From: Arthrobacter antibioticus
GTDB lineage: Bacteria > Actinomycetota > Actinomycetes > Actinomycetales > Micrococcaceae
Direction of reading: 5' to 3'
Length of the DNA stretch: 64,000 nt
Assembly: GCF_030063205.1 (NCBI RefSeq)
Contig: NZ_JASISQ010000002.1
Coordinates: 62,001 to 126,000, forward strand
Positions within the stretch are counted from its first letter, which is position 1. Each line of letters begins with the position of its first letter. The notes beneath the pieces are model-generated. The model searched no databases and was not told where the DNA came from. It saw only the letters and a list, made by a program, of their open reading frames with translations. The translations under genes were made by a program, and so were the position numbers. Of this stretch, positions 1 through 64,000 are shown one piece after another.

Positions 1-2
1 AT

Positions 3-1448
3 GAGAGCACTGTGCGAGATCTCCTACTGTCCGTGGCAGCGAGCAATATCGCCGCAGCCGGTAAAGCCGTAGATGACGCAGAGCTGGCCATGGTGGAGCG
101 CGATGACGAACCCAGCCAAATGGCGTATGCCCAAGCTATCGCTGACTGGGGTGATGCTGGTGGCTACGAAATGGAGACCACCTGGGATGAAGTCACTATG
201 GCGGCAATGGGCATGGATTTCTACACTGCACAGTTCCGTAAAGCTTCCTCACTCAGTGGCGGCGAGCAAAAGCGTCTTGTTCTAGAGGCTTTATTTGCCG
301 GACCTGACGAAGTATTGCTCCTTGATGAGCCTGATAACTACCTCGACGTACCGGGGAAACGCTGGCTTGAGACAAAAATGGGCTCATCGGAGAAGTCAGT
401 TCTGTTCGTCAGTCACGATCGCGAACTTTTGGCCAATGCCGCAGACCGTATTGTCACCCTTGAACCCGGCATCAACGGGGCTTCCAGTTGGACGCACGGA
501 GGCGGCTTCGAGTCCTACATCAAGGCACGCGAGGATCGCAATGCCCGCTTTGAAGAATTGCGCAAACGCTGGGACGAAGAGCACGTCAAACTCAAAGAAC
601 TTGTCAACATGTACAAGAATAAGGCTGCGTTCCGCTCTGACATGGCAAACCGGTACCAAGCTGCTCAGTCGCGCCTTGCACAGTTTCTGGAGCAGGGGCC
701 GCCGGAAGCGTTGCCCATTGAACAAAACGTAAAAATACGTCTCAAGGGTGGCCGGACAGCTAAGCGAGCTGTTATTGCCACCAAGTTGGAGCTGACCGGG
801 CTCATGAAACCTTTCAGTACCGAAGTGTGGTTTGGCGACCGTGTCGGCGTTCTGGGCTCTAATGGATCGGGAAAATCTCACTTTCTGCGTCTTCTAGCCG
901 CCGGTGGCTCAGACCCGGACAAGGAACATGAGCCAGTGTCCGACGTCGAAATCGCCCATGTGCCCCACGAAGGATCTGTGAAACTTGGCGCCCGTATCCG
1001 CCCGGGTTTCTTTGCTCAGACGCACGCGCGGCCTGACCTTCTCACCCGGACTTTGCTTGATATTTTGCACCGCGGCGATGAGCATCGTTCCGGTTTGGGC
1101 CGCGAAGCTGCTGCCGGGGCATTGGACCGTTATGGTCTGGCGGCAAGCTCGGAGCAGAAATATGATTCGCTATCGGGGGGACAGCAGGCCCGGTTTCAAA
1201 TTCTGCTGTTGGAGCTCTCCGGTGCAACATTGTTGCTACTGGATGAACCAACCGACAACTTGGACCTACACTCGGCCGAGGCTTTGGAGAAGGCCATAGA
1301 CTCTTTTGAAGGGACCGTTCTCGCTGTCACGCACGACCGCTGGTTTGCTCGCTCCTTTGACAGGTTCCTTGTTTTTGGTTCCGACGGGAAAGTCTATGAA
1401 TCCGATGAACCCGTTTGGGATGAGAAGCGGGTCGATCGAGCCCGCTAG
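3..1448 (+). CDS. ABC-F family ATP-binding protein, 5' end outside window
   Basis: Soluble twin-cassette ATPase of the ABC-F type, a family acting on the ribosome (translation factors or antibiotic protection) and not in membrane transport. The frame is open to the left edge, so the first Walker A is missing. Visible, counted from the GTG at 12, are the first signature LSGGEQKR (81-88) with Walker B VLLLDEPDNYLD, a charged linker (about 170-250), the second Walker A GSNGSGKS (282-289), signature LSGGQQAR (387-394) and Walker B LLLLDEPTDNLDL, then the H-loop AVTHDR. The paired cassettes with a charged linker and no membrane domain define the family. The exact subfamily cannot be judged from the partial sequence. 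A weak GC hairpin lies just after the stop, without a T-run. Confidence 0.93.
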   Translation, partial: ESTVRDLLLSVAASNIAAAGKAVDDAELAMVERDDEPSQMAYAQAIADWGDAGGYEMETTWDEVTMAAMGMDFYTAQFRKASSLSGGEQKRLVLEALFAGPDEVLLLDEPDNYLDVPGKRWLETKMGSSEKSVLFVSHDRELLANAADRIVTLEPGINGASSWTHGGGFESYIKAREDRNARFEELRKRWDEEHVKLKELVNMYKNKAAFRSDMANRYQAAQSRLAQFLEQGPPEALPIEQNVKIRLKGGRTAKRAVIATKLELTGLMKPFSTEVWFGDRVGVLGSNGSGKSHFLRLLAAGGSDPDKEHEPVSDVEIAHVPHEGSVKLGARIRPGFFAQTHARPDLLTRTLLDILHRGDEHRSGLGREAAAGALDRYGLAASSEQKYDSLSGGQQARFQILLLELSGATLLLLDEPTDNLDLHSAEALEKAIDSFEGTVLAVTHDRWFARSFDRFLVFGSDGKVYESDEPVWDEKRVDRAR

Positions 1449-1549
1449 ACCCTGACCCACCCCCGATCACTGCGACCGGGGAAAAATCCATGGCGTTAGA
1501 GTTGGTTCAAAACGCCTTATAAAACACTTGTGTAAAGAGTAAATCCATC

Positions 1550-2752
1550 ATGAATCAGCGTGCGGTCCGTGCCGCGGCCATTGCCACCTTCTCAATCTTT
1601 GCCATTAACGGTTTTGTGTTCGCCAGCTGGGCCGCAAGAATCCCTGCCGTGACAAGGGTTTTGGAATTATCCGCAGGAGACATGGGCCTGCTGCTGCTAA
1701 CAATTGCTGCCGGATCCGTCATTGCACTGCCGTTGGCAGGAACAGTCGTAGGCCGGTTAGGTACGGCAAATACCATCCGCGTTGGTGGGTTCACAGCTGC
1801 TTTTGGTGGTCTGATCGTTGCTGTTGCGCTAGCTCAGCACTCCGTTGGGTTCACGGCTGCCGGACTGTTCTTTTTTGGTATAGGTATTGGCTTGTGGGAC
1901 GTAGCCCAGAACATTGAAGGTGCGGATGTTGAACGGCTGTTGCGTCGCACAGTCATGCCCCAGTTTCATGCAGGATTTAGCGGCGGGGCGCTTGTGGGTG
2001 CTCTTGTAGGTGCGGGCTTGTCAGCGCTGAACGTCAGCATGTCCTTGCACCTGCTGGTCATTGTTGTGGGTGTCTGTGTTGCCATGGTTTTTGTGCCGAA
2101 ATCCTTCCTTCCGGAGACGCATACCAGCGGCAGTAAACGTACGCAAGCCACCACTGCTCTGAAGGGCCGCAGTGCTTGGCGCGAAAAACGTACGCTGCTG
2201 GTAGGTCTTGTAGTGCTCGGCGCAGCGCTGACAGAAGGGGCTGCCAATGACTGGATAGCGAAGGCAAGCGTGGATGGCCTCGGCACCACTGAAGCCGGTG
2301 GAGCCATCATGCTTGCCGTATTCGTGGCTTCCATGACTTTGTTCAGGTTCTTTGGCGGAAAGTTTGTTGACAAGTTTGGCCGGGTGAGTGTTTTGTACGG
2401 CAGTCTGGGCTCGGCACTGGCCGGACTCGTTTTGTTCGTTGTTGCTCCGAATATGCTGCTGGCCGGCGCCGGCGCTGTCCTCTGGGGTGCCGGAGCTGCC
2501 ATGGGCTTCCCCATGGGCATGTCAGCGGCTGCTGATGATCCGGCCCGCGCGGCCGCTCGCGTCTCCGTTGTGTCAACCATCGGATATGTGGCATTCCTTG
2601 CCGGGCCGCCCTTGCTTGGCTTCCTGGGCGACCACGTCACCATCCGCTGGGCACTGCTGGCGATTGCCGTTGCCATTGTGGCCTCTATCCTGACCGCCCC
2701 GGCCGCCAAGCCGCTGCCCGCTAGCGAGCATCAGGGTGCGTTGCCTTCCTAG
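1550..2752 (+). CDS. MFS transporter
   Basis: Integral membrane carrier of the major facilitator superfamily, about 400 residues with roughly 12 hydrophobic segments. The N-terminal stretch ending SWAARIPAV resembles the YbjJ-type MFS group, which is often annotated as drug or sugar efflux. A glycine-rich GRLGTANTIRVGG loop lies between helices 2 and 3, and a Lys/Arg-rich central loop near residues 190-215 (SGSKRTQ...WREKR) separates the two halves. The ATG at 1550 has only a weak AAAGAG upstream. The gene stands alone between the ABC-F gene and an ABC exporter. The substrate cannot be inferred. Confidence 0.85.
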   Translation: MNQRAVRAAAIATFSIFAINGFVFASWAARIPAVTRVLELSAGDMGLLLLTIAAGSVIALPLAGTVVGRLGTANTIRVGGFTAAFGGLIVAVALAQHSVGFTAAGLFFFGIGIGLWDVAQNIEGADVERLLRRTVMPQFHAGFSGGALVGALVGAGLSALNVSMSLHLLVIVVGVCVAMVFVPKSFLPETHTSGSKRTQATTALKGRSAWREKRTLLVGLVVLGAALTEGAANDWIAKASVDGLGTTEAGGAIMLAVFVASMTLFRFFGGKFVDKFGRVSVLYGSLGSALAGLVLFVVAPNMLLAGAGAVLWGAGAAMGFPMGMSAAADDPARAAARVSVVSTIGYVAFLAGPPLLGFLGDHVTIRWALLAIAVAIVASILTAPAAKPLPASEHQGALPS

Positions 2753-2790
2753 CCGGAAGTTCCCAGCGTTGCCTTCCTAGCGTGAAGTTC
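2738..2790 (+). repeat. Two-copy 28-bp direct repeat duplicating the 3' end of the MFS gene
   Basis: The bases GCGTTGCCTTCCTAGC, which hold the last codons and stop of the MFS gene, recur 28 bp downstream (first copy from 2738, second from 2766). GAAGTTC follows each copy, and two bases differ between them. It looks like a local duplication of the gene end that left the reading frame untouched. Confidence 0.7.
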
Positions 2791-2829
2791 TTCGCCGGAT
2801 GCGCGACGCCGGTAGCTCGCCTGGGGAAT

Positions 2830-2918
2830 GCTCGCTCAGTTGCGGTGAGCGAACGTTTGCCTATAATCGACGTTTACTGAAGGAGCGTTGGATTAAACCC
2901 GACGTTAAGTGAGCGAGC
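2830..2918. repeat. Clustered GCTCGCTCA half-sites in the 360-bp gap before the ABC exporter
   Basis: The gap 2753-3113 holds no credible gene. It contains GCTCGCTCA (2830-2838) facing TGAGCGAAC (2846-2854) as an imperfect palindrome, and a further TGAGCGAGC (2910-2918), with ACGTT motifs beside them. This may be a dispersed intergenic element or a set of operator half-sites for the downstream exporter genes. The sequence alone does not decide between these. Confidence 0.5.
2840..2867 (+). promoter_or_regulatory. Candidate housekeeping sigma promoter
   Basis: TTGCGG, a 16-base spacer and TATAAT form a good vegetative promoter match. It points to the ABC exporter, leaving a leader of about 240 bases. 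The -35 box and spacer overlap the GCTCGCTCA/TGAGCGAAC palindrome, so a regulator bound there could block it. Confidence 0.45.
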
Positions 2919-3113
2919 GTCGGGGAGGCGGGGCGTCAAACATTGGCGTGTGCCCCTAACGCAACCACCGCCATCATCCATTGTGACTACCCTGAACGCA
3001 CCCTGAATCATCCCTGAGGTAGAAGAAATTGACTGATTGAATGCGTACGGTGGTTATAGATTCGTAAACCGGGCCACAACGCCCCCAGTAAAACCATCCG
3101 AAGGGGTGTCCAC

Positions 3114-4091
3114 ATGATTGAGGCAGTCAACCTGGCTAAGCAGTACGGAGCCAAGACCGCCGTTGGCGGTGTCACGTTCACCGTGAAACCGGGAATGGTC
3201 ACGGGCTTCCTGGGCCCCAACGGTGCTGGTAAGTCAACCACTATGCGTATGGTTGTTGGGCTGGATAAGCCCAGTGCCGGAACCGTGACTGTCAATGGCA
3301 AGCCATACGTTGCGCACCGCGATCCGATGCACCAAGTGGGTGCCCTGCTGGATGCTAAGGCGGTGCACACCTCCCGCAGCGCCTATAACCACCTGCTGGC
3401 CATGGCGGCAACACACAACATTCCCACCAAGCGTGTCAATGAGGTTATTGACATGACCGGCCTGACCTCGGTCGCCAAAAAGAAAGCAGGCGGATTCTCC
3501 CTAGGTATGGGACAGCGGCTGGGTATAGCCTCCGCATTGCTGGGCGATCCGCAGACGCTGATCCTTGACGAACCGGTCAATGGTCTGGACCCCGAAGGTG
3601 TGCTGTGGGTGCGCAATTTAGCCAAACATCTGGCTGGACAAGGCAAAACGGTATTCCTGTCCTCACATTTGATGAGCGAAATGGCGCAAACAGCTGATCA
3701 CCTCATCGTGATTGGCCGGGGACGGATCATTGCTGATGCACCCATTGCCGATATTTTGTCCGGCACTCAGCAGGCTAAAGTGCTGGTCCGCACCTCGGAG
3801 GTCACCCGATTGAGCCAACTGTTAACAAGCAACGGTGTACAAGTCGAGTGCAATGAGAATGAGACCCTGGAAATTTCGGGGCTGGACTCCCGCCAGATTG
3901 CAACCATTGCCATGGATAACCGGGTGCTGGTGTATGAACTAACCACCATGACTTCCTCCCTGGAGGAAGCATACTTTGACCTCACCAAGGACTCGGTGGA
4001 GTACCACTCACAAGAACTTACTGATAATTCGCTTGGCAACGGCTCCGGCTCTGCCACTGAGCCGGTTCCGGCCGCTGTGAAGGGACTCTAA
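3114..4091 (+). CDS. ABC transporter ATP-binding protein
   Basis: Cytoplasmic ATPase of a two-gene ABC exporter, of the type seen in bacitracin/lantibiotic and DrrA-like systems. It has Walker A GPNGAGKST (34-42), a variant signature FSLGMGQRLGIA, Walker B LILDEPVNGLDPEG and H-loop SSHLMSE, followed by a C-terminal extension of about 100 residues as in DrrA-like proteins. The permease gene follows after 2 bases, and a histidine kinase and response regulator come next, so the exporter is probably controlled by that pair. The ATG at 3114 follows GAAGGGGTGTCCAC. Confidence 0.92.
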   Translation: MIEAVNLAKQYGAKTAVGGVTFTVKPGMVTGFLGPNGAGKSTTMRMVVGLDKPSAGTVTVNGKPYVAHRDPMHQVGALLDAKAVHTSRSAYNHLLAMAATHNIPTKRVNEVIDMTGLTSVAKKKAGGFSLGMGQRLGIASALLGDPQTLILDEPVNGLDPEGVLWVRNLAKHLAGQGKTVFLSSHLMSEMAQTADHLIVIGRGRIIADAPIADILSGTQQAKVLVRTSEVTRLSQLLTSNGVQVECNENETLEISGLDSRQIATIAMDNRVLVYELTTMTSSLEEAYFDLTKDSVEYHSQELTDNSLGNGSGSATEPVPAAVKGL

Positions 4092-4093
4092 AA

Positions 4094-4984
4094 ATGAGCA
4101 CAACAACAATTACCGCACCCCACCGCTCAGTGGGCGGCTCATTGACCTTTGTCGGTGTACTGCGCAGCGAATGGATAAAGTTCCGTTCGCTATTGTCGAC
4201 CCGACTGCTGCTTCTCTTCACCTTTGTTGCAGTGGTTGGAGTAGGTACATTGGTAGCTTGGCTCCAGGCATGGACCTTGGAAGGGGTCATGAAGAGCGGG
4301 ATGGGCATGGGCATACCGGGCGCTCCCACGGAACCCATGACCTTGGAACAGGCACAGCAGGCGATTGGTTTTACCGGTGCCGCGATACCAAATGGAGGGT
4401 TGCAAATTGGTGTCCTGATTCTTGGTTCCCTCTCCGTGCTGTTGATGTCCTCGGAGTTTGGCACAGGTATGATCCGCTCCACCGTCACGGCAGTGCCGAA
4501 ACGGCTGCCGGCGTTCTTTGCCAAGGCCATGGTCTTGATTGTGATCTCCTACGTCTTGACTCTGTTGGCTGCGCTTGTAACTACATTGGTGGCCATGCCC
4601 ATCTTTGGTGCCTACGGCGTTGAACTGTCCTTTGGCACAGAAGGCGTCATCTATGCAATTCTCATGGGTGGGCTCTACGTAGCCGGCGTAGCCCTGATGG
4701 GTCTGTCTTTGGGCACCCTGCTTCGGAGCTCGGCAGGAGGCATCATTGTTTTGGTTGTCCTGATCTTCCTTTTGGAGATTGGGACAAGCTTGCTGGGACT
4801 GGTACCTGGTGAGTTCTTCAAATACGTCAACCAGTACGTGCCCAGCGTTGCTGGCGGACGGATGTTGGAGATCACTGACAAGGAAGCTTTCATCACGCCG
4901 CTATCTGGTGGCCTGATTTTCCTAGCCTGGATTGCCTTGCTGATGGTGCCGGCCATCATTTCCTTCAAGACTCGTGACGTCTAA
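4094..4984 (+). CDS. ABC transporter permease
   Basis: Membrane subunit partnering the upstream ATPase. The 296 residues have about six hydrophobic segments: one after RSEWIKFRSLLSTR, a pair around 115-180, and three in the C-terminal half. The N-terminal SEWIKFRSL motif is typical of ABC-2 type permeases. It starts 2 bases after the ATPase stop, which implies translational coupling. The exported substrate is unknown. Peptide antibiotics or lipids are usual for the family. Confidence 0.9.
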   Translation: MSTTTITAPHRSVGGSLTFVGVLRSEWIKFRSLLSTRLLLLFTFVAVVGVGTLVAWLQAWTLEGVMKSGMGMGIPGAPTEPMTLEQAQQAIGFTGAAIPNGGLQIGVLILGSLSVLLMSSEFGTGMIRSTVTAVPKRLPAFFAKAMVLIVISYVLTLLAALVTTLVAMPIFGAYGVELSFGTEGVIYAILMGGLYVAGVALMGLSLGTLLRSSAGGIIVLVVLIFLLEIGTSLLGLVPGEFFKYVNQYVPSVAGGRMLEITDKEAFITPLSGGLIFLAWIALLMVPAIISFKTRDV

Positions 4985-5035
4985 GATCTGCTGAAGGTTT
5001 CCACTGACTACCGTTGGGGACCTAAGCTCACACTT

Positions 5036-6319
5036 ATGCGCACATATGACCAGGCGGGGGACGCGGAACGAACGGCCGTGACCCCCGCCGATTCACCTTC
5101 CGCTGAGCGGCGGGCCGCAGAATTTACGGACCGCCGCCGTGGCGTCATTAGAAGTTACTTTCACGCCCACCCTCGCATCATGGATGTGGTGGTGGTTTTG
5201 TGTTATTTGGCCGCTGGTTCCGGGGTGGTCCGAAGTGGTGATTACGAAACAAATTTAGTCGCGCACTTTAGCATCGTGCTGGCCTGTGCCGCCGTGTTGA
5301 TGTTCCGGCGGGACAAGCCCCTAACAGTATTGGCGATCCTGCTAGTTTTTGAGATTATCAATATCGCGGTGATACCAAATGCCAGCAATATTGGTGTGAG
5401 CCTCTGGTTCGCCCTTTATGCTCTTGCCGTGAAGTACCGGCCATTGTTGAGTTTCTCTGCGGCAGTGGGTGTGGCTATTCCCCTGAGTTTGTACACACTT
5501 TTCATCTATCAATTTCCCAGCGAATATCTTGTTGTTGATGGCCCCACCGCAAGTCAGACCACTATTATCTCAACCATTATGATGTTGCTGGCCAACATCA
5601 TCGCCACCGGGATTGGCTCCACGGTACGTAGCGGGCGCCAACATGACGCTGAACTGCGCCAATGGGCCATCCGCAACGCCCAGCTTGCTTCAGTGGCTGA
5701 ACGCAACCGAATCGCACGGGAAATGCACGACGTTGTGGCTCATTCGCTCACCGTCATGGTGGCCCTGTCCGATGGGGCCGCCGTGGTAGTCAAGCGCGAT
5801 CCAACAAAGGCGGGCGAAGTGCTGGGGCAGTTGTCTCAGACCGGCCGCACGGCACTGGCAGATATGCGCCGCGTGTTGGGAGTCTTACGTGAAGATGCTG
5901 GTGAAAGCCGCTCGCCACAGCCGCTCCACACTGACATGGGTGCCCTGATTGAGGGATTCCGGCAGGCCGGTCTGCCCATCACCTTCATCCAAACAGGCCC
6001 ACCCGTGCCAGAAGACCCCGCGCTTGCATTGACCGTCTACCGAATCGTCCAGGAATCACTAACGAACGTGCTGCGTTACGGGACGGCTGTCTCACGGGTG
6101 CGGGTCTGCATTGAAAATAAGCTAATCCATGGGCAATTGTTGGTTCAGGTCTCCGATGACGGACGCGGCACTGTAGATACCTCGATTGGTACGGGCCGTG
6201 GCATTGTAGGAATGCGGGAACGTGCAGGAATTTTTGCCGGAACTGTCGACGCCGGACCGGCCCCGCACGGCGGCTGGAGTGTTAACGCCGTGCTGCATCC
6301 CGCAGAGGGTTCGGAATGA
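5036..6319 (+). CDS. Sensor histidine kinase (HisKA_3 type)
   Basis: Membrane-bound sensor kinase of the NarX/DesK-like class. After a charged 40-residue N-terminus it has about five hydrophobic segments (50-200). The phosphoacceptor is His231 in the motif REMHDVVAHSL, followed by the dimerisation helices and an HATPase_c domain with N box VQESLTNVLRYG, DDGRGT and GRGIVGMRER. It overlaps its response regulator region, and the kinase stop lies within the regulator's ribosome-binding site. Its place just after an ABC exporter suggests it senses an envelope-active compound or stress and controls that exporter. Confidence 0.92.
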   Translation: MRTYDQAGDAERTAVTPADSPSAERRAAEFTDRRRGVIRSYFHAHPRIMDVVVVLCYLAAGSGVVRSGDYETNLVAHFSIVLACAAVLMFRRDKPLTVLAILLVFEIINIAVIPNASNIGVSLWFALYALAVKYRPLLSFSAAVGVAIPLSLYTLFIYQFPSEYLVVDGPTASQTTIISTIMMLLANIIATGIGSTVRSGRQHDAELRQWAIRNAQLASVAERNRIAREMHDVVAHSLTVMVALSDGAAVVVKRDPTKAGEVLGQLSQTGRTALADMRRVLGVLREDAGESRSPQPLHTDMGALIEGFRQAGLPITFIQTGPPVPEDPALALTVYRIVQESLTNVLRYGTAVSRVRVCIENKLIHGQLLVQVSDDGRGTVDTSIGTGRGIVGMRERAGIFAGTVDAGPAPHGGWSVNAVLHPAEGSE

Positions 6320-6330
6320 AGGAGCAAGCA

Positions 6331-7044
6331 ATGAATGAGACAGCGGTTGACGGCAGCGCCGAGCGGGCAGAAGTCATCAAGGTCCTGTTGGTGGATGACC
6401 AGCCGCTGCTGCGTATGGGATTTCGGCTGATCCTGGAGGGCGAAGACGATCTCCAAGTAGTGGGTGAAGCCTCCAATGGGCTAGAGGCACTGGCCGCAGT
6501 GAGCAAGCTGGCGCCAGACGTTGTGCTGATGGATGTTCGCATGCCACTCATGGATGGTATCGAAGCCACGGAAAAGATCAGCGCATCGCCTTCACAAGCA
6601 CGGATCATCATCCTGACCACCTTCGATCTGGATGAATATGCCTTTGCTGGTTTACAGGCCGGTGCTAGTGCATTCCTGCTCAAGGACGTGGCGCCGGCGG
6701 AATTGGTACAAGCTGTTCGATTAGTAGCCAGCGGAGATGCAGTGGTGGCACCACGGGTGACTCAGCGGCTTTTAGAGAATTTTGTGCGTGGCAGCCGGGC
6801 CCGCGCGGCAACACATCCTGACCCGCTTCTTGAAGAACTCACCCCGCGAGAACTTGATGTGGCGCAGTGCATTGCCCAAGGGCTTTCCAATGCCGAGATT
6901 GCCCACAAACTTTTCCTTTCCGAAGCCACGGTTAAGACACACGTGCGGAGAATTCTCACCAAACTTCATTTGCGGGACAGGGTTCAGGTAGTGGTTTACG
7001 CCTACGAAACCGGCATGGTCATCCCCAGTAATTCAGATTACTAA
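6331..7044 (+). CDS. NarL/LuxR-family response regulator
   Basis: DNA-binding response regulator paired with the kinase. The receiver domain (18-135) carries the acidic pair in VDDQ, phosphorylatable Asp68 in LMDVRMP, the switch residues in ILTTFD and the Lys in LLKD. The C-terminal helix-turn-helix is LuxR type (LTPRELDVAQ...SEATVKTHVRRIL). I chose the ATG at 6331 over the ATG at 6316 because GAAGGAG at 6318-6324 is a well-spaced ribosome-binding site for 6331. The earlier ATG overlaps that site. The likely targets are the adjacent ABC genes. Confidence 0.93.
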   Translation: MNETAVDGSAERAEVIKVLLVDDQPLLRMGFRLILEGEDDLQVVGEASNGLEALAAVSKLAPDVVLMDVRMPLMDGIEATEKISASPSQARIIILTTFDLDEYAFAGLQAGASAFLLKDVAPAELVQAVRLVASGDAVVAPRVTQRLLENFVRGSRARAATHPDPLLEELTPRELDVAQCIAQGLSNAEIAHKLFLSEATVKTHVRRILTKLHLRDRVQVVVYAYETGMVIPSNSDY

Positions 7045-7105
7045 CGCTGCTAAGGCTCGATGGGAGGGTGCCACGCCCACTGAGTGTTCATGATTGAATC
7101 AAGGT

Positions 7106-8401
7106 ATGACTTCCGTTACACACATCCTGGACCTGCGAGACTTCATCGAAGCGTCGCCATCGAGTTTTCATGCAGCCTGCGAGGCAGGGCGGCGGCTAAA
7201 AGCTGCCGGGTTCAGTCAATTAGAAGAAGACGCGGCATGGCCCGTGCATGGTAAGTGTTTTGTCATCCGGGACGGGGCAATTATTGCGTGGATAGTACCT
7301 GAAACGGCGAACCAGACCACGGGCTTTAACATTTTGGGCTCCCACACGGATTCACCATCTTTCAAGCTCAAACCGAAACCCACCACTGGCCGTTTCGGTT
7401 GGCTCCAGGCAGGTGTGGAGGTTTACGGTGGTCCGCTGATCAATTCATGGCTGGATCGCGAACTGCAATTCGCGGGACGTCTAGTTGACTTAGCTGGCAA
7501 GGAAACACTTGTCGCCACGGGGCCGCTCCTGCGCTTCCCGCAACTGGCCATCCATCTTGACCGTGGTGTCAATGATGGGTTGAAGCTGGAAAAGCAACAG
7601 CATATGAACCCTGTTTGGGGCCAAGGTGACCCTGGGCAAGAAGATCTGCTCAAGCTCCTGGCAGACCGTGCCGGCGTGGACGTTAAGAGCATTGGCGGCT
7701 ACGACATTGTGGTGGCGGATACCCAACCTGGTCAGATGTTTGGGGCCAACAATGAATTTTTCGCCGCCGGCCGCATGGACAATCTCACATCAGTGCACAC
7801 TAGCCTGCTGGCGCTCATCGCTGTGGCAGAAGCCGGTGAATCAGCAAAAGACGGTGGCAAGCCAATGATTCCGGTCCTTGCAGCCTTCGACCACGAGGAA
7901 ATTGGTTCAGGCTCCCGCTCAGGCGCCTGCGGGCCTATTCTGGAAGATGTCTTGACCCGGGTCTCGGATGGACTGGGCGCAACTGAAAGTGAACGACGTC
8001 GAGCCTTCGCCAACTCGTTGTGCATCTCAGCGGACGCCGGACATGCCGTCCACCCGAACTACTCGGAGCGGCACGACCCGGTGAACCTTCCAGTGCTCAA
8101 CGGGGGTCCGTTGCTAAAGATCAACGCTAATCAGCGCTACGCCACCGACGGTGTGGGCGCGGCGCTGTGGGCAAAGCTCTGCGCCATTGCGGGTGCTCCG
8201 TATCAAGAGTTTGTTTCGAACAACAATGTCCCGTGTGGGTCCACGATTGGTCCATTGACAGCCACGCGTTTGGGGATCCGAACATTGGATGTAGGAACGC
8301 CGCTGCTTTCAATGCACTCTGCCCGGGAGCTGTGCGGCACGGCTGATCCTTACTACTTGGCGCAGATTACCCAGGCGTTCTTTGGCGGGGCACTTTCCTA
8401 G
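7106..8401 (+). CDS. M18 family aminopeptidase
   Basis: Cytosolic dinuclear zinc aminopeptidase related to PepC/ApeB and aspartyl aminopeptidase. It removes N-terminal residues from peptides. Metal and catalytic motifs are GSHTDSPSF, FDHEEIGSGSRSGA, HAVHPNYSERHDP and the C-terminal SMHSARELCGTADP, in the order typical of M18. The length of about 431 residues is normal. The ATG at 7106 is preferred to the upstream TTG at 7094 because the family starts close to the ILDLRDFIEASPSSFHA motif. It is a single gene, convergent with the next. Confidence 0.93.
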   Translation: MTSVTHILDLRDFIEASPSSFHAACEAGRRLKAAGFSQLEEDAAWPVHGKCFVIRDGAIIAWIVPETANQTTGFNILGSHTDSPSFKLKPKPTTGRFGWLQAGVEVYGGPLINSWLDRELQFAGRLVDLAGKETLVATGPLLRFPQLAIHLDRGVNDGLKLEKQQHMNPVWGQGDPGQEDLLKLLADRAGVDVKSIGGYDIVVADTQPGQMFGANNEFFAAGRMDNLTSVHTSLLALIAVAEAGESAKDGGKPMIPVLAAFDHEEIGSGSRSGACGPILEDVLTRVSDGLGATESERRRAFANSLCISADAGHAVHPNYSERHDPVNLPVLNGGPLLKINANQRYATDGVGAALWAKLCAIAGAPYQEFVSNNNVPCGSTIGPLTATRLGIRTLDVGTPLLSMHSARELCGTADPYYLAQITQAFFGGALS

Positions 8402-8436
8402 CAGTGTGGCAGCTGCCCTAAGTCAGCCGGCCAAAA

Positions 8437-9099
8437 CTAGGCGACGAGGCTAACCACCAAGTTAATGGTTGTGGCCAGAATCCCGGTACCAAAAACAAAG
8501 GCAAGCAGGCTGTGACGCAACACCGCTGAGCGCATGGTGCGTGTGGTGATGTTGGTATCCGAGACTTGGTAGGTCATGCCCACGCTAAAGGCCATGTAAG
8601 CAATATCCGTATACTGTGGCGGCGCGTCCTGGTTGAACTGAATTCCACCGGGCTCCCCGCCATAGTAAATTTCGGTGTAGCGCAGTGTAAACAGCGTGTG
8701 GACCATGAGCCAGGACATGGCTGTGGTGCTCAGCGCCAGTAGGGCAAGCAGGAATTTTCCCGTTCCTGCTACGTCTTTGCTGCCCACCATCACCAGTACC
8801 ACTGCAGCCAGTGAGCCCAATGCGGCCAGCAAAATCAGCAGATCCGAGATTTGCCGGCCAGGGTCTTCCGCCACAGCGTGAGTAGCGGTGCGTTCGGCAT
8901 CCATGGGAATGATGGTGAACCACACCGAAGCGTTGTAAATCAGTGCCGCAACGGCCCAGCCAACCGCTGGAGCATAAAACCAGGCGCCAAGAACGCCCGC
9001 CAGCGTGGCCGCTAATGCCCCGCATACGAGCATGCCCAAAATGCGCAGTCGTCTGTGTCTTGCCCGAGCCGAAGGTGCATGCAACATGTACGTGATCAT
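8437..9099 (-). CDS. DUF1345 family membrane protein
   Basis: Membrane protein of about 220 residues with five or six hydrophobic segments, of unknown biochemical role. The C-terminal part, SVGMTYQVSDTNITTRTMR followed by a hydrophobic hairpin, is the recognisable DUF1345 block. Longer upstream starts would run into the preceding gene. The ATG at 9099 has a GTGAGG site about 8 bases upstream and is 11 bases past the stop of the nuclease/helicase gene, so the two are probably co-transcribed. Confidence 0.8.
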   Translation of the reverse strand: MITYMLHAPSARARHRRLRILGMLVCGALAATLAGVLGAWFYAPAVGWAVAALIYNASVWFTIIPMDAERTATHAVAEDPGRQISDLLILLAALGSLAAVVLVMVGSKDVAGTGKFLLALLALSTTAMSWLMVHTLFTLRYTEIYYGGEPGGIQFNQDAPPQYTDIAYMAFSVGMTYQVSDTNITTRTMRSAVLRHSLLAFVFGTGILATTINLVVSLVA

Positions 9100-9110
9100 G
9101 CCACAAAGCC

Positions 9111-12100
9111 TCACTCCGTGGCAGCAGCAGAGTTGCACAGACCTATGAACGCCCCCAGCTCGGCCATGCTGGAAGGTTTGCTGGGCATGAAATTGCTCAG
9201 CTGCGGTGACCGAATGATGACGGCGCGCCACTGACCACGCGAAACGGCCACATTAATACGGTTCCGATTCAACAAGAACTCCATGCCGCGTGGTGCTGCC
9301 GTGGGGTCTGCACATGCCATGCTCACAATGACCACGGCGGCTTCCTGGCCTTGAAATTTATCCACTGTACCAACCCGCACTCCTGTTAATCCGGCGTCCT
9401 CCAAAGCCCCGCGCACCACGTGAACTTGGGCGTTGTAGGCAGCCACCACCAAGATGTCTTCCTGTGCGAGCGGACGGGGCGTTTTGCCGGCGTCGGAGGT
9501 CCATAAGAGAGAAATATGGGCCTTGGCCTGGGCAACCACCTCAGCGGCTTCCTCGGGGGAAGACTGCACATTGTCCTTCTCGCTGCCACGTGCTTGGGTG
9601 ACGAAGACGGTTTCTACCCCTGGGTCTTTGCCTGCCAAATAGCGTAGTTCAGCGGCTGGGGCGGACTTAAGCTTGCCTTCGTAACTTAGCTCCGAGACGG
9701 CCGTACACAGGGTGGGGTGCATGCGCCACGAGTCAGCCAGAAAGTAGCCCATATCCGCCGGCAAGGTGGCATGCGAGGCAGAAAGCCAGCCCAGTGCCGA
9801 CTCGTCCACAGGTGCCGGGTGCGAACCCTGTGTCACCTGCGGCAGCTGTTGTGGATCACCCAGCAGCAACAACCGTTGGGCGCATTGTGCCACCGCCAGG
9901 GTGTTGGCCAGGGAGTACTGCCCAGCCTCGTCAATGACCAGCAGATCAAGTGCACCAGCAGGAATACCTGCCCCGGTCATGGTCCATGCCGTGCCGCCAA
10001 TCAGCGCGCCCCCTTCATCGCTTAAGAGTTTGCCAAACTGTTTTTCATCGGTGATGTGCCACGGGACCTCGTGAGGAGTTGGAAGCTTCTTGCCCACCCG
10101 CTGGGGATCAACACCGGCTTTTTCAATGGCTGCGCGGAGCATGTTTTCCACCACGGCGTGTGATTGGCCAACCACCCCCACTTTCCAACCTTTTGCCACG
10201 AGGTTTGCGATGACGTGAGAACCAACATGCGTCTTACCGGTTCCGGGCGGTCCCTGAACGGCCACATAGGAATGATCCAAATCAAGCACGGCCAAGGTGA
10301 TGGCGCTAATGTAGTCATACTGTTGGTGGTTGTGCTCATCCCTGTGCTCATCCCCGTGCCCGTGCACGACGGCGGATGGCAGGGTCCCCCCGCTGGCCAG
10401 CCTTGGCGGTGACTTGCGCAGAATCTCAATGCCTGGATGCTTGGGCAGGTGGGGCAGCGTGCTGCCCACCAAGTTTGCAAGGTCCGCCAAAGCTGCCCGG
10501 ATGCTGGCCGTGGGAACGGGCTTGTTCGGTGTTAGCGCCATGGGCAGCTGGTTGTAGGGGGGAACCTTAGTGGTTGACTTTTCCTGCACCAGCAAAGTGG
10601 TCAACTCCGGAGTTGCTGGATCCGATATATCCTCCACTATGGTGATGTTGAAAAGCCCGCCCCGAGCGGTGGGGTCTTGGAGCTCCTCTCCCATCCCGTC
10701 CGGAAGAGGGGAGTCAAACATGCCAAACCAGGATGTCCCCGAACGGAAATCTGAGCCTTCGGTGGCCGTTCCCGTCAGTTTGAGCGTGCGGACCTCGGTC
10801 CTGGCGCGCGGTGTTGGCTTCTCCCAGTCCTCAAGCACTTGGGCGTCCTGCACCAAGAAGATGTTCCGTTCCTGGGCCCAGTCATCACTTGACTTCTGAA
10901 GCCGGTCGAAGTGGCTCCACCAAAACTGCTTGTCTTCACGGCGATGGTAGCTGGCAGCGGCAGCCACCATGGCGATGGCATTTTCATCAGCAGTTTGTTC
11001 ATGACCTTTCTCTTGGGCCAGATTCTCAATAAAGGCATGCAGGGTCAGCTCAGCCGCAGTGTATTCGTGGCTATTTTCCTTGATCTCAGGAACGGTGAGC
11101 TTGCCGCTACCCTCCGACCACGCTGGCACTGCGAGCCCGGCTCCTATTGCCAATAGCCAGTCACGCAGGCGCAGAGTGGAAAGACAGTCATACTCGTTGT
11201 AATCGGTGATGGAGGCAAGAATCTGCCTGGCTTCCTTCGCCCTGGCAGTATTACCTGCCAATCCGTCGTCGCGCGCTGCACAGTAACTTGCGTACGCAAC
11301 CACGGATGCTCCGGCGTCTGTCACCTCACCGCTGCGAGCAGCCGGCATATAAAATGGCTCAAGCTTTTTAATGGAATATGAAGACTCGGAGATCCGCACC
11401 GATTGGCGGACCGTGTCCAGCAGGTCCACGAGTAGGCCCGCACGCAGCCACTCATCCACAATGTCCTCACCCACACCGTGGAAAACTGAAAGGTTCCGCA
11501 GCGCCGACTTTTCATAGGGTGCGTAATGATAAACATGCATGTCTGGGTGGGCTGCACGGCGGGTCTGCACGTAGTCAAGGAATGCTACGAATGCTATGCG
11601 TTCCTCTGTGCGGGAATGCGCCCAAAACGGGACAAATTTTTCTTTGGTACCGGCCGGAGATGCTGGGTCAGGGGCCTCGATGGAGCCAAATAGGTACTCG
11701 ATACCCCACTTCTCGGTGACCGGATCCTGCCACAGCGGATCACCTTCAAAGTCAAAGAAAATATCCCCACTGCTGGGTTGGGGAAGCTTGCTGACGCTAT
11801 CTTTGAGTACTTTGTAGCTGACCTTGTGTGTGTGATTTCCTTTCCCTGCAAGAGCTGACCCATCTGCAGGGTCCAGGCCAAGCTGCATCCGGGCCTGATC
11901 ACGCAGACGTGCCAGCGCCCCCGGTGCGTGGGCCATGGCTGCGAGGGCATCAATGGTGGTGATGCCCGCAGCCATGAGTTTGCGGCGTTGGGAGCTGCTC
12001 ATTCCGTTCACCAGCAGAAGATCGTGGTGAACTTGTACCTGTTGAGCGCAATAATCGCACCTGCCGCAGTAAGAGATTCCGTCCTGGCGCCAGGCAACCG

Positions 12101-12773
12101 GTTGTGGCTGGGCCCGGTGTGCAGCCGTCAAGGCAAGGAAACGATCCCGGCGTTCTCGGAATACCGGCAGCAGGTCAGGCATGGGGTGGTTGCTGTGTTT
12201 TCTACTGCCCAGGACCAAGCTAGCTTGGCGGGCCACGGGAATTTGGTATTTTTGTAGTTGATCCCCGTAGGCTGCAAGTTGCAGAAGGGCGCTAGTTTTT
12301 GCGTGCCGGGCCAACTTGGTATCCCAGACGGCATAGGAACCATCAGCCTCCTTGATCAAGAAGTCGGCGAAGCCCACCAGTGACCCATCAAAAAAGGTTG
12401 CCTGGAAGACCACATCAGCGCCTGCGCGCAAGGCCGCTAAGGTTTCATCCCGCTTGGCCACCAAACTGGTCCACGTCATCTCTCCACGCGCAATGGACTT
12501 CACCCCCTTGTCCGTAGCGGCTTGCCACGGACCGTGTTTGTCGATCAGCTCAGTAAGGATCTTGTGTTCAAAGGCATCACCAAGGGTGGCTGCACGCTCA
12601 ATCATGGGGTCCTTGGCGAAATCAGGTTTGTCTGCCCGCCCCAGCTTTTCATCCAGAACCCGCAAGGTCCTGTACTGGCATTCACTGGCTGTGACTAGAT
12701 CCGAGGCGGAGTAGATCAGCAGTGATTCAGCCTTACCAGAGGCGGAAACGTTCGGGGAGTCAAGTAAAAACAT
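9111..12773 (-). CDS. TM0106-type RecB-like nuclease fused to superfamily 1 helicase
   Basis: Very large protein (about 1220 residues) predicted to process nucleic acid. Near residues 125-180 is a RecB-like PD-(D/E)XK nuclease region with GFADF and WDTKL. Near 240 is a Cys cluster CGRCDYC. Near 340 is an RNase H/exonuclease-like IFFDFEGDP. The C-terminal third is a Dna2/UPF1-like helicase: Walker A GPPGTGKTH (about 841), Walker B LLVIDEAGQYSL (about 944), GDPQQLPQV, VDKFQGQE and NRNRINVAVSRG. The ATG at 12773 has GGAAGG 8 bases upstream. An in-frame GTG at 12788 is less well placed. The physiological role is not established, and repair or defence are both possible. Confidence 0.88.
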   Translation of the reverse strand: MFLLDSPNVSASGKAESLLIYSASDLVTASECQYRTLRVLDEKLGRADKPDFAKDPMIERAATLGDAFEHKILTELIDKHGPWQAATDKGVKSIARGEMTWTSLVAKRDETLAALRAGADVVFQATFFDGSLVGFADFLIKEADGSYAVWDTKLARHAKTSALLQLAAYGDQLQKYQIPVARQASLVLGSRKHSNHPMPDLLPVFRERRDRFLALTAAHRAQPQPVAWRQDGISYCGRCDYCAQQVQVHHDLLLVNGMSSSQRRKLMAAGITTIDALAAMAHAPGALARLRDQARMQLGLDPADGSALAGKGNHTHKVSYKVLKDSVSKLPQPSSGDIFFDFEGDPLWQDPVTEKWGIEYLFGSIEAPDPASPAGTKEKFVPFWAHSRTEERIAFVAFLDYVQTRRAAHPDMHVYHYAPYEKSALRNLSVFHGVGEDIVDEWLRAGLLVDLLDTVRQSVRISESSYSIKKLEPFYMPAARSGEVTDAGASVVAYASYCAARDDGLAGNTARAKEARQILASITDYNEYDCLSTLRLRDWLLAIGAGLAVPAWSEGSGKLTVPEIKENSHEYTAAELTLHAFIENLAQEKGHEQTADENAIAMVAAAASYHRREDKQFWWSHFDRLQKSSDDWAQERNIFLVQDAQVLEDWEKPTPRARTEVRTLKLTGTATEGSDFRSGTSWFGMFDSPLPDGMGEELQDPTARGGLFNITIVEDISDPATPELTTLLVQEKSTTKVPPYNQLPMALTPNKPVPTASIRAALADLANLVGSTLPHLPKHPGIEILRKSPPRLASGGTLPSAVVHGHGDEHRDEHNHQQYDYISAITLAVLDLDHSYVAVQGPPGTGKTHVGSHVIANLVAKGWKVGVVGQSHAVVENMLRAAIEKAGVDPQRVGKKLPTPHEVPWHITDEKQFGKLLSDEGGALIGGTAWTMTGAGIPAGALDLLVIDEAGQYSLANTLAVAQCAQRLLLLGDPQQLPQVTQGSHPAPVDESALGWLSASHATLPADMGYFLADSWRMHPTLCTAVSELSYEGKLKSAPAAELRYLAGKDPGVETVFVTQARGSEKDNVQSSPEEAAEVVAQAKAHISLLWTSDAGKTPRPLAQEDILVVAAYNAQVHVVRGALEDAGLTGVRVGTVDKFQGQEAAVVIVSMACADPTAAPRGMEFLLNRNRINVAVSRGQWRAVIIRSPQLSNFMPSKPSSMAELGAFIGLCNSAAATE

Positions 12774-12907
12774 GTCAGGGCCTTCCACGCCGGTTCAGTG
12801 CAGCACCTTGAATCTAGCAAGGGCTACGGACATTCTGAGAACGTGGCGGCCAGCATACCCACAGTGACATGGGGCAAGATGGAGCTACCACGTACCCAGG
12901 AGGCTTT

Positions 12908-14395
12908 ATGAGCAAGTTCCGTTACGAAACCGCTATCCCTTACCCGCGCCCCGACGTCTTTGAATGGTTCACTCGCCCCGGCGCACTGGTTCGGCTCACG
13001 CCGTCGTTCTTTGGCAGCACTTTGGCGGAGCCCAGCGATGGTATTAACGTTGGCTCCAGAGCGGCTCTGGGAGTAGGTGCCCCGGGCAATATCGGGATGT
13101 GGTTAGGAACCGCCGCCGGGTCTGTGCGCGGACTGTTGCCGGCCTCCCTTGCCGGAAAGAAGTGGACACGACCCGAGCTTCGATGGGACGCGTTGCATAC
13201 CGAACTGACGCCGGGAACCAGTTTCACGGATGTTATGGACAAGGGACCGTTGGCTGCGTGGACGCATAAACACTCATTTGTTGATGGTGCGCAGCCAGGT
13301 ACCACCGTGACGGTGGATGAAGTGGATTACGAGCTGCCCGCCGTGGCCCGCAATGCTTGGGCGCAGAAAAAGATGGATGCCGAGCTCACGGCCATGTTTG
13401 CTTTCCGGGAGCGCACGCTACTAGCTGATCTGGCTTTTCATGCGAACTATTCCTCGGCTCCGCTAACCATTGCCGTGTCAGGGGCGTCGGGGTTGATTGG
13501 CCGTCAGGTCTGTGCCTTGCTAGGTGGAGGTGGGCACACGGTGGTGAAGCTTGTCAGGGGTGCGCCGAAATCCTCCGATGAGATTTTCTGGGATCCCGAT
13601 GCAGGAGTGCTTGATTCGGCTGGCCTGGCCCGGGCACAGGTAGTGATTCATCTGGCCGGTCACCCCATAGGGGGCCGATTCACCGATGAAGTTAAGGATG
13701 CTATTTACCAAAGTCGGGTCCGTGGCACCACGCTGGTGGCGCAGACTTTGGCGGATATAGCGTCCGACGGCGTGGAGCGCACCTTAGTTTGCGGATCCGC
13801 GGTGGGATACTACGGCTCCGATCCACATGCTGGTGTCGCGTCCGCGCAGGATGGAACGCCGAGACCACTGGTAGAAAGCGACCCGGCCGGTACCGATTTC
13901 CTTGCCCGAGTTTGCCGAGACTGGGAAGCCTCCTGCGCCCCGGCGGTAAAGGCAGGTGTGCGGGTGGCGAATGTGCGCACCGGCCTTGTGCTCTCCGCTG
14001 CAGGAGGGGTTTTGCAACGGCTGCTGCCCTTGTACCTGGCCGGGGCGGGCGGGCCCGTGGGTGGCGAGCAGTGGCAGAGCTGGGTGGGAATTGATGACAT
14101 CGCCGGGATCTTCGTCCACGCGGCGCTGACTCCGCAGCTCAGCGGGCCGCTCAATGGTGTGGCGCCGCAACCGGTAACTGCGCGAGAGTTTGCGCGTACT
14201 TTAGGTGCTGTGCTGCACCGGCCCGCGAAATTGAAGGTGCCCGCACTGGCGCCGCGGCTGTTACTGGGGGATCAGGGCGCTAACGAACTGGCGCTCGCCA
14301 GCCAACGTGTATCCGCCGCTAAGATCCAAGAAAGTGGCTATACGTTCAGGCACAACGACCTTGAATCCGCGCTGCGTCACATCCTTGGGAAGTAG
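12908..14395 (+). CDS. TIGR01777 family SRPBCC/NAD-dependent epimerase fusion
   Basis: Two-domain protein. Residues 1 to about 165 form an SRPBCC (START-like) lipid- or ligand-binding fold, and residues from about 180 to the end are an SDR-type epimerase with the Rossmann motif SGASGLIGRQV and the DUF1731-like C-terminal tail seen in TIGR01777 (YfcH/SulA-type) proteins. The chosen ATG at 12908 sits 5 bases after GGAGG. The in-frame ATG at 12869 lacks such a site. The fusion of the cyclase-like and epimerase domains is common in actinobacteria, and the substrate is unknown. Confidence 0.88.
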   Translation: MSKFRYETAIPYPRPDVFEWFTRPGALVRLTPSFFGSTLAEPSDGINVGSRAALGVGAPGNIGMWLGTAAGSVRGLLPASLAGKKWTRPELRWDALHTELTPGTSFTDVMDKGPLAAWTHKHSFVDGAQPGTTVTVDEVDYELPAVARNAWAQKKMDAELTAMFAFRERTLLADLAFHANYSSAPLTIAVSGASGLIGRQVCALLGGGGHTVVKLVRGAPKSSDEIFWDPDAGVLDSAGLARAQVVIHLAGHPIGGRFTDEVKDAIYQSRVRGTTLVAQTLADIASDGVERTLVCGSAVGYYGSDPHAGVASAQDGTPRPLVESDPAGTDFLARVCRDWEASCAPAVKAGVRVANVRTGLVLSAAGGVLQRLLPLYLAGAGGPVGGEQWQSWVGIDDIAGIFVHAALTPQLSGPLNGVAPQPVTAREFARTLGAVLHRPAKLKVPALAPRLLLGDQGANELALASQRVSAAKIQESGYTFRHNDLESALRHILGK

Positions 14396-14405
14396 ATTCC
14401 ATACC

Positions 14406-14467
14406 CGGGGGTAGTTATTACGTTTCGCACCACGTCTGCCGGGTGCGAAACGTCATAGCTACCCCCG
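14406..14467. terminator. Long hairpin between convergent genes
   Basis: A 25-base left arm (14406-14430, CGGGGGTAGTTATTACGTTT...) pairs with 14443-14467 with only two mismatches around a 12-base loop. It lies between the convergent TIGR01777 and MFS genes, so it could end transcription from both sides, though neither strand has a strong T-run. The length of the stem is unusual for a plain terminator. Confidence 0.65.
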
Positions 14468-14490
14468 AGCTTTGGAAGCCGGGCGAGACG

Positions 14491-15777
14491 CTAGCCTAAG
14501 ATATCCACGGAGGCGGGCTCCGGCGTCGAACGTAATGCACGCAAACCAAAAACAACCATGGGTAGCAGCACTACGAGTGCGGCCATATTGACCCAAAAGA
14601 AGCCGCCCAGGGCCAGGATAGGGCCGGCGATGGCTGCCATTCCGGCGGCACCAAAGTTCATCATCATGTCATTGGCGCCCTGCAGCGGCACGCGGAGCTC
14701 GTGTGGGGCAGATTGGTTCAGTAGGGATGAGCCACCGATCAGGCATGCCGACCAGCCCAGCCCCAACATGGTGAGCGCCAGGGACATCATGAAAGGGTCG
14801 CTGCGCTCGGAAAAAATGGCGCCAACGGTGATGGCTGCCAAGAAAATACCGCAACCGAGCAGCACGACTGGCACGGCGCCCACCTTATCCACCAGGACGC
14901 CAAAAACCGGGCTCGCGGCGTACATGCCCAGAATGTGCAGACTGATCACGATTCCGATGATCTCCAACGAATGGCCGTGGGCGTTCATGGCCACCGGGGT
15001 CATCACCATGACACCAACCATGATGGCGTGACCGCCAGTGACCGCCACCAACGCTGCCAGTGCGCGCGGGTTGTGGCTGGCCAGACGCAGCGCCCGCCAT
15101 GCCCCGTGCGCCTTGGCGGGCTTAACTTCACTGGCGGGACCGGCAGCACTGGCCAACTTGGCGGACGGCAGCTGACTAGTTTCCTGCGCCGGGCGGGGTG
15201 CAAGAAAAAACACGGAAATCACTAGAGCAGCAGTGATGAATGCTACGAAGGAGAACACGAATGGCCCCGACAAAGGAACTAAACCAAGGGAAATGCCGAA
15301 CAAACGGCCGGGCTCGGAGAGGTTGGGACCGGCCACGGATCCTACGGTGGTAGCCCAAATAACGATCGCCATTGCACGTCCGGCTTTTTCCGGAGGTGCT
15401 CCATCCACAGCCGCATAACGAGCCTGCAAGCCAGCTGCCGTAGCGGATCCGAAAAACAGCATGCCGGCGGCCATGAGCCAGAACTGGCCAAGACTTGCGG
15501 CCAGTAGGACCAGTGCCGCGCCTACAGCACCGAGCGCAAAGCCTGTGCTCAGAGCCCAACGTCGCCCGGAGCGCACAGCCAGATTGGCCAACGGTACGGC
15601 AACCAGCCCCGCGCCCAAAGCCGACGCCGTTTGTACAAAGCCTGATGCCGCCGTCGTGCCTGCCAGTTGAGCCGCCAGGATCCCTCCCACGGCAACACCG
15701 GAGGCAACGCCAACCCCGGAGAGCAACTGGCCTATGACCAGAACGGTCTGGTTACGGCGTTGGAAGGTGGTGCTCAT
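14491..15777 (-). CDS. MFS transporter
   Basis: Major facilitator with about 12 hydrophobic segments over 428 residues. It starts MSTTFQRRNQTVLVIGQLLSG and has a central hydrophilic loop near 200-230 (PAQETSQLPSAKLAS). It is convergent with the upstream TIGR01777 gene, and its start faces the stop of lysG 53 bases away. The ATG at 15777 follows a weak site. The glycine- and alanine-rich helices resemble actinobacterial drug-efflux MFS proteins, but no substrate can be named. Confidence 0.85.
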   Translation of the reverse strand: MSTTFQRRNQTVLVIGQLLSGVGVASGVAVGGILAAQLAGTTAASGFVQTASALGAGLVAVPLANLAVRSGRRWALSTGFALGAVGAALVLLAASLGQFWLMAAGMLFFGSATAAGLQARYAAVDGAPPEKAGRAMAIVIWATTVGSVAGPNLSEPGRLFGISLGLVPLSGPFVFSFVAFITAALVISVFFLAPRPAQETSQLPSAKLASAAGPASEVKPAKAHGAWRALRLASHNPRALAALVAVTGGHAIMVGVMVMTPVAMNAHGHSLEIIGIVISLHILGMYAASPVFGVLVDKVGAVPVVLLGCGIFLAAITVGAIFSERSDPFMMSLALTMLGLGWSACLIGGSSLLNQSAPHELRVPLQGANDMMMNFGAAGMAAIAGPILALGGFFWVNMAALVVLLPMVVFGLRALRSTPEPASVDILG

Positions 15778-15829
15778 GCGTTTATCCTTGCGGGTGGTGT
15801 TGGGGAGATCTTGTATCTACAGTAGCGTT

Positions 15830-16717
15830 CTACGTCAGTGCCATGGCCGCGGCCTGGGTCACTGCCTCTGTCAACTGCGTCAGAGCTGCTGACTTGATTT
15901 TCCAACGTTGCCAAAACAATGGAATGCTTGAAATATAGCCAGGACATAATTCTATTAGTTCCCCGGCGTCAAGATCGAGGCGGCAATGCGACTCGGGTAT
16001 CAGGCCCCATCCCAGCCCGCGTTTGACGGCTTCCCCAAACTGAAGGGTATCCGGAATGAAGTGCTGGGTGCCAAGGAGCGGGGAGCCCGTCATGGCGGTA
16101 AAAAAGTTGCTTTGAAGGGTGTCATTGCGGTCAAACTGCATGGCTGGAGCTGCTGCGAAATGCTGTGTCGAGAATCCTTGCGGAAACCATTGGTTCATGA
16201 ATGCCGCCGAGGCAACCCCGCGGTATGTCATCGCACCCAGAGGCAGCACCGAACAGCCCTGGACGGGATCAGCCGTGGCGGTTACGGCTGCCATCACCTC
16301 ACCCGAGCGCAGAAGATCCACGGAATGTTGCTCGTCAGCTCGGATAACTTCACAGCTCAAGGTGCCATCCGGGACTAACGTTGCAAGCGCGTCCATGAAC
16401 CATGTGGCCAATGAATCAGCATTCACCACAACTGCAATCGAGGCCCGGTTGGTGCTCTGCAAACCCAACTCAACACTGGCGTCAGCTTCGAGTTGACGCA
16501 GCTGACGCGCAAGACGGTGCACAACTGTCCCTGCCGAGGTGGCGGTAATGGGAGTGGTTCGCTGCAACAGTATCTGCCCGGCAGTTTGCTCCATCGCTTT
16601 GATGCGTTGCGAAATGGCTGAGGCACTCACATGCAGCTGCTGCGCTGCAGCCTCGAACGTGCCTCGTTCCAGAACGGCAAGAAGGGTGTGTAGTTGTTCG
16701 GTTTGGAATGCGCCCAT
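15830..16717 (-). CDS. lysG: LysR-family regulator LysG (ArgP-like)
   Basis: LysR-type activator of the ArgP/LysG group. It has an N-terminal winged helix-turn-helix (about 5-65, AAAQQLHVSASAISQRIKAM) and a C-terminal co-inducer-binding domain, with the length of 295 usual for the group. In Corynebacterium glutamicum LysG senses intracellular lysine, arginine or histidine and activates the divergent exporter gene lysE. The same divergent arrangement, with a 64-base gap, is seen here. The ATG at 16717 has AAGGAA 6 bases upstream. Confidence 0.92.
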   Translation of the reverse strand: MGAFQTEQLHTLLAVLERGTFEAAAQQLHVSASAISQRIKAMEQTAGQILLQRTTPITATSAGTVVHRLARQLRQLEADASVELGLQSTNRASIAVVVNADSLATWFMDALATLVPDGTLSCEVIRADEQHSVDLLRSGEVMAAVTATADPVQGCSVLPLGAMTYRGVASAAFMNQWFPQGFSTQHFAAAPAMQFDRNDTLQSNFFTAMTGSPLLGTQHFIPDTLQFGEAVKRGLGWGLIPESHCRLDLDAGELIELCPGYISSIPLFWQRWKIKSAALTQLTEAVTQAAAMALT

Positions 16718-16781
16718 TAGATTTCCTTAGGTATCAATAGAATAATTAGCTGTACCACCTGATGTAAGACTAGTAGTTTCA
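16718..16781. promoter_or_regulatory. lysG-lysE divergent control region
   Basis: The 64-base AT-rich gap between divergent lysG and lysE must hold both promoters and the LysG binding site, by analogy with C. glutamicum. I see no textbook -35/-10 pair for lysE. Such activator-dependent promoters are usually poor matches. Confidence 0.5.
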
Positions 16782-17408
16782 ATGCTCGTGATGTCATTAA
16801 ACATTCTTGGAACAATAGCTACTGGCTTTGGGGCAGGACTTGCCCTCATCATCGCCATCGGAGCGCAAAACGTATTTGTCCTGCGCCAAGGTATCCGCCA
16901 GGAACACGTTAGTCTCGTTGTTTTGTTCTGCATGCTCAGCGATATTGTACTGATTGCTGGCGGCATATATGGGATCGGGACGGTCATCACGGCGGTGCCG
17001 GCAGTGGTTGTGGTAATCAGGCTGGGAGGGGCCGTATTCCTAATTTTTTACGGCGTTTTAGCGGCCAAACGCGCCAGCCGACCCTCCACGCTGACAGCAG
17101 ATAGCGGGCACGGCCGACTGAGCAGGAAGGCGGTGCTGCTCACGCTGACGGCACTGACTTGGCTGAACCCTCACGTTTACCTAGACACCGTGTTATTGCT
17201 GGGAACATTGGCCAATCAGCATGGCGACCTGCGCTGGTGGTTCGGAGCAGGTGCGGCCTTAGGCAGCGTCATCTGGTTCAGCGCGTTGGGCTACAGCGCT
17301 AAGCTGCTGCGACCCGTCTTTGCCAAGCCCGGGGCATGGCGGGTACTTGATGGGTTAGTTGCCGCCGTGATGCTCTTCCTGGGCGTGAAGTTGGCACTGG
17401 GGGCTTAG
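16782..17408 (+). CDS. lysE: LysE-type basic amino acid exporter
   Basis: Membrane exporter of the LysE/ArgO family, about 208 residues with six hydrophobic segments, that removes excess lysine or arginine. The family marker GAQNVFVLRQGI lies near residues 25-40, and ALTWLNPHVYLDT in the middle is the second conserved block. It is divergent from its likely activator lysG. The start may be the ATG at 16782 or the ATG at 16791 (MSLNIL). Neither has a strong ribosome-binding site, which may mean a very short leader. Confidence 0.93.
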   Translation: MLVMSLNILGTIATGFGAGLALIIAIGAQNVFVLRQGIRQEHVSLVVLFCMLSDIVLIAGGIYGIGTVITAVPAVVVVIRLGGAVFLIFYGVLAAKRASRPSTLTADSGHGRLSRKAVLLTLTALTWLNPHVYLDTVLLLGTLANQHGDLRWWFGAGAALGSVIWFSALGYSAKLLRPVFAKPGAWRVLDGLVAAVMLFLGVKLALGA

Positions 17409-17418
17409 TCGGCATGAA

Positions 17419-17826
17419 CTAAATAAAGTTCATCTCCACTTGCAGGAATGCTTCAGCTGAGATGATGGCGCCCACAAAGGCTTCTTCTTCAGTGGGAGAC
17501 TTCTGTGGTGTGCGGGTGAACCACTCATGGGTGGTCATATGAACTTTGAGCACTCCACCGCCCGCCGGGGCGTAGAACAACCCAAAGCGTTGAACTGGCC
17601 ACTCCGCAGAAGTCTCAATCCCAACCAACAGCGCCGCGTTCAGTGCCGGGTTAAACCACTGGGCGATTGGTCTACGCCTGTCCTCGAAAAACAGCCCTGC
17701 ACAGTAGCGGGCGGCCGCTACCTCACCCATTTCCAGGCACAGCCGCTCACGCCACAACGGCAAAATGACCGTGTCATGGCGCTGCCACACGGCTGGGACC
17801 AGAGGCTTGTCGCTGCGAGAGCTCAC
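17419..17826 (-). CDS. Hypothetical protein, 135 residues
   Basis: I do not recognise this protein. It is soluble, with no signal peptide or membrane helix, and ends in an acidic, helical tail (PTEEEAFVGAIISAEAFLQVEMNFI region). Several aromatic residues (RFGLFYAP, THEWFTRT) suggest a compact alpha/beta fold. It is convergent with lysE (10 bases between stops) and not obviously in an operon. It was called as a gene because codon composition matches its neighbours and no other frame is plausible there. Confidence 0.65.
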   Translation of the reverse strand: MSSRSDKPLVPAVWQRHDTVILPLWRERLCLEMGEVAAARYCAGLFFEDRRRPIAQWFNPALNAALLVGIETSAEWPVQRFGLFYAPAGGGVLKVHMTTHEWFTRTPQKSPTEEEAFVGAIISAEAFLQVEMNFI

Positions 17827-17901
17827 AAATCAATTTTAGCTAATCCACCGGTAGTTGCCAGCTGCGCAGTATTCCTCTTTTACTTTCGGGCCGGCCGGCC
17901 G

Positions 17902-19026
17902 TTATTCACAGCCCACGCCGTCGCCGTCGCGATCGAACTTAGCCTGAAAACCCGGCTGGCCAATATGGATTGGCGCCGCTCCGGCTGCTCTGACCGCTGA
18001 ACAGTTCTGGTAGTAAGGTTCTGGCGCCGAGACAGGAGGGGCCGGAGCGGGGACCGGGGGCGCTGCTGGCGGAGCCACCTGAACGGGGGCTTCAATAGGA
18101 GCCACAATAGCTGCCTCCACGGGGATCACCGGGACCACCGGAGCTGGCTCGGCGGTCGCGGGCTCAACCGGGGCGGCAGTCTGGTTGGTTGGCGCTGAAA
18201 TATCAGCGCAACCCTCCAGAACCCGCGCCATGGCATCATGCTCAGCCTGAGTCACCCATAAAGTGTAGGTCGCCTTGACCGAGATCTGCCTGGCTACGTA
18301 ATCACATCTAAAACTCTTATTGGGCGGCAACCAAGTGGCCGCGTCACCGGCGCCCTTCTTTTGGTTGCTTGGACCATCAACGGCCAACAGGTTCAAAGGA
18401 TCGTTGGCAAAGGCTGTACGTTGGGCAACCGTGAGCTGCTGGGCACCCTTCTGCCACGCATCATTCAGGGCAACAACATGATCTATCTGAACAGCACTGC
18501 TTGTCGCTGACCCCCGGATGAAATCGATGGTCTTGGCCGTGTATGGATCGGCTAGAACACCCGAGAGGACCAGGCAGTCGCGTGTGCCTGGCTTGAACGT
18601 TTTGGCACTCAAGTCCCTATTCAAGATGTCGTTGCGTGTATCGCAACCATTCCTATCCACATCAGCCCACGCCTGCCCAAATTCACTGCGACTGTAACCG
18701 GTCTTTGGCGCCCGTCCCTTGATCGGCAGGGTTTTGAGCACTTCCAAGGCCTTGGTGGCAAACGGTGGCTGCACGTGTGAGGCCAGATCAGCATCACCTG
18801 CGTCGATGACGCCGTCACTGTCTAGCGGAGTTGCATCATTGGCCGAAGAGGAAGGCTGGGGTGTTTCAATCGCCAAAGCGCTTACCGTTGGAGTGCTCGA
18901 CGCCGGAACCACCTGGGGTGCCGCAGCGCCCCCACATGCTGTTGTTAAGAAAAGGACGGAGGCTAGTGCCGAGCCCACAATGAAATCGGTGGCGCCCAGC
19001 GTGCGGGTAGGACGGGATTTAGACAA
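17902..19026 (-). CDS. Secreted lipoprotein with HNH nuclease (DUF1524-like) and Excalibur domain
   Basis: The N-terminus carries a lipoprotein signal peptide with lipid-attachment Cys31 (FLTTAC). A DUF1524/HNH-type nuclease region follows, with DHVVALNDAWQKGA and FANDPLNLLAV and the later NQKKG motif. A Pro/Ala/Val-rich linker of about 80 residues leads to a C-terminal Excalibur calcium-binding motif (DRDGDGVGCE) spanning the last 35 residues. This layout is common for extracellular nucleases of Gram-positives, presumably for nutrient DNA use or competition. Membrane anchorage through the lipid and calcium dependence are inferred. Confidence 0.88.
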   Translation of the reverse strand: MSKSRPTRTLGATDFIVGSALASVLFLTTACGGAAAPQVVPASSTPTVSALAIETPQPSSSANDATPLDSDGVIDAGDADLASHVQPPFATKALEVLKTLPIKGRAPKTGYSRSEFGQAWADVDRNGCDTRNDILNRDLSAKTFKPGTRDCLVLSGVLADPYTAKTIDFIRGSATSSAVQIDHVVALNDAWQKGAQQLTVAQRTAFANDPLNLLAVDGPSNQKKGAGDAATWLPPNKSFRCDYVARQISVKATYTLWVTQAEHDAMARVLEGCADISAPTNQTAAPVEPATAEPAPVVPVIPVEAAIVAPIEAPVQVAPPAAPPVPAPAPPVSAPEPYYQNCSAVRAAGAAPIHIGQPGFQAKFDRDGDGVGCE

Positions 19027-19251
19027 GACGCAGTGCCCCCAGGCTCAAAGTGATCAGTACGACTTGAGCATACCGGTAGGGGTAAAGAAACTATGACACT
19101 AGCTCTAGGAAGGCCGCTCCTGATGTCCCTGACACTTCGTGGCCCTGGCAGCTCCTGACCCTCACCGCTACCGCGTTACATCCACCACGTACCGCACCTC
19201 CGTACCCCGCCCTCACCCCCGCGCTTTGCGCCCACCCCGCACATCCACCCC

Positions 19252-19306
19252 GCTGAGATTGGAGATAAACACCAACCGGAGGTTGGTGTTTATCTCCAAT
19301 CTCAGC
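19252..19306 (-). terminator. Perfect 26-bp-stem hairpin closing the Ter unit
   Basis: Bases 19252-19277 and 19281-19306 are exact reverse complements around a 3-base loop. The hairpin lies 27 bases past the stop of the HAD gene and is the natural end of the long minus-strand Ter unit. The sequence around it (19027-19332) holds no gene. A further ATCTCCAACCTC copy follows at about 19323-19334, and 19140-19250 is C-rich without other clear structure. The arm shares GAGRTTGGAGAT with the hairpin at 38095. Confidence 0.8.
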
Positions 19307-19332
19307 GTCGGGGAAGGGGGTTATCTCCAACC

Positions 19333-20154
19333 TCAACGGGGTGGGGAGGGGAGTTCAGCCAGGATGCTGCGCAGGATTTCTTCCCCAGCCATAACGCCGC
19401 GCACGGAGGTGAGACGAAGGTGGGTGGCGGAGTAGCCGGCGTCGTGCAACTCACCGTGGAGGGGACGGTAGGCGAGATCGGCGTGCTCCAACATGCCTTG
19501 ATCCAGCAGAGAATCTCCGGCTGCGATGACAGTGCCGGCACCGGTGCGGCGGGCAACCTCTGCCAGCGCGTCCGTCTTGTTAATAGGCAGCGGTACACAA
19601 TAAAGTTTCCGGCCCTGAACCGAAACGCTCCAGCCAGCGTCGGCGCACAACGCCATCAGTTCTTCCAGGAAGGAATCGGGCATAGCCTCGCGGTCAATGA
19701 TGGCGTAGACAAAGAGGTCTTCGGCGCGGCGCACACGCAGGATCCACGACGCAAAATCGGGTTTGGATAGATAAGCGTCAATTGTTTCTACGGGCGCGCA
19801 GCCAGCCGCCATCCGTGCCGAAAGCTGTTCATGCCAAAGCGCATCAGGGATGCCCCGGTGCAAGAGCACCCCGCCATTGGAGGTAATGGCATAGTTGGGC
19901 ACGGCACCGGGCAACTGCACACGTTCATACTGGGCCTGTGTGCGGGTGGTGACCGGAACAAACGTGGCGGCAGCTTTCACACTGAGCAGGAGTTCCTTGG
20001 CAGCGCAGGTCATGAAGGACAATGGGGCGCCCTCATACACTTCGGCAACAACCAGGGCCGGAGCATCCTTGTCAGCCCCCGTTAGCCACAGCGCATTTTT
20101 GGAGTAGATGAGAGTTCTGTCGAGGTCGCAGGCCACCAGCGTTGAGGTGCTCAT
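19333..20154 (-). CDS. HAD-family hydrolase of the Ter biosynthetic module
   Basis: Haloacid dehalogenase superfamily phosphatase, 273 residues. The nucleophile motif is CDLDRTLIYS (Asp10, Asp12 region), and the C-terminal acidic motif is AAGDSLLDQGML. In published comparative work on Ter systems, HAD phosphatases accompany PRTase, StiP and CitE-like enzymes and are predicted to make a nucleoside-like compound. Its ATG overlaps the stop of the StiP gene by 4 bases (ATGA), so it is translationally coupled. The substrate is unknown. Confidence 0.87.
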   Translation of the reverse strand: MSTSTLVACDLDRTLIYSKNALWLTGADKDAPALVVAEVYEGAPLSFMTCAAKELLLSVKAAATFVPVTTRTQAQYERVQLPGAVPNYAITSNGGVLLHRGIPDALWHEQLSARMAAGCAPVETIDAYLSKPDFASWILRVRRAEDLFVYAIIDREAMPDSFLEELMALCADAGWSVSVQGRKLYCVPLPINKTDALAEVARRTGAGTVIAAGDSLLDQGMLEHADLAYRPLHGELHDAGYSATHLRLTSVRGVMAGEEILRSILAELPSPPR

Positions 20155-21320
20155 GCGTTATGCACTGCCTTGCCATCCGCGCCCACAGCGCTTTTATCGA
20201 ACTGCGGATGGATCAAACCAACGCAACTATAGGGCAGATCCGGCACTTCCTCCACCGGGGTGCCGCGTTGGGCGGCCAGGAGCAGAACGTGGGCAATATC
20301 GCCCTTGGCGCCCGGATTGACCAGCACCCGCCATGGCACCCGGCGCAGCAGCACCCGCGTGGTTTCGCCAACGCCGGGCTTGACGAGATTGACGTTATTG
20401 ATTCCGTACTTTGTGCTGATTTGCTCCACGGCATCCCAGCCAATCCAGCTCGGCGCCGGGTCAGCAGCGCGGTGGGACGCGAGCTGGCGCTCGACCTCCG
20501 GCCCCACCCGATCAAAGTGGGAACAGATGGCAGTGATGAAGTCATTTGACACATCATTGGGGGCAAGCTCTGAGTAGAACTTTGCCCCGTGAAAGTCCTG
20601 CGGGCCAATGTGTTCCACGTTGAATACGGTGCGCGAGACCAGCCCGGACACCGTGGAGTTCAGACAGGCTGAGGGAATCAGATAGTCCTCCCGGGTGCCA
20701 AACATTGATACGCAATGCCCGGGATCGGCAAGCACGGCCAGATCGTCCGGGAAACGGATACCGGTTTCAGCGGCAAAGTCATCGAGGGCCGCTGTTAGCT
20801 CGCGTGAAATGGCGCCCTTTCCCGTCCAGCCGTCCACAAAAAGGATCCGTTCCGGATCAAAATGTGCTGCCAGGTAATGCAAGGCAGTCTTATCCAGACC
20901 AACTCCGCGAACAATGCTCATGGTGAAATGCGCCAGGTCCACACCGTGAGTTTGCAAAGCCCAGCGGCGCATCAAAATGCCGATCGGGGTGCCTGCGCGC
21001 GCCAAGGAGACCAGAACCGGCTGGTTGTTCCGGGCCGCCAGAGCCAGCTCGCTCACAACACCAACCGCCGTGGCAATCCGCTCACCCGAGCGTTCAACTG
21101 CTTGCTGATACAGCCCCTGATATTCCGCACTGGGCGAGTATTCCACCGGCAGCGATTCGGCGTAATTTGCCGCCCCGGACTGAATGGCGCGCTCGCGCTC
21201 AGCTGTGGGGGCCTCCAAAGCCAAGTGGCTTAAATCCTTGAGCAGCCAGGAGACGTCCTGCGCCGCATAGGAGCCAAAGTCCGGCCCGGTGAGAGCGGAG
21301 GGAAGGGGAGAAGTGCTCAT
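20151..21320 (-). CDS. StiP/PRTase_1-like protein of the Ter locus
   Basis: 389-residue protein of the family annotated both as StiP (putative cysteine protease) and as PRTase_1 in Ter-associated operons. A PRPP-loop-like motif ILFVDGWTGKGAISREL lies near the middle, preceded by VDLAHFTMSIVRGVG and followed by GHCVSMFGTREDYLIPSACLN. It is coupled by 4-base overlaps to the PRTase-TRSP gene before it and the HAD gene after it. The biochemical activity, whether nucleotide-sugar transfer or proteolysis, is not settled for the family. Confidence 0.82.
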   Translation of the reverse strand: MSTSPLPSALTGPDFGSYAAQDVSWLLKDLSHLALEAPTAERERAIQSGAANYAESLPVEYSPSAEYQGLYQQAVERSGERIATAVGVVSELALAARNNQPVLVSLARAGTPIGILMRRWALQTHGVDLAHFTMSIVRGVGLDKTALHYLAAHFDPERILFVDGWTGKGAISRELTAALDDFAAETGIRFPDDLAVLADPGHCVSMFGTREDYLIPSACLNSTVSGLVSRTVFNVEHIGPQDFHGAKFYSELAPNDVSNDFITAICSHFDRVGPEVERQLASHRAADPAPSWIGWDAVEQISTKYGINNVNLVKPGVGETTRVLLRRVPWRVLVNPGAKGDIAHVLLLAAQRGTPVEEVPDLPYSCVGLIHPQFDKSAVGADGKAVHNA

Positions 21321-22870
21321 GGCGTGACCTCTGTATCAATGCTGCTGGGAATGCTGCTGTGAATGTTGGCGGGTTGGTTGCCGCGCACAGGGGTATCGAC
21401 CGGCAGCAAAACGAGAACGACGTCATCGGCTATCCCCGCCAGGGCAAGTCCCAGCGGCTGGAGTCCGGCACCGGGGCGATCAGGCGTAGTGCTACCCGTC
21501 AGGACATCTTCGCGGCTGGTCCCCGGCTCGGGAAAGACCACAATAGTACCTGGGCGCTGGCCGGTTCCATTGAGGTTGTAAGCAAAACGAATGCCCGGCC
21601 CGTCATGAGTGAGGTCATGGCTGGCAAAGCTGAGGGCGCCGGCAATGGCGTAACCAGACTGATCGAGCGCAACAATAGGGGATCGCGTGGTGGTGGAGAA
21701 CCGCACATCCCCAGCTGGCAGCAAACTCGCCAACGTATTGGCCACCGCCAGCGGTAGGAACATGTTTTCCTCGCAACCCAGCACCACCAGCGGTCCTTGA
21801 CACTTATGCGTGCCCACCAGGTTGGACAGCGCCTTGGCAATGACGTCAATGTCAGCAGCATTGGGTGGGCTGATGTTGCCAAAACGGTCGCTGCGCACGG
21901 GCGTAAGGTCTTCCGAGGAAAGTTCAAGCACAGACAGGCGCCCCGCAGGTTTGGGATTAGCGGCAGGCACCGGGCTAACGGAAGCAGGGGGTTGCAACCG
22001 TTGAATGAGCTCGGCGGCTCTAGGAAGAATATCCGGCGCTAACTCAACCCGGGCCTTCCCCAGCGCCGTCACTGCAATCTTGCAATCCAGTTCCGTCGCC
22101 AGAGCATCAAAACGCGCACGATCACTGCTGCTGCGAAGGTCAATCAATGCCGCAATAACGTACACCGCGTGCGGCACCAAGGCGTGCAGCTCACGAATGG
22201 TGTTAATGACAGTTGAGCCCGTGCTGAGTTCATCGTCCACCAAAATAACCGGCCCATTGCCATCCAACCAATGCGGATCGGTAGGAACCAAAGCATGCGA
22301 GGTGGCGTGCGAGTGCCCTTCCTCAAAACCCGCCACAGGAACAACTGACGGCGTGGCGTGGCGGGTGGAATGAAGATAGTAGGCACCCAATGAGTTTGCC
22401 ACCAGGCGCCCTAGCCCGGTGGCGGTTTCGGCATACCCAAGAACGACGGCGTCGGTCACCACTGTACGCAGCCCGGCCACCGTCTCCGCGAAGGCTGCGA
22501 TAGCCGAGTGCCGCTTCCCTGGTGAACCCTGTAGGACAGCGCTCAACTGCGCAGCCGCGGTGGTGAGAGAGGACTCTCCGGTGGCCGGAAGCGTCCGGGG
22601 GTGGCCGCCGTCGTCCGGCATGAGCGCTAATTCACTGGCCACGAAGGCACCCAGCAGTTCACCGGCAGCCATCACTAAAGCGGGCTCGGTGGGCACGTGT
22701 TTCGCCAAAACGGCGGAGACCAACAGATGGGCGCGCTTGGGATTGCGGCGGAGGGCCAAACCAACCAAATCTTGCACTGCCACGGCACTCTGAGGGTCAC
22801 TGTGGATGGCCACATCGAGCTGATCTGCAACGAAATCGCCGGACCAGGGACGCTGTTGGGAGATGCTCAT
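21317..22870 (-). CDS. Phosphoribosyltransferase with TRSP domain (PRTase_2-TRSP)
   Basis: Cytosolic two-domain enzyme of about 517 residues. The N-terminal half is a type I PRTase with the PRPP loop ILVDDELSTGSTVINTI. The C-terminal half is the TRSP domain, named after a motif that is visible as TTTRSPIVALDQ. It is predicted to build a nucleoside-like product together with the lyase, StiP and HAD enzymes. The ATG at 22870 overlaps the lyase stop (ATGA). Longer starts would lie inside the lyase gene. The C-terminus ends in a less ordered Pro/Ser-rich tail. Confidence 0.85.
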   Translation of the reverse strand: MSISQQRPWSGDFVADQLDVAIHSDPQSAVAVQDLVGLALRRNPKRAHLLVSAVLAKHVPTEPALVMAAGELLGAFVASELALMPDDGGHPRTLPATGESSLTTAAAQLSAVLQGSPGKRHSAIAAFAETVAGLRTVVTDAVVLGYAETATGLGRLVANSLGAYYLHSTRHATPSVVPVAGFEEGHSHATSHALVPTDPHWLDGNGPVILVDDELSTGSTVINTIRELHALVPHAVYVIAALIDLRSSSDRARFDALATELDCKIAVTALGKARVELAPDILPRAAELIQRLQPPASVSPVPAANPKPAGRLSVLELSSEDLTPVRSDRFGNISPPNAADIDVIAKALSNLVGTHKCQGPLVVLGCEENMFLPLAVANTLASLLPAGDVRFSTTTRSPIVALDQSGYAIAGALSFASHDLTHDGPGIRFAYNLNGTGQRPGTIVVFPEPGTSREDVLTGSTTPDRPGAGLQPLGLALAGIADDVVLVLLPVDTPVRGNQPANIHSSIPSSIDTEVTP

Positions 22871-24060
22871 GCCATGCTCGCTTCCAGAAGATCTACGAAC
22901 GTGACGTTGGGTGCGGAGACACCGAAGGCATCCGCACGCAGCAAAGTCCGTTGCGCCCAAGCCTGATGCGGTTTCATTTCATTCATTTTGTTGCCGTACG
23001 GGGAGGCCGCGGCACCACCGTTCACATTGTCGGCAATGGCCAGCGCATCGAGGTATTCCTCATGGCTGACAACGCTCAGGGCATGCACCAACGCCACGTG
23101 GGTGGGGTGAATGACGGTTTTTCCCAGCAAACCGTTGGCCAAATCCAGCTCAATCTCGCGGATAAGGGTGTCCAAGTTAGCGGTCATGATGCGTTGGCGC
23201 AGTTCCTGCTCCTCTGGCCGGGCGAAGGGTGTGGTCCGCAATTGAGGACGCAGCACCCGCTCGGTATTGGAGTAGTGCTCCCAGACAGGTCCGGAGATAA
23301 CAAAGCCACCGTCAGGCCTGCCCAGCACATTGACAATGTCCCCAATGACCCCCGCTACGACATTGACGTCGTAAATGGTGAGGTCACGGGAGCGGCGCAA
23401 ACCAAAGGCGCTTGACATGTCAGTGGCACCGATCCGGACGGACAAGATGTCCCTGCGGTTGGCGGCCAGTAGCGTGTAAATGTTTGTTAGTGCCGCAGCA
23501 CGGCTTTCCAGATGGATGACGGCCGAAGATTCCAGGATGGGCATAATGCGTAATCTGTGCCGCGGAGCACCTGCCCCTGGTGAGTCCCCGTCAAGACCCA
23601 ACTCAGCCTGAATGATGTGCAGGGCATCCAGGAATGCGGCGGCGACCCCAGATTCGTTATCAAACTTCGGGATCACAAAACCCGTCAACACTTCTGTTGC
23701 AGCACCTGCCCGGCGCGCCACTGAGAGCATTTGCTCCGGTGTTCTGACCCGAACAAAAAGTAACGGCAGGCTTTCGTCGCGGGAGGCCAGGGTGGAAAGA
23801 GCCGAGATGACTCCTTCTTCGGCGCTAAGAACATCACCGTCAGGAATTGAATCCTCCAGGCACAGCACCATGGAAACACAGCCAAAGTCGCGCTGTCGCA
23901 GCACATCCTTGACCAGATTCGGTCGATTTGCCGGCGTGTACAACGTCCCGCCCAACCCCACTGCAAGAAGCTCGGGGGCACTGTGCGCCGTCAGCTCAAC
24001 GGGTAGGCGATAAAAAAGAGCGCCGGTTTGAGCGGGGCTCAAGGAACGAAAATGTCGCAT
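22867..24060 (-). CDS. C-C bond lyase (HpcH/HpaI-CitE-like) of the Ter module
   Basis: TIM-barrel aldolase/citrate-lyase-beta-like protein, 397 residues. Motifs are YTPANRPNLV near the start, MVLCLEDSIPDGD (a metal-binding acidic loop), RIMPILESSAVIHLESR, GATDMSSAFGLRRS and GKTVIHPTHVALVH near the end. In Ter operons this family (C-C_Bond_Lyase) is thought to supply or cleave a carbon unit of the final metabolite. It starts the tightly coupled four-gene biosynthetic block. A 103-base gap with a 13-bp tandem repeat separates it from the TerD-like gene before it. Confidence 0.85.
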   Translation of the reverse strand: MRHFRSLSPAQTGALFYRLPVELTAHSAPELLAVGLGGTLYTPANRPNLVKDVLRQRDFGCVSMVLCLEDSIPDGDVLSAEEGVISALSTLASRDESLPLLFVRVRTPEQMLSVARRAGAATEVLTGFVIPKFDNESGVAAAFLDALHIIQAELGLDGDSPGAGAPRHRLRIMPILESSAVIHLESRAAALTNIYTLLAANRRDILSVRIGATDMSSAFGLRRSRDLTIYDVNVVAGVIGDIVNVLGRPDGGFVISGPVWEHYSNTERVLRPQLRTTPFARPEEQELRQRIMTANLDTLIREIELDLANGLLGKTVIHPTHVALVHALSVVSHEEYLDALAIADNVNGGAAASPYGNKMNEMKPHQAWAQRTLLRADAFGVSAPNVTFVDLLEASMA

Positions 24061-24107
24061 GGGTCCTTTCGAACTGCTGGCTGAGGCACTACTTTCCGAC
24101 TGTTTTT

Positions 24108-24146
24108 CCCGCTGTGCTGTCCCGCTGTGCTGTCCCGCTGTGCTGT
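24108..24146. repeat. Three copies of a 13-bp tandem repeat
   Basis: CCCGCTGTGCTGT is repeated three times exactly (24108-24120, 24121-24133, 24134-24146), with a partial fourth copy CTCGCTG. It sits in the 103-base gap between two Ter genes, just upstream of the biosynthetic block. Copy number may vary between strains and alter the leader of the lyase mRNA. Confidence 0.85.
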
Positions 24147-24163
24147 CTCGCTGGGAGGGACGT

Positions 24164-24964
24164 TTAACGCCCGTAGGCAGAGGCTGGTGCTTTGTGGGTC
24201 ATAGAGAAATCGAATTCCTGCCAAATCGTGTTGTCAGGCCAGTCGTGCGGAACGGGCTCCGCCCGTAGCTCCAGCACATTGCCAATTCTATGCACCAGCA
24301 GAACAATCTGGGTACCGTCAGCGGCGGGAGGCAGTGCCACGGTTTGTCCCGTCAGTAGCCTGACGCCCATTGCGGCGCTGCTGCGATTGATGAAGATCGC
24401 ACGTCGAAGCTCACGTACATGACGCAGGGTGATTAGGACATCTCTGCCTTGGTAGGCCACTAGTTCTCGGTTACCAGATGTCATAACGGGAGAGCCGGCT
24501 TTGTGTCCGTCAACTGTTTGTCCACCCGTCACATGGCGCACACTTTCCCACGCGACGGCTGTGCTGCCACCGATCACCATGGTGCCAACCGCGGATTCAA
24601 GGGCGGATAGCCGGAGTACCCGCTCATCGAGATTGAGCTCAAATACCTCCGCTATTCCAGGAGCCTTGAAAAGCAACTGGACCTCGTGGTCTTCCCGGCC
24701 AGCTTTCTCCCGTTGAGCCTCCAGCTTTTGCATGCGTGCGGTAGTAGACGACGACGGGGCGTTGGCCCGCAGATTCAAACCTGCCGAACGCTGGGCTGGC
24801 ACAGAGGGCGTCCGAGCGGGTGAGCTTGGTGCTAAGGACAACGACGCAGCTGGACTTGAGGCAGCACTTTGAGCAGTGGCTGGCGTGTCCGCTTGACCCC
24901 GGCCAGGTTTGATCCGGCGGCGCAGAAAGGGTAGATCAGTACGTGGATTCGAGGAAACATTCAT
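24164..24964 (-). CDS. TerD/TerA-like protein with disordered N-terminus
   Basis: 266-residue protein in the Ter operon. Residues 1-75 are rich in Ser, Ala, Pro and Arg and are probably disordered. After a short charged helix (RMQKLEAQREKAGRED) comes a beta-rich domain (VFELNLDERVLRLSALE... GTQIVLLVHRIGNVLELRAEPVP). The family cannot be named firmly. The position, size and beta-rich fold suggest a TerA- or TerF-type relative, but the Ca-binding acidic loop of TerD is absent. It lies 9 bases after the preceding TerD-family gene. Confidence 0.65.
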   Translation of the reverse strand: MNVSSNPRTDLPFLRRRIKPGRGQADTPATAQSAASSPAASLSLAPSSPARTPSVPAQRSAGLNLRANAPSSSTTARMQKLEAQREKAGREDHEVQLLFKAPGIAEVFELNLDERVLRLSALESAVGTMVIGGSTAVAWESVRHVTGGQTVDGHKAGSPVMTSGNRELVAYQGRDVLITLRHVRELRRAIFINRSSAAMGVRLLTGQTVALPPAADGTQIVLLVHRIGNVLELRAEPVPHDWPDNTIWQEFDFSMTHKAPASAYGR

Positions 24965-24973
24965 GGGATGGCT

Positions 24974-25525
24974 CTACAGCCTGATTCCGTAGTCCTTGGC
25001 CACTCCAGCCAACCCTGTGCTGTAGCCCTGACCCAGTGCCCGAAACTTCCAGTCGGAGCGGTGCCTGTACAGCTCACCAAAGATCATGGCCGTGACAGTC
25101 TCAAGCTTCACGGCCGAAAGATCGAAGCGCACCAACTCACGGTTATCCGCTGTTGCAACCCGGATATGGGCGCTGCGTACAGCCGCAAAAGTGCCTTGCC
25201 CACGAAATTCAGGATCCACGTAGACCAAGAAAATGATCTTGGTAATGTCCTCAGGTACCTGGCTTAGCGCAACATCAATTTGTTCTTGATCCCCATCACC
25301 GATGAACGTGACTGAGGAATCGGCGCTGACCAGCTGGTTAAAAAACACCAAGTGCTCGTTGGAAACGGCCCTGCCATCCGCACCACACATGAGGGCGAAA
25401 GGAACCAACTCAGCTTGGGGTCCGTTACTGGGGATGGTGTCCCAGCCCATGCCCACTAAGACGTGGTCAAGACCGGGATTCTCAGCCGTCAGGGCGGCAT
25501 TCGCCCCCGCCACTAATGCTGCCAA
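24974..25525 (-). CDS. Divergent TerD-family protein
   Basis: TerD-domain protein, 183 residues, recognised from GLDHVLVGMGWDT, HLVFFNQLVS, IIFLVYVD and the end WKFRALGQGYSTGL followed by YGI. The acidic calcium-binding loop found in the three other TerD copies (GDNxTGEGDGDDE) is shortened to GDGDQEQID. The N-terminus also lacks the usual MxxLxKGxxxSL start. It overlaps the preceding unknown gene by 13 bases. It may therefore be a non-calcium-binding partner in a TerD complex. Confidence 0.83.
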   Translation of the reverse strand: MAALVAGANAALTAENPGLDHVLVGMGWDTIPSNGPQAELVPFALMCGADGRAVSNEHLVFFNQLVSADSSVTFIGDGDQEQIDVALSQVPEDITKIIFLVYVDPEFRGQGTFAAVRSAHIRVATADNRELVRFDLSAVKLETVTAMIFGELYRHRSDWKFRALGQGYSTGLAGVAKDYGIRL

Positions 25526-26070
25526 CTTTGGCCCTCCAAACGCAATGGGTCTCTTTCTGAAACTGGTTGGTGAAGTTGCAAGGCAGCGTCCTGCTCGGAG
25601 AATTTATCCGCCAGGAAGCGTCCGTGTGTGGAGAGTTCCTCCACTGCGCCGATGCGAATCTGATTGAGCAGATCCGCAAGGGTTTGTTCAAGGGTTGCCA
25701 GCTGCTCGGCAAACAAAAACGTGGCAGGGGACTCCTCATCGTGATGTGAGGGTGGTAGCCCCAGATACGCCTGCAACGGGGTGGGAACATAACTACAAAT
25801 CATTGCGTTCAGCAACACTCGTTGCTCCGTAGAACAGCCCCGCACACTGATGTCCGCAACTGTGACGCGCATGAGATCCCCTAAATGACGCAACTGGGAC
25901 GTCAATAATGGTGGCAGCTTGCTTCCAGACCTGCGCACGGCAGCGCGCAGAGTATCTACAGCGGCACCCATCTGGGAGATTTCCTCTGCCACTGGATCAA
26001 CTGCGGGGCGGTCAGGAAGCTGCTGTGCGGCACCACCGCCAAACATGCCCCCCACAAAACGGCCAATCAT
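25513..26070 (-). CDS. Unrecognised protein in the Ter operon, 185 residues
   Basis: I do not recognise a family. After a Gly-rich N-terminus (MIGRFVGGMFGGGAAQQ) the sequence is mostly amphipathic helix: VAEEISQMGAAVDTLRAAV, then LLTSQLRHLGDLMRVTV, then FLFAEQLATLEQTLADLLNQI. There are no clear membrane spans. It sits between telA (35 bases after its stop) and a TerD-family gene it overlaps by 13 bases, so it is part of the unit. It could be a scaffold between TelA and TerD proteins. That is inference. Confidence 0.7.
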   Translation of the reverse strand: MIGRFVGGMFGGGAAQQLPDRPAVDPVAEEISQMGAAVDTLRAAVRRSGSKLPPLLTSQLRHLGDLMRVTVADISVRGCSTEQRVLLNAMICSYVPTPLQAYLGLPPSHHDEESPATFLFAEQLATLEQTLADLLNQIRIGAVEELSTHGRFLADKFSEQDAALQLHQPVSERDPLRLEGQSWQH

Positions 26071-26105
26071 TGCATAACCCTTGCTTCGTCGTCGTACGTT
26101 CTAGG

Positions 26106-27299
26106 CTACTCCCGTTCAGACTGGCGTGAACGCTCCAGGTACGGCTTGGCCTTAGCCAATCCACTCTCCAGCGCGTTCACGGTTCCTTCCATGTTCTTGG
26201 CTGCCGAAGCCCGGAACGTATCAATGGCATCCATGGTCTCAAACACGTTGTCGAAGGCCTTCTGCAACGTTTCAACGCTGACTCCGGAGCTGGAGGCTTG
26301 CTGGTGAATACGTACTGTCTGATCCTTGAGCATCTCAGAAGTTTTCAAGATCATGTTATTCGTGGTGGTGTTGATGGCATCAATCTGATCAAGGACCATC
26401 TTCTGGTTGGCAAGTGCCTGGGCCACGATCACGGCGGTGCGAAGCGCAGAAATGGTGGTGGTGCGGGCCCTGTCAACGCCCTTGATGAGCTCAAGGTTGT
26501 TCTTGCGGATCAGATCCATGGCCAGGTAGCCCTGCACGGAAACTGCAAGCTGAGTCAGGATGTCTTGGTGGCGCTGACGAATGGGGAAAAGGACATCGGC
26601 TTCAAGCTTTTGGGCCTGCTCAATCTGGCCTGAAGCGCGTGTGGCGTCAATTTTTTCAACACAGGCGCCATCCAAGGCCTTGGCGAACACTGCGTATTCA
26701 CTTAAGCTCTGCATGGTTTCCCATAGCTTGACCTTTTCCCCGGCCAGCGAGGCATTGTCCTTCAGGAGTTCATCCTGACCGGTCATGAGCGACTTGATAA
26801 TGGCATCAATTTGGGTCTGCGCTGACTCGTACTTCTGAAAATATTTTGCCAGCTTGTTGCCGCCGGGGATGAAACCAAGAATTTTCCGGCCCACACTAAG
26901 ATCGGCGTTATTGGGCGTCAGGTCTTCAACGGTTGAGCGCAGATCGTTTAGCGTGCCAGCCACCTGGGCCTGGGCACTATTGCCACTTTTTTTAGCTCCG
27001 GAGACTGACGTTGACGAGCGCTCCAGCATACGGCTTGAGGCGCCTGCTGAGTTGGTCATTTCATTGCCGGCGAGCTTGCTAATGCCATCTACTTTGGTGG
27101 TGAACTCGGGGCTGCGCGCATCAAAGGCCGCTATTTCGGCGATGTATTCCTTGGCCTGACGGTTGATTTCGCTCTGACGTTCCGCAGGAACGGGAACCAT
27201 GCCGGGAGCTTCGTCGGCCACAACAATGTCAGGGGCGTCCGGAGCCTTCAAAACAAGCGCTGTTTCGGATTCAGTGGGGGGTGTTAGTGGTGAAGTCAT
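26106..27299 (-). CDS. telA: Toxic anion resistance protein TelA
   Basis: Helical cytosolic protein of the TelA/KlaA family (about 397 residues) found with tellurite resistance and TerD systems. The C-terminal family block is visible as RTTTISALRTAVIVAQALA, followed by KTSEMLKDQT and DNVFETMDAID. The N-terminal 40 residues are Pro/Glu-rich. The ATG at 27299 (MTSPLTP) is chosen because upstream in-frame starts would fall inside the preceding terD gene. The mechanism of the family is unknown, and its presence marks a complete Ter module. Confidence 0.88.
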   Translation of the reverse strand: MTSPLTPPTESETALVLKAPDAPDIVVADEAPGMVPVPAERQSEINRQAKEYIAEIAAFDARSPEFTTKVDGISKLAGNEMTNSAGASSRMLERSSTSVSGAKKSGNSAQAQVAGTLNDLRSTVEDLTPNNADLSVGRKILGFIPGGNKLAKYFQKYESAQTQIDAIIKSLMTGQDELLKDNASLAGEKVKLWETMQSLSEYAVFAKALDGACVEKIDATRASGQIEQAQKLEADVLFPIRQRHQDILTQLAVSVQGYLAMDLIRKNNLELIKGVDRARTTTISALRTAVIVAQALANQKMVLDQIDAINTTTNNMILKTSEMLKDQTVRIHQQASSSGVSVETLQKAFDNVFETMDAIDTFRASAAKNMEGTVNALESGLAKAKPYLERSRQSERE

Positions 27300-27477
27300 T
27301 GTGATATCCAATTTTCCAGTAGCAAGGGTAGCTGGTGGTGATTTACGGGCGAAGTCCGCCGTCACACCCAAGAGGCTGTGGCGGCGGACTGTCACCAACG
27401 CAATAACTGATGGTGGGCTCACAGGTTCGGGCCCGAGTGGACACGTGTCAGCGGCTCCGCTTGGGAGGAACTGGGGA

Positions 27478-28059
27478 TTAGCCCATCGGGACACCGAAGT
27501 CGGCAACAATTCCGGCCAGGCCGGAGGCGTAACCCTGGCCCACTGCTTTGAACTTCCATTCGGTGCCGTTGCGGTAAATTTCTGCGAACAGCATGGAGGT
27601 TTCCGGCGCAGCATCCTCGCTGAGGTCAAAACGAACAATTTCTTGTTCGCTGCCCTGGTTGACCACACGGCAGTAAGCTCCGCGGACTTGACCGAAGTTC
27701 TGTCCGCGCACATCTGCCTGGTCAATGGAGACAACGATGACTACGCGCTCAACATCTGCGGCGATCTTGGCGAGGTCGATCAGAATCTGCTCGTCATCGC
27801 CGTCACCTTCGCCCGAACGGTTGTCACCAAGGTGGGTGACTGAACCGTCCTTGGCAGCTGGCTGGTTGTAGAAGATGAAGTCATCACCTGAGCGGACCTT
27901 GCCCGTGGCTCCAACGAGCAGCGCGGACGCGTCGAGGTCAAAAGCCTCACCCGTGGTGGTGCGCGGATCCCAGCCCAAACCAACGAGTGCTTTCTGCAGG
28001 CCCGGATCGGTTTTGGTCAAAGAAAGGTTGTTGCCTTTTGCAAGCGTGAGTCCAGCCAT
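27478..28059 (-). CDS. terD: TerD-family calcium-binding stress protein
   Basis: Canonical TerD fold, 193 residues, starting MAGLTLAKGNNLSLTKTDP. The calcium-binding loop SGEGDGDDEQ is intact, as are GLGWDPRTTTG, DDFIFYNQ and the end WKFKAVGQGYASGL. Family members bind Ca2+ and protect against tellurite, oxidative and envelope stress. It is a near twin of the next upstream gene (28144), which points to tandem duplication. A 178-base gap to telA contains no gene. Confidence 0.92.
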   Translation of the reverse strand: MAGLTLAKGNNLSLTKTDPGLQKALVGLGWDPRTTTGEAFDLDASALLVGATGKVRSGDDFIFYNQPAAKDGSVTHLGDNRSGEGDGDDEQILIDLAKIAADVERVVIVVSIDQADVRGQNFGQVRGAYCRVVNQGSEQEIVRFDLSEDAAPETSMLFAEIYRNGTEWKFKAVGQGYASGLAGIVADFGVPMG

Positions 28060-28143
28060 GAAATCTAGTCCTTACATTGTGGATGTCCGGTGGTTGGTAA
28101 AGCAGTGGCTGGTGGGCGGCTGAGCCGCCCACCAGCAGTGGAA

Positions 28144-28725
28144 CTAGTCCAGAACAATTCCGTAGTCAGTTGCAATGCCGTGCAGGCCGCTGGCGTAGCC
28201 TTGACCAACTGCGCGGAACTTCCATTCTGCGCCGTTGCGGTAAATCTCAGCGAAGACCATAGTTGTTTCCGATGCCGCATCCTCGGAGAGGTCGTAGCGA
28301 ACAATCTCTTGCTCGTTGCTCTGGTTGACGACGCGGCAGTATGCGTCGCGGACCTGGCCAAAGTTCTGGTGGCGGGCTTCCGCCTGGTCAATGGAAACTA
28401 CAATGACCACACGCTCAATTTCCGGGGAAACTGTTGCCAGGTTGATGAGGACCTGCTCGTCGTCGCCGTCGCCTTCACCTGTGCGGTTGTCACCCTGGTG
28501 AACAACCGAGCCATCCTTGGACTCCAACTGGTTGTAGAAAATGAAGTCGTCATTGTTGCGGACTTTGCCGCTGCTTGTGACCAAAATGGCCGATGCGTCC
28601 AGATCGAACTGATCGCCGCTGGTGGTGCGTGGATCCCAGCCTAATCCCACCATGGCCATCTGCAGACCGGGGTCTGCCTTGGTCAGGGAAAGGTTGCCGC
28701 CCTTGGATAGTGTCAAAGATGCCAT
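28144..28725 (-). CDS. terD: TerD-family calcium-binding stress protein
   Basis: TerD protein of 193 residues (MASLTLSKGGNLSLTKADP) with an intact acidic loop TGEGDGDDEQ and the closing WKFRAVGQGYASGL. It is about three-quarters identical by eye to the copy at 27478, and the DNA is similar as well. The ATG has AGGAG 9 bases upstream. It lies between two further terD genes in the same direction. The multiple copies may form mixed multimers, as proposed for Ter complexes. Confidence 0.92.
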   Translation of the reverse strand: MASLTLSKGGNLSLTKADPGLQMAMVGLGWDPRTTSGDQFDLDASAILVTSSGKVRNNDDFIFYNQLESKDGSVVHQGDNRTGEGDGDDEQVLINLATVSPEIERVVIVVSIDQAEARHQNFGQVRDAYCRVVNQSNEQEIVRYDLSEDAASETTMVFAEIYRNGAEWKFRAVGQGYASGLHGIATDYGIVLD

Positions 28726-28806
28726 GGAAACTGAACTCCTTTAATAACGAAGACGTGAATTGCTAAGACGCGCTAATAAATAAAACCAAATGCGTTGGGC
28801 GATACC

Positions 28807-29400
28807 CTACAGGGCGTTGGCTGCCGGCTGGATCAAGTCCATTGCCGTGCGGCCGTTGGCACGCTCACCAATGGCCGTGAACTTCCAGCCTGAGTCTTCA
28901 CGGGAGACCTTGGCCATGATCATGGCTGTGTGGGTGCCCGCATCGGTCAGCTGGAACCGGGCAACCTCGGGGGTGCCGGCCGTCGAATCATCCACAAGGC
29001 GGCAGAACGCGTTTTCAATGGTGTCGAAGGTCTGGCGGCTGTAGCTGCTAATGACAAACACAATCTGGGAAACAGCGGGAGAGACTTTTGACAGGTCTAC
29101 CAAGATGGTCTCGTCATCGCCGTCGCCTTCACCGGTGAGGTTGTCGCCTGTGTGCTTAGTGGAGCCATCTTTACTCTGCAGCTGGTTGAAGAACACCGTG
29201 TCAACGGCCTTGCCGCTGCCGTCAAAGAAAATGGCCGAAGCGTCTAAATCAACATCGGGAGCCTTCTTCAGGCCACCAAACAGCCCGCGCTTGACGGGGG
29301 CTGCAGTATCCCAGCCCAAGCCCATCCGCACCCGGGTGAGGGAAGCGCCGTCGTTCTTCTTCAGTGAAAGGGTTTGGCCCTTTTGCAAACTAAGTCCCAT
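28807..29400 (-). CDS. terD: TerD-family protein, third copy
   Basis: TerD protein of about 197 residues starting MGLSLQKGQTLSLKKNDG, with GLGWDTAAP, an insert KRGLFGGLKKAPDVDLDASA, the acidic loop TGEGDGDDET and WKFTAIGERANG. It is more diverged than the other two canonical copies and has a short insertion before DLDASA. The ATG at 29400 has AAAGGAG about 9 bases upstream. The longer frame would run into the DUF475 gene. It is the first terD after that membrane gene. Confidence 0.92.
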   Translation of the reverse strand: MGLSLQKGQTLSLKKNDGASLTRVRMGLGWDTAAPVKRGLFGGLKKAPDVDLDASAIFFDGSGKAVDTVFFNQLQSKDGSTKHTGDNLTGEGDGDDETILVDLSKVSPAVSQIVFVISSYSRQTFDTIENAFCRLVDDSTAGTPEVARFQLTDAGTHTAMIMAKVSREDSGWKFTAIGERANGRTAMDLIQPAANAL

Positions 29401-29437
29401 AGTGTTGTGCTCCTTTAAAAAATATATTGTGGATGCG

Positions 29438-30556
29438 CTAGCTGGAGAGTTGTTCCACCCTGTGTGAATCGGCCGCAGCTGCGCGTTTGTTTCGAACAAT
29501 TGAGGATATGAAGGCGGCGCCAATGAAGACAAGGCCAATAACTCCGGTGATAACTTCATTGACTTCGAAGCTAATGGTCAATAGAAGGATGACGGAGAGT
29601 GCACCGATGGCCCAGTGTGCACCATGATCTAAGTATTCAAAGTCATCAAGTGTGCCTTCACGCACGAGGAACACGGTCAGTGATCGGACGAAGATAGCGC
29701 CGATCAAACCAAGGCCCAAGGCGATGATGATGGGGTCGGAGGTGATGGCGAAGGCGCCAATAACGCCGTCGAATGAGAACGATGCGTCGATGACTTCCAA
29801 GTACAGGAACAACATGAAAGCAGCTTTACCAACAGCCTTGCCGACGCCTTTATTGGCTTTCTTCGCAATTTTTGCCGCTGTTGCGTCGGTATCTTGGGCA
29901 TCGGTTTCACCGTCCCCGTCAACGTCAAACATGTCACCAAGGCCGTTTACGAGTACATAAGTAATCATGCCCAAGATGCCAGCAATAAGCACATCCACTT
30001 CTTTGCCCGGGCGGACCATGACGGCTGAGGCGACGAGGATGAGCAGGGCGATTGCCATGGAGGCACCGTGCAGGCGGCCAATAACCGCCAGTGGCTTTTC
30101 CAGGAACCCCAGCCAGTGGATCTCGCGCTCTTCAAACATGAAATCAAGGAACAGCATGAGCAGGAAGACGCCACCAAATGCGGCAATCTGGGGGTGGGCA
30201 TCATGGAGCAGGTAGGCGTAGCTGCCGGCAGTATGGATGTCGCCCTTTTCCAAGGCGAGTTTAATGGCTTCCACCGGGTTTAGGTTGGCGGTGACGCCCA
30301 CAATCAACAAGGGGAATGCCACACGCATGCCGACAACGGCGATGAGAATACCGACCGTGAGGAAGATTTTCTGCCAGAACTCGTTCATTTTTTCTAGAAT
30401 TCGCGCGTTCACAACAGCATTGTCAAAACTGAGACTGATCTCCAAAACACCCAGAATGGCGCAAAGGATCAGGGCTTGAAAGCCGCCGTAGAAGTAGGCA
30501 ACAACCAGTGCCACCGCGGTGATCCCGAAGGACCAGCCAAAAGTTTTCATGAACAC
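29438..30556 (-). CDS. DUF475 (TerC-type) integral membrane protein
   Basis: Membrane protein of 372 residues in the TerC/DUF475 superfamily, with eight or nine hydrophobic segments. The family's charged helices are visible as ISLSFDNAVVNARIL near residue 45 and DASFSFDGVIGAFAITS later. The two SFDNA/SFDG acidic motifs inside membrane segments suggest metal ion binding or transport. A short acidic loop (VDGDGETDAQDTDATAA) precedes the second half. It heads the Ter unit. GAGGAG sits 11 bases before the GTG at 30556. The ATG two codons on (30550) is the alternative. Confidence 0.9.
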   Translation of the reverse strand: MFMKTFGWSFGITAVALVVAYFYGGFQALILCAILGVLEISLSFDNAVVNARILEKMNEFWQKIFLTVGILIAVVGMRVAFPLLIVGVTANLNPVEAIKLALEKGDIHTAGSYAYLLHDAHPQIAAFGGVFLLMLFLDFMFEEREIHWLGFLEKPLAVIGRLHGASMAIALLILVASAVMVRPGKEVDVLIAGILGMITYVLVNGLGDMFDVDGDGETDAQDTDATAAKIAKKANKGVGKAVGKAAFMLFLYLEVIDASFSFDGVIGAFAITSDPIIIALGLGLIGAIFVRSLTVFLVREGTLDDFEYLDHGAHWAIGALSVILLLTISFEVNEVITGVIGLVFIGAAFISSIVRNKRAAAADSHRVEQLSS

Positions 30557-30817
30557 GCGCTGAAAATCTCCTCAAAAGCTCCCTGTCAGATGTGCACCAG
30601 GGATTTGTGGTCAAAGTGGGTACAGCCGCACGCGGCCCGACAGCTCACGCGCGGATCGTTCAAAGTCAATTATCTCCATTCACCTTATATATGCCTAATG
30701 GTTGGGAGCCGGAGAAAGTTCCATTTTGATCTGCGAAGTTGCAACTCCATACTGCCTTACGCGTCCTCATGAGCCTAGGAGTGCCCTAGGCTTGCAAAGA
30801 AACGGGGGTTTTGAGTA
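30557..30817. promoter_or_regulatory. Divergent control region between the Ter unit and the nuclease gene
   Basis: This 261-base gap must carry promoters in both directions. It includes an AT-rich core (TATATATG near 30685) and a perfect 8-base inverted repeat AGCCTAGG/CCTAGGCT with a 5-base loop at 30772-30792, about 25 bases before the nuclease ATG. The inverted repeat could be an operator. No confident -35/-10 pair is seen on either strand. Confidence 0.4.
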
Positions 30818-31924
30818 ATGAATGAGATTTCGCTTGACGCTAAAGGTCAAAATAGGCTCGATATTCTGATGCGGTGGGCCGAAGAGCTCGCCAGCACCGG
30901 TGGCCAGGCACCGGATCGCCACCATTTGGAATCCATTGCGCGCACCAAGATAGTTGCTATCGACGGGGCGGGTGCAGACTTGATCCAGCTGTGGGAACCC
31001 ACCATCAGTTGGATGCTCAAACAAGCGGCTTTTGGTGTTGCTGACCCGCATCTGCACCTGCCAGATGAGCTACGTACGCCTGCCTGCAGCGAAACTGCAC
31101 CGCCCGCCGTCGTGCCTGAAGAAAAAGTTGCCCAAGTAACAAATGAGCCGGCGAGTCACCCAGCGCAAGCAACCTCTGCACCCGCAGTTCGGATGCCCAA
31201 ATGGGAGATTGCAGCAATTGAGCAGGTCCACGATGCCATCAAGCGGTACATCAAGCCGCTTGAAGCGTTGCGGGCCCGCGATGCCAATGAAGGCGACACC
31301 CGAATGGTTGTCACTGACATGCTGTGCGAAGGCTTGGACTATGACAAATTCAAGGATCTCACCACCGAATACATGGTGAAGGCGGACTTTGCGGATTACG
31401 GGGTCCGCATCGACAAACAAATGGTGGCCTTCATTGAAGTCAAGCGGATTAGCCAGAAACTCAATGAACGCCACCTGCGTCAAGTCCTGATGTATGCGGT
31501 CAACGAAGGCGTGGAGTGGATGGTGCTCACCAACGGGGCTGTGTGGCAGGCCTACCACCTCACAGGCGGCCTACCCGTTGTGGTTGATATGGCCTTTGAA
31601 GTGGATCTGTTGGGGCCGGCATCTCTGGCAGAAAAAACCGAAATGATGTTCTCTTTGCACAAGGAGGCGCTGAAACGGCGCCGTATTGACGAAGTGTGGC
31701 GGCACCGCGCGGCCACCGAGCAGGGAGTGCTGCTGGAGATGATTCTCTCTGATGCGGTACTGGATGAGTTGCGTAAAGAAGTTCGACGGCGGACTGGGAC
31801 GGCCACCACTGCACAGGCACTGAGCGAGGTGATCCGGACCGAAATCGTGGATCCTAAGCTCATCGCCAAACTGTTCAAGGCCCAGCGTTCACCTTTCCTG
31901 ACCGCCGGTCCCGTTCGAAAGTAG
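30818..31924 (+). CDS. HsdR_N-like restriction nuclease domain protein
   Basis: 368-residue soluble protein. The centre (about 130-270) has the layout of the type I restriction HsdR N-terminal nuclease: Glu in EGDTRMVV (about 158), Asp in DYGVRID (about 193-199) and the catalytic FIEVK (Glu207, Lys209), which together form a PD-(D/E)XK site. No helicase motor follows, so it is not a full HsdR. The first 75 residues form a separate unknown domain, and a Pro/Ala-rich linker (about 88-128) separates them. It is divergent from the Ter unit and 9 bases before the deaminase gene. Confidence 0.75.
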   Translation: MNEISLDAKGQNRLDILMRWAEELASTGGQAPDRHHLESIARTKIVAIDGAGADLIQLWEPTISWMLKQAAFGVADPHLHLPDELRTPACSETAPPAVVPEEKVAQVTNEPASHPAQATSAPAVRMPKWEIAAIEQVHDAIKRYIKPLEALRARDANEGDTRMVVTDMLCEGLDYDKFKDLTTEYMVKADFADYGVRIDKQMVAFIEVKRISQKLNERHLRQVLMYAVNEGVEWMVLTNGAVWQAYHLTGGLPVVVDMAFEVDLLGPASLAEKTEMMFSLHKEALKRRRIDEVWRHRAATEQGVLLEMILSDAVLDELRKEVRRRTGTATTAQALSEVIRTEIVDPKLIAKLFKAQRSPFLTAGPVRK

Positions 31925-31933
31925 ACTGACGCA

Positions 31934-33058
31934 ATGACCCAAGCACCTGATCCGTCCTTTGCCCCTGTGTCCACTAATACCGTGTCCACTAATACCGTGT
32001 CCACTAATACCGTGTCCACTAGTACCGGGTCCACTAATGCCGGGTCCGTTGACCTTGGGGCCCTTGCAACGTTGCCCAAAGCCGAGCTGCACCTGCACAT
32101 TGAGGGCACACTTGAACCGGAATTAATCCTGGAGCTGGCAGCCCGCAATGGCATCACGTTGCCATTCCCAACACTGGATTTACTGCGGGAACAATATGAT
32201 TTCAGCGATCTGCAGTCATTCCTGAACCTGTATTACGCCAATATGGCTGTGCTCATCACGGAAGCCGATTTTGCAGATATGACGCGCGGCTATCTGCGCC
32301 GCGCCCAAGAACATGGGGTGCGCCATGCGGAGATCATGTTTGATCCGCAGGCCCATCTGGTGCGCGGTGTGGAATTGTCGACGGCGGTTAACGGTATTGC
32401 GGGTGTCCTAGCTTCCAGCGAGGCTGACTTTGGTATCAGCACGGCCTTGATTGCGGCCTTCCTGCGGGATGAGTCTGAGGAGTCGGCGCTGGTGGTTTTG
32501 GAAGCACTGTTGGAGATGGAAGCGCCCATCATTGGTATTGGCCTGGATTCGGCCGAGGTGGGAAATCCGCCGTCGAAGTTCATTCGGCTCTATAAGCGGG
32601 CTGCTGTGGCAGGTCTGCGACTGGTGGCTCACGCCGGGGAAGAAGGGCCGCCAAGCTATGTTGAAGACGCGCTGAATCTGCTCGGTATTGAGCGGATCGA
32701 CCATGGCATTAGGGCCGTGGAAGATAAATTCCTGGTCAAGAGACTTGTCGCGGAGCAGGTTCCCTTGACTGTTTGTCCGCTGTCCAATGTGCGCCTGCGT
32801 GCCGTTGATACATTGGCCGCCCACCCGCTGCCTCAGATGATAGATGCAGGGATGAACGTGTGTGTGAATTCTGATGATCCAGCCTACTTTGGTGGCCATG
32901 TGGGGGATAACTTTGCCGCCCTAGTAGCCGAATTTGGTTGGACTGTGGAAAAGGTGGAGAAACTGGCGGCAAACTCCATCCGTTCCTCTTTTGCCACGAA
33001 AACCCGCAAGGAGGAATTGCTGGCGGAACTTGCACAGTGGAGCGCCGGGCAAGGCTAA
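31934..33058 (+). CDS. Adenosine/adenine deaminase family protein
   Basis: Zinc amidohydrolase that converts adenine or adenosine to hypoxanthine or inosine. Metal and catalytic motifs are HLHIEGT (His53, His55), HAGEEGPP, IDHGIRA and NSDDPAYFGG. The last motif and VCPLSNVRLR are of the adenine-deaminase-like subgroup of the ADA family, so adenine is the more likely substrate. The first 40 residues are an added Thr/Ser/Asn-rich tail coded by a 15-bp tandem repeat. The conserved domain begins at PKAELHLHIE. Confidence 0.9.
   Translation: MTQAPDPSFAPVSTNTVSTNTVSTNTVSTSTGSTNAGSVDLGALATLPKAELHLHIEGTLEPELILELAARNGITLPFPTLDLLREQYDFSDLQSFLNLYYANMAVLITEADFADMTRGYLRRAQEHGVRHAEIMFDPQAHLVRGVELSTAVNGIAGVLASSEADFGISTALIAAFLRDESEESALVVLEALLEMEAPIIGIGLDSAEVGNPPSKFIRLYKRAAVAGLRLVAHAGEEGPPSYVEDALNLLGIERIDHGIRAVEDKFLVKRLVAEQVPLTVCPLSNVRLRAVDTLAAHPLPQMIDAGMNVCVNSDDPAYFGGHVGDNFAALVAEFGWTVEKVEKLAANSIRSSFATKTRKEELLAELAQWSAGQG
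31967..32056 (+). repeat. 15-bp in-frame tandem repeat in the deaminase 5' end
   Basis: Three exact copies of GTGTCCACTAATACC (31967-32011), then one with one change (32012-32026), one with two changes (32027-32041) and a decayed sixth. Each codes for VSTNT-like pentapeptides. The exact copies at one end and the decayed ones at the other suggest recent expansion. The unit keeps frame, so copy number can change without loss of the enzyme. Confidence 0.93.
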
Positions 33059-33151
33059 CGGGACCCACGTAAAGCCCAAATTCGCGAGGCTTTTAACAAC
33101 TTAGGGTGTGGTCAGTCCACATCCCTGCGAATTTGTCCTACAGTGGGGAAC

Positions 33152-33949
33152 ATGAAAATTGCGCTCTTTGCCACATGCATCGTGGACGCCATGTATCCGC
33201 GCACGGCGCAGGCCACCGTCGCCATCTTGGAACGGCTCGGACATCAGGTGGTTTTCCCCCGCGGGCAGGCCTGCTGCGGGCAAATGCATGTTAACTCGGG
33301 TTATTTCAAGGAAGCTCATACCGTGGTTGCCAACCATGTGCAGGCCTTCGATACAGAAGATTACGACGTCGCGGTGGCACCTTCTGGCTCGTGCGTAGCC
33401 AGCGTGAAGCACCAGCATGAATTAGTGGCCCGCCGTTGCGGTGACACAGAGCTCGAAGCACGTGCCGCAGTGGTGGGTGCCAAAACCTATGAACTCTCAC
33501 AGTTGCTGACCGACGTTTTGGGCATCACCAACGCCGCTCAGCAACTGGGCTCTTACTTCCCCCATAAGGTCACCTACCACCCTAGTTGTCACGGAATGCG
33601 GCTGCTGCGCCTAGAAGACCGGCAACTAAATTTGCTTGCAAGCGTGGGCGGGATTGAAATGCTCGCATTGCCCGAGGCGGATCAGTGTTGCGGCTTTGGT
33701 GGCACGTTCGCCATGAAAAATGCTGATGTCTCCAGCGCCATGAACATCGACAAGGCAGAAAATATTTGCGGAACAGGAGCAGAACTTTGTTCCGGCGGTG
33801 ACGCCAGTTGTCTGATGCATATTGGCGGCGGGCTATCCCGGCAGGGGAGCGATGTGGGCACCCTGCACTTTGCCGAGATCCTGGCCAGCACCATGGAACA
33901 TCCTATTACAGTCACCGGTGAAGTGAAATTGGCGGGGAGCAAAAGATGA
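33152..33949 (+). CDS. lutA: Lactate utilisation protein LutA
   Basis: Cytosolic (Fe-S)-cluster protein of about 265 residues, a subunit of the LutABC L-lactate dehydrogenase complex that oxidises lactate to pyruvate. It has two CCG-type cysteine motifs, CCGQMHVNSGY near residue 40 and CCGFGGTFAMKN near 190, with a SCHGMR motif between them. The ATG at 33152 (MKIALFATCIVDAMYP) is chosen because the family starts there. It overlaps lutB by 4 bases. Confidence 0.94.
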   Translation: MKIALFATCIVDAMYPRTAQATVAILERLGHQVVFPRGQACCGQMHVNSGYFKEAHTVVANHVQAFDTEDYDVAVAPSGSCVASVKHQHELVARRCGDTELEARAAVVGAKTYELSQLLTDVLGITNAAQQLGSYFPHKVTYHPSCHGMRLLRLEDRQLNLLASVGGIEMLALPEADQCCGFGGTFAMKNADVSSAMNIDKAENICGTGAELCSGGDASCLMHIGGGLSRQGSDVGTLHFAEILASTMEHPITVTGEVKLAGSKR

Positions 33950-35466
33950 CTAACACTTTCTTAGGTATGCCGGCGTTGCCGGTCTACGGAACAGGCAACC
34001 TCCATGCCAGCGAACCCTTCCCACAAGCAGCCCACCGAGAACTAGGGAATGCCCAATTGCGTGCCAACTTGGGGCATGCAACCCACACCATCCGGGACAA
34101 GCGGCTGAAGGTTGTTGCGGAGTTGCCCGATTGGGAAGACATGCGCAACGCCGGCAGTGCCATCAAGGATGCAACTATGGCCAACCTGCCCGCATTATTG
34201 GAGCAGTTTGAAGCAAATTTCAACGCCCGAGGCGGCATCATTCATTGGGCTCGCGATGCCCAGGAAGCCAATGAAATTGTCACGGCTCTCATCAGGGAAA
34301 CTGGCGAAACTGAGGTGGTGAAGGTTAAGTCCATGGCCACCCAGGAAATTGGTTTGAACGAATACCTGCAAGAGCAAGGCATTGCAGCGTACGAAACTGA
34401 CCTTGCCGAACTCATTGTGCAACTGGATCATGACAAGCCCAGCCACATTCTGGTTCCTGCCATTCACAAGAACCGCAGCCAGGTTCGGGAGATCTTTCTG
34501 CGGGAAATGCCCATGGTGGATCCCAATCTCACAGATGATCCGGCCCGTCTGGCCGAAGCGGCTCGGAAACATCTGCGTAAGAAGTTCCTTTCCGCCAAAG
34601 TAGCCATTTCGGGAGCTAACTTTGGTCTTGCAGACACTGGGACACTGACGGTTGTGGAGTCTGAGGGCAATGGACGAATGTGCCTGACCCTGCCGGAAAC
34701 CCTCATTACTGTCATGGGGATTGAGAAGCTTCTGCCCTCATGGACTGACCTTGAGGTGTTCATGCAACTGTTGCCCAGATCCTCCACGGGTGAGCGGATG
34801 AACCCCTACACTTCACTGTGGACGGGCGTCACGCCCGGAGACGGGCCCCAAAATGTCCATCTGGTCATGCTGGATAACGGGCGCACGGCCGCATTGGATG
34901 ATGAAATGGGCCGAACAGCGCTGAACTGTATCCGTTGTTCAGCCTGCATGAATGTGTGCCCCGTCTATGAACGCACTGGCGGTCATGCTTACGGTTCTAC
35001 CTATCCGGGTCCCATCGGCGCGATTCTTTCCCCGCTCATGACAGGTATTAAGGCGGAGGAAAACAGTTCACTGCCGTATGCCTCATCATTGTGCGGCGCC
35101 TGCTTTGATGCCTGCCCGGTGAAGATTAACATCCCCGAAATTCTTGTCCATCTGCGTGGAGAAGACGTGGACTCAAAACGCGCCAAGGTGAAGGTTCCCA
35201 CTCAAATGGACCTCATGATGAAGGGCGCAGAGTGGGCGTTTGCCAAGGGCTCGCATATGAACCTGCTGGAGAAGGGCCTGCCGTTAGGCAGGCTAGCAGC
35301 CGGCCGGGACAAAATCATCAAGAGACTCCCCGGAATCGCAAGTGGCTGGACGCAAAGCAGAGATATCCCCGCCCCGCCAAACCAATCATTCCGCCAATGG
35401 TGGGATAAAGAACATCAGGGCCGTGCCGTCGTCGTACCTGAAACCGAGTTGGGGGAGCAGGCATGA
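33946..35466 (+). CDS. lutB: Lactate utilisation protein LutB
   Basis: Iron-sulfur protein of 506 residues, the central electron-transfer subunit of LutABC. The N-terminal two-thirds is the LUD domain (GANFGLADTGTLTVVESEG), and two 4Fe-4S clusters follow in CIRCSACMNVCPVYE and CGACFDACPVKINIPE. Overlaps of 4 bases with lutA and lutC indicate a strictly coupled operon. Confidence 0.95.
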   Translation: MTNTFLGMPALPVYGTGNLHASEPFPQAAHRELGNAQLRANLGHATHTIRDKRLKVVAELPDWEDMRNAGSAIKDATMANLPALLEQFEANFNARGGIIHWARDAQEANEIVTALIRETGETEVVKVKSMATQEIGLNEYLQEQGIAAYETDLAELIVQLDHDKPSHILVPAIHKNRSQVREIFLREMPMVDPNLTDDPARLAEAARKHLRKKFLSAKVAISGANFGLADTGTLTVVESEGNGRMCLTLPETLITVMGIEKLLPSWTDLEVFMQLLPRSSTGERMNPYTSLWTGVTPGDGPQNVHLVMLDNGRTAALDDEMGRTALNCIRCSACMNVCPVYERTGGHAYGSTYPGPIGAILSPLMTGIKAEENSSLPYASSLCGACFDACPVKINIPEILVHLRGEDVDSKRAKVKVPTQMDLMMKGAEWAFAKGSHMNLLEKGLPLGRLAAGRDKIIKRLPGIASGWTQSRDIPAPPNQSFRQWWDKEHQGRAVVVPETELGEQA

Positions 35467-36122
35467 GCGCCCGCGAGGACATCATGAACCGGATCAAATC
35501 GGCTCTGCGTGATGCCCCAAAAACTCCCGTTGTGCCACGGGAGTACCGCCGCAGCTCAGAGATGACTGATGCGCAACGCCTGGATCAGCTTGTTGAGCGC
35601 CTGGTTGATTACAAGGCCAACGTGTTCCTCACTTCGGCAGCCGATGCGCCGGCCAAGCTTGCACAACTACTCTCCGGTAGTGCCTCGATTGTGGTGCCGC
35701 ATGGGCTTGAGCGGGAGTGGCTTTCCCGGCTCGCTCCAGAGTTTTCCCCGGAAGAGAAGAACGACGCCGGGACGCTGGCTGTGCTTGTTGACTCACCGGA
35801 GAACCGGCTCACCGTGGCGGAGCTGGATGCTGTGGACGCCGTGGTGACTGCTGCTGCCGTGGCTGTTTCAGAGACCGGAACGATCATGCTTGACGCTAGC
35901 GATAATCAGGGCCGACGGATCATTTCGCTTGTTCCCGATAGGCACATTTGTATCTTGCGTGCTTGTGACATCGTGGAGGTGCTGCCGGAGGCGATTGCCC
36001 GGTTGGAAGCTACCCGGGCGCAGACTTGGATCAGCGGACCCAGTGCCACAAGCGATATTGAACTTGAGCGCGTTGAAGGAGTGCACGGGCCCAGAACGCT
36101 CGACGTCATCATTGTGAGGTAG
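35463..36122 (+). CDS. lutC: Lactate utilisation protein LutC
   Basis: LUD-domain protein of 219 residues, third subunit of LutABC. The motifs AAAVAVSETGTIMLDAS, SLVPDRHICIL and the end ERVEGVHGPRTLDVII match the family. The ATG overlaps the lutB stop. No regulator of the LutR type is visible next to the operon, so control may be global or encoded elsewhere. Confidence 0.94.
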   Translation: MSAREDIMNRIKSALRDAPKTPVVPREYRRSSEMTDAQRLDQLVERLVDYKANVFLTSAADAPAKLAQLLSGSASIVVPHGLEREWLSRLAPEFSPEEKNDAGTLAVLVDSPENRLTVAELDAVDAVVTAAAVAVSETGTIMLDASDNQGRRIISLVPDRHICILRACDIVEVLPEAIARLEATRAQTWISGPSATSDIELERVEGVHGPRTLDVIIVR

Positions 36123-36178
36123 TGCTCTGTTTTGTGAGTATCCCGTTGGGGTTCCCAAGACTGGCTTGCAGTGGAAAC

Positions 36179-36697
36179 ATGGCGACCATGAGAACTTCTG
36201 AACTATTGACAGATGCCTTTGGCCGGATCGACACCATTGTCACAGGTGTCCTTAACGGATTGGTGCCGGAGCGGGCAAATTGGCGCCCGGGCGGGACAGG
36301 GAATTCCATCTCGTGGCTGCTGTGGCACCTGAGCCGTGGTCAAGACGAACAAATTGCTGACGTAGCTGGGGCGCAATCTCTCTGGAGCGATGGAGGTTAT
36401 GCCGCACGCTTTGCTTTTGACCTTGATCCTGGCGACACCGGGTATGGGCATACAAGTGAGCAGGTGTCAGCGGTTCACATTGAATCTATTGCCCTGTTGC
36501 GCGACTACCAGACGGCCGTCCAAGCCCAGAGTCTGGAATTTGTGGGCTCACTGAAAGATTCTGACTTGGAGCGGATCGTCGACAAACAGTGGAGCCCGCC
36601 TGTGACTTTGGGAGTGCGGCTCATCAGTATTCTCGATGATTGCATCCAACACGGTGGGCAGGCGGCCTACATCAAGGATCTGCCCTTACATATTTGA
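36179..36697 (+). CDS. DinB-family protein
   Basis: DinB/YfiT-like four-helix protein of about 172 residues, a family of metal-binding thiol-dependent enzymes that in actinobacteria use mycothiol. Visible are the metal-region motif WLLWHLSRGQDEQ and the later DDCIQHGGQAAYIKDL. The start ATG at 36179 (or 36188) replaces a longer frame reaching back to lutC, because DinB proteins begin close to the first helix. It may be co-transcribed with lutABC. The substrate is unknown. Confidence 0.82.
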   Translation: MATMRTSELLTDAFGRIDTIVTGVLNGLVPERANWRPGGTGNSISWLLWHLSRGQDEQIADVAGAQSLWSDGGYAARFAFDLDPGDTGYGHTSEQVSAVHIESIALLRDYQTAVQAQSLEFVGSLKDSDLERIVDKQWSPPVTLGVRLISILDDCIQHGGQAAYIKDLPLHI

Positions 36698-36851
36698 TCG
36701 CTCAGGCATAGGCTGGCAGCGACCCCACATGGCTCGATGGTGTTCCTTTGGGATGGTTAACAAATGCCAATTCCTGTTGGTGGGGTTTTTCTCGTTGCAC
36801 TGGGGAGTGTCAGCTGATGCTCTCTGAACTGACTAGAAGGGATGCACCACC

Positions 36852-38063
36852 ATGTCAGGAAACAAGGCCGTTGCCTACAAGAGCCCCGGCGTCGTTGAAG
36901 TCATTGATATCGATTACCCGACGTTCGAACTCAAAGACGGACCGGGAGTCAACTCGGCCAATGTGGGGCGCAAGGTTCCCCACGGCGTCATTCTCAAGAC
37001 TGTTGCCACCAACATTTGCGGTTCCGACCAGCACATGGTGCGAGGACGCACCACAGCCCCTTCGGATCTGGTCTTGGGCCACGAAATCACCGGTGAAGTG
37101 GTGGAAGCGGGTCCGGATGTCGAATTTATCAAGGTGGGGGATATCTGCTCAGTCCCCTTCAATATTTCCTGTGGGCGCTGCCGCAACTGCAAGGAGCGCA
37201 AGACGGGCATCTGCCTGAATGTAAACCCGGATAGGCCAGGCAGCGCCTACGGCTATGTTGACATGGGCGGCTGGGTGGGCGGCCAGGCGGAATACGTGCT
37301 GGTGCCGTACGCCGACTGGAACCTGTTGAAGTTCCCAGACCGTGATCAGGCTCTGGAAAAGATGATGGACCTGACCATGCTTTCGGATATTTTTCCCACA
37401 GGTTTTCACGGTGCAGTCACGGCCGGGGTGACCGTGGGATCCACTGTCTACATTGCGGGGGCAGGCCCAGTTGGCCTCGCCGCGGCCACGAGCGCACACC
37501 TGCTGGGAGCCGCCGTGGTGATTGTAGGTGACATGAACGCCGACAGGTTGGCTCAGGCGCGAACCTTCGGCTGCGAGAGCATCGACCTCTCTCAGGGGGA
37601 CCCCGGGCAGCAGATCGAGCAACTTCTCGGTGTGCCAGAAGTTGACTGTGCAGTAGATGCAGTGGGGTTCGAGGCCAAAGGCCACGGCCACGGCGCGGGC
37701 GAGGCCCCGGCCACGGTGCTGAACTCGCTTATGGACATTACAGCTGCAGGCGGTTCTTTAGGCATTCCTGGCCTGTATGTCACGGGTGATCCGGGTGGCA
37801 CCGACGAGGCTGCCAAAAAGGGTTCATTGTCATTGAGCCTGGGAACTGGTTGGGCAAAGTCGCTCGCATTCACCACCGGTCAGTGCCCTGTCATGAAGTA
37901 CAACCGGGGGCTGATGATGGCGATCCTGCATGAGAAGGTGCAGATTGCCAAGAACGTCAACGCCCAGGCCATCTCACTCGCCGATGCCCCACGCGGCTAT
38001 GCCGAGTTCGACGCCGGTGCGGCCACGAAATACGTGCTCAACCCCAACGGCTACCTAGACTAG
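36852..38063 (+). CDS. fdhA: Glutathione-independent formaldehyde dehydrogenase
   Basis: Zinc-dependent NAD alcohol dehydrogenase family enzyme of 403 residues that oxidises formaldehyde to formate without a thiol cofactor. It has the catalytic zinc motifs NICGSDQH and GHEITGE, the structural zinc motif CGRCRNCKERKTGIC and the Rossmann loop AGAGPVGLAAA. The extended N-terminus (YKSPGVVEVIDIDYP) and the length are those of the Pseudomonas putida type. The ATG follows AGAAGGGATGCACCACC. The 154-base gap before it contains no gene. Confidence 0.93.
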   Translation: MSGNKAVAYKSPGVVEVIDIDYPTFELKDGPGVNSANVGRKVPHGVILKTVATNICGSDQHMVRGRTTAPSDLVLGHEITGEVVEAGPDVEFIKVGDICSVPFNISCGRCRNCKERKTGICLNVNPDRPGSAYGYVDMGGWVGGQAEYVLVPYADWNLLKFPDRDQALEKMMDLTMLSDIFPTGFHGAVTAGVTVGSTVYIAGAGPVGLAAATSAHLLGAAVVIVGDMNADRLAQARTFGCESIDLSQGDPGQQIEQLLGVPEVDCAVDAVGFEAKGHGHGAGEAPATVLNSLMDITAAGGSLGIPGLYVTGDPGGTDEAAKKGSLSLSLGTGWAKSLAFTTGQCPVMKYNRGLMMAILHEKVQIAKNVNAQAISLADAPRGYAEFDAGAATKYVLNPNGYLD

Positions 38064-38094
38064 CGGCGCTTGTCCCTGCCGTGTTCTCGCTGGT

Positions 38095-38150
38095 GAGGTT
38101 GGAGATGATGACACCCCATCGTCCTCCGGGGTTTCATCATCTCCAACCTC
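38095..38150. terminator. 23-bp-stem hairpin between convergent fdhA and fliW
   Basis: The left arm 38095-38117 (GAGGTTGGAGATGATG...) pairs with 38128-38150 with one mismatch and a 10-base loop. It lies between two convergent genes, so it can stop both. The arm shares GAGRTTGGAGAT with the hairpin at 19252, which points to a dispersed family rather than an ordinary terminator. Confidence 0.75.
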
Positions 38151-38215
38151 TACGAGGGGGCTTCTTGGTATGGAACTGTGCTGATTCAGGTTGGTTGAGG
38201 TTGTTTCGGTTTGTT

Positions 38216-38599
38216 TCAGGCGGGCGTTAAGGGTGCCCTGAGGGGCCACTTAGCGTCGTCCAAGATGATCTGAACACAGGCGCCGGTTACTTCATTGACA
38301 AGTATGGGCGCGGCGAGGTTGACCGTGCTCTGGGCGCTCGGGTTCACGACCACAAGCACTGTGGCTGTGGCGGTGCCGATGCGCTCGAGCTCAGAGGTAG
38401 CGAGCCTTGGCGTGTAGTGCGGCAGATGCTCAGCGGCGTCCAAAACAAACAGGCGCGCCGTGCTTCCTTCGGTTGCGAGGGAAAAGAGCCCGGTGGATCC
38501 TTCGATCGCGGTCAGCATGAAGTCCACGGCAGGCTCAAGCCCTGGCGGGGAAGCCACGAATCGGAGCTTGGCGGGGGGGTGCAATACCTCTGAACTCAT
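38216..38599 (-). CDS. fliW: Flagellar assembly factor FliW
   Basis: Small cytosolic protein of 127 residues, recognised from the FliW signature FMLTAIEGSTGLFSLATEG and VNLAAPILVN. In Bacillus, FliW binds flagellin and antagonises CsrA. Here csrA is not in the window, so the partner may be elsewhere or absent. It is coupled to flgL by a 4-base overlap as the last gene of the minus-strand late operon. Confidence 0.88.
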   Translation of the reverse strand: MSSEVLHPPAKLRFVASPPGLEPAVDFMLTAIEGSTGLFSLATEGSTARLFVLDAAEHLPHYTPRLATSELERIGTATATVLVVVNPSAQSTVNLAAPILVNEVTGACVQIILDDAKWPLRAPLTPA

Positions 38600-39483
38600 C
38601 GCAGAAAGTCCATCAACGTGGTCTGCAGCACTTTTGAGGTGACGCTTAAGGAGGCTTGGTAGGCAAGTTCCTGTGTTTTTAGCTCCAAAATAGCTTGTCC
38701 AAGGTCAAGGTCCTCGATGTTGGCCCGATCGGTTTCCAGATCGAGCTGGGAAGTGATATTCGTTTCCTTGGCACGGAGCAGAACTGCGTGGCGGGCACCC
38801 AGTTCCGAACGCTTGTCAATGACGTTGTTTAGAGCGGCGTTGACTTCATCAATGGTGGCGGAAGCCGGGCTTCCCGCTAATACTTCAGCAGAGAGTTTTG
38901 AAATCAAGCCAAAGACCGAGCTCGCCCCTGTGCCGAAGATGGCTGCACCGTCGGCATCAACCCGAAGCGTTGATTCTGCGCTGATGCGCCGGGTAACAAC
39001 ACTCCCATCCGCGCCGGTGAATGTCGGTGGTGCACCGTCTTCGAACGCGTTGTTGGCACCAGAGTTACCGGCAAAGATATTCCGACCCAAAACTTTAGTG
39101 TTGGCGTGGGCTAGCAATTCCTCGCGCAGAGAATCCAGTTCGGCAGCGATGGCATTTTTTCCTTCTTGGGAAAGACTGCCATTGGCTCCCTGAATGGACA
39201 GGAACTGCACGCGCTGCAACAGAGTCACGGAGCTATCCAGGGCTCCATTGGCCATAGTCATCCACGTATTGCCGCTGTCAATATTGCGCCCGTACTGGGC
39301 TGCCTGTGTTTGTGTGGCGCGCACGGCCATGGAATCAGCGGCCGCTGCAGGATCATCGGAAAGCCGGACATTCTTTTGCAGGGTGTTTGCCCGCAGCTGG
39401 GCCTCGGCTAGTTTGGCCGCATTGGCTTGGACTCCGCGCTGCGCGGCTGCTGAGGTGGTTTGCATAGTGACACGCGAGATCAT
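38596..39483 (-). CDS. flgL: Hook-filament junction protein FlgL
   Basis: Hook-associated protein 3 of about 295 residues, assembled between hook and filament. The N-terminal flagellin-like helix is ISRVTMQTTSAAAQRGVQ, with ANTLQKNVRLSDDPAAAADS following. The C-terminal helix is AILELKTQELAYQASLSV with SKVLQTTLMDFL. The ATG at 39483 (MISRVT) is one base after the flgK stop. Longer frames are inside flgK. Confidence 0.93.
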   Translation of the reverse strand: MISRVTMQTTSAAAQRGVQANAAKLAEAQLRANTLQKNVRLSDDPAAAADSMAVRATQTQAAQYGRNIDSGNTWMTMANGALDSSVTLLQRVQFLSIQGANGSLSQEGKNAIAAELDSLREELLAHANTKVLGRNIFAGNSGANNAFEDGAPPTFTGADGSVVTRRISAESTLRVDADGAAIFGTGASSVFGLISKLSAEVLAGSPASATIDEVNAALNNVIDKRSELGARHAVLLRAKETNITSQLDLETDRANIEDLDLGQAILELKTQELAYQASLSVTSKVLQTTLMDFLR

Positions 39484-39484
39484 A

Positions 39485-40894
39485 TTAACGACCCACCCTT
39501 CCGGTTTGGTTGATGAGAACGTCAAGTGCTTCATCGACGGCTGTCATGACACGGGCAGCCGCTTGGTATGCGCGTTGATACGTCAGCAGGTTCACGTTCT
39601 CCTCGTCAAGGTCCACCGACGCGTTTGCCTGCTGGTTGGAGAGGGCGTTCGTCAAGGAGACATCTGAGAGGGTGGCTTGCTGGAGGCCTGCCTGAATCTC
39701 AACGCCAAGACGAACCACAGTGTCTGACCACAAGGCATCAGCGGAGTCGGGTTGTTTGCCCAGCTGTGAGATTTTATCGGCTATTGACCCATCTTTTCCA
39801 CCCATATTGACGGCTCCAGCGGCTATCTCTTTGGCTGAGGTTGGCACCACGGTAAGGCCTAGAGCGGCCGGTACACCAGCTGTAACTTTAAAAAAGTCAC
39901 CTCCGGGGGCGCCTTCGGAGGTGACTCCGCTTTGATGGACAACGTTGAGACTTCCTGCCAGTTTTTGCGCTAGTGCGTTGTAAGAAGCCGCAGTTTGTGC
40001 CAGAACGCCGCCACTGCCGGCTGGTTTCAAAACAGAGAGCAAACCTGCCAGTTTTCCGCCGTCAAGATCCACTGCAGAACCTGGACGGTGAGACCACTCG
40101 AGGCGTACCTCACCGTCATTGGCCATCCTTGTGGCCCCATCGAGTTTCACCGCGTTATTTGTGGAACCGGACAACAGAACATTCCCGCCCAGCAGGATCT
40201 CATTGGTCCCGTCTGGTAGGTCGCGGACGGTTCCCCCGGTCAATTGGGTAATCTTCGTGGTCAAGTTACTCCGCTGGTCAAGGAGCTCGTTGTGAGGGGT
40301 GCCCGCAGCATGGGCTGAACGAATGTCTTTGTTCAGAGCCGCTATCTGTCCGGCAGTTGCATTGATATCAGCGACAACAGTGTTCGCAGTGTCTCGGGTC
40401 TGTGACCACTGTTTATCTAGCGCCGAATACCCTGCGGCAATACTGGCCACTAACGCCGCAGATTTTTCCAATAAAACAGCAGAGGTCCCAGCGTTCCCGG
40501 GATCGTTGGCAATACCCTGCCATGCGGTCCAAAACCCCTGCAATTGGCTGGAAATTCCGTTCGGGCCTGGCTCGTTCAGTATCTCCTCGATGCCGGTCAG
40601 TGCCTGAGCGCGGGCACCGGTGTACCCAGCGGCGGAGAAACTGGTGCGCACCCTTGCATCCAAGAAAGCATCGCCTAGTCGAGAAATGCCGCTAACCCCG
40701 ACGCCCTGACCGGTTTTAATACCTAAATCATTCAGCGAACCTCGCGCTGGAACGCCCAACGCCGCAAATTCAGTTCGCTGACGCGTGTATCCAACCGTAT
40801 TGACATTGGTCAGGTTCTGACCAGTGACATTCAATCCGGTGCGGGCAGCATTAAGCCCGGATAGGGCCGTATTTAGGCCACTAAAACTACTCAC
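39485..40894 (-). CDS. flgK: Hook-associated protein FlgK
   Basis: Hook-associated protein 1 of 469 residues. The N-terminal motif SSFSGLNTALSGLNAARTGL with NLTNVNTVGYTRQR, and the C-terminal VNLDEENVNLLTYQRAYQA with NQTGRVGR, are typical. The start follows flgN by 18 bases. It is an exported structural protein with no signal peptide, using the flagellar type III route. Confidence 0.95.
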   Translation of the reverse strand: MSSFSGLNTALSGLNAARTGLNVTGQNLTNVNTVGYTRQRTEFAALGVPARGSLNDLGIKTGQGVGVSGISRLGDAFLDARVRTSFSAAGYTGARAQALTGIEEILNEPGPNGISSQLQGFWTAWQGIANDPGNAGTSAVLLEKSAALVASIAAGYSALDKQWSQTRDTANTVVADINATAGQIAALNKDIRSAHAAGTPHNELLDQRSNLTTKITQLTGGTVRDLPDGTNEILLGGNVLLSGSTNNAVKLDGATRMANDGEVRLEWSHRPGSAVDLDGGKLAGLLSVLKPAGSGGVLAQTAASYNALAQKLAGSLNVVHQSGVTSEGAPGGDFFKVTAGVPAALGLTVVPTSAKEIAAGAVNMGGKDGSIADKISQLGKQPDSADALWSDTVVRLGVEIQAGLQQATLSDVSLTNALSNQQANASVDLDEENVNLLTYQRAYQAAARVMTAVDEALDVLINQTGRVGR

Positions 40895-40912
40895 GAGTTC
40901 CTCAAATTTTCT

Positions 40913-41395
40913 TTAGACACTTTTATCCAGCAGCAGAGAAACCGCATCTTGGCTGGTTTTCCCACGGTGGTCATAGGTGCCAGCCTCAGGGCTGAGATTG
41001 GCGGCAGTGTCTTGCGCAGAGCGTAAGCCAGCACGCAGAAACTGTAGATTAATGTCCCGTTGCCCACGGATTTGTTCCACGGTGGCCAGCATGGCCTGAA
41101 GGTGTTCTGTGAGAATTTCCTGCCAAGGTCCTGTGGAAGCGGCATCTGCGAGATCCAGCAGACCGGCATCCTCCGCTAGGCCCCAGGAAACGGCGAGCTG
41201 TGACGCCACCACGGTGCGCTCCAGCGAGGTGGCGCGCAGCCGTTGGACAACATGATCCACTTCACGGGTGGCGCTTTCAAGCCAACGGGTTTTCCCTGTT
41301 GAGAGGATCAAATGTTCCTCTTCCAACTTGAAAACCAGAAGGTCAAGGAGTTCCCGCTCACGCCACAATAACGTGCTCAGTTCCTCAGGACCCAT
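40913..41395 (-). CDS. flgN: FlgN-like export chaperone
   Basis: 160-residue, highly helical cytosolic protein starting MGPEELSTLLWRERELLDLLVFKLEEEH, which matches the weakly conserved FlgN fold. It is the first gene of the flgN-flgK-flgL-fliW unit, in the usual place for the chaperone of FlgK and FlgL. A sigma-28-type promoter lies 40 bases upstream of the ATG. Confidence 0.82.
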   Translation of the reverse strand: MGPEELSTLLWRERELLDLLVFKLEEEHLILSTGKTRWLESATREVDHVVQRLRATSLERTVVASQLAVSWGLAEDAGLLDLADAASTGPWQEILTEHLQAMLATVEQIRGQRDINLQFLRAGLRSAQDTAANLSPEAGTYDHRGKTSQDAVSLLLDKSV

Positions 41396-41434
41396 GTGTA
41401 GTTCCTTTCATAGGGCTGGCCTAGCTGCACCAAT

Positions 41435-41466
41435 AACTATCGGCAGTAAAAGTACACCGGTTAGTC
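41435..41466 (-). promoter_or_regulatory. Sigma-28 (FliA)-type promoter of flgN-flgK-flgL-fliW
   Basis: On the minus strand, TAAC, a 15-base spacer and GCCGATAG fit the sigma-28 consensus (TAAA-N15-GCCGATAA). The -10 box ends 40 bases before the flgN ATG. The same boxes with the same spacing lie upstream of fliC, flgB, flbD and fliM. Confidence 0.8.
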
Positions 41467-41574
41467 ATTTTTATCTAGAGGTGTTTTTTGTGCCCTCAGT
41501 GCCCTACAGTTGTCTTGATTAGTGCGCTATCGGCGATCGCTGAATTCTGGGGGCGAGCCCGTCGATGCACTTTT

Positions 41575-42432
41575 ATGAATTGCCTAGGGGGCAAACAATT
41601 GAATCGCGTTGAGCGCGACGCTCTGGTCGTGCAAAATTTGCCGCTGGTTGGATATCTCGTAGCGGAGGTCTTCCTCCGCGCAAACCACTTAAGTAGGGAA
41701 GACCTTGTTCAGGTTGGGGCTATGGCCCTGATTCACTGTGCCGAAGCCTTTGACGAAGGTATGGGTGTGCCGTTTGGCGCCTATGCCCGCCGGCGGATCA
41801 AGGGTGCCTTTGCCGATGAACTTCGGCGCGATGATTGGGCCACGCGGGGTGCGCGCAGCAGGATGACCGAGCTTGCAGCAGTCAAAGAGACCCTGGGGAA
41901 TGTGCTGAAACGCCCGCCCAGTCTTGGTGAATTGGCCTCTGCGCTCGGTGTTGAAAAGTCAGTGGTGGAAGCATCGCAGATTGACGCAAGCCGAACTGTC
42001 ACACCGTTAACTGACGTCATAGCCGAGATGGTGGCGGCCACCTCGCAGGGGCCAGAAGAGCAAGTGGTTGAGGCGGAGCATGCTGATTTTCTTGGCCATG
42101 CGGTGGCTGCCCTGCCGGAGAAGATGCGCTACATCGTTGAACAAATTTACTTCCATGATCGCAGCGTGAAAGAACTTGCGATGGAGCTAGGCTCAAGCCA
42201 CTCCGCTGTGTCTCAGCAACGTGCCGAAGGCATGCGGTTGCTGCGTGACGGATTAGAACGGCACTACCTGGCGAGTTCTACACCGGATTCCCCGGCTCAT
42301 GCGCGGATCACAGTATCCCGCCGGGAGTCTTATCTGGCCGAGCTGGGCACCCGCACTTACGGTGGCGCCACCCGGGCACGGCAAACTCTGCGTGGGATGC
42401 CTGCACAGTTGAGCCGTCCCAGCTCCAGATAG
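41575..42432 (+). CDS. fliA: Flagellar sigma factor FliA (sigma-28)
   Basis: Alternative sigma factor of the FliA/WhiG group, about 285 residues. Region 2 is visible as NLPLVGYLVAEVF, followed by LSREDLVQVGAMALIHCAEAF and FGAYARRRIKGAFADELR. Region 3 follows, and region 4 has SVKELAMELGSSHSAVSQQ. A C-terminal extension (SRRESYLAEL...) of about 50 residues is unusual. The start is uncertain: ATG 41575 lacks a ribosome-binding site, while TTG 41599 has AGGGGGC 8 bases upstream. It is divergent from flgN and just upstream of fliC. Confidence 0.9.
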   Translation: MNCLGGKQLNRVERDALVVQNLPLVGYLVAEVFLRANHLSREDLVQVGAMALIHCAEAFDEGMGVPFGAYARRRIKGAFADELRRDDWATRGARSRMTELAAVKETLGNVLKRPPSLGELASALGVEKSVVEASQIDASRTVTPLTDVIAEMVAATSQGPEEQVVEAEHADFLGHAVAALPEKMRYIVEQIYFHDRSVKELAMELGSSHSAVSQQRAEGMRLLRDGLERHYLASSTPDSPAHARITVSRRESYLAELGTRTYGGATRARQTLRGMPAQLSRPSSR

Positions 42433-42468
42433 ATTATATGTTGCCAAGGAGAAACTTTTAGTGGTTCT

Positions 42469-42499
42469 TCTTACGGCTTGCAGGTGGGTGCCGACAGTG
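42469..42499 (+). promoter_or_regulatory. Sigma-28-type promoter of fliC
   Basis: TCTTACGG, 14 bases, then CCGACAGTG (that is, TTAC-N15-GCCGACAG). The flgB site has the same TCTTACGG at identical spacing. It lies 62 bases before the fliC ATG. Confidence 0.8.
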
Positions 42500-42560
42500 G
42501 TGTTTAGCTGCCCATGGATGGGCGGCTTCGGTCATACCCCAACTCACGGAGGATTTACTC

Positions 42561-43730
42561 ATGGGCATGCAAGTCAACACAAACCTCGCGGCTAACAACG
42601 CTTACCGCAATTTGAGCACCACCCAGAATGCGCTGGGAAAGTCAATGGAGAAGCTCTCCAGTGGTCTTCGCATCAACCGTGCCGCAGATGACGCAGCCGG
42701 CCTGGCCATCTCCGAAGGCCTGAAGTCACAGGTCAACGGTTACACCGTTGCTGCTCGTAACGCTCAGGACGGCATCTCTGTTGTCCAGACCGCTGAAGGA
42801 TCGCTGACTCAGGTACAGTCAATCCTGCAGCGTATGCGTGATCTGGCTGTACAGGCCGGCAACGATTCAAACAATGACGATTCTCGCGGGGCCATCAAGA
42901 AGGAAACCACTCAGCTGACAGCAGAGCTGACGCGCATGTCTGAGGCCACAAAGTTCAACGGCAAGTCACTGTTGGATGGGTCGACGGCGAATATGACGTT
43001 CCAGGTCGGCGCGGACGGCAATAAGTCCAACCAGATTTCGGTCAATCTTGCTAATGCGAACGTCGAGACAATCGCGAACACGCTCGCTGGCGGTGACCTG
43101 ACAACCGCGGGCACGAAGTTTGACATTGCCGATATCTCGACTGTTGCCGGTCCTGCGAGCTTTACAACAACCAAAGGTGGCGTGGCAACCACAGTCACGA
43201 CGGCCGACCTCGGAGCTGCTGGAGCTTTCGACAGCGTTGACAAGTACGCCGATGCACTGCGCGGCGACGCTTCGTTTGCAGCTAACTTCACAGTCAGCGT
43301 CAACAAGGATGCCAACGGTGCGGGCACTGGTATCACTGTTATGGCTAAAGACGGTGGAGTAGTTAGTACAACTGCGCCGACTACAGCTGGAACTGCGGTT
43401 GGCACAGCGGGAACCCCGATGACAGGCGGACTGAATTTTGAGACCGCTACGAATGCGCAGGCATCGTTGAACCTGATCGACACGCAGATCAAGACGGTTT
43501 CTGCAGCCCGCGCCGACCTCGGTGCCGTGCAGAACCGCCTTGAATCAGCTATCAGCAACTTGAATGTTGGCAAGGAAAACCTGTCCGCAGCCACGTCACG
43601 CATCACTGATGTGGACATGGCTTCAGAAATGGTGGACTTCACGCGCTCCAACATCTTGGCGCAGGCAGGCACGGCCATGTTGGCCCAGGCCAACCAGTCC
43701 AACCAGGGCGTCCTGAAGCTGCTCGGCTAA
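42561..43730 (+). CDS. fliC: Flagellin FliC
   Basis: Filament protein of 389 residues. The conserved N-terminal D0/D1 region is visible as MGMQVNTNLAANNAYRNL and KLSSGLRINRAADDAAGLAI, and the C-terminal as TSRITDVDMASEMVDFTRS and LAQANQSNQGVLKLLG. The central part (about 130-300) is Thr/Ala/Gly-rich and variable. GGAGG lies 8 bases before the ATG. It is a single-gene unit with its own promoter and a strong terminator. No second flagellin is in the window. Confidence 0.97.
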   Translation: MGMQVNTNLAANNAYRNLSTTQNALGKSMEKLSSGLRINRAADDAAGLAISEGLKSQVNGYTVAARNAQDGISVVQTAEGSLTQVQSILQRMRDLAVQAGNDSNNDDSRGAIKKETTQLTAELTRMSEATKFNGKSLLDGSTANMTFQVGADGNKSNQISVNLANANVETIANTLAGGDLTTAGTKFDIADISTVAGPASFTTTKGGVATTVTTADLGAAGAFDSVDKYADALRGDASFAANFTVSVNKDANGAGTGITVMAKDGGVVSTTAPTTAGTAVGTAGTPMTGGLNFETATNAQASLNLIDTQIKTVSAARADLGAVQNRLESAISNLNVGKENLSAATSRITDVDMASEMVDFTRSNILAQAGTAMLAQANQSNQGVLKLLG

Positions 43731-43772
43731 ATCGAGTAACTTACCGGGACTCCAAAGTTCCGGAGTGCAGGT

Positions 43773-43808
43773 CAGCTGGGGGTACGGACTCATCCGTACC
43801 CCCAGCTG
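43773..43808 (+). terminator. Terminator hairpin after fliC
   Basis: A perfect 16-base stem, CAGCTGGGGGTACGGA with its complement, around a CTCA loop, beginning 43 bases past the fliC stop. It has no long T-run, as is common in actinobacteria. It should protect the abundant flagellin mRNA and separate it from fliD. Confidence 0.85.
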
Positions 43809-43859
43809 TGCATGGTCCACTTTAAGATCTAACATCTCACTGCGAAAAGGAAGCTCCAC

Positions 43860-45242
43860 ATGGGCTTGGGAATCGACGGACTGTCCTCCGGATTGGACAC
43901 AACGGCAATTATCAACGCGCTCATTGCCGCCGAGTCCCGCCCCCAGGCGCTGATGAAGAGCAGGGTTGTTACCGATACCGCTTTGGTCACTGCAATGCAG
44001 GCGCTCAACACTAAGTTTGCCGCACTGACCAGCCAAGCTGGGACGCTGGCGAAAACCGGAGGTCTGGACATGTTCCAGGCCACGTCCTCATCTGATGCAA
44101 TCACCGCCAAATTGGGACCCGGTGCCGTGACTACCAGCCTGAATCTGAGTGTCAATACGTTGGCACGAGCACAGTCAAACGTCAGTGGTCCTATGACGGA
44201 GTGGCCGGCTAGCCCGGCCGTCATGACCTTTGTTAAAGGTGACGGTACCACCACCGAGGTCACCGCCGAGTCCACGTCCCTTGATGCAATGGCCTACGCC
44301 ATAAACAGATCCGATGCGGGAATTTCAGCCGTCAAAATTGCCTCAGGTGTTGACGCCGATGGCGCCACGCAATACCGGCTCCAGCTCACTGCCAAGGACA
44401 CCGGAGCCGCCAATGGCTTCGCAGCTCACCAGGGCACCGCCGCAGAGGTTGAGGCAGGGACTGCCGTACCCCTGACAAGCCCAGGGGCATGGACCACGCT
44501 ACAAACCGGGCTGGATGCCAAAATGACACTTTGGGCTGGCACCGCTGCCGAACAGGTGATCACTTCGGCTAGTAACGCCTTCGCCGGGCTTGCTCCCGGA
44601 CTGGACATCACCGTCAACAAAGTCTCGGCTGAGCCTGTCACGGTTGGCGCCTCACGTGACGCGGCCAAAGTAGCTTCCGCAGCCAAAGATTTCTCTAGCA
44701 ATATAAACATCATCCTGGGTTCCATCCTGACCCAGTCGACTGTCACATCGGGAGCCGGCTCGGATGGGGCATCTGTCAAGGGCGGACTCTTTTCCGGGAA
44801 CAGTACTGTTTCCGATGCCAAAACCAAGCTGTTCAACTCGGTTACATCTCCCATCAACGGGTTCTCCCCGGCGACAATTGGCTTCAACACCACAAAGAAC
44901 GGTGACCTCTCCTTCGAACCAGACGTTTTTGCGTCAGCGTATGCCAAAGACCCGGTGGCTACCGAAAAGATGCTTCAAACTATGGCCTCGCGGGTGGAAG
45001 AAGCGGCCAAGTCGATTTCTGGCCCTGACGTAGGTTCACTGTCCCAAAGAGTCAAAGGTCAGCAATCGATCATCAATGATCTCAACACTCAAATTCTGGA
45101 CTGGGATTCCCGTTTGATGACGCGTAGAGCGTCATTGCAGGCCGTCTACACGTCATTGGAGGTTCAGATGAGCAAGATGCAATCGCAGCAATCGTGGTTG
45201 ACGGCCCAAATTAACTCCTTTGATGCGGCAGGCAAGAAATGA
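43860..45242 (+). CDS. fliD: Filament cap protein FliD
   Basis: Capping protein of 460 residues that guides flagellin assembly. The N-terminal motif GIDGLSSGLDTTAIINALI and the C-terminal coiled-coil end (QSIINDLNTQILDWDSRL, then ASLQAVYTSLEVQMSKMQ and SWLTAQI) are typical. GGAAG precedes the ATG at 43860. No convincing sigma-28 site lies between the fliC terminator and fliD, so it may depend on read-through from fliC. It overlaps fliS by 4 bases. Confidence 0.94.
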   Translation: MGLGIDGLSSGLDTTAIINALIAAESRPQALMKSRVVTDTALVTAMQALNTKFAALTSQAGTLAKTGGLDMFQATSSSDAITAKLGPGAVTTSLNLSVNTLARAQSNVSGPMTEWPASPAVMTFVKGDGTTTEVTAESTSLDAMAYAINRSDAGISAVKIASGVDADGATQYRLQLTAKDTGAANGFAAHQGTAAEVEAGTAVPLTSPGAWTTLQTGLDAKMTLWAGTAAEQVITSASNAFAGLAPGLDITVNKVSAEPVTVGASRDAAKVASAAKDFSSNINIILGSILTQSTVTSGAGSDGASVKGGLFSGNSTVSDAKTKLFNSVTSPINGFSPATIGFNTTKNGDLSFEPDVFASAYAKDPVATEKMLQTMASRVEEAAKSISGPDVGSLSQRVKGQQSIINDLNTQILDWDSRLMTRRASLQAVYTSLEVQMSKMQSQQSWLTAQINSFDAAGKK

Positions 45243-45664
45243 TGAATGCAAGCAGCCGTAATAAGGCGCTGAACTCCTACCAGCGTGAGGCAATCCTCTC
45301 GGCAACCCCTGCGCGTCTCCTGACGATGCTTTATGACAGGTTGCTCCTGGATCTAGCTCGCGCGGAAACTGCGCAGAACGCCTCTGACTGGTCGGTGGCC
45401 AGTGATAACCTGCTGCATGCTCAGGACATCATCGGCGAACTCTCCGGATCCTTGCAACCGGAACTGTGGGCCGGGGCAGACCAGCTGCTGGGCATCTACA
45501 ATTACGCGGGGACGGCGCTGATGAACGCCAATATCCGGCGTGATCCCGCGCTAACCCGCGAGTGCATCGATCTCCTTGAACCGCTTAGGCTCACCTGGCA
45601 TGAGGCTGCGGCTCTGCCCTCCGGGATCCTCGCGGGTGTGCAGGCTGGCGGCTACACCTCGTGA
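45239..45664 (+). CDS. fliS: Flagellin export chaperone FliS
   Basis: Cytosolic four-helix chaperone of 141 residues that keeps flagellin unpolymerised before export. The motif YQREAILSATPARLLTMLYDRL is the family hallmark. The ATG overlaps the fliD stop, and a further in-frame ATG follows at 45242. The stop overlaps the next start (GTGA). Confidence 0.94.
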   Translation: MMNASSRNKALNSYQREAILSATPARLLTMLYDRLLLDLARAETAQNASDWSVASDNLLHAQDIIGELSGSLQPELWAGADQLLGIYNYAGTALMNANIRRDPALTRECIDLLEPLRLTWHEAAALPSGILAGVQAGGYTS

Positions 45665-46044
45665 TTTGGCCGCGCGGAGAACGGTTCGTTGAACCAGCGC
45701 AACCCGCACCCGAAAGGATCCCGGCTCCGAGTCCGCCGGCAGAAAGTGGAGTGGCTGATTTGCCAGATCTGGTGGATGCAGGCCAGGAGCAGTGGGAAAC
45801 TGTCCTGGCTGAGTTGGAAGAGCAACTGTCGGTGGCAGTGTTGCAGAACCGCGGCTGGGCTCCGCCGATGAATCTTAGCCCTTTGCCTGAAGCACTGCGT
45901 GAGCGGGCAAAGAATCTAGCTGAGCTACAGAACCAGATGATCCAAGCCTTGCAAAGCTCACGCGAAAGCACTGCCACAGAACTTGGAACGCTGAAAACAG
46001 TTCAGCGCGATGCACCCGCCATTTATCTTGACGTCATGGGCTAA
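45661..46044 (+). CDS. Small gene in the FliT position
   Basis: 127-residue protein with no family I can name. Its N-terminal 30 residues are Pro-rich (EPAQPAPERIPAPSPP), followed by helical segments WETVLAELEEQLSVAVLQN and ERAKNLAELQNQMIQALQSS. The GTG start overlaps the fliS stop. The place directly after fliD-fliS and the helical profile suggest a FliT-like chaperone of FliD, by position only. Confidence 0.72.
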   Translation: MIWPRGERFVEPAQPAPERIPAPSPPAESGVADLPDLVDAGQEQWETVLAELEEQLSVAVLQNRGWAPPMNLSPLPEALRERAKNLAELQNQMIQALQSSRESTATELGTLKTVQRDAPAIYLDVMG

Positions 46045-46118
46045 CTGCTTTCACGAACCCCGTCCGGCCGGGCGGAATGAGAGCAACTCACAAACAACTT
46101 AAAAATAGTGTGTATTTC

Positions 46119-46149
46119 TCTTACGGTACTTCCCAAGCTTCCGATAGTG
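46119..46149 (+). promoter_or_regulatory. Sigma-28-type promoter of the flgB operon
   Basis: TCTTACGG, 14 bases, then CCGATAGTG, with TTAC-N15-TCCGATAG as core. It begins 102 bases before the flgB start and shares its -35 sequence exactly with fliC. It would drive the long basal-body and hook unit flgB to flgE. Confidence 0.78.
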
Positions 46150-46220
46150 ACAGATGAGCTACGGACGGCTCGCCCCTCAGCCACGGACAGGCCTCAAGTT
46201 TTACATCAAGGAAGAGCTCA

Positions 46221-46562
46221 GTGCTTGATTCCGTGGTTACTGTGGCGCTTACGAGCGCCCTCGATGGATTGTCCATGCGCCAACGCGCCATTGCCGACAA
46301 CATCGCAAACGTCAATACCCCCGGCTACACTGCCCAGCGGGTGAAATTCGAAGCCGCCTTGGCTGAATCCGTCAACCGCCGCGACGGTGATGTGCGCGCC
46401 ACTACGGAACGTTCGGTGGAGCCAACCCAGCTCAACGGTAACAACGTCAACCTGGACACTGAGACGCTTTCAAATATAGAAACCGTGTTGCGGTACCAAT
46501 TTGCCGCCCACGCGGTTAACAGCGAATTCAACTCCATGCGCACAGTTCTCAAGAGCCAATAA
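46221..46562 (+). CDS. flgB: Proximal rod protein FlgB
   Basis: Rod protein of 113 residues with the rod/hook signature IADNIANVNTPGYTAQRV. The GTG start at 46221 has AAGGAAGAG upstream. It is the first gene of the flgB-flgE unit. flgC follows directly at the stop. Confidence 0.93.
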   Translation: MLDSVVTVALTSALDGLSMRQRAIADNIANVNTPGYTAQRVKFEAALAESVNRRDGDVRATTERSVEPTQLNGNNVNLDTETLSNIETVLRYQFAAHAVNSEFNSMRTVLKSQ

Positions 46563-46949
46563 GTGAGCGACGCAATTGGCATTGCCTCCACCGGATTAAC
46601 GCTGCACCGCAAATGGCTCGACGCCGTCTCTGACAACATCGCCAACGTCAATACCGTGACGGCCACAACCGAGGAAGCTTTCCGTGCCCGGTACATCATT
46701 GCTGAAGCAGGGGCAGGGGACTCGGGCGTTTACGTAGCTGGTGCGGCACGCGGTAGCGCAGAAGGACGAATGACCTTTGAACCCGACCATCCATTGGCGG
46801 ATGAGGGCGGTTATGTCCGGTACCCCGATATTGATATGGCGTCCCAAATGGGCCAGTTGATCATGGCCCAGCGTGGATACCAAGTCAACGCTTCAGTGGT
46901 AGACCGAGCCAAAGTTATGTACGAATCCGGATTGCAGATTGGAAAGTAG
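46563..46949 (+). CDS. flgC: Rod protein FlgC
   Basis: Rod protein of 128 residues. The N-terminal motif GLTLHRKWLDAVSDNIANVN and the C-terminal VRYPDIDMASQMGQLIMAQ with GYQVNASVVDRAKVM are characteristic. The GTG start directly follows the flgB stop. FlgF and FlgG rod genes are not in the window. Confidence 0.93.
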   Translation: MSDAIGIASTGLTLHRKWLDAVSDNIANVNTVTATTEEAFRARYIIAEAGAGDSGVYVAGAARGSAEGRMTFEPDHPLADEGGYVRYPDIDMASQMGQLIMAQRGYQVNASVVDRAKVMYESGLQIGK

Positions 46950-46952
46950 CCG

Positions 46953-47252
46953 ATGAGTGTTTCTGGAATTGAAGGCGTACAGGCCAGCATCGGAACGGGG
47001 TATATGCCTCAAGTGCAACCCAGTACCGACAACGGTGCCTTTGGCGACTCATTGACGGGGGCGCTGAGTGATTTGCAGGGATTGCAGTCCACCTCGAACA
47101 CCATGGCGGTCAAGGCCGCAACGGGAAGTCTGGATGATATTCATCAAGCCACGATTGCATCAGCCAGGGCCGCCGTGACCTTGGAGTTGGTCTCCACACT
47201 GCGCATCCGCGGTGTCGACGCATTCAACGAGATCATGAGGATGCAGGCCTGA
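46953..47252 (+). CDS. fliE: FliE, MS-ring to rod adapter
   Basis: Small basal-body protein of 99 residues. The C-terminal motif DIHQATIASARAAVTLELV with VDAFNEIMRMQA identifies it. It starts 3 bases after flgC and its stop overlaps the fliF start by 1 base. Confidence 0.92.
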   Translation: MSVSGIEGVQASIGTGYMPQVQPSTDNGAFGDSLTGALSDLQGLQSTSNTMAVKAATGSLDDIHQATIASARAAVTLELVSTLRIRGVDAFNEIMRMQA

Positions 47253-48850
47253 TGCCGCCGTTTCTCACCGCTTTTCCAGCTCGTTTTTCCGGCATGGCCA
47301 AGGGTTTCACCATGGCCCAAAAGACTTTGGTGGTTATTGGGTTGGCTGTTTTGGTACTAGGCAGCGTGGCCTTGTTTAGTTGGGTCACGAAACCCAGCTA
47401 TGCCCCGCTATTTTCCTCTTTGGCACCGGCCGACGCCAATGCCATTGTTACGCAACTTAAAACTGATAATGTGCCCTACCAACTAGTTAACGGCGGTGCC
47501 ACCATTTTGGTGCCGGACGCCAATGTTTATGACCAGCGTCTTAAGGCTGCCTCCGCGGGTCTTCCTGCGGCAACCACGGCAGGTTACTCACTGCTGGACA
47601 GTATGGGTGTGACGTCATCGGAGTTTCAACAAAACATCACGTACAAACGTGCCATGGAGGGAGAACTAGCACAAACCATCATGGCGATGAAGGGCGTGAC
47701 TATGGCCTCCGTAAAATTGGCGGTCCCTGAACAAACAGTGTTCACGGCCACCAAGCAGGACCCCACCGCGTCAGTGTTCGTGGAAACCAGCCCTGGTGTC
47801 AGCCTCTCCGATGATCAGGTCAACGCGATTGTGCACCTCACGTCATCCTCGGTAGAGGCTTTGAAGCCAGCAAACGTTTCCGTTGTTGATGCGGCGGGGG
47901 CCGTGCTTTCGGCCGCAGGAAATGGTGCCACTGGAAGCGGTGGAAAACAGGCCCAAGCCTACGAGCAACGCGTTAGTGCTGCTGTGCAGTCCATGCTGGA
48001 TACGGTAGTTGGTCCAGGTAATTCCAGTGTGACTCTCTCAGCCACCATGGACAACGCTTCTACGGACAGAATGAAAGAGTCCTTCACCTCTCCGGAAGGT
48101 GCACCAGCCCTGAACGAGTCGACCTCCAGCGAGAAAGGCACGGGCGGTGCTGGGTCAGGAGCTGGCGTACTAGGTCCAGATAACATTGCTGTTCCCGGCG
48201 GTGCTGGTGATGCTGGCGGAACCTCGGAGTCGAATAAAACAACCAAGAACAACGCCATCGACAAGGTAACGGAAAATACCGTTATACCTGCTGGGAATGT
48301 CCAGCGGCAGTCGCTGGCAGTCGCCGTCGACACAGCCGCAGCGGCCAAAATCGACGCAGCAACTTTGACGGAAATGGTCTCAATGGCCGCCGGGTTAAAC
48401 CCGGGTCGCGGAGACACTGTCAGCATGAAGGTAGTGCCTTTCTCCACAGCTCAGTCCGAGGCTGCCCAAGCTGCCCTTGATGCAGCCAAGGCCGAAGCGG
48501 GTGCGGCGAAGACCGCAGAAACATGGCGCAATCTGGGCATTGCTGCGGTATTGCTCCTGCTGCTGCTGGTGGTAATTGTCATTTATGCACGCAAAAATCG
48601 TCGTCAGGTGCGTGAATTAGTAGACCTCGGTGAGCAGAGCCGGCAGCTGGTCTCGCTGACAAAGCTTCCTGCTGATCCTGAACCTGCCACGACTGCACTC
48701 ACGGCAATTCCCGTACCCGCTGCCCTGCCTGTGGCCGAAAGTAGCGACGCCGATTCCAAGCGAGCATCTTTGGAGGCGCTGGCCGGTGCGGATCCGCAAA
48801 AAACTGCCGGACTATTGCGCTCGCTCATGGATGAAAAAGTGGGTGTCTGA
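47252..48850 (+). CDS. fliF: MS-ring protein FliF
   Basis: Inner-membrane ring protein of 532 residues. The first membrane segment is at about 28-48, then PSYAPLFSSLAPADANAIV and the ring-building motifs GYSLLDSMGVTSSEF and ASVKLAVPEQTVF. A low-complexity Gly/Ala/Ser loop (about 285-330) precedes the second membrane helix at about 430-450. The C-terminal tail, which binds FliG, ends LRSLMDEKVGV. Confidence 0.95.
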   Translation: MPPFLTAFPARFSGMAKGFTMAQKTLVVIGLAVLVLGSVALFSWVTKPSYAPLFSSLAPADANAIVTQLKTDNVPYQLVNGGATILVPDANVYDQRLKAASAGLPAATTAGYSLLDSMGVTSSEFQQNITYKRAMEGELAQTIMAMKGVTMASVKLAVPEQTVFTATKQDPTASVFVETSPGVSLSDDQVNAIVHLTSSSVEALKPANVSVVDAAGAVLSAAGNGATGSGGKQAQAYEQRVSAAVQSMLDTVVGPGNSSVTLSATMDNASTDRMKESFTSPEGAPALNESTSSEKGTGGAGSGAGVLGPDNIAVPGGAGDAGGTSESNKTTKNNAIDKVTENTVIPAGNVQRQSLAVAVDTAAAAKIDAATLTEMVSMAAGLNPGRGDTVSMKVVPFSTAQSEAAQAALDAAKAEAGAAKTAETWRNLGIAAVLLLLLLVVIVIYARKNRRQVRELVDLGEQSRQLVSLTKLPADPEPATTALTAIPVPAALPVAESSDADSKRASLEALAGADPQKTAGLLRSLMDEKVGV

Positions 48851-49893
48851 TGGCTTCGGTGCCGGTGACAGTTAACCAGAAGCCGGCAACACCACTGACA
48901 GGGACTCAAAAGGCCGCAGCCGTGCTCATGCAGTTTTCACAAACAGCGGCGGCTGCCGTCATGTCGCATCTGTCGGAGAGTGAGGCGGAGGCCATTGTCT
49001 CAGAGATAGTGAAGATGCGGCGCGTTCAGGCAGATGTTGCTGACGCTGTTATTAATGAGTTTCACGATATCGCCGTCAGCGGGCGGCGTGCAGCCCAAGG
49101 CGGACGCGACTTTGCCGCAGGTCTGCTTGCGGCATCATTTGGCAGCGAAAAAGCGGCCGGAGTCATGGACAGGCTGGCCTCGTCACTGGCCGGAAAGCCG
49201 TTTGAATTCTTAGACGACGCCGAACCGGGACAGTTGCTGTCCCTGCTGGAAGATGAGCTGCCGGCCACTATTGCGTTGGTGCTGGCCCATCTGCGTCCCG
49301 ACCGCGCCTCTGCCACCTTGGCCGGCCTGACTGGCGGGCTGCGCACCGACGTGGCGCAGTCCATCGCAACAATGGGTTCAGCCACCCCAGAAGCTGTAGG
49401 GATCGTTGCGGGCATGCTCAAACAGCGCGCGCTGGCCGTTGTGGCACCGCGTGAACAGATGGCGGTGATCGGCGGGATTCAACCGTTGGTTGAAATCATT
49501 AACCGCTCCGATGTGGCAACTGAACGTGCGCTCCTGGAAGAGTTGGAACTGCGGGATCCGGAACTCGCAGAAGAAGTACGCTCGCGCATGCTCACATTCA
49601 CTGACCTGGTGAAACTGGACAACCAGGACGTGCAGCTGGTGCTTCGCGGTATTCCTGCCAACACGCTTGCGCTGGCAATGAAGGGGGCTCCAGCCGCTGT
49701 CTTGGAAGCCATTCGATCCAATATTTCTGAGCGCAACCGTGAACTGCTTGAATTTGAACTTGAGGCACTCGGTCCCGTGCGAAGTTCAGAAGTGGAGCAG
49801 GCGCGGGCAGATATTGTACGGATCATCCGTGAACTCGAGGCTAATGAAGAGATCACAGTGCGTCGAGGGGATGAAGATGACATTGTCTACTAA
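48850..49893 (+). CDS. fliG: Switch protein FliG
   Basis: Rotor protein of 347 residues that couples to MotA. Middle and C-terminal motifs include VEIINRSDVATERALLEEL, VRSRMLTFTDLVKLDNQDVQ and ALAMKGAPAAVLEAIRSNIS, with charged torque-helix residues near the end. It overlaps fliF by 1 base and extends into the fliH start. Confidence 0.95.
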   Translation: MASVPVTVNQKPATPLTGTQKAAAVLMQFSQTAAAAVMSHLSESEAEAIVSEIVKMRRVQADVADAVINEFHDIAVSGRRAAQGGRDFAAGLLAASFGSEKAAGVMDRLASSLAGKPFEFLDDAEPGQLLSLLEDELPATIALVLAHLRPDRASATLAGLTGGLRTDVAQSIATMGSATPEAVGIVAGMLKQRALAVVAPREQMAVIGGIQPLVEIINRSDVATERALLEELELRDPELAEEVRSRMLTFTDLVKLDNQDVQLVLRGIPANTLALAMKGAPAAVLEAIRSNISERNRELLEFELEALGPVRSSEVEQARADIVRIIRELEANEEITVRRGDEDDIVY

Positions 49894-50620
49894 CCATTCG
49901 GTACCGCGCCCAGCGGTGTTCCCAGTAGTAGCTACTTCGGCCCAAGCCCACGCCCTACAGGAAGCAAAATCCAGCGGATTCACCCAAGGCCACGCCGCCG
50001 GCTACGTGGCTGGATTGCAACGTGCTGAACAGGAGGCTGCGGCACAAGCGAAACAACAGAACATGGAACACGAGGTGCTGCTGGCCACGTTGGAAACTCG
50101 GCAAACAGAGGGTCTGGGCGCCCTGAACCTGGCCATCGCCGCGCTCACGAACCGCACCGTGCCGGTTCTAGCGCACGCAGAACAAGCTCTTTTTGGATAT
50201 GCCCTTGAACTGGCGCAGGCACTGCTGGGCCATGAGCTGCGGGACGGGGAAACATCCGCACGGGCCGCACTGGCGCGTGCCTGCGCACGGGCTCATACCG
50301 AAATACCAGTGAGTATCCGAATGAATCCTGCGGATATTGCAGCGCTGCCCAACTCCGATTTTCCTGACGGCGTGGCCATCCAAAACGATGCAAGCATCGG
50401 CAGGGGCGACGCCATTGCCGAATACGCCGACGGATTCCTTGATGCTCGGCTTGCCACAGCCTTGGACAGGGCCCGATCCGCACTGCTGGGCGATTTTCTG
50501 CCGGCCAGCGAATTGACCGCGGACGCACCTGTTCTGGACGCCCTAGTTCCCGGTGCCCAAGCGCCCACTGCCGCGGCGGCGAACGCTCATGCAGCGCCGC
50601 TCATGACGGGACGGTCATGA
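49877..50620 (+). CDS. fliH: Flagellar export regulator FliH
   Basis: Regulator of the export ATPase, about 247 residues. The N-terminal half is Gln/Ala/Glu-rich and coiled (GLQRAEQEAAAQAKQQN), and the C-terminal part resembles FliH/V-ATPase E-type domains (GDAIAEYADGFLDARLATAL). GAGGGG 6 bases before ATG 49877 sets the start, inside the 3' end of fliG. Earlier starts lie deep in fliG. It overlaps fliI by 4 bases. Confidence 0.88.
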   Translation: MTLSTNHSVPRPAVFPVVATSAQAHALQEAKSSGFTQGHAAGYVAGLQRAEQEAAAQAKQQNMEHEVLLATLETRQTEGLGALNLAIAALTNRTVPVLAHAEQALFGYALELAQALLGHELRDGETSARAALARACARAHTEIPVSIRMNPADIAALPNSDFPDGVAIQNDASIGRGDAIAEYADGFLDARLATALDRARSALLGDFLPASELTADAPVLDALVPGAQAPTAAAANAHAAPLMTGRS

Positions 50621-51942
50621 GGACCGCTACTCTCACCGGCTCCCATCGGATGGCAACGGCCGTACGGGCAGCTGCGCCCGAAAGAGTAGGCGTGGTGACA
50701 GGTGTTGTTGGATTAGCCGCCCAGGTCAGCGGCCTACGCTGCGCTGTGGGGGACATGGTCACTATTGGTGAGCGCAACCCCGTGGATGCTGAAGTGGTCG
50801 CCGTGGCGGCAGGTAGCGTGCGGATCATGCCGCTGGCACCCATGAACGGTATTGGCGAAGGTGACCTGGTGAGGGCCAAACAAGTCCCCCTCTTGGTTCC
50901 CACGGGGGACGGGCTTTTGGGCAGGGTTATTGATGGGCTTGGCCGCCCTATCGACGGGCTCGGCCCCTTACAAGGCGTGACAGGGGTGCCGCTGGAAAAC
51001 AAGTCACCCAATTCCATGCAGCGGGCCCGCATCACCACGCCCTTGCAGACCGGGGTGCGGGTTTTGGACACCATGACCACCACGGGGCGCGGCCAACGTT
51101 TGGGGCTTTTTGCTGGTTCCGGAGTGGGCAAGTCTTCCCTGCTCTCGATGATTGCCCGCGGCACCGAGGCGCAGGTGTCAGTCATCGCGTTGGTGGGGGA
51201 ACGCGGGCGTGAGGTGCGCGAATTTTTAGAGGACGATCTGGGTCCTGCAGGCCTGGCACGCTCGATCGTTGTGGTGTCCACAAGTGACGAACCAGCCCTG
51301 CTGCGCCTGCGTGCCGCATTCACTGCAACCCGGATAGCGGAGTCGTTCCGGGAACGCGGGGATGATGCCATGCTCATGATGGATTCGTTGACCCGGGTGG
51401 CAATGGCGCAACGCGAGATAGGCTTGTCCGTTGGTGAGCCGCCAGCAACACGAGGGTACCCGCCGTCGACCTTTTCTGTCCTAGCGCGACTGCTGGAACG
51501 GGCCGGCACCGACAAAGTGGGATCCGTCACCGGCCTGTACACGGTGTTGGTGGATGGTGATGATCACAATGAGCCGATCGCTGATGCCGTCCGCTCAATC
51601 CTCGACGGTCACGTGGTGTTGGAACGCAAATTGGCGGTGGCAGGGCATTTCCCAGCCATCGACGTGCTTGCCTCCATCTCACGTGTGGCTTCCAAGGTGT
51701 GTGCCCCCGGGCAGAAGAACGACGCCGGCACCTTGCGTAAGGTGTTGGCGGCACGGGCCGCGGCCCAGGACCTGATAGACGTTGGCGCGTACCAGGCAGG
51801 GAGTAACCACTTGGTGGATGCGGCCGTTCAGCACGGTGCGGCGATCAACGATTTTCTTCAACAAAGTATGGACGAACAAATTCCGGCCCCACAATCGTGG
51901 GCACAGCTTCGCGCTTTATCCACCATGATTTCAGGAGCATAA
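50617..51942 (+). CDS. fliI: Flagellar export ATPase FliI
   Basis: F1-beta-like ATPase of 441 residues that energises protein export. Walker A is AGSGVGKSSLL (about 167), with GERGREVREF, the Walker B stretch DAMLMMDSLTRVAMAQREI and GLYTVLVDGDDHNEPIADA. It is coupled to fliH and fliJ and forms the export complex with them and FlhA/FlhB. Confidence 0.96.
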   Translation: MRTATLTGSHRMATAVRAAAPERVGVVTGVVGLAAQVSGLRCAVGDMVTIGERNPVDAEVVAVAAGSVRIMPLAPMNGIGEGDLVRAKQVPLLVPTGDGLLGRVIDGLGRPIDGLGPLQGVTGVPLENKSPNSMQRARITTPLQTGVRVLDTMTTTGRGQRLGLFAGSGVGKSSLLSMIARGTEAQVSVIALVGERGREVREFLEDDLGPAGLARSIVVVSTSDEPALLRLRAAFTATRIAESFRERGDDAMLMMDSLTRVAMAQREIGLSVGEPPATRGYPPSTFSVLARLLERAGTDKVGSVTGLYTVLVDGDDHNEPIADAVRSILDGHVVLERKLAVAGHFPAIDVLASISRVASKVCAPGQKNDAGTLRKVLAARAAAQDLIDVGAYQAGSNHLVDAAVQHGAAINDFLQQSMDEQIPAPQSWAQLRALSTMISGA

Positions 51943-52398
51943 ATGGGCAGCACATTCCGTCTGGCCGGTCTCTTACGGTTCCGTCAGGCGCAAGAGGAAC
52001 AGGCAGCGGCGTCTTTGGCGCAAGCAAATGCGCGGCGTAAGGAACAGCGCGAGCACGTGAGTAAAGTGCGCGGCACTCTGGCAGCTGCGCCATCCAACGC
52101 CGGATCTGCTGCCGCTTTGCGGGCCACGGCCGCGGCGCGTTCGTCTTCACGGAGCATGTTGTTGGAGTTGGCAGCGCTGACCCACTCAGTGGAGGAGGCT
52201 GCCTCGAATGCTGAGAAAGATTTACTGACTGCCAAAAAATCTGCTGCATCACTGGAAAAATTAGCCGACCGTCACGAAATGGACCGCCAGGAACTGTTAC
52301 TCCACGATGAACAGCTCTTCCTGGACGAGCTGGCAGTTTCGCGCGCAACCAGCCAAGATGACGCGGGCACCGCTACAAGCCTGCGGGTGAACCGATGA
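51943..52398 (+). CDS. fliJ: FliJ-like stalk protein
   Basis: 151-residue coiled-coil protein, the central stalk of the FliI ATPase ring. The sequence RFRQAQEEQAAASLAQANA and the later AASLEKLADRHEMDRQEL fit a two-helix coiled coil. Identity rests on place, length and fold as FliJ is poorly conserved. Its stop overlaps fliK by 4 bases. Confidence 0.85.
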   Translation: MGSTFRLAGLLRFRQAQEEQAAASLAQANARRKEQREHVSKVRGTLAAAPSNAGSAAALRATAAARSSSRSMLLELAALTHSVEEAASNAEKDLLTAKKSAASLEKLADRHEMDRQELLLHDEQLFLDELAVSRATSQDDAGTATSLRVNR

Positions 52399-53759
52399 GG
52401 TCCATCGATACATTGACCACCATGTCAGCGGGTGGGCTCGGTGGCCGCGGTGCCGCGCACTCCTCAACGGAGGGATCTGGGACGAGCTTTGGTGCGTCCC
52501 TGCAAGATGCCTTGAAGCATGGGTTGGGAAACAAGACGGGAGGGCTGCAGAACACCGGCACCAGCACCGTTGACGTGGAAGATAATGCACCCAATGACGC
52601 GAATTCCCGAGTCGGAGCCGGCTCCCCGGATTCTTCGCCCGAGTCTGCCCAGGGTCTGCCAGCTGGCACTGTTGATGCCTCGATTTCAGACTTTTGGGCC
52701 GCAGTCATGCAGCCGGCGGATCCGGCTCTGCCGGCAATAACAGTGCCGGCAACTCCGGATGGTGTTGTTGCCGGAGCAGAAGAGGGCCTTGACGGCACCG
52801 GTGTTGGCGCGGAAGCCGGAACTTTGGATTCCGAGGCTGATTCTTCCGCGTCCATTGCATTTGGCGGCACCGCACCCGGGGCCGCTGCAACCGCGCCCGC
52901 GACACCCGGTGCCACGGCACCCGAGCGCCTTGCCTCCGGGCATGCAGGCGAAGCCGCAGCGGGAAGTGGCCAGCAAAATCCCCAGCAGTCACACGGTCCG
53001 GTCACGCCTGAGGGTGCAAAGACACCTGTTTCCTTAACTCCCCTTGCGCAGGGCGCTGACACAATACTGTCGCCGGCGGGGTCAGCCAGTGCGGCCGCTG
53101 CGAATGCGATGGCAGAAACTGGCTCTAAGCCAACTCTCGTTACAGAGGCGGGAAGCCCCGCGCTGAGCCCCGGCAACTCGGCAAGTCAGAGAGTAATTCC
53201 TGTTGCAGAGCAAGAGGTAGGCGGTCCGGAGGCTCCGCCCATCCCCGCATTATCTGCAGTGGCCGCGACACCGCCGCAGGCTCCGGTCCAGACTTCCGCC
53301 GCGGCGCCGGTTGCGGCACACGGACATACGCCCGCGCCAGCGTTAGTTGAACAACTGGCACGTCCGCTATTCACGCTGGCCGGAGCCCCCCTGGGGGAGC
53401 ACGTCATGAAAATCAGTGTGGTCCCTGATGCTCTTGGACCAGTCACCGTAAGGGCTCAGTTGAGCGCCGACGGGATACACATTGAACTAATCGCCGCAAG
53501 TGACGCGGGCAGGGAGGGGCTGCGGGGCATCCTTTCCGACCTGAGACGGGATCTTGCCGCCGGGGGGATGGCATCTTCGCTGTCATTGGGCAGCGGGAAC
53601 TCCCCTGCAAACCAGGGTGAGCAACGCAATTCCCAAACGGTGACAAGTCCGTGGAGCAATAGCACGGCACTAAAGACCGATCAAGACCCGAACCCGCAGG
53701 GTCCTATGCCCCCTGCGCCCGCGGGCGCAATAAATAATTCACTGGACATCACCGTATAG
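52395..53759 (+). CDS. fliK: Hook-length control protein FliK
   Basis: 454-residue protein with an Ala/Pro/Gly/Thr-rich, low-complexity N-terminal 320 residues and a C-terminal Flg_hook domain (about 335-415, HVMKISVVPDALGPVTVRAQL with IELIAASDAGREGLRGIL). It acts as a molecular ruler and switches export specificity. A polar tail with PNPQGPMPPAPAG closes it. Position before flgD is classic. Confidence 0.9.
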   Translation: MRSIDTLTTMSAGGLGGRGAAHSSTEGSGTSFGASLQDALKHGLGNKTGGLQNTGTSTVDVEDNAPNDANSRVGAGSPDSSPESAQGLPAGTVDASISDFWAAVMQPADPALPAITVPATPDGVVAGAEEGLDGTGVGAEAGTLDSEADSSASIAFGGTAPGAAATAPATPGATAPERLASGHAGEAAAGSGQQNPQQSHGPVTPEGAKTPVSLTPLAQGADTILSPAGSASAAAANAMAETGSKPTLVTEAGSPALSPGNSASQRVIPVAEQEVGGPEAPPIPALSAVAATPPQAPVQTSAAAPVAAHGHTPAPALVEQLARPLFTLAGAPLGEHVMKISVVPDALGPVTVRAQLSADGIHIELIAASDAGREGLRGILSDLRRDLAAGGMASSLSLGSGNSPANQGEQRNSQTVTSPWSNSTALKTDQDPNPQGPMPPAPAGAINNSLDITV

Positions 53760-53774
53760 AAAGGCAGGCAAACC

Positions 53775-54248
53775 ATGAGCGAATATTCGATTGCCCCATT
53801 GACGCCATCTGGCAATTCCATGCAGCCGCCCACAGCGGTGGATGGGATCAACAACATCCCCGGTCGGCGTGATCCTAAACAAGTCATGGACTCCGAAGTG
53901 TTCATGAACCTTCTTGTTGCCCAGTTGCGCCATCAAGACCCATCCTCGCCGATGGACACAAACGAAATGATTAGTCAGACCACCCAACTGGCCACCATGG
54001 AAAAGCTGACCAATATGGACAAAACGGCTACGGAGAGTTTCTCTCTCCAAATGCGCACCGCAGCAGCAGCACTGATTGGCGAGCAGGTCAGTTGGCAAGA
54101 TGCTGACGGCACAGCACACAGTGGGATTGCCTCTTCGGTGTCCTTCATCAACGCGGTCCCGCAAGTCAGTGTCGGGGGGAAAATGATTCCTTTGGACCAC
54201 ATATCCGGAATAACCAGTACGGGAAAACCTGAACCCGTTTCCATCTAA
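53775..54248 (+). CDS. flgD: Hook assembly scaffold FlgD
   Basis: Hook-cap protein of 157 residues. It is identified by the N-terminal motif FMNLLVAQLRHQDPSSPMD with QTTQLATMEKLTN. The C-terminal beta domain is short compared with proteobacterial FlgD, as in many Gram-positives. GAAAGGCAGG precedes the ATG. Confidence 0.92.
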   Translation: MSEYSIAPLTPSGNSMQPPTAVDGINNIPGRRDPKQVMDSEVFMNLLVAQLRHQDPSSPMDTNEMISQTTQLATMEKLTNMDKTATESFSLQMRTAAAALIGEQVSWQDADGTAHSGIASSVSFINAVPQVSVGGKMIPLDHISGITSTGKPEPVSI

Positions 54249-54326
54249 CTGCCACTAGTCTGCACAGGCACCACTTTTATCAACCAGCTTGACCCTTACC
54301 CACCAAGTACAGAAAGGCTTCACATC

Positions 54327-55511
54327 ATGCTTCGTTCCTTGTATTCCGGAATCTCCGGTCTTCGCGCACACCAAACCATGCTTGACGTCACCGGCAACAA
54401 CATTGCCAACGTCAACACGGCCGGTTTCAAGTCCTCCACGGTCCAGTTCCAAGACACACTGTCCCAGGTGGCTCGTTCCGGCTCCGCAGCTCAAGCACAG
54501 GCTGGCGGAACAAACCCCGCACAGGTGGGTCTGGGTGTCCAGGTGGCAGGTATCTCCACTAACTTCTCCCAAGGTTCAGCCCAAGCAACTGGCCGTTCCT
54601 CTGACATGATGATCTCCGGCGACGGATTTTTCATTACTGCCAAAGGCGGAGAGCAGCTTTATGCGCGTGCAGGGTCGTTCGACTTCGATTCGCAGGGCCG
54701 CCTGGTCTCACCCGACGGTGCCTTGCTGCAGGGTTGGTCCGCAGTCAATGGAGTCGTCAACACCGGGGCGGGACTGGGCAACATTTCCATTTCCAAGCAG
54801 ATGGTGTCTGACGCATCCCGCACAACGAGCGCCACGCTAGGTGGGAACCTGCCCGACGATGCTATTGCCGGCACCGTACAGACACGCGACATGAAGGTGT
54901 TTGACGACGCAGGCAATCCCCGGAACGTTTCGCTGACATTTACCCGCACCGGGACCGGTTGGGACGTAACCGGTGCCGATACGAACGCACCCGGTGGAGC
55001 CGCTACAGGCGCCACGGCACTGACTTTCACCAATGGTGCCCTGACCGGCGGCGGAACAATGAACATTGGCGGGTTGAGTGTCAATATGGGCGCCGTGACC
55101 GGGTTCGCTCAAATGAGCACACTTGCCGTCACTGCAACCGATGGAAGTGCCGCCGGCACCTTGGACTCCTTCAGCATGGGAACGGACGGCACCCTGACAG
55201 GAACGTTCAGCAACGGTGGAAACATGGTGATCGGCCGCATAGCCTTAGCTAACTTCACCAACGCCGGTGGTTTGGAAAAAGCCGGCTCCTCCTCCTACCG
55301 TGCCACGGCATCATCTGGAGCGGCGGCGGTTGGAACAGCCGGGTCCAACGGCTTGGGCTCCTTGGCTAGTGGCTATGTGGAAATGTCAAATGTGGACCTT
55401 TCTCAGGAATTCACCAACCTGATCGTTGCCCAGCGTGGCTTCCAGTCCAACGCCCGCATCATCACCACCTCGGATGAAGTGCTGCAGGAATTGACGCAAC
55501 TCAAACGCTGA
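54327..55511 (+). CDS. flgE: Hook protein FlgE
   Basis: Hook subunit of 394 residues. N-terminal LRSLYSGISGLRAHQTMLDV with NNIANVNTAGFKSSTVQFQD, and C-terminal EFTNLIVAQRGFQSNARII with EVLQELTQLKR, are diagnostic of the FlgE/FlgG family. With no flgG in the window, a distal-rod role for a copy elsewhere must be assumed. AGAAAGG precedes the ATG. It is the last gene of the flgB unit, followed by a hairpin. Confidence 0.93.
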   Translation: MLRSLYSGISGLRAHQTMLDVTGNNIANVNTAGFKSSTVQFQDTLSQVARSGSAAQAQAGGTNPAQVGLGVQVAGISTNFSQGSAQATGRSSDMMISGDGFFITAKGGEQLYARAGSFDFDSQGRLVSPDGALLQGWSAVNGVVNTGAGLGNISISKQMVSDASRTTSATLGGNLPDDAIAGTVQTRDMKVFDDAGNPRNVSLTFTRTGTGWDVTGADTNAPGGAATGATALTFTNGALTGGGTMNIGGLSVNMGAVTGFAQMSTLAVTATDGSAAGTLDSFSMGTDGTLTGTFSNGGNMVIGRIALANFTNAGGLEKAGSSSYRATASSGAAAVGTAGSNGLGSLASGYVEMSNVDLSQEFTNLIVAQRGFQSNARIITTSDEVLQELTQLKR

Positions 55512-55531
55512 TAAGGATGCTGCCCTGACAA

Positions 55532-55591
55532 TGGCGCAGTGCGTGAACTGGACTTCCATATTTTATGGACTTCACTTCAGGCGCTGCGCCA
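55532..55591 (+). terminator. Long imperfect hairpin after flgE
   Basis: The arms 55532-55558 (TGGCGCAGTGCGTGAA...) and 55565-55591 pair with a few mismatches over about 27 bases. It begins 21 bases after the flgE stop, ends with ATCTGTTT and separates the flgB unit from the flbD unit. The 230-base gap 55512-55741 holds this and the next promoter, and no gene. Confidence 0.7.
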
Positions 55592-55665
55592 CATCTGTTT
55601 AAGGGGCACCTGTGTACGCAGGGTGGCAATTGATCTCTTGGTCATCTGACCCGACCGCGCCGTTT

Positions 55666-55696
55666 TCTAACCAATAGCGCGGGTCAGCCGACAGTA
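55666..55696 (+). promoter_or_regulatory. Sigma-28-type promoter of flbD-motA-motB
   Basis: TAAC, 15 bases, then GCCGACAG, 46 bases before the flbD start. The match is as good as at fliC, and it puts the motor genes under FliA too. Confidence 0.8.
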
Positions 55697-55741
55697 GCGT
55701 TTGATGGACGGCTGGCGTCCCAATGAACTAAGGATGAGCCC

Positions 55742-56020
55742 TTGATCAGTGTCACCCGTTTGGACGGGCGAGAGTTTGCGCTGAACCCAGACTTGATTGA
55801 ACGAATCTTCGAGTCTCCGGACACAACTGTGGTCATGGCCGATGGGGCGAACTACATTGTTACCGAATCAATGGCAGCCATCATTGAAAAAATTGTCCGC
55901 TTCCGTGCTCGCATCATCTCGATGGCCCATGACTACTCCGAGGATGAGATCGAATTGCCGGCGCCACCTAAATTAAGCATTATCCACCCTTCCGGAAATC
56001 CCACCACGTCAGGATCGTAA
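55742..56020 (+). CDS. flbD: FlbD family protein
   Basis: Small 92-residue protein of the Gram-positive FlbD family, with MISVTRLDGREFALNPDLI and TVVMADGANYIVTES. The TTG start at 55742 has AAGGA 8 bases upstream and fits the family start. Its role near motA is unknown although the gene order flgE-flbD-motAB is widely conserved. Confidence 0.9.
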   Translation: MISVTRLDGREFALNPDLIERIFESPDTTVVMADGANYIVTESMAAIIEKIVRFRARIISMAHDYSEDEIELPAPPKLSIIHPSGNPTTSGS

Positions 56021-56024
56021 AGCG

Positions 56025-56828
56025 ATGGATCCCGCAACAATACTCGGTCTGCTCATCGCCTTCGGTGCCTTGTTTGGCATGATCACTTTGGAGGGCGCCA
56101 GTGTCACAAGCGTGACGCTCCCGGCCCCCATGCTGCTGGTTCTGGTTGGCACCATCGCCATTGGCGTGGCTGGTTCGACCTTGAAGGATGTTGTGCATGC
56201 CGCAAAGTCACTTCCCAGAGCATTTTTAGCTAAACCTCCGAAACCTGGGGAGAGTATCGAGCAGGTCGTGGCGCTGGCAGACAAGGCGCGTCGGGAGGGA
56301 CTGCTGTCTCTTGAAGCTGCCGCGGCCGAGACTAAAGACCCGTTCTTGCGCGATGCGTTGCAGAACATTGCGGACGGTACCGATGGGGAAGATCTGCGCG
56401 AGCTCTTGGATGATGCCGTTGAAACTAAGATCAAAAGTGATCATACGGCCTCTAAATTCTTTACAACTTTGGGTGGTTACGCACCCACCGTGGGCATCAT
56501 TGGCACAGTTGTTTCGCTGACGCACGTACTGGAGAATCTCTCGAATCCAGAAGAGCTGGGACACATGATTGCTGCAGCGTTTGTGGCTACACTTTGGGGT
56601 TTGCTGTCCGCAAACTTCATCTGGCTACCTATTGGTTCACGATTGAGCCGGCTCTCGGAGCTGGAAGTGGACCGTATGACTCTCATTACCGAGGGTGTCT
56701 TGGCTGTGCAGGCAGGGTCCCAGCCCACCCTGTTGCGTGAGCGGTTGACAGCCATGGTTCCCGCATACCGCCAACAGGGTGGCAAGAAAAATACACGTGG
56801 TAAAGCCCAAGACCGCGATGCAGCATGA
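56025..56828 (+). CDS. motA: Flagellar stator protein MotA
   Basis: Stator channel subunit of 267 residues with four membrane helices (two near the N-terminus, two near 140-200) and a charged cytoplasmic loop that meets FliG. GYAPTVGIIGTVVSLTHVL and AFVATLWGLLSANFIWLPI hold the conserved pore Pro and helices. The start follows flbD by 4 bases, and its stop overlaps motB by 4 bases. Confidence 0.95.
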   Translation: MDPATILGLLIAFGALFGMITLEGASVTSVTLPAPMLLVLVGTIAIGVAGSTLKDVVHAAKSLPRAFLAKPPKPGESIEQVVALADKARREGLLSLEAAAAETKDPFLRDALQNIADGTDGEDLRELLDDAVETKIKSDHTASKFFTTLGGYAPTVGIIGTVVSLTHVLENLSNPEELGHMIAAAFVATLWGLLSANFIWLPIGSRLSRLSELEVDRMTLITEGVLAVQAGSQPTLLRERLTAMVPAYRQQGGKKNTRGKAQDRDAA

Positions 56829-57637
56829 GTCAGGGACGTAAAACTGCCCGCAAGCGGAGGGGTAAACCGGAAGAGAGCCACCCGGATGAGCGCTGGATGG
56901 CTTCCTACATGGACATGGTCACTGTTTTGATGTGCATGTTTATTGTCCTTTACGCCATGTCCACAGTGGATGATGTGAAGTATGAGAAACTTCGTGACTC
57001 GCTAGCCAGTGGCTTTGGCCAGGTGAATGTTGGGAAGGTGGATACTGCCTCTGGAATCGTGGTGCCACCCGAAGATGTGGGCAAGGAAGGTACTTTAACG
57101 AACACTCCTCTAGACCGAGCGGTGACCGAGGTTGATCGCCTCACTGCGCTGAAGGAGGCCATGCGCGTGGGGCTGGAGACAAACGGACTGGCTGAGAACG
57201 TAGAGTTTCAGATCGACCACCGTGGATTGAGCGTAAAGCTAGTTGGCTCGCAGTCATTCTTTCGTCCAGACAGTCCAGAACTATCCTCCCGTGCTACAGC
57301 CGTACTGGATACGATCGCCCCCACACTGCTGTCCTCCGGTCTGGATATTTCTGTTGAGGGTCACGCCGCCGACGCCATCACCAACTACCCCTCAGTGTGG
57401 GAGTTGTCCGCAGAACGCGCCGTCGGTGTGGTGCGTCACCTTGTGGAGCGCCGAAATCTGCCCGGCGCCAAGGTTGCTGCGATCGGCTACGGAAGTACAC
57501 GCTCTGTCAATGACAACTCCACTGAATCTTTACGCGAACTAAACAGACGCGTTGACATAGTGGTGCTATCCAACCAGCCCGAGGAAGTTCGTGCGCTAAT
57601 TCCAGAAGTATTGAAAGCAAAAGCTGTTCCTTCCTAA
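56825..57637 (+). CDS. motB: Flagellar stator protein MotB
   Basis: Stator anchor of 270 residues. The single membrane helix SYMDMVTVLMCMFIVLYA carries the ion-binding Asp30. An OmpA-like peptidoglycan-binding domain follows (SVEGHAADAITNYPSVWELS, then NRRVDIVVLS). The pore does not by itself tell proton from sodium use. The stop codon overlaps the -35 box of the fliM promoter. Confidence 0.95.
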   Translation: MSQGRKTARKRRGKPEESHPDERWMASYMDMVTVLMCMFIVLYAMSTVDDVKYEKLRDSLASGFGQVNVGKVDTASGIVVPPEDVGKEGTLTNTPLDRAVTEVDRLTALKEAMRVGLETNGLAENVEFQIDHRGLSVKLVGSQSFFRPDSPELSSRATAVLDTIAPTLLSSGLDISVEGHAADAITNYPSVWELSAERAVGVVRHLVERRNLPGAKVAAIGYGSTRSVNDNSTESLRELNRRVDIVVLSNQPEEVRALIPEVLKAKAVPS

Positions 57638-57663
57638 CGCATGTCTTGGTTGTGCCGATAGTG
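57633..57663 (+). promoter_or_regulatory. Sigma-28-type promoter of fliM, overlapping its start
   Basis: TAAC, 15 bases, then GCCGATAG. TAAC contains the motB stop codon, and the -10 ends only about 7 bases before the fliM ATG at 57670. The expected transcription start coincides with that ATG, so a leaderless mRNA is predicted. Confidence 0.78.
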
Positions 57664-57669
57664 ACAGAT

Positions 57670-58578
57670 ATGGCTGACCCTTACCTTCCTTCCTCCCTGC
57701 CCGCTCCGTGGGCGAAAAGGGTGGTTGAGGTCTACGATTTTCGGCGGCCTACAACTTTGGCTCGCGAGCACAGTCGTGTGCTGGAACTCGCCTTCGAAAC
57801 CTTCGCTAGGCAGTGGGGTACGCAACTAACCACCAAAATCCGGGCGGCTTCCTCCGTTATCACCGAACAGGTGACAATGGAGACCTACGATGAATATGCT
57901 GCCGGGTTGCCCGCGTCCACCGCAATGGTACTTTTCTCCCTTGGTGGGCAAGAGTCCAAAGGTGTCATTCAGTTCCCCGCAGAAGCGGCATTGAGTTGGA
58001 TCACCCGCATGCTCGGCGGAGGGTCTGCTGTACCGATCCCTGACCGTAAATTCACCCAAATCGAGCACGCGCTGGTCACACGGCTGATGGAAGATGCCTT
58101 AGAGGACCTCAGGTACTCCTTTGGGTCCCTACTCGTTGAGACACCTGCCGTTGAAGGGATCCACTTCAACTCCCAGTTTGCCCAGGCTGCCGCTACGAAC
58201 ACACTCATGATTGTTGCCGGTTTTACAGTGCGAATGGGCGACCTGAGCTGGCGTGCCACGATTGCGTTGCCTGCCGAGGTTTTAGTGCAGCAGTTGGGAA
58301 GCCACAATCCGATCAGCGATGCCGCTGCGGCGCCCGAACAGTTGCGCGCCCAGCTAGGCGGGGTGCCTGTTGATGTTGCGCTGGCGCTAACTCCGGTGCC
58401 GGTCACCCCGGACACCATTTTGAACTTGGCGGTGGGTGATGTTTTGAACCTTCCTCATCCCACCAACAGACCTTTTGACTTGACCGTTGGGGGTAAGCCC
58501 GTTGCCTGTGCCATCGGCGTGACGCATGGCTCACGCAAAGCCGGGCAGATTGTTACTATCGAAGAGAGAAACCCATGA
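57670..58578 (+). CDS. fliM: Switch protein FliM
   Basis: Switch-complex protein of 302 residues, between CheC-like middle domain and C-terminal SpoA domain. Motifs: VEVYDFRRPTTLAREHSRVL near the start, WITRMLGGGSAVPIPDRKFT with the LGG loop, and GDVLNLPHPTNRPFDLTVGG. The ATG at 57670 (MADPYLPSS) is preferred. In-frame upstream TTG/GTG codons lie within the promoter. It overlaps fliN by 4 bases. Confidence 0.94.
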   Translation: MADPYLPSSLPAPWAKRVVEVYDFRRPTTLAREHSRVLELAFETFARQWGTQLTTKIRAASSVITEQVTMETYDEYAAGLPASTAMVLFSLGGQESKGVIQFPAEAALSWITRMLGGGSAVPIPDRKFTQIEHALVTRLMEDALEDLRYSFGSLLVETPAVEGIHFNSQFAQAAATNTLMIVAGFTVRMGDLSWRATIALPAEVLVQQLGSHNPISDAAAAPEQLRAQLGGVPVDVALALTPVPVTPDTILNLAVGDVLNLPHPTNRPFDLTVGGKPVACAIGVTHGSRKAGQIVTIEERNP

Positions 58579-59276
58579 GTATGAATCCGGTCAAGCTGGC
58601 GGTGGCCAACGCACTGGCAAGTGCACTGCCCTCCACAACGACCTTGAGCGTTAATCTCGCTGATAGCGCCGCTGCGCCAGCCGGAACTGTCGGGTTTCTC
58701 GTGGATTATGTGGGGCCCCAAACCGCGGAACTTGCTGTGCTGCTCTCTGAGCGGGCCGTGCAAGCCGTGCGAGCGGCTGGTGGCGCTGGAAGTTTTGCGC
58801 TGGTAGATGTTATGCGTCCCGCTTTCGAGGCCGCCACGGCGCAACTTGGCTCCGGCGTTCTTGGGGAAGTGTCAGAAAGCTCTTCTGCGGCCCATTTCAA
58901 GGGCGTGGACACAACAGTATTCGAACTGAACGATGCGGGCAGCGGCTTCGATAACCAAGAGCCCTACGCATGGGTGGCGCTTAAGTTTCGTGACTCTGCT
59001 AGTCAAGGCGCCGGAGGGCTGAGCGCGGCAAAACTTGGGCGTATTCACGATGTTGAAATGGCCTTGTCTGTGGTCATCGGGCGCACGCGAATGAGTGTGG
59101 CCCATGTGCTGGGATTGGAACCAGGTCAGGTAGTGGACCTTGACCGTTCCGCCGGATCCCCCGCGGACGTGTTGCTGAATGGACGCTTGATAGCCCATGG
59201 TGAAGTTGTTGTTGTGGATCAGGATTACGCAGTGCGGATCACCAAAATTTTGGACACAGCAGAGACGGTCGGCTAG
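58575..59276 (+). CDS. fliN: Switch protein FliN, long form
   Basis: Rotor switch protein of 233 residues. The C-terminal 85 residues are the SpoA domain (LGRIHDVEMALSVVIGRTRM, then LGLEPGQVVDLD). The N-terminal 140 residues exceed the usual FliN and may be a diverged CheC/FliY-like domain. The ATG overlaps the fliM stop. fliO begins at the base after its stop. Confidence 0.92.
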   Translation: MSMNPVKLAVANALASALPSTTTLSVNLADSAAAPAGTVGFLVDYVGPQTAELAVLLSERAVQAVRAAGGAGSFALVDVMRPAFEAATAQLGSGVLGEVSESSSAAHFKGVDTTVFELNDAGSGFDNQEPYAWVALKFRDSASQGAGGLSAAKLGRIHDVEMALSVVIGRTRMSVAHVLGLEPGQVVDLDRSAGSPADVLLNGRLIAHGEVVVVDQDYAVRITKILDTAETVG

Positions 59277-59738
59277 ATGGATGCATTCCTCCTGGTCATC
59301 CGGGTAGGACTATCTCTAGGTGTAGTCATGGTCCTCCTCTGGATGGCCCAGAAACGATTTTCAAAGGTCGGACGCTCCGCAGAACAGTCCGATCTTGCTG
59401 TGGTTGTTCGCAAAAGTGTTGGGCCAAAGGCCTCAGTGGTGGTCGTGGAATCTGACGGGCTGCGTTTTATGCTTGGGGTCACCGAACATTCGGTCAACGT
59501 TTTACACAGCAGCGAGGCACCCGAACCGGCGCCGGTACCATCACAAGCAATGGATCACGGGGAGGATCCTGCCTTTGCTGCGCTACTGAAGTCCGCTGGT
59601 GAGCCGGCCCTTCGCCGGGATAGCGCAACCCGCAAACTTCGGCACAGCACAGCTACAGGATCCATGCATGGATCGATCTTTGCTCGCAGCACATGGGTCC
59701 AGGCAGGTGCCGCTGTGCGCAAGGGCTTGAATCTGTGA
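59277..59738 (+). CDS. fliO: FliO-like membrane protein
   Basis: 153 residues with one N-terminal membrane helix (LVIRVGLSLGVVMVLLWMA), then the FliO motif DLAVVVRKSVGPKASVVVVE and a long polar tail. FliO helps FliP assemble. It overlaps the start of fliP (GTGA). Confidence 0.85.
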   Translation: MDAFLLVIRVGLSLGVVMVLLWMAQKRFSKVGRSAEQSDLAVVVRKSVGPKASVVVVESDGLRFMLGVTEHSVNVLHSSEAPEPAPVPSQAMDHGEDPAFAALLKSAGEPALRRDSATRKLRHSTATGSMHGSIFARSTWVQAGAAVRKGLNL

Positions 59739-60592
59739 CCCGGCCCTTCGCGCACTCGCGCAGTTACCTCCGGATGGCTGCCTTAGCCTTCTCGGTGCTT
59801 GTCGTGTTGTATTTGCTGTTGATCTCCACATCCATTTCCGCACATGCCTTGACGGGCATGCTCCCGATGGATCCCGTGGACCCGACCCCGCCCACAGATC
59901 CAACCCCGCCAGGGGAGAGCGACGGCGTCAACGTCACTGTCAATGGTCTGACAGGCAGCCCCAGCTCCTCCATCGTCACATTGTTGGCGGTCACTTTATT
60001 GTCAGTTGCTCCGGCACTGCTGCTGATGATGACCTCTTTCACGAAGATCTTTGTGGTTCTGGCCATGGCTCGCAACGCCGTCGGGCTTCCATCAATTCCG
60101 CCCAACCAGGTGCTGGCCGGGCTGGCGCTATTTTTGTCACTGTTCATCATGGCGCCGACTCTGACCGAGATCAATAACATTGCCGTGCAACCGTTCCTCG
60201 ACGGAAGCATCGACATCAGCCGGGCGTTTGAACTTGCCGGAACACCGTTGCGCCAATTCATGCTCCCGCATACCCGTGAGGCGGATATCGCTCTCATGAC
60301 CCGGGCCGCCGAACGGGAAAATCCGGACACACCAGAGACAGTTCCAATGCTGACGTTGATCCCGGCCTTCATGATTTCTGAGCTACGTGCCGCTTTCATT
60401 ATTGGGTTCGTTATTTTCATTCCATTTTTGATCATCGACCTTGTGGTTGCCTCAGCGCTGATGTCGATGGGCATGATGATGCTTCCGCCGGTGATGATCT
60501 CGTTGCCGTTCAAGATTCTCCTGTTCGTGTTGGTGGACGGCTGGGGCCTGATCATTACTTCTCTTATTCAAAGTTATGCAGGTGGGCCGTGA
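59735..60592 (+). CDS. fliP: Export gate protein FliP
   Basis: Inner-membrane export-gate subunit of 285 residues. The core motifs LLMMTSFTKIFVVLAMARNA, PPNQVLAGLALFLSLFIM and SALMSMGMMMLPPVMISLP are clear. The N-terminal 80 residues hold a hydrophobic signal segment and a Pro/Thr/Asp repeat (DPTPPTDPTPP), possibly a periplasmic spacer. The GTG at 59735 overlaps the fliO stop. Confidence 0.95.
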   Translation: MTRPFAHSRSYLRMAALAFSVLVVLYLLLISTSISAHALTGMLPMDPVDPTPPTDPTPPGESDGVNVTVNGLTGSPSSSIVTLLAVTLLSVAPALLLMMTSFTKIFVVLAMARNAVGLPSIPPNQVLAGLALFLSLFIMAPTLTEINNIAVQPFLDGSIDISRAFELAGTPLRQFMLPHTREADIALMTRAAERENPDTPETVPMLTLIPAFMISELRAAFIIGFVIFIPFLIIDLVVASALMSMGMMMLPPVMISLPFKILLFVLVDGWGLIITSLIQSYAGGP

Positions 60593-60861
60593 ATTCTGCT
60601 GAAGTCCTAAATATTGCCGTACAGGCCTTGTGGGTGGCGGCGAAGCTGTGTGCCCCCATCCTGATCACGGCTCTTGTCGTGGGGTTTTCCATTTCGCTGG
60701 TGCAATCCATCACACAGATTCAAGAGGCCACACTGTCTTTTGTTCCCAAGGCAGCCGCAGTGGTGATTGCGTTGGTAATTTGTGGGCATTGGATGATTAC
60801 CGAGATCGTCACTTTCACGCATCAACTCTTTGACAAACTCCCCGCGCTGCTGGCTGGTTAG
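60589..60861 (+). CDS. fliQ: Export gate protein FliQ
   Basis: Small two-helix membrane protein of 90 residues with the family motif SLVQSITQIQEATLSFVPK. The GTG start overlaps the fliP stop. It is followed by fliR after 11 bases. Confidence 0.94.
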   Translation: MNSAEVLNIAVQALWVAAKLCAPILITALVVGFSISLVQSITQIQEATLSFVPKAAAVVIALVICGHWMITEIVTFTHQLFDKLPALLAG

Positions 60862-60872
60862 GCACAGAAGCT

Positions 60873-61643
60873 ATGAACATTCCCGTTGAACTGGCGTGGT
60901 TGGAGGCCGCGCTGCTGGCTGTTGTGCGTGCCACAGCCTTCATTGTTATTGCACCACCTTTTTCTTACAACGCCATCCCGTTGCGAATCAAAGGCATGCT
61001 GGCTCTGGGTCTGGGTCTTGCCATGAGTAATCGGGTGGTGGTTGGGCCCGAGGTGAGCGAGGTGGGCCCTTTTGTTACCGCTGTCATCTTGGAAGTTGTT
61101 GTGGGCGCGGCCTTGGGATTCTTGGTGTACGTGGTGTTCGCTGCGGTGCAGTCTGCCGGATCCATGATCGATTTGTTTGGCGGATTTTCTATGGCTCAGG
61201 CATTCGATCCACAGTCCATGGTCAATGGAGCCCAATTCACCCGGTTATTTCAAATGACAACGTTGGCACTGTTGTTTGCCTCTGATGGCTATCAGCTCAT
61301 TATCGGTGGTCTGGCTCGATCCTTTGACGCCATCCCAATCGGTGGGGGATTGGATTTGACGAACCCCGCCGACGCCATGGTGGGCGCTGTGACACAAATG
61401 TTTTTAGCCGCTGTGCAGATTGCTGGTCCGCTGATGGTGGTGCTCTTTCTTGCTGATGCAGGGTTGGGTTTGCTCACGCGTGTGGCACCCGCCTTGAATG
61501 CTTTTGCATTGGGATTTCCGCTAAAGATCATGCTGACGCTTACTTTGGGTGGGCTAGTGCTGATGGCATTGGGCCCGGTGGTTGCGGCTTTGGTGACCAC
61601 AGCCATGACGCAGTTGTCGGGGGTGATCAGCCGTGGCGGATGA
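60873..61643 (+). CDS. fliR: Export gate protein FliR
   Basis: Membrane protein of 256 residues with about six hydrophobic segments. Motifs AGSMIDLFGGFSMAQAFDP and ADAGLGLLTRVAPALNAFAL with LGFPLKIMLTLTL are of FliR. It overlaps flhB by 11 bases. Confidence 0.94.
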   Translation: MNIPVELAWLEAALLAVVRATAFIVIAPPFSYNAIPLRIKGMLALGLGLAMSNRVVVGPEVSEVGPFVTAVILEVVVGAALGFLVYVVFAAVQSAGSMIDLFGGFSMAQAFDPQSMVNGAQFTRLFQMTTLALLFASDGYQLIIGGLARSFDAIPIGGGLDLTNPADAMVGAVTQMFLAAVQIAGPLMVVLFLADAGLGLLTRVAPALNAFALGFPLKIMLTLTLGGLVLMALGPVVAALVTTAMTQLSGVISRGG

Positions 61644-62751
61644 ACCCAGTGGGGAAAGAACCGAAGAAGCCACCGACAAACGTATGCGGGAGGTGCGCGA
61701 GAAAGGCCAGCTTTCGCGTTCCCAGGATCTAACAGCGTGGGTTGGTGTGGGGGCTGCCGCTCTCTTGATACCGGGTGTGATCTCGCGCGCCTCCAATGAG
61801 TTAGCCGAACAAATGTTCACGGTTACGGCCATGGCCGCCAATCCGGAACCAGAGGCAGCAGTGCGGGCCATGGAGGACGCCTTTATGTCCTTGACCAATA
61901 TTCTAGGAATGCTGTTTGTTGGTGTTGTGGTGGCAGTCCTGGCGGCTGCAGTGTTGCAGGGTGGAGTGCGGTTTAAAAAATTCAAACCCAAATATGAACA
62001 ATTTAACCTCCTCAAGGGCCTAAAAACCGTGTTTGGGACGCAGGCGCTGTGGAATGGGGCCAAAGCGTTGCTGAAGACAGCCGTCGTCGGACTTGTATTG
62101 TTCATTGTCATCGAAGGGCTAACATCGACGCTCTTGCGTTCCTCCGGTGCCCTGCCCATTTCAGAACTGCTATCCACAGCCGGTGCGGGACTTGTTCAAT
62201 TGATCCAGTACGCGGTTACCGCTGGAATGCTCTTGGCTGTGGCTGACGTTTTTGTTGTTTCCCGGCGAAATCGAAAACGGACGCGAATGACCAAAAAAGA
62301 GGTTAAAGATGAGCACAAGAGCACCGATGGTGATCCACTGGTAAAGTCGGCCCGTCGCCAACGCCAGTTGAGTATGGCTCGGAACCGCATGATGGGCGCG
62401 GTGGCGACGGCCGACGTCGTGCTGGTAAACCCCACCCACGTAGCCGTGGCACTGCGTTATGAGCCCGGTAAATCAGCTCCCCGCGTTGTGGCCAAGGGTG
62501 CGGATCGGGTTGCTCTGCGCATCCGCGCCGAGGCCGAGGCCAAAAAGGTGCCGGTCGTTAAAGACATTCCGCTGGCCCGCGCCCTACACGGCTCCTGTGA
62601 GCTGGGAGCTGAAATTCCGGTGGCACTGTACAACCAGGTAGCAGCCGTCTTGGCCTTCGTCATGGCGCTGAAGAAGCGTGGTGGCTCCGCCGGAACCCAC
62701 CAGATATTAGCTGCCGGATCAAGCATTCCTCCGAGTCTGGTCCCGGTATGA
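61633..62751 (+). CDS. flhB: Export specificity switch protein FlhB
   Basis: Membrane protein of 372 residues with an autocleavage motif NPTH (266-269) in VVLVNPTHVAVALRY. Four membrane helices come before the cytoplasmic domain. The N-terminal ERTEEATDKRMREVREKGQL is typical. The GTG start at 61633 overlaps fliR. Interaction with FliK at NPTH sets the rod/hook to filament switch. Confidence 0.95.
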   Translation: MADEPSGERTEEATDKRMREVREKGQLSRSQDLTAWVGVGAAALLIPGVISRASNELAEQMFTVTAMAANPEPEAAVRAMEDAFMSLTNILGMLFVGVVVAVLAAAVLQGGVRFKKFKPKYEQFNLLKGLKTVFGTQALWNGAKALLKTAVVGLVLFIVIEGLTSTLLRSSGALPISELLSTAGAGLVQLIQYAVTAGMLLAVADVFVVSRRNRKRTRMTKKEVKDEHKSTDGDPLVKSARRQRQLSMARNRMMGAVATADVVLVNPTHVAVALRYEPGKSAPRVVAKGADRVALRIRAEAEAKKVPVVKDIPLARALHGSCELGAEIPVALYNQVAAVLAFVMALKKRGGSAGTHQILAAGSSIPPSLVPV

Positions 62752-62800
62752 ATAGCAACGCCGCCGTATTGTCCCGTCCTTCCAACCTAAGGAAACCGCT

Positions 62801-64000
62801 GTGAACCGCAACGTGTCAAGCATGGCCATCCCCATGGGTGTGGTGGGCATTGTGCTGCTGCTTGTGGTGCCCATTCCCACCATTTTGTTGGACATACTGA
62901 TCATCATCAACATCGTGTTTGCACTTTTGGTGCTCATGAACACCATGTTTGTGCAGAAACCTCTTGACTTCTCCGTATTCCCGTCGCTGCTGTTGGTTGC
63001 TACGTTGTTCCGGCTGGGCTTGAATGTTGCTTCAACTCGTCTAGTTCTGGGACAAGCCCATGCGGGGGCGGTCATCCAGGCTTTTGGTGAAGTGACAATT
63101 GGTGGAAACCTCATCATCGGGGCCGTGATTTTCCTGATTCTTGTGGTCATTCAGTTCGTCGTGGTCACTAAGGGTGCCGAGCGAGTAGCCGAGGTTGGTG
63201 CCAGGTTCACTCTGGACGCCATGCCAGGAAAGCAGATGGCGATTGATGCGGACCTCAACACGGGTTTGATCACTGACGCCGAAGCTAAGGACCGCCGGGC
63301 GGAAGTATCCGCCGAGGCTGATTTCTACGGTTCTATGGATGGAGCATCGAAGTTCGTCAAGGGTGATGCAATAGTCGGCATCATCATTATCTTGATCAAC
63401 CTCATTGGTGGAATTGCAATTGGCCTGGGCCAGCGCGGTATGGAAATCTCCGACGCCTTGCACACCTATTCCATGCTGTCCATGGGCGACGGATTGGTCT
63501 CGCAGATCCCCGCGCTGCTCATGGCCGTGGCTACAGGCATGATTGTCACCCGCTCCAATGCTTCTGCCGATCTAGGAACGACGGCGGCCGCACAGCTAAC
63601 GCAATCACGTCCGGCTTTGATGGTGGCTGGCATTGCGGCGATCATCATGGCACTGATCCCCGGTATGCCAGCGCTTTTGTTCCTAAGTGTTGGTGCACTG
63701 ATGCTGTTCATGGGTCAGCGGGTTAAATCCGCGGAAAAAGCTGCGGCTCAGGCATTGGCTTTGGAGTCTTTGCCTTCTGCTGCGCCCGTAGAAACTACGC
63801 AGGACATCCTTGAACAAATGCGGGTTCAGCCCCTCGAGATCCAACTGGCCACTGATTTGGTGGACTTGGTGAACGGATCCGCCGATGATCTGCTGGCCCG
63901 CATCCGGGCCCTGCGGCACAAAGTTGCCATGGAACTGGGAATCGTGGTGCCACCGGTGAGGACGCGAGATCACGTGGAACTGCCGCTATCTAGCTATGTC
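62801..64000 (+). CDS. flhA: Export gate protein FlhA, 3' end outside window
   Basis: The frame is open from a GTG at 62801 to the window end (400 codons of about 690 usual). AAGGAA lies 6 bases before the GTG. Motifs visible are the membrane helices after SSMAIPMGVVGIVLLLVV, PLDFSVFPSLLLVATLFRLG, then the conserved FHIPEP region VGARFTLDAMPGKQMAIDAD with DAEAKDRRAEVSAEADFYGS. It is the main export gate ring protein. The C-terminal cytoplasmic domain begins before the cut. Confidence 0.95.
   Translation, partial: MNRNVSSMAIPMGVVGIVLLLVVPIPTILLDILIIINIVFALLVLMNTMFVQKPLDFSVFPSLLLVATLFRLGLNVASTRLVLGQAHAGAVIQAFGEVTIGGNLIIGAVIFLILVVIQFVVVTKGAERVAEVGARFTLDAMPGKQMAIDADLNTGLITDAEAKDRRAEVSAEADFYGSMDGASKFVKGDAIVGIIIILINLIGGIAIGLGQRGMEISDALHTYSMLSMGDGLVSQIPALLMAVATGMIVTRSNASADLGTTAAAQLTQSRPALMVAGIAAIIMALIPGMPALLFLSVGALMLFMGQRVKSAEKAAAQALALESLPSAAPVETTQDILEQMRVQPLEIQLATDLVDLVNGSADDLLARIRALRHKVAMELGIVVPPVRTRDHVELPLSSYV

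Follow-up and report, generated by a model that had tools for sequence, protein, structure and literature searches.

XpaC (PF10112, listed as Halogen_Hydrol, '5-bromo-4-chloroindolyl phosphate hydrolysis protein') is the known neighbour of TelA in Clostridia, Bacillus and Listeria. Two such pairs have been placed in envelope-stress operons. According to the portions of the sources drawn on here, xpaC-yaaN belongs to the core sigma-W regulon of Bacillus subtilis (PMC3498285), and lmo1966-1967 of Listeria is LiaSR-regulated, with a modest rise in expression (log2 0.6) on exposure to bacteriocin (PMC12791056). The latter report, published in 2026, cites a 2010 paper for the higher sensitivity to nisin and tellurite that follows disruption of lmo1967, and itself states that the mechanism of Lmo1967 is not known (PMC12791056). 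For Ter systems, a comparative paper proposes, in the part of the source consulted, that TelA assembles into structures beneath the membrane, with TerD as a possible sensor of a nucleotide-type signal (PMC7824862).

The Ter operon and its 185-residue protein

The window, which is the whole stretch of 64,000 nucleotides from Arthrobacter antibioticus that was analysed, contains a co-directional run of genes on the minus strand from 30556 to 19333, beginning with a TerC-like protein and ending with a HAD hydrolase. Pfam matches and gene direction place TerD, TerC, TelA and biosynthetic-arm genes in this one run. The Ter system components TerC, TerD, TelA, C-C lyase, PRTase/TRSP, StiP/PELOTA and HAD are all present in it, together with two proteins, of 185 and 266 residues, that match no curated family searched. 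In the order of the run, the features are:

29438..30556, minus: membrane protein of the DUF475 type, presumably TerC-like; matches a Curtobacterium protein with DUF475 annotation at E 3e-124
28807..29400, minus: TerD-domain protein, start chosen by reading; PF02342 E 4.3e-50 on a longer frame
28144..28725, minus: TerD; PF02342 E 5.9e-81
27478..28059, minus: TerD; PF02342 E 5.7e-78
26106..27299, minus: TelA, 397 residues from the ATG at 27299, start chosen by reading; PF05816 E 4.7e-87
25513..26070, minus: 185-residue protein, probable XpaC-like TelA partner; open frame, found in 17 of 22 genus genomes, under purifying selection, AlphaFold2 helical bundle
25533..25537, minus: GGAGG within the 3' end of the 185-residue gene, read from the sequence; putative ribosome-binding site for the divergent terD
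25513..25525, minus: 13-nt overlap of the 3' end of the 185-residue gene with the start of the divergent terD; the same in 15 of 17 in-genus loci
24974..25525, minus: divergent TerD-domain protein; PF02342 E 1.3e-51
24164..24964, minus: 266-residue protein of no family (no Pfam or NCBIfam match); homologs in loci L115-L118
22867..24060, minus: C-C bond lyase of the Ter biosynthetic arm; PF15617 E 3.5e-108
21317..22870, minus: PRTase_2 and TRSP protein, start chosen by reading; PF15609 E 5.8e-61 and PF12500 E 1.2e-21 on a longer frame
20151..21320, minus: StiP and PELOTA_1 protein; PF11202 E 5.9e-101 and PF15608 E 1.2e-34
19333..20154, minus: HAD-type hydrolase, last in the co-directional run described; PF08282 E 0.0069, below its cut-off

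The same gene order is repeated in loci L115-L118, as far as those stretches extend, and promoter- or terminator-like sites between 24900 and 31000 were fewer than the shuffle mean. A preliminary description of this DNA had called the terD gene that follows the 185-residue gene divergent. This holds for its sequence but not for its direction, as all genes from TerC to HAD lie on the minus strand.

The 185-codon frame, which runs from ATG to TAG, begins 35 bp past the TelA stop codon and is preceded by AAGGG. At its other end it overlaps the divergent terD, which starts with TTG (25525-25523) behind a GGAGG located 7 nt upstream, by 13 nt including the stop codon, and its position between telA and terD is thus as had been described. 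A TTG, GTG or ATG was found exactly at the terD start position in 15 of the 17 in-genus loci, each with an overlap of 13 nt, which supports the TTG start. The two exceptions are a locus with an overlap of 1 nt (L017) and a locus that contains an N and has no clear start (L011). A Shine-Dalgarno-like GGAGG or GGAAGG was located within the last 30 nt of the 185-residue gene in 16 of the 17 loci. The overlap is real and conserved, and it fits translational economy. The step from the overlap to a shared complex with TerD, which the preliminary description had taken, is not supported, as translational economy fits the overlap and TerD is an inconstant neighbour outside the genus.

In a search of 38 related genomes, the 185-residue gene was detected in 17 of the 22 genomes of the genus, the window's own counted, with identities of 53 to 89% in the remaining genomes. 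None of the 17 frames is interrupted, and the same divergent terD is next in each locus. Neither a disrupted frame in relatives nor absence from related ter loci, both of which had been named as observations that would speak against the preliminary description, was encountered, and the five of 22 genomes without the gene are also without TerD. The median dN/dS among 11 in-genus sequences of equal length was 0.08, indicating purifying selection, and third codon positions accounted for 4026 of the 5975 pairwise differences among the same sequences (1287/662/4026 by codon position). The open frame in all 17 loci, the low dN/dS and the codon-position skew indicate that the 185-residue frame is a real gene, far from a chance reading frame.

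All five congeners without the gene (G003, G005, G010, G018 and G021) have TelA. No match to the 185-residue family was found in them at E 0.01 or better (best E 0.1 and 0.85), and no TerD was found. Within the genus, the 185-residue protein is gained or lost with the Ter genes and not with TelA alone, and these five congeners count against a strict dependence of TelA on the protein. In L213 and L216, TelA adjoins a gene that resembles, by eye, the window gene at 31934, which we take to be adenosine-deaminase-like, and the TelA locus there and the window locus may be the same chromosomal site. A weakly CorA-like protein (below cut-off) lies directly after TelA, in the place of the 185-residue gene, in these two loci of congeners without TerD and the 185-residue protein (L213:4408-5625 and L216:4356-5495).

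Several other features were observed around the operon. The 266-residue protein has a Pro/Ser-rich N-terminus and is conserved after the divergent TerD in congeners; a relationship of this protein to TerD was considered and found to be unsupported (Prob 1.5). In a pair alignment with the neighbouring TerD, 7 residues are missing from the acidic loop of the divergent TerD. This loop is presumably part of the calcium site, and calcium binding by the divergent TerD may perhaps be unlike that of the other TerD proteins. A 13-bp tandem repeat of 3.6 copies is located at 24107-24153, between the 266-residue gene and the C-C lyase gene. A 15-bp repeat of 5.4 copies at 31967-32047, in the N-terminal part of the presumed adenosine-deaminase-like gene, encodes a VSTNT peptide repeat.

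Distribution of the family and its neighbours

Pfam and NCBIfam scans of the 185-residue protein and 48 family members yielded only scattered weak matches (best E 0.0045 and 0.0053), all to unrelated families and taken as chance. PF10112 was not among the 25 of 29 matched Pfam families that were listed for the 48 members. The earlier statement that the protein belongs to no recognised family therefore holds for the curated libraries searched, but a probable distant relative, XpaC, was found as described below.

A first profile, built from 20 sequences, identified the family in 43 of the 296 class genomes sampled. A second profile (A7), consisting of the first profile and remote homologs found near TelA, identified it in 55 of the 296 genomes, which included all 53 genomes with TelA over its cut-off and two without TelA. 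The family is thus present in 53/53 genomes with TelA and in 2/243 others, with a Fisher p of about 1e-56 that overstates independence as the genomes are kin. A family copy was located within about 2 kb and on the same strand for 53 of the 56 TelA genes in this sample. Measured as gaps between profile matches, the family match was 42-266 bp downstream of TelA in 30 cases, 1.6-2.0 kb downstream in 22 and upstream in one. The three TelA genes with none nearby were second TelA copies in two genomes (G117 and G305) and a TelA gene whose partner was on a different contig (G110).

Conversely, 12 of 61 fetched stretches hold a family protein without TelA. TerD was detected in 24 of the 49 loci with both TelA and the family protein and was not detected in the other 25, by a single-sequence search of fetched stretches of 6.5-12 kb that could miss divergent TerD proteins. 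Distances between family proteins and between the TelA proteins of the 49 loci were correlated (Mantel r 0.88), a value of little weight as species history was also followed. In the class as a whole, the genomic evidence leans towards TelA, whereas within the genus the protein tracks the Ter genes. Viral contigs held no relative of the family, and among plasmids it was found in three Curtobacterium records. In one Curtobacterium plasmid Ter locus, an annotated site-specific DNA-methyltransferase lies between TelA and the family gene (L021:7189-7926).

The neighbours of the family gene differ among locus kinds. Where the family match lies 1.6-2.0 kb from TelA, the intervening protein combines a solute-binding and a vWA domain in the one locus scanned (L119), and a protein of the same kind precedes a family copy without TelA in L094. 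This second kind of locus, with a solute-binding/vWA protein beside the family gene, therefore occurs both with TelA (L119:5717-8935) and without it (L094:2770-6207); a further locus (L107:5936-9385) looks similar from its arrangement alone. The upstream proteins in L094 and L107 had no Pfam match at E 0.01. In two other loci (L059 and L064) an AAA+ ATPase follows the family protein.

A hydrophobic N-terminal segment was detected in 13 of 61 family members at a hydropathy cut of 1.7. These comprised seven of the 12 members without TelA and six of the 11 that were fetched for the 1.6-2.0 kb type; the remaining five of that type had values of 1.62-1.69. Hydropathy of the congeners gave no membrane segment for the window protein. 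Many soluble members start, as seen by eye, with a short aromatic, arginine-rich stretch, and it is a guess that this stretch is a peripheral membrane anchor.

Predicted structure and relation to XpaC

The AlphaFold2 model of the window protein (pLDDT 88.5) is a helical bundle with helices at residues 26-47, 54-77, 81-94, 96-103, 107-110 and 115-165. The first ~20 residues are Gly-rich, as had been noticed before, and modelled with little confidence (mean pLDDT 57 for the first ten residues and 70 for the next ten), and the model has six helices instead of the three amphipathic helices proposed earlier. The model of the XpaC domain (pLDDT 87.0) has helices at 2-23, 27-49, 51-80 and 86-134, so that the predicted helix lengths are 22/24/14+8/51 residues in the window protein versus 22/23/30/49 in XpaC. 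The top VIA match of both models was the same designed protein, 5cwo_A, over the same chain range (3-112), which corresponds to residues 25-139 of the window protein and 1-114 of XpaC; this fits the hhalign register, in which window residue 139 is opposite XpaC residue 114. Taken alone, bundle matches of this sort prove little; helical bundles can look alike. No match at E 0.001 came from fold searches in PDB or among viral models, and the VIA-align Z, which reached 12.7 for a designed protein, lies where the tool regards values as common among helical bundles. By sequence, no solved structure was matched at E 10 by the single 185-residue protein, and the best match of the profile (E 0.01) covered 66 positions of an effector protein.

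PF10112 did not match the window protein at E 10, nor any protein of its genome at E 0.001, and it was over its cut-off in six of 296 genomes of the phylum sample, all of them outside the class of the window. From 592 clostridial relatives of XpaC the best 80 were kept. In 74 of these 80 loci TelA follows downstream on the strand of XpaC and within the fetched flank, and in the remaining six the stretch stops 6 to 978 bases past the match. In the two annotated XpaC records considered, TelA comes right after XpaC in Vescimonas and is not nearby in Pusillibacter.

Profile-profile comparison of the family with XpaC by hhalign gave Prob 74.9 with seven XpaC sequences and Prob 90 (score 39.8) with 27, versus scores for the controls of 3.1 on average and 17.0 at most for 96 column shuffles, 6.1 for the reversed family and 3.6 for TelA. 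In a search of 10,081 ORFs with a family HMM that contained no XpaC sequence, 38 XpaC ORFs (best E 1.3e-5) outranked all of the roughly 9,900 background ORFs, the best of which had E 0.13; these 38 are mutually related and were counted as one event. The reciprocal search with an XpaC HMM was weak, in that its top nine matches were family members with a best E of 0.08. One bridging locus (G507:C9:1044655-1045086) was matched by A7 at E 7.4e-6 and also passed the PF10112 cut-off, at E 8e-8. The other five of the six PF10112 genomes were missed by A7, which gave three more weak matches (E 2.9e-4 to 1.5e-3).

The window protein shares with XpaC a helical domain of similar predicted topology, in which a Y-x-P motif (YLP/YVP) stands before a last helix of ~50 residues and the YLP motif is in register with XpaC, as indicated by hhalign and by the similar order and lengths of the predicted helices in models compared without superposition. 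Its gene, 35 bp from TelA, is like xpaC near telA and on the same strand, and a hydrophobic N-terminal segment occurs in some of the family branches as well. The N-terminal membrane segments seen in clostridial XpaC sequences are absent from the window protein. Because it fails the Pfam XpaC model and has no such segments, the 185-residue family is best regarded as an XpaC-like sister family and not as a member of XpaC, with homology that the sequence comparisons support fairly well. The profile-profile search and the structure prediction, both proposed in the preliminary description, are consistent with its helical protein and added the probable remote relation to XpaC. A pairing of XpaC with an actinobacterial Ter operon was not found among the titles and abstract starts listed from open-licence papers.

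Proposed role and comparison with described systems

The reading that we prefer, with a probability of roughly 0.6, is that the 185-residue protein is the soluble counterpart of XpaC and the usual partner of TelA, and that it links TelA to the sensor side of the operon. It would be a cytoplasmic version of XpaC without N-terminal membrane segments and would bind TelA, which would build structures under the membrane, as the part of the proposal consulted has it (PMC7824862). The protein might then connect TelA to the sensor side, here the divergent TerD encoded by the overlapping gene, with a role in envelope or oxyanion stress. This role is suggested by the XpaC-TelA pairs in envelope stress, the proposed roles of TelA and TerD, and the anatomy of the locus. 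The adaptor role put forward in the preliminary description is accordingly plausible, although the coupling argument from the terD overlap does not support it. Counted against the preferred reading are the five congeners that keep TelA without the protein, the two genomes that have the protein without TelA, the gene order, which is reversed versus the clostridial loci, and the Pusillibacter XpaC without TelA. The lack of a PF10112 match and of a membrane segment in the window protein, the weak XpaC HMM search, the PF10112 genomes missed by A7 and the 12 of 61 stretches with the protein and no TelA weigh in the same direction.

A competing explanation, which we consider unlikely but the strongest of those weighed, is that the protein is primarily a partner of TerD. 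It would then be an adaptor peculiar to this operon that serves the divergent TerD, and TelA would be no more than its neighbour. This explanation would account for the 13-nt overlap conserved in 15 of 17 in-genus loci, for the five genus genomes that are without both the gene and TerD yet have TelA, and for the 24 of 49 loci with TelA and the protein in which TerD was detected. The other 25 loci, within the limits of that search, and the co-occurrence with TelA in 53/53 genomes of the class sample argue against it.

A different kind of explanation, rather improbable in our judgement, is that the protein is a helical bundle similar to XpaC by chance, without descent from it, and became linked to TelA independently. 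The low identity, the failure of the PF10112 model to reach the window protein, the weak reciprocal HMM search, and best PDB matches of the model that are designed helical proteins and assorted bundles would all be expected of such a protein, but the profile match exceeds the 96 shuffles and the reversed control, XpaC ORFs rank above the background ORFs, and a bridging locus exists. Linkage to TelA is common to both families, and hydrophobic N-terminal segments occur in XpaC and in some family branches. There is very little probability that the protein is an enzyme or a metal-binding helical Ter protein, for example TerB-like, instead of an adaptor. The Ter operon around the gene holds sensors and enzymes, and a weak Metal_resist match was observed (E 0.18, below cut-off), but no conserved catalytic or metal-ligand set is present among the invariant and near-invariant columns of 47 sequences (P53, Y94, P96, P106, Q123, L124, L146, F152, L153 and F157); TerB is not among the listed Pfam families (25 of 29), which excludes nothing.

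A broader and more tentative proposal, which may well prove incorrect, is that TelA together with an XpaC-type helical protein makes up a single ancient envelope-stress effector of two parts, into which sensors are plugged via the XpaC-type part: TerD, a solute-binding/vWA lipoprotein or an AAA+ ATPase, depending on the kind of locus. The window protein would then be the hub variant that joins TelA to Ter signalling. TelA is widespread, and its partner family, present in every TelA genome of the class sample, has at least three kinds of neighbours. The 185-residue family, which can now be found in other genomes, therefore gives a handle on which protein TelA works with and on what feeds signals in.

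In conclusion, the window pair resembles xpaC-yaaN of B. subtilis and lmo1966-lmo1967 of Listeria, which are XpaC-TelA pairs in envelope-stress operons as far as the sources drawn on describe them. It differs from them in that XpaC is upstream of TelA in both, whereas the window gene comes after telA, and in that the window gene is part of a TerD/TerC operon with a biosynthetic arm, whereas no Ter genes are named for the two pairs in those portions of the sources. The family to which the window protein belongs is uncatalogued in the libraries searched and comprises soluble and membrane branches of probable XpaC-like partners of TelA, including a branch that is located in Ter operons; it appears to be a variant of a known pair and not a new kind of system.
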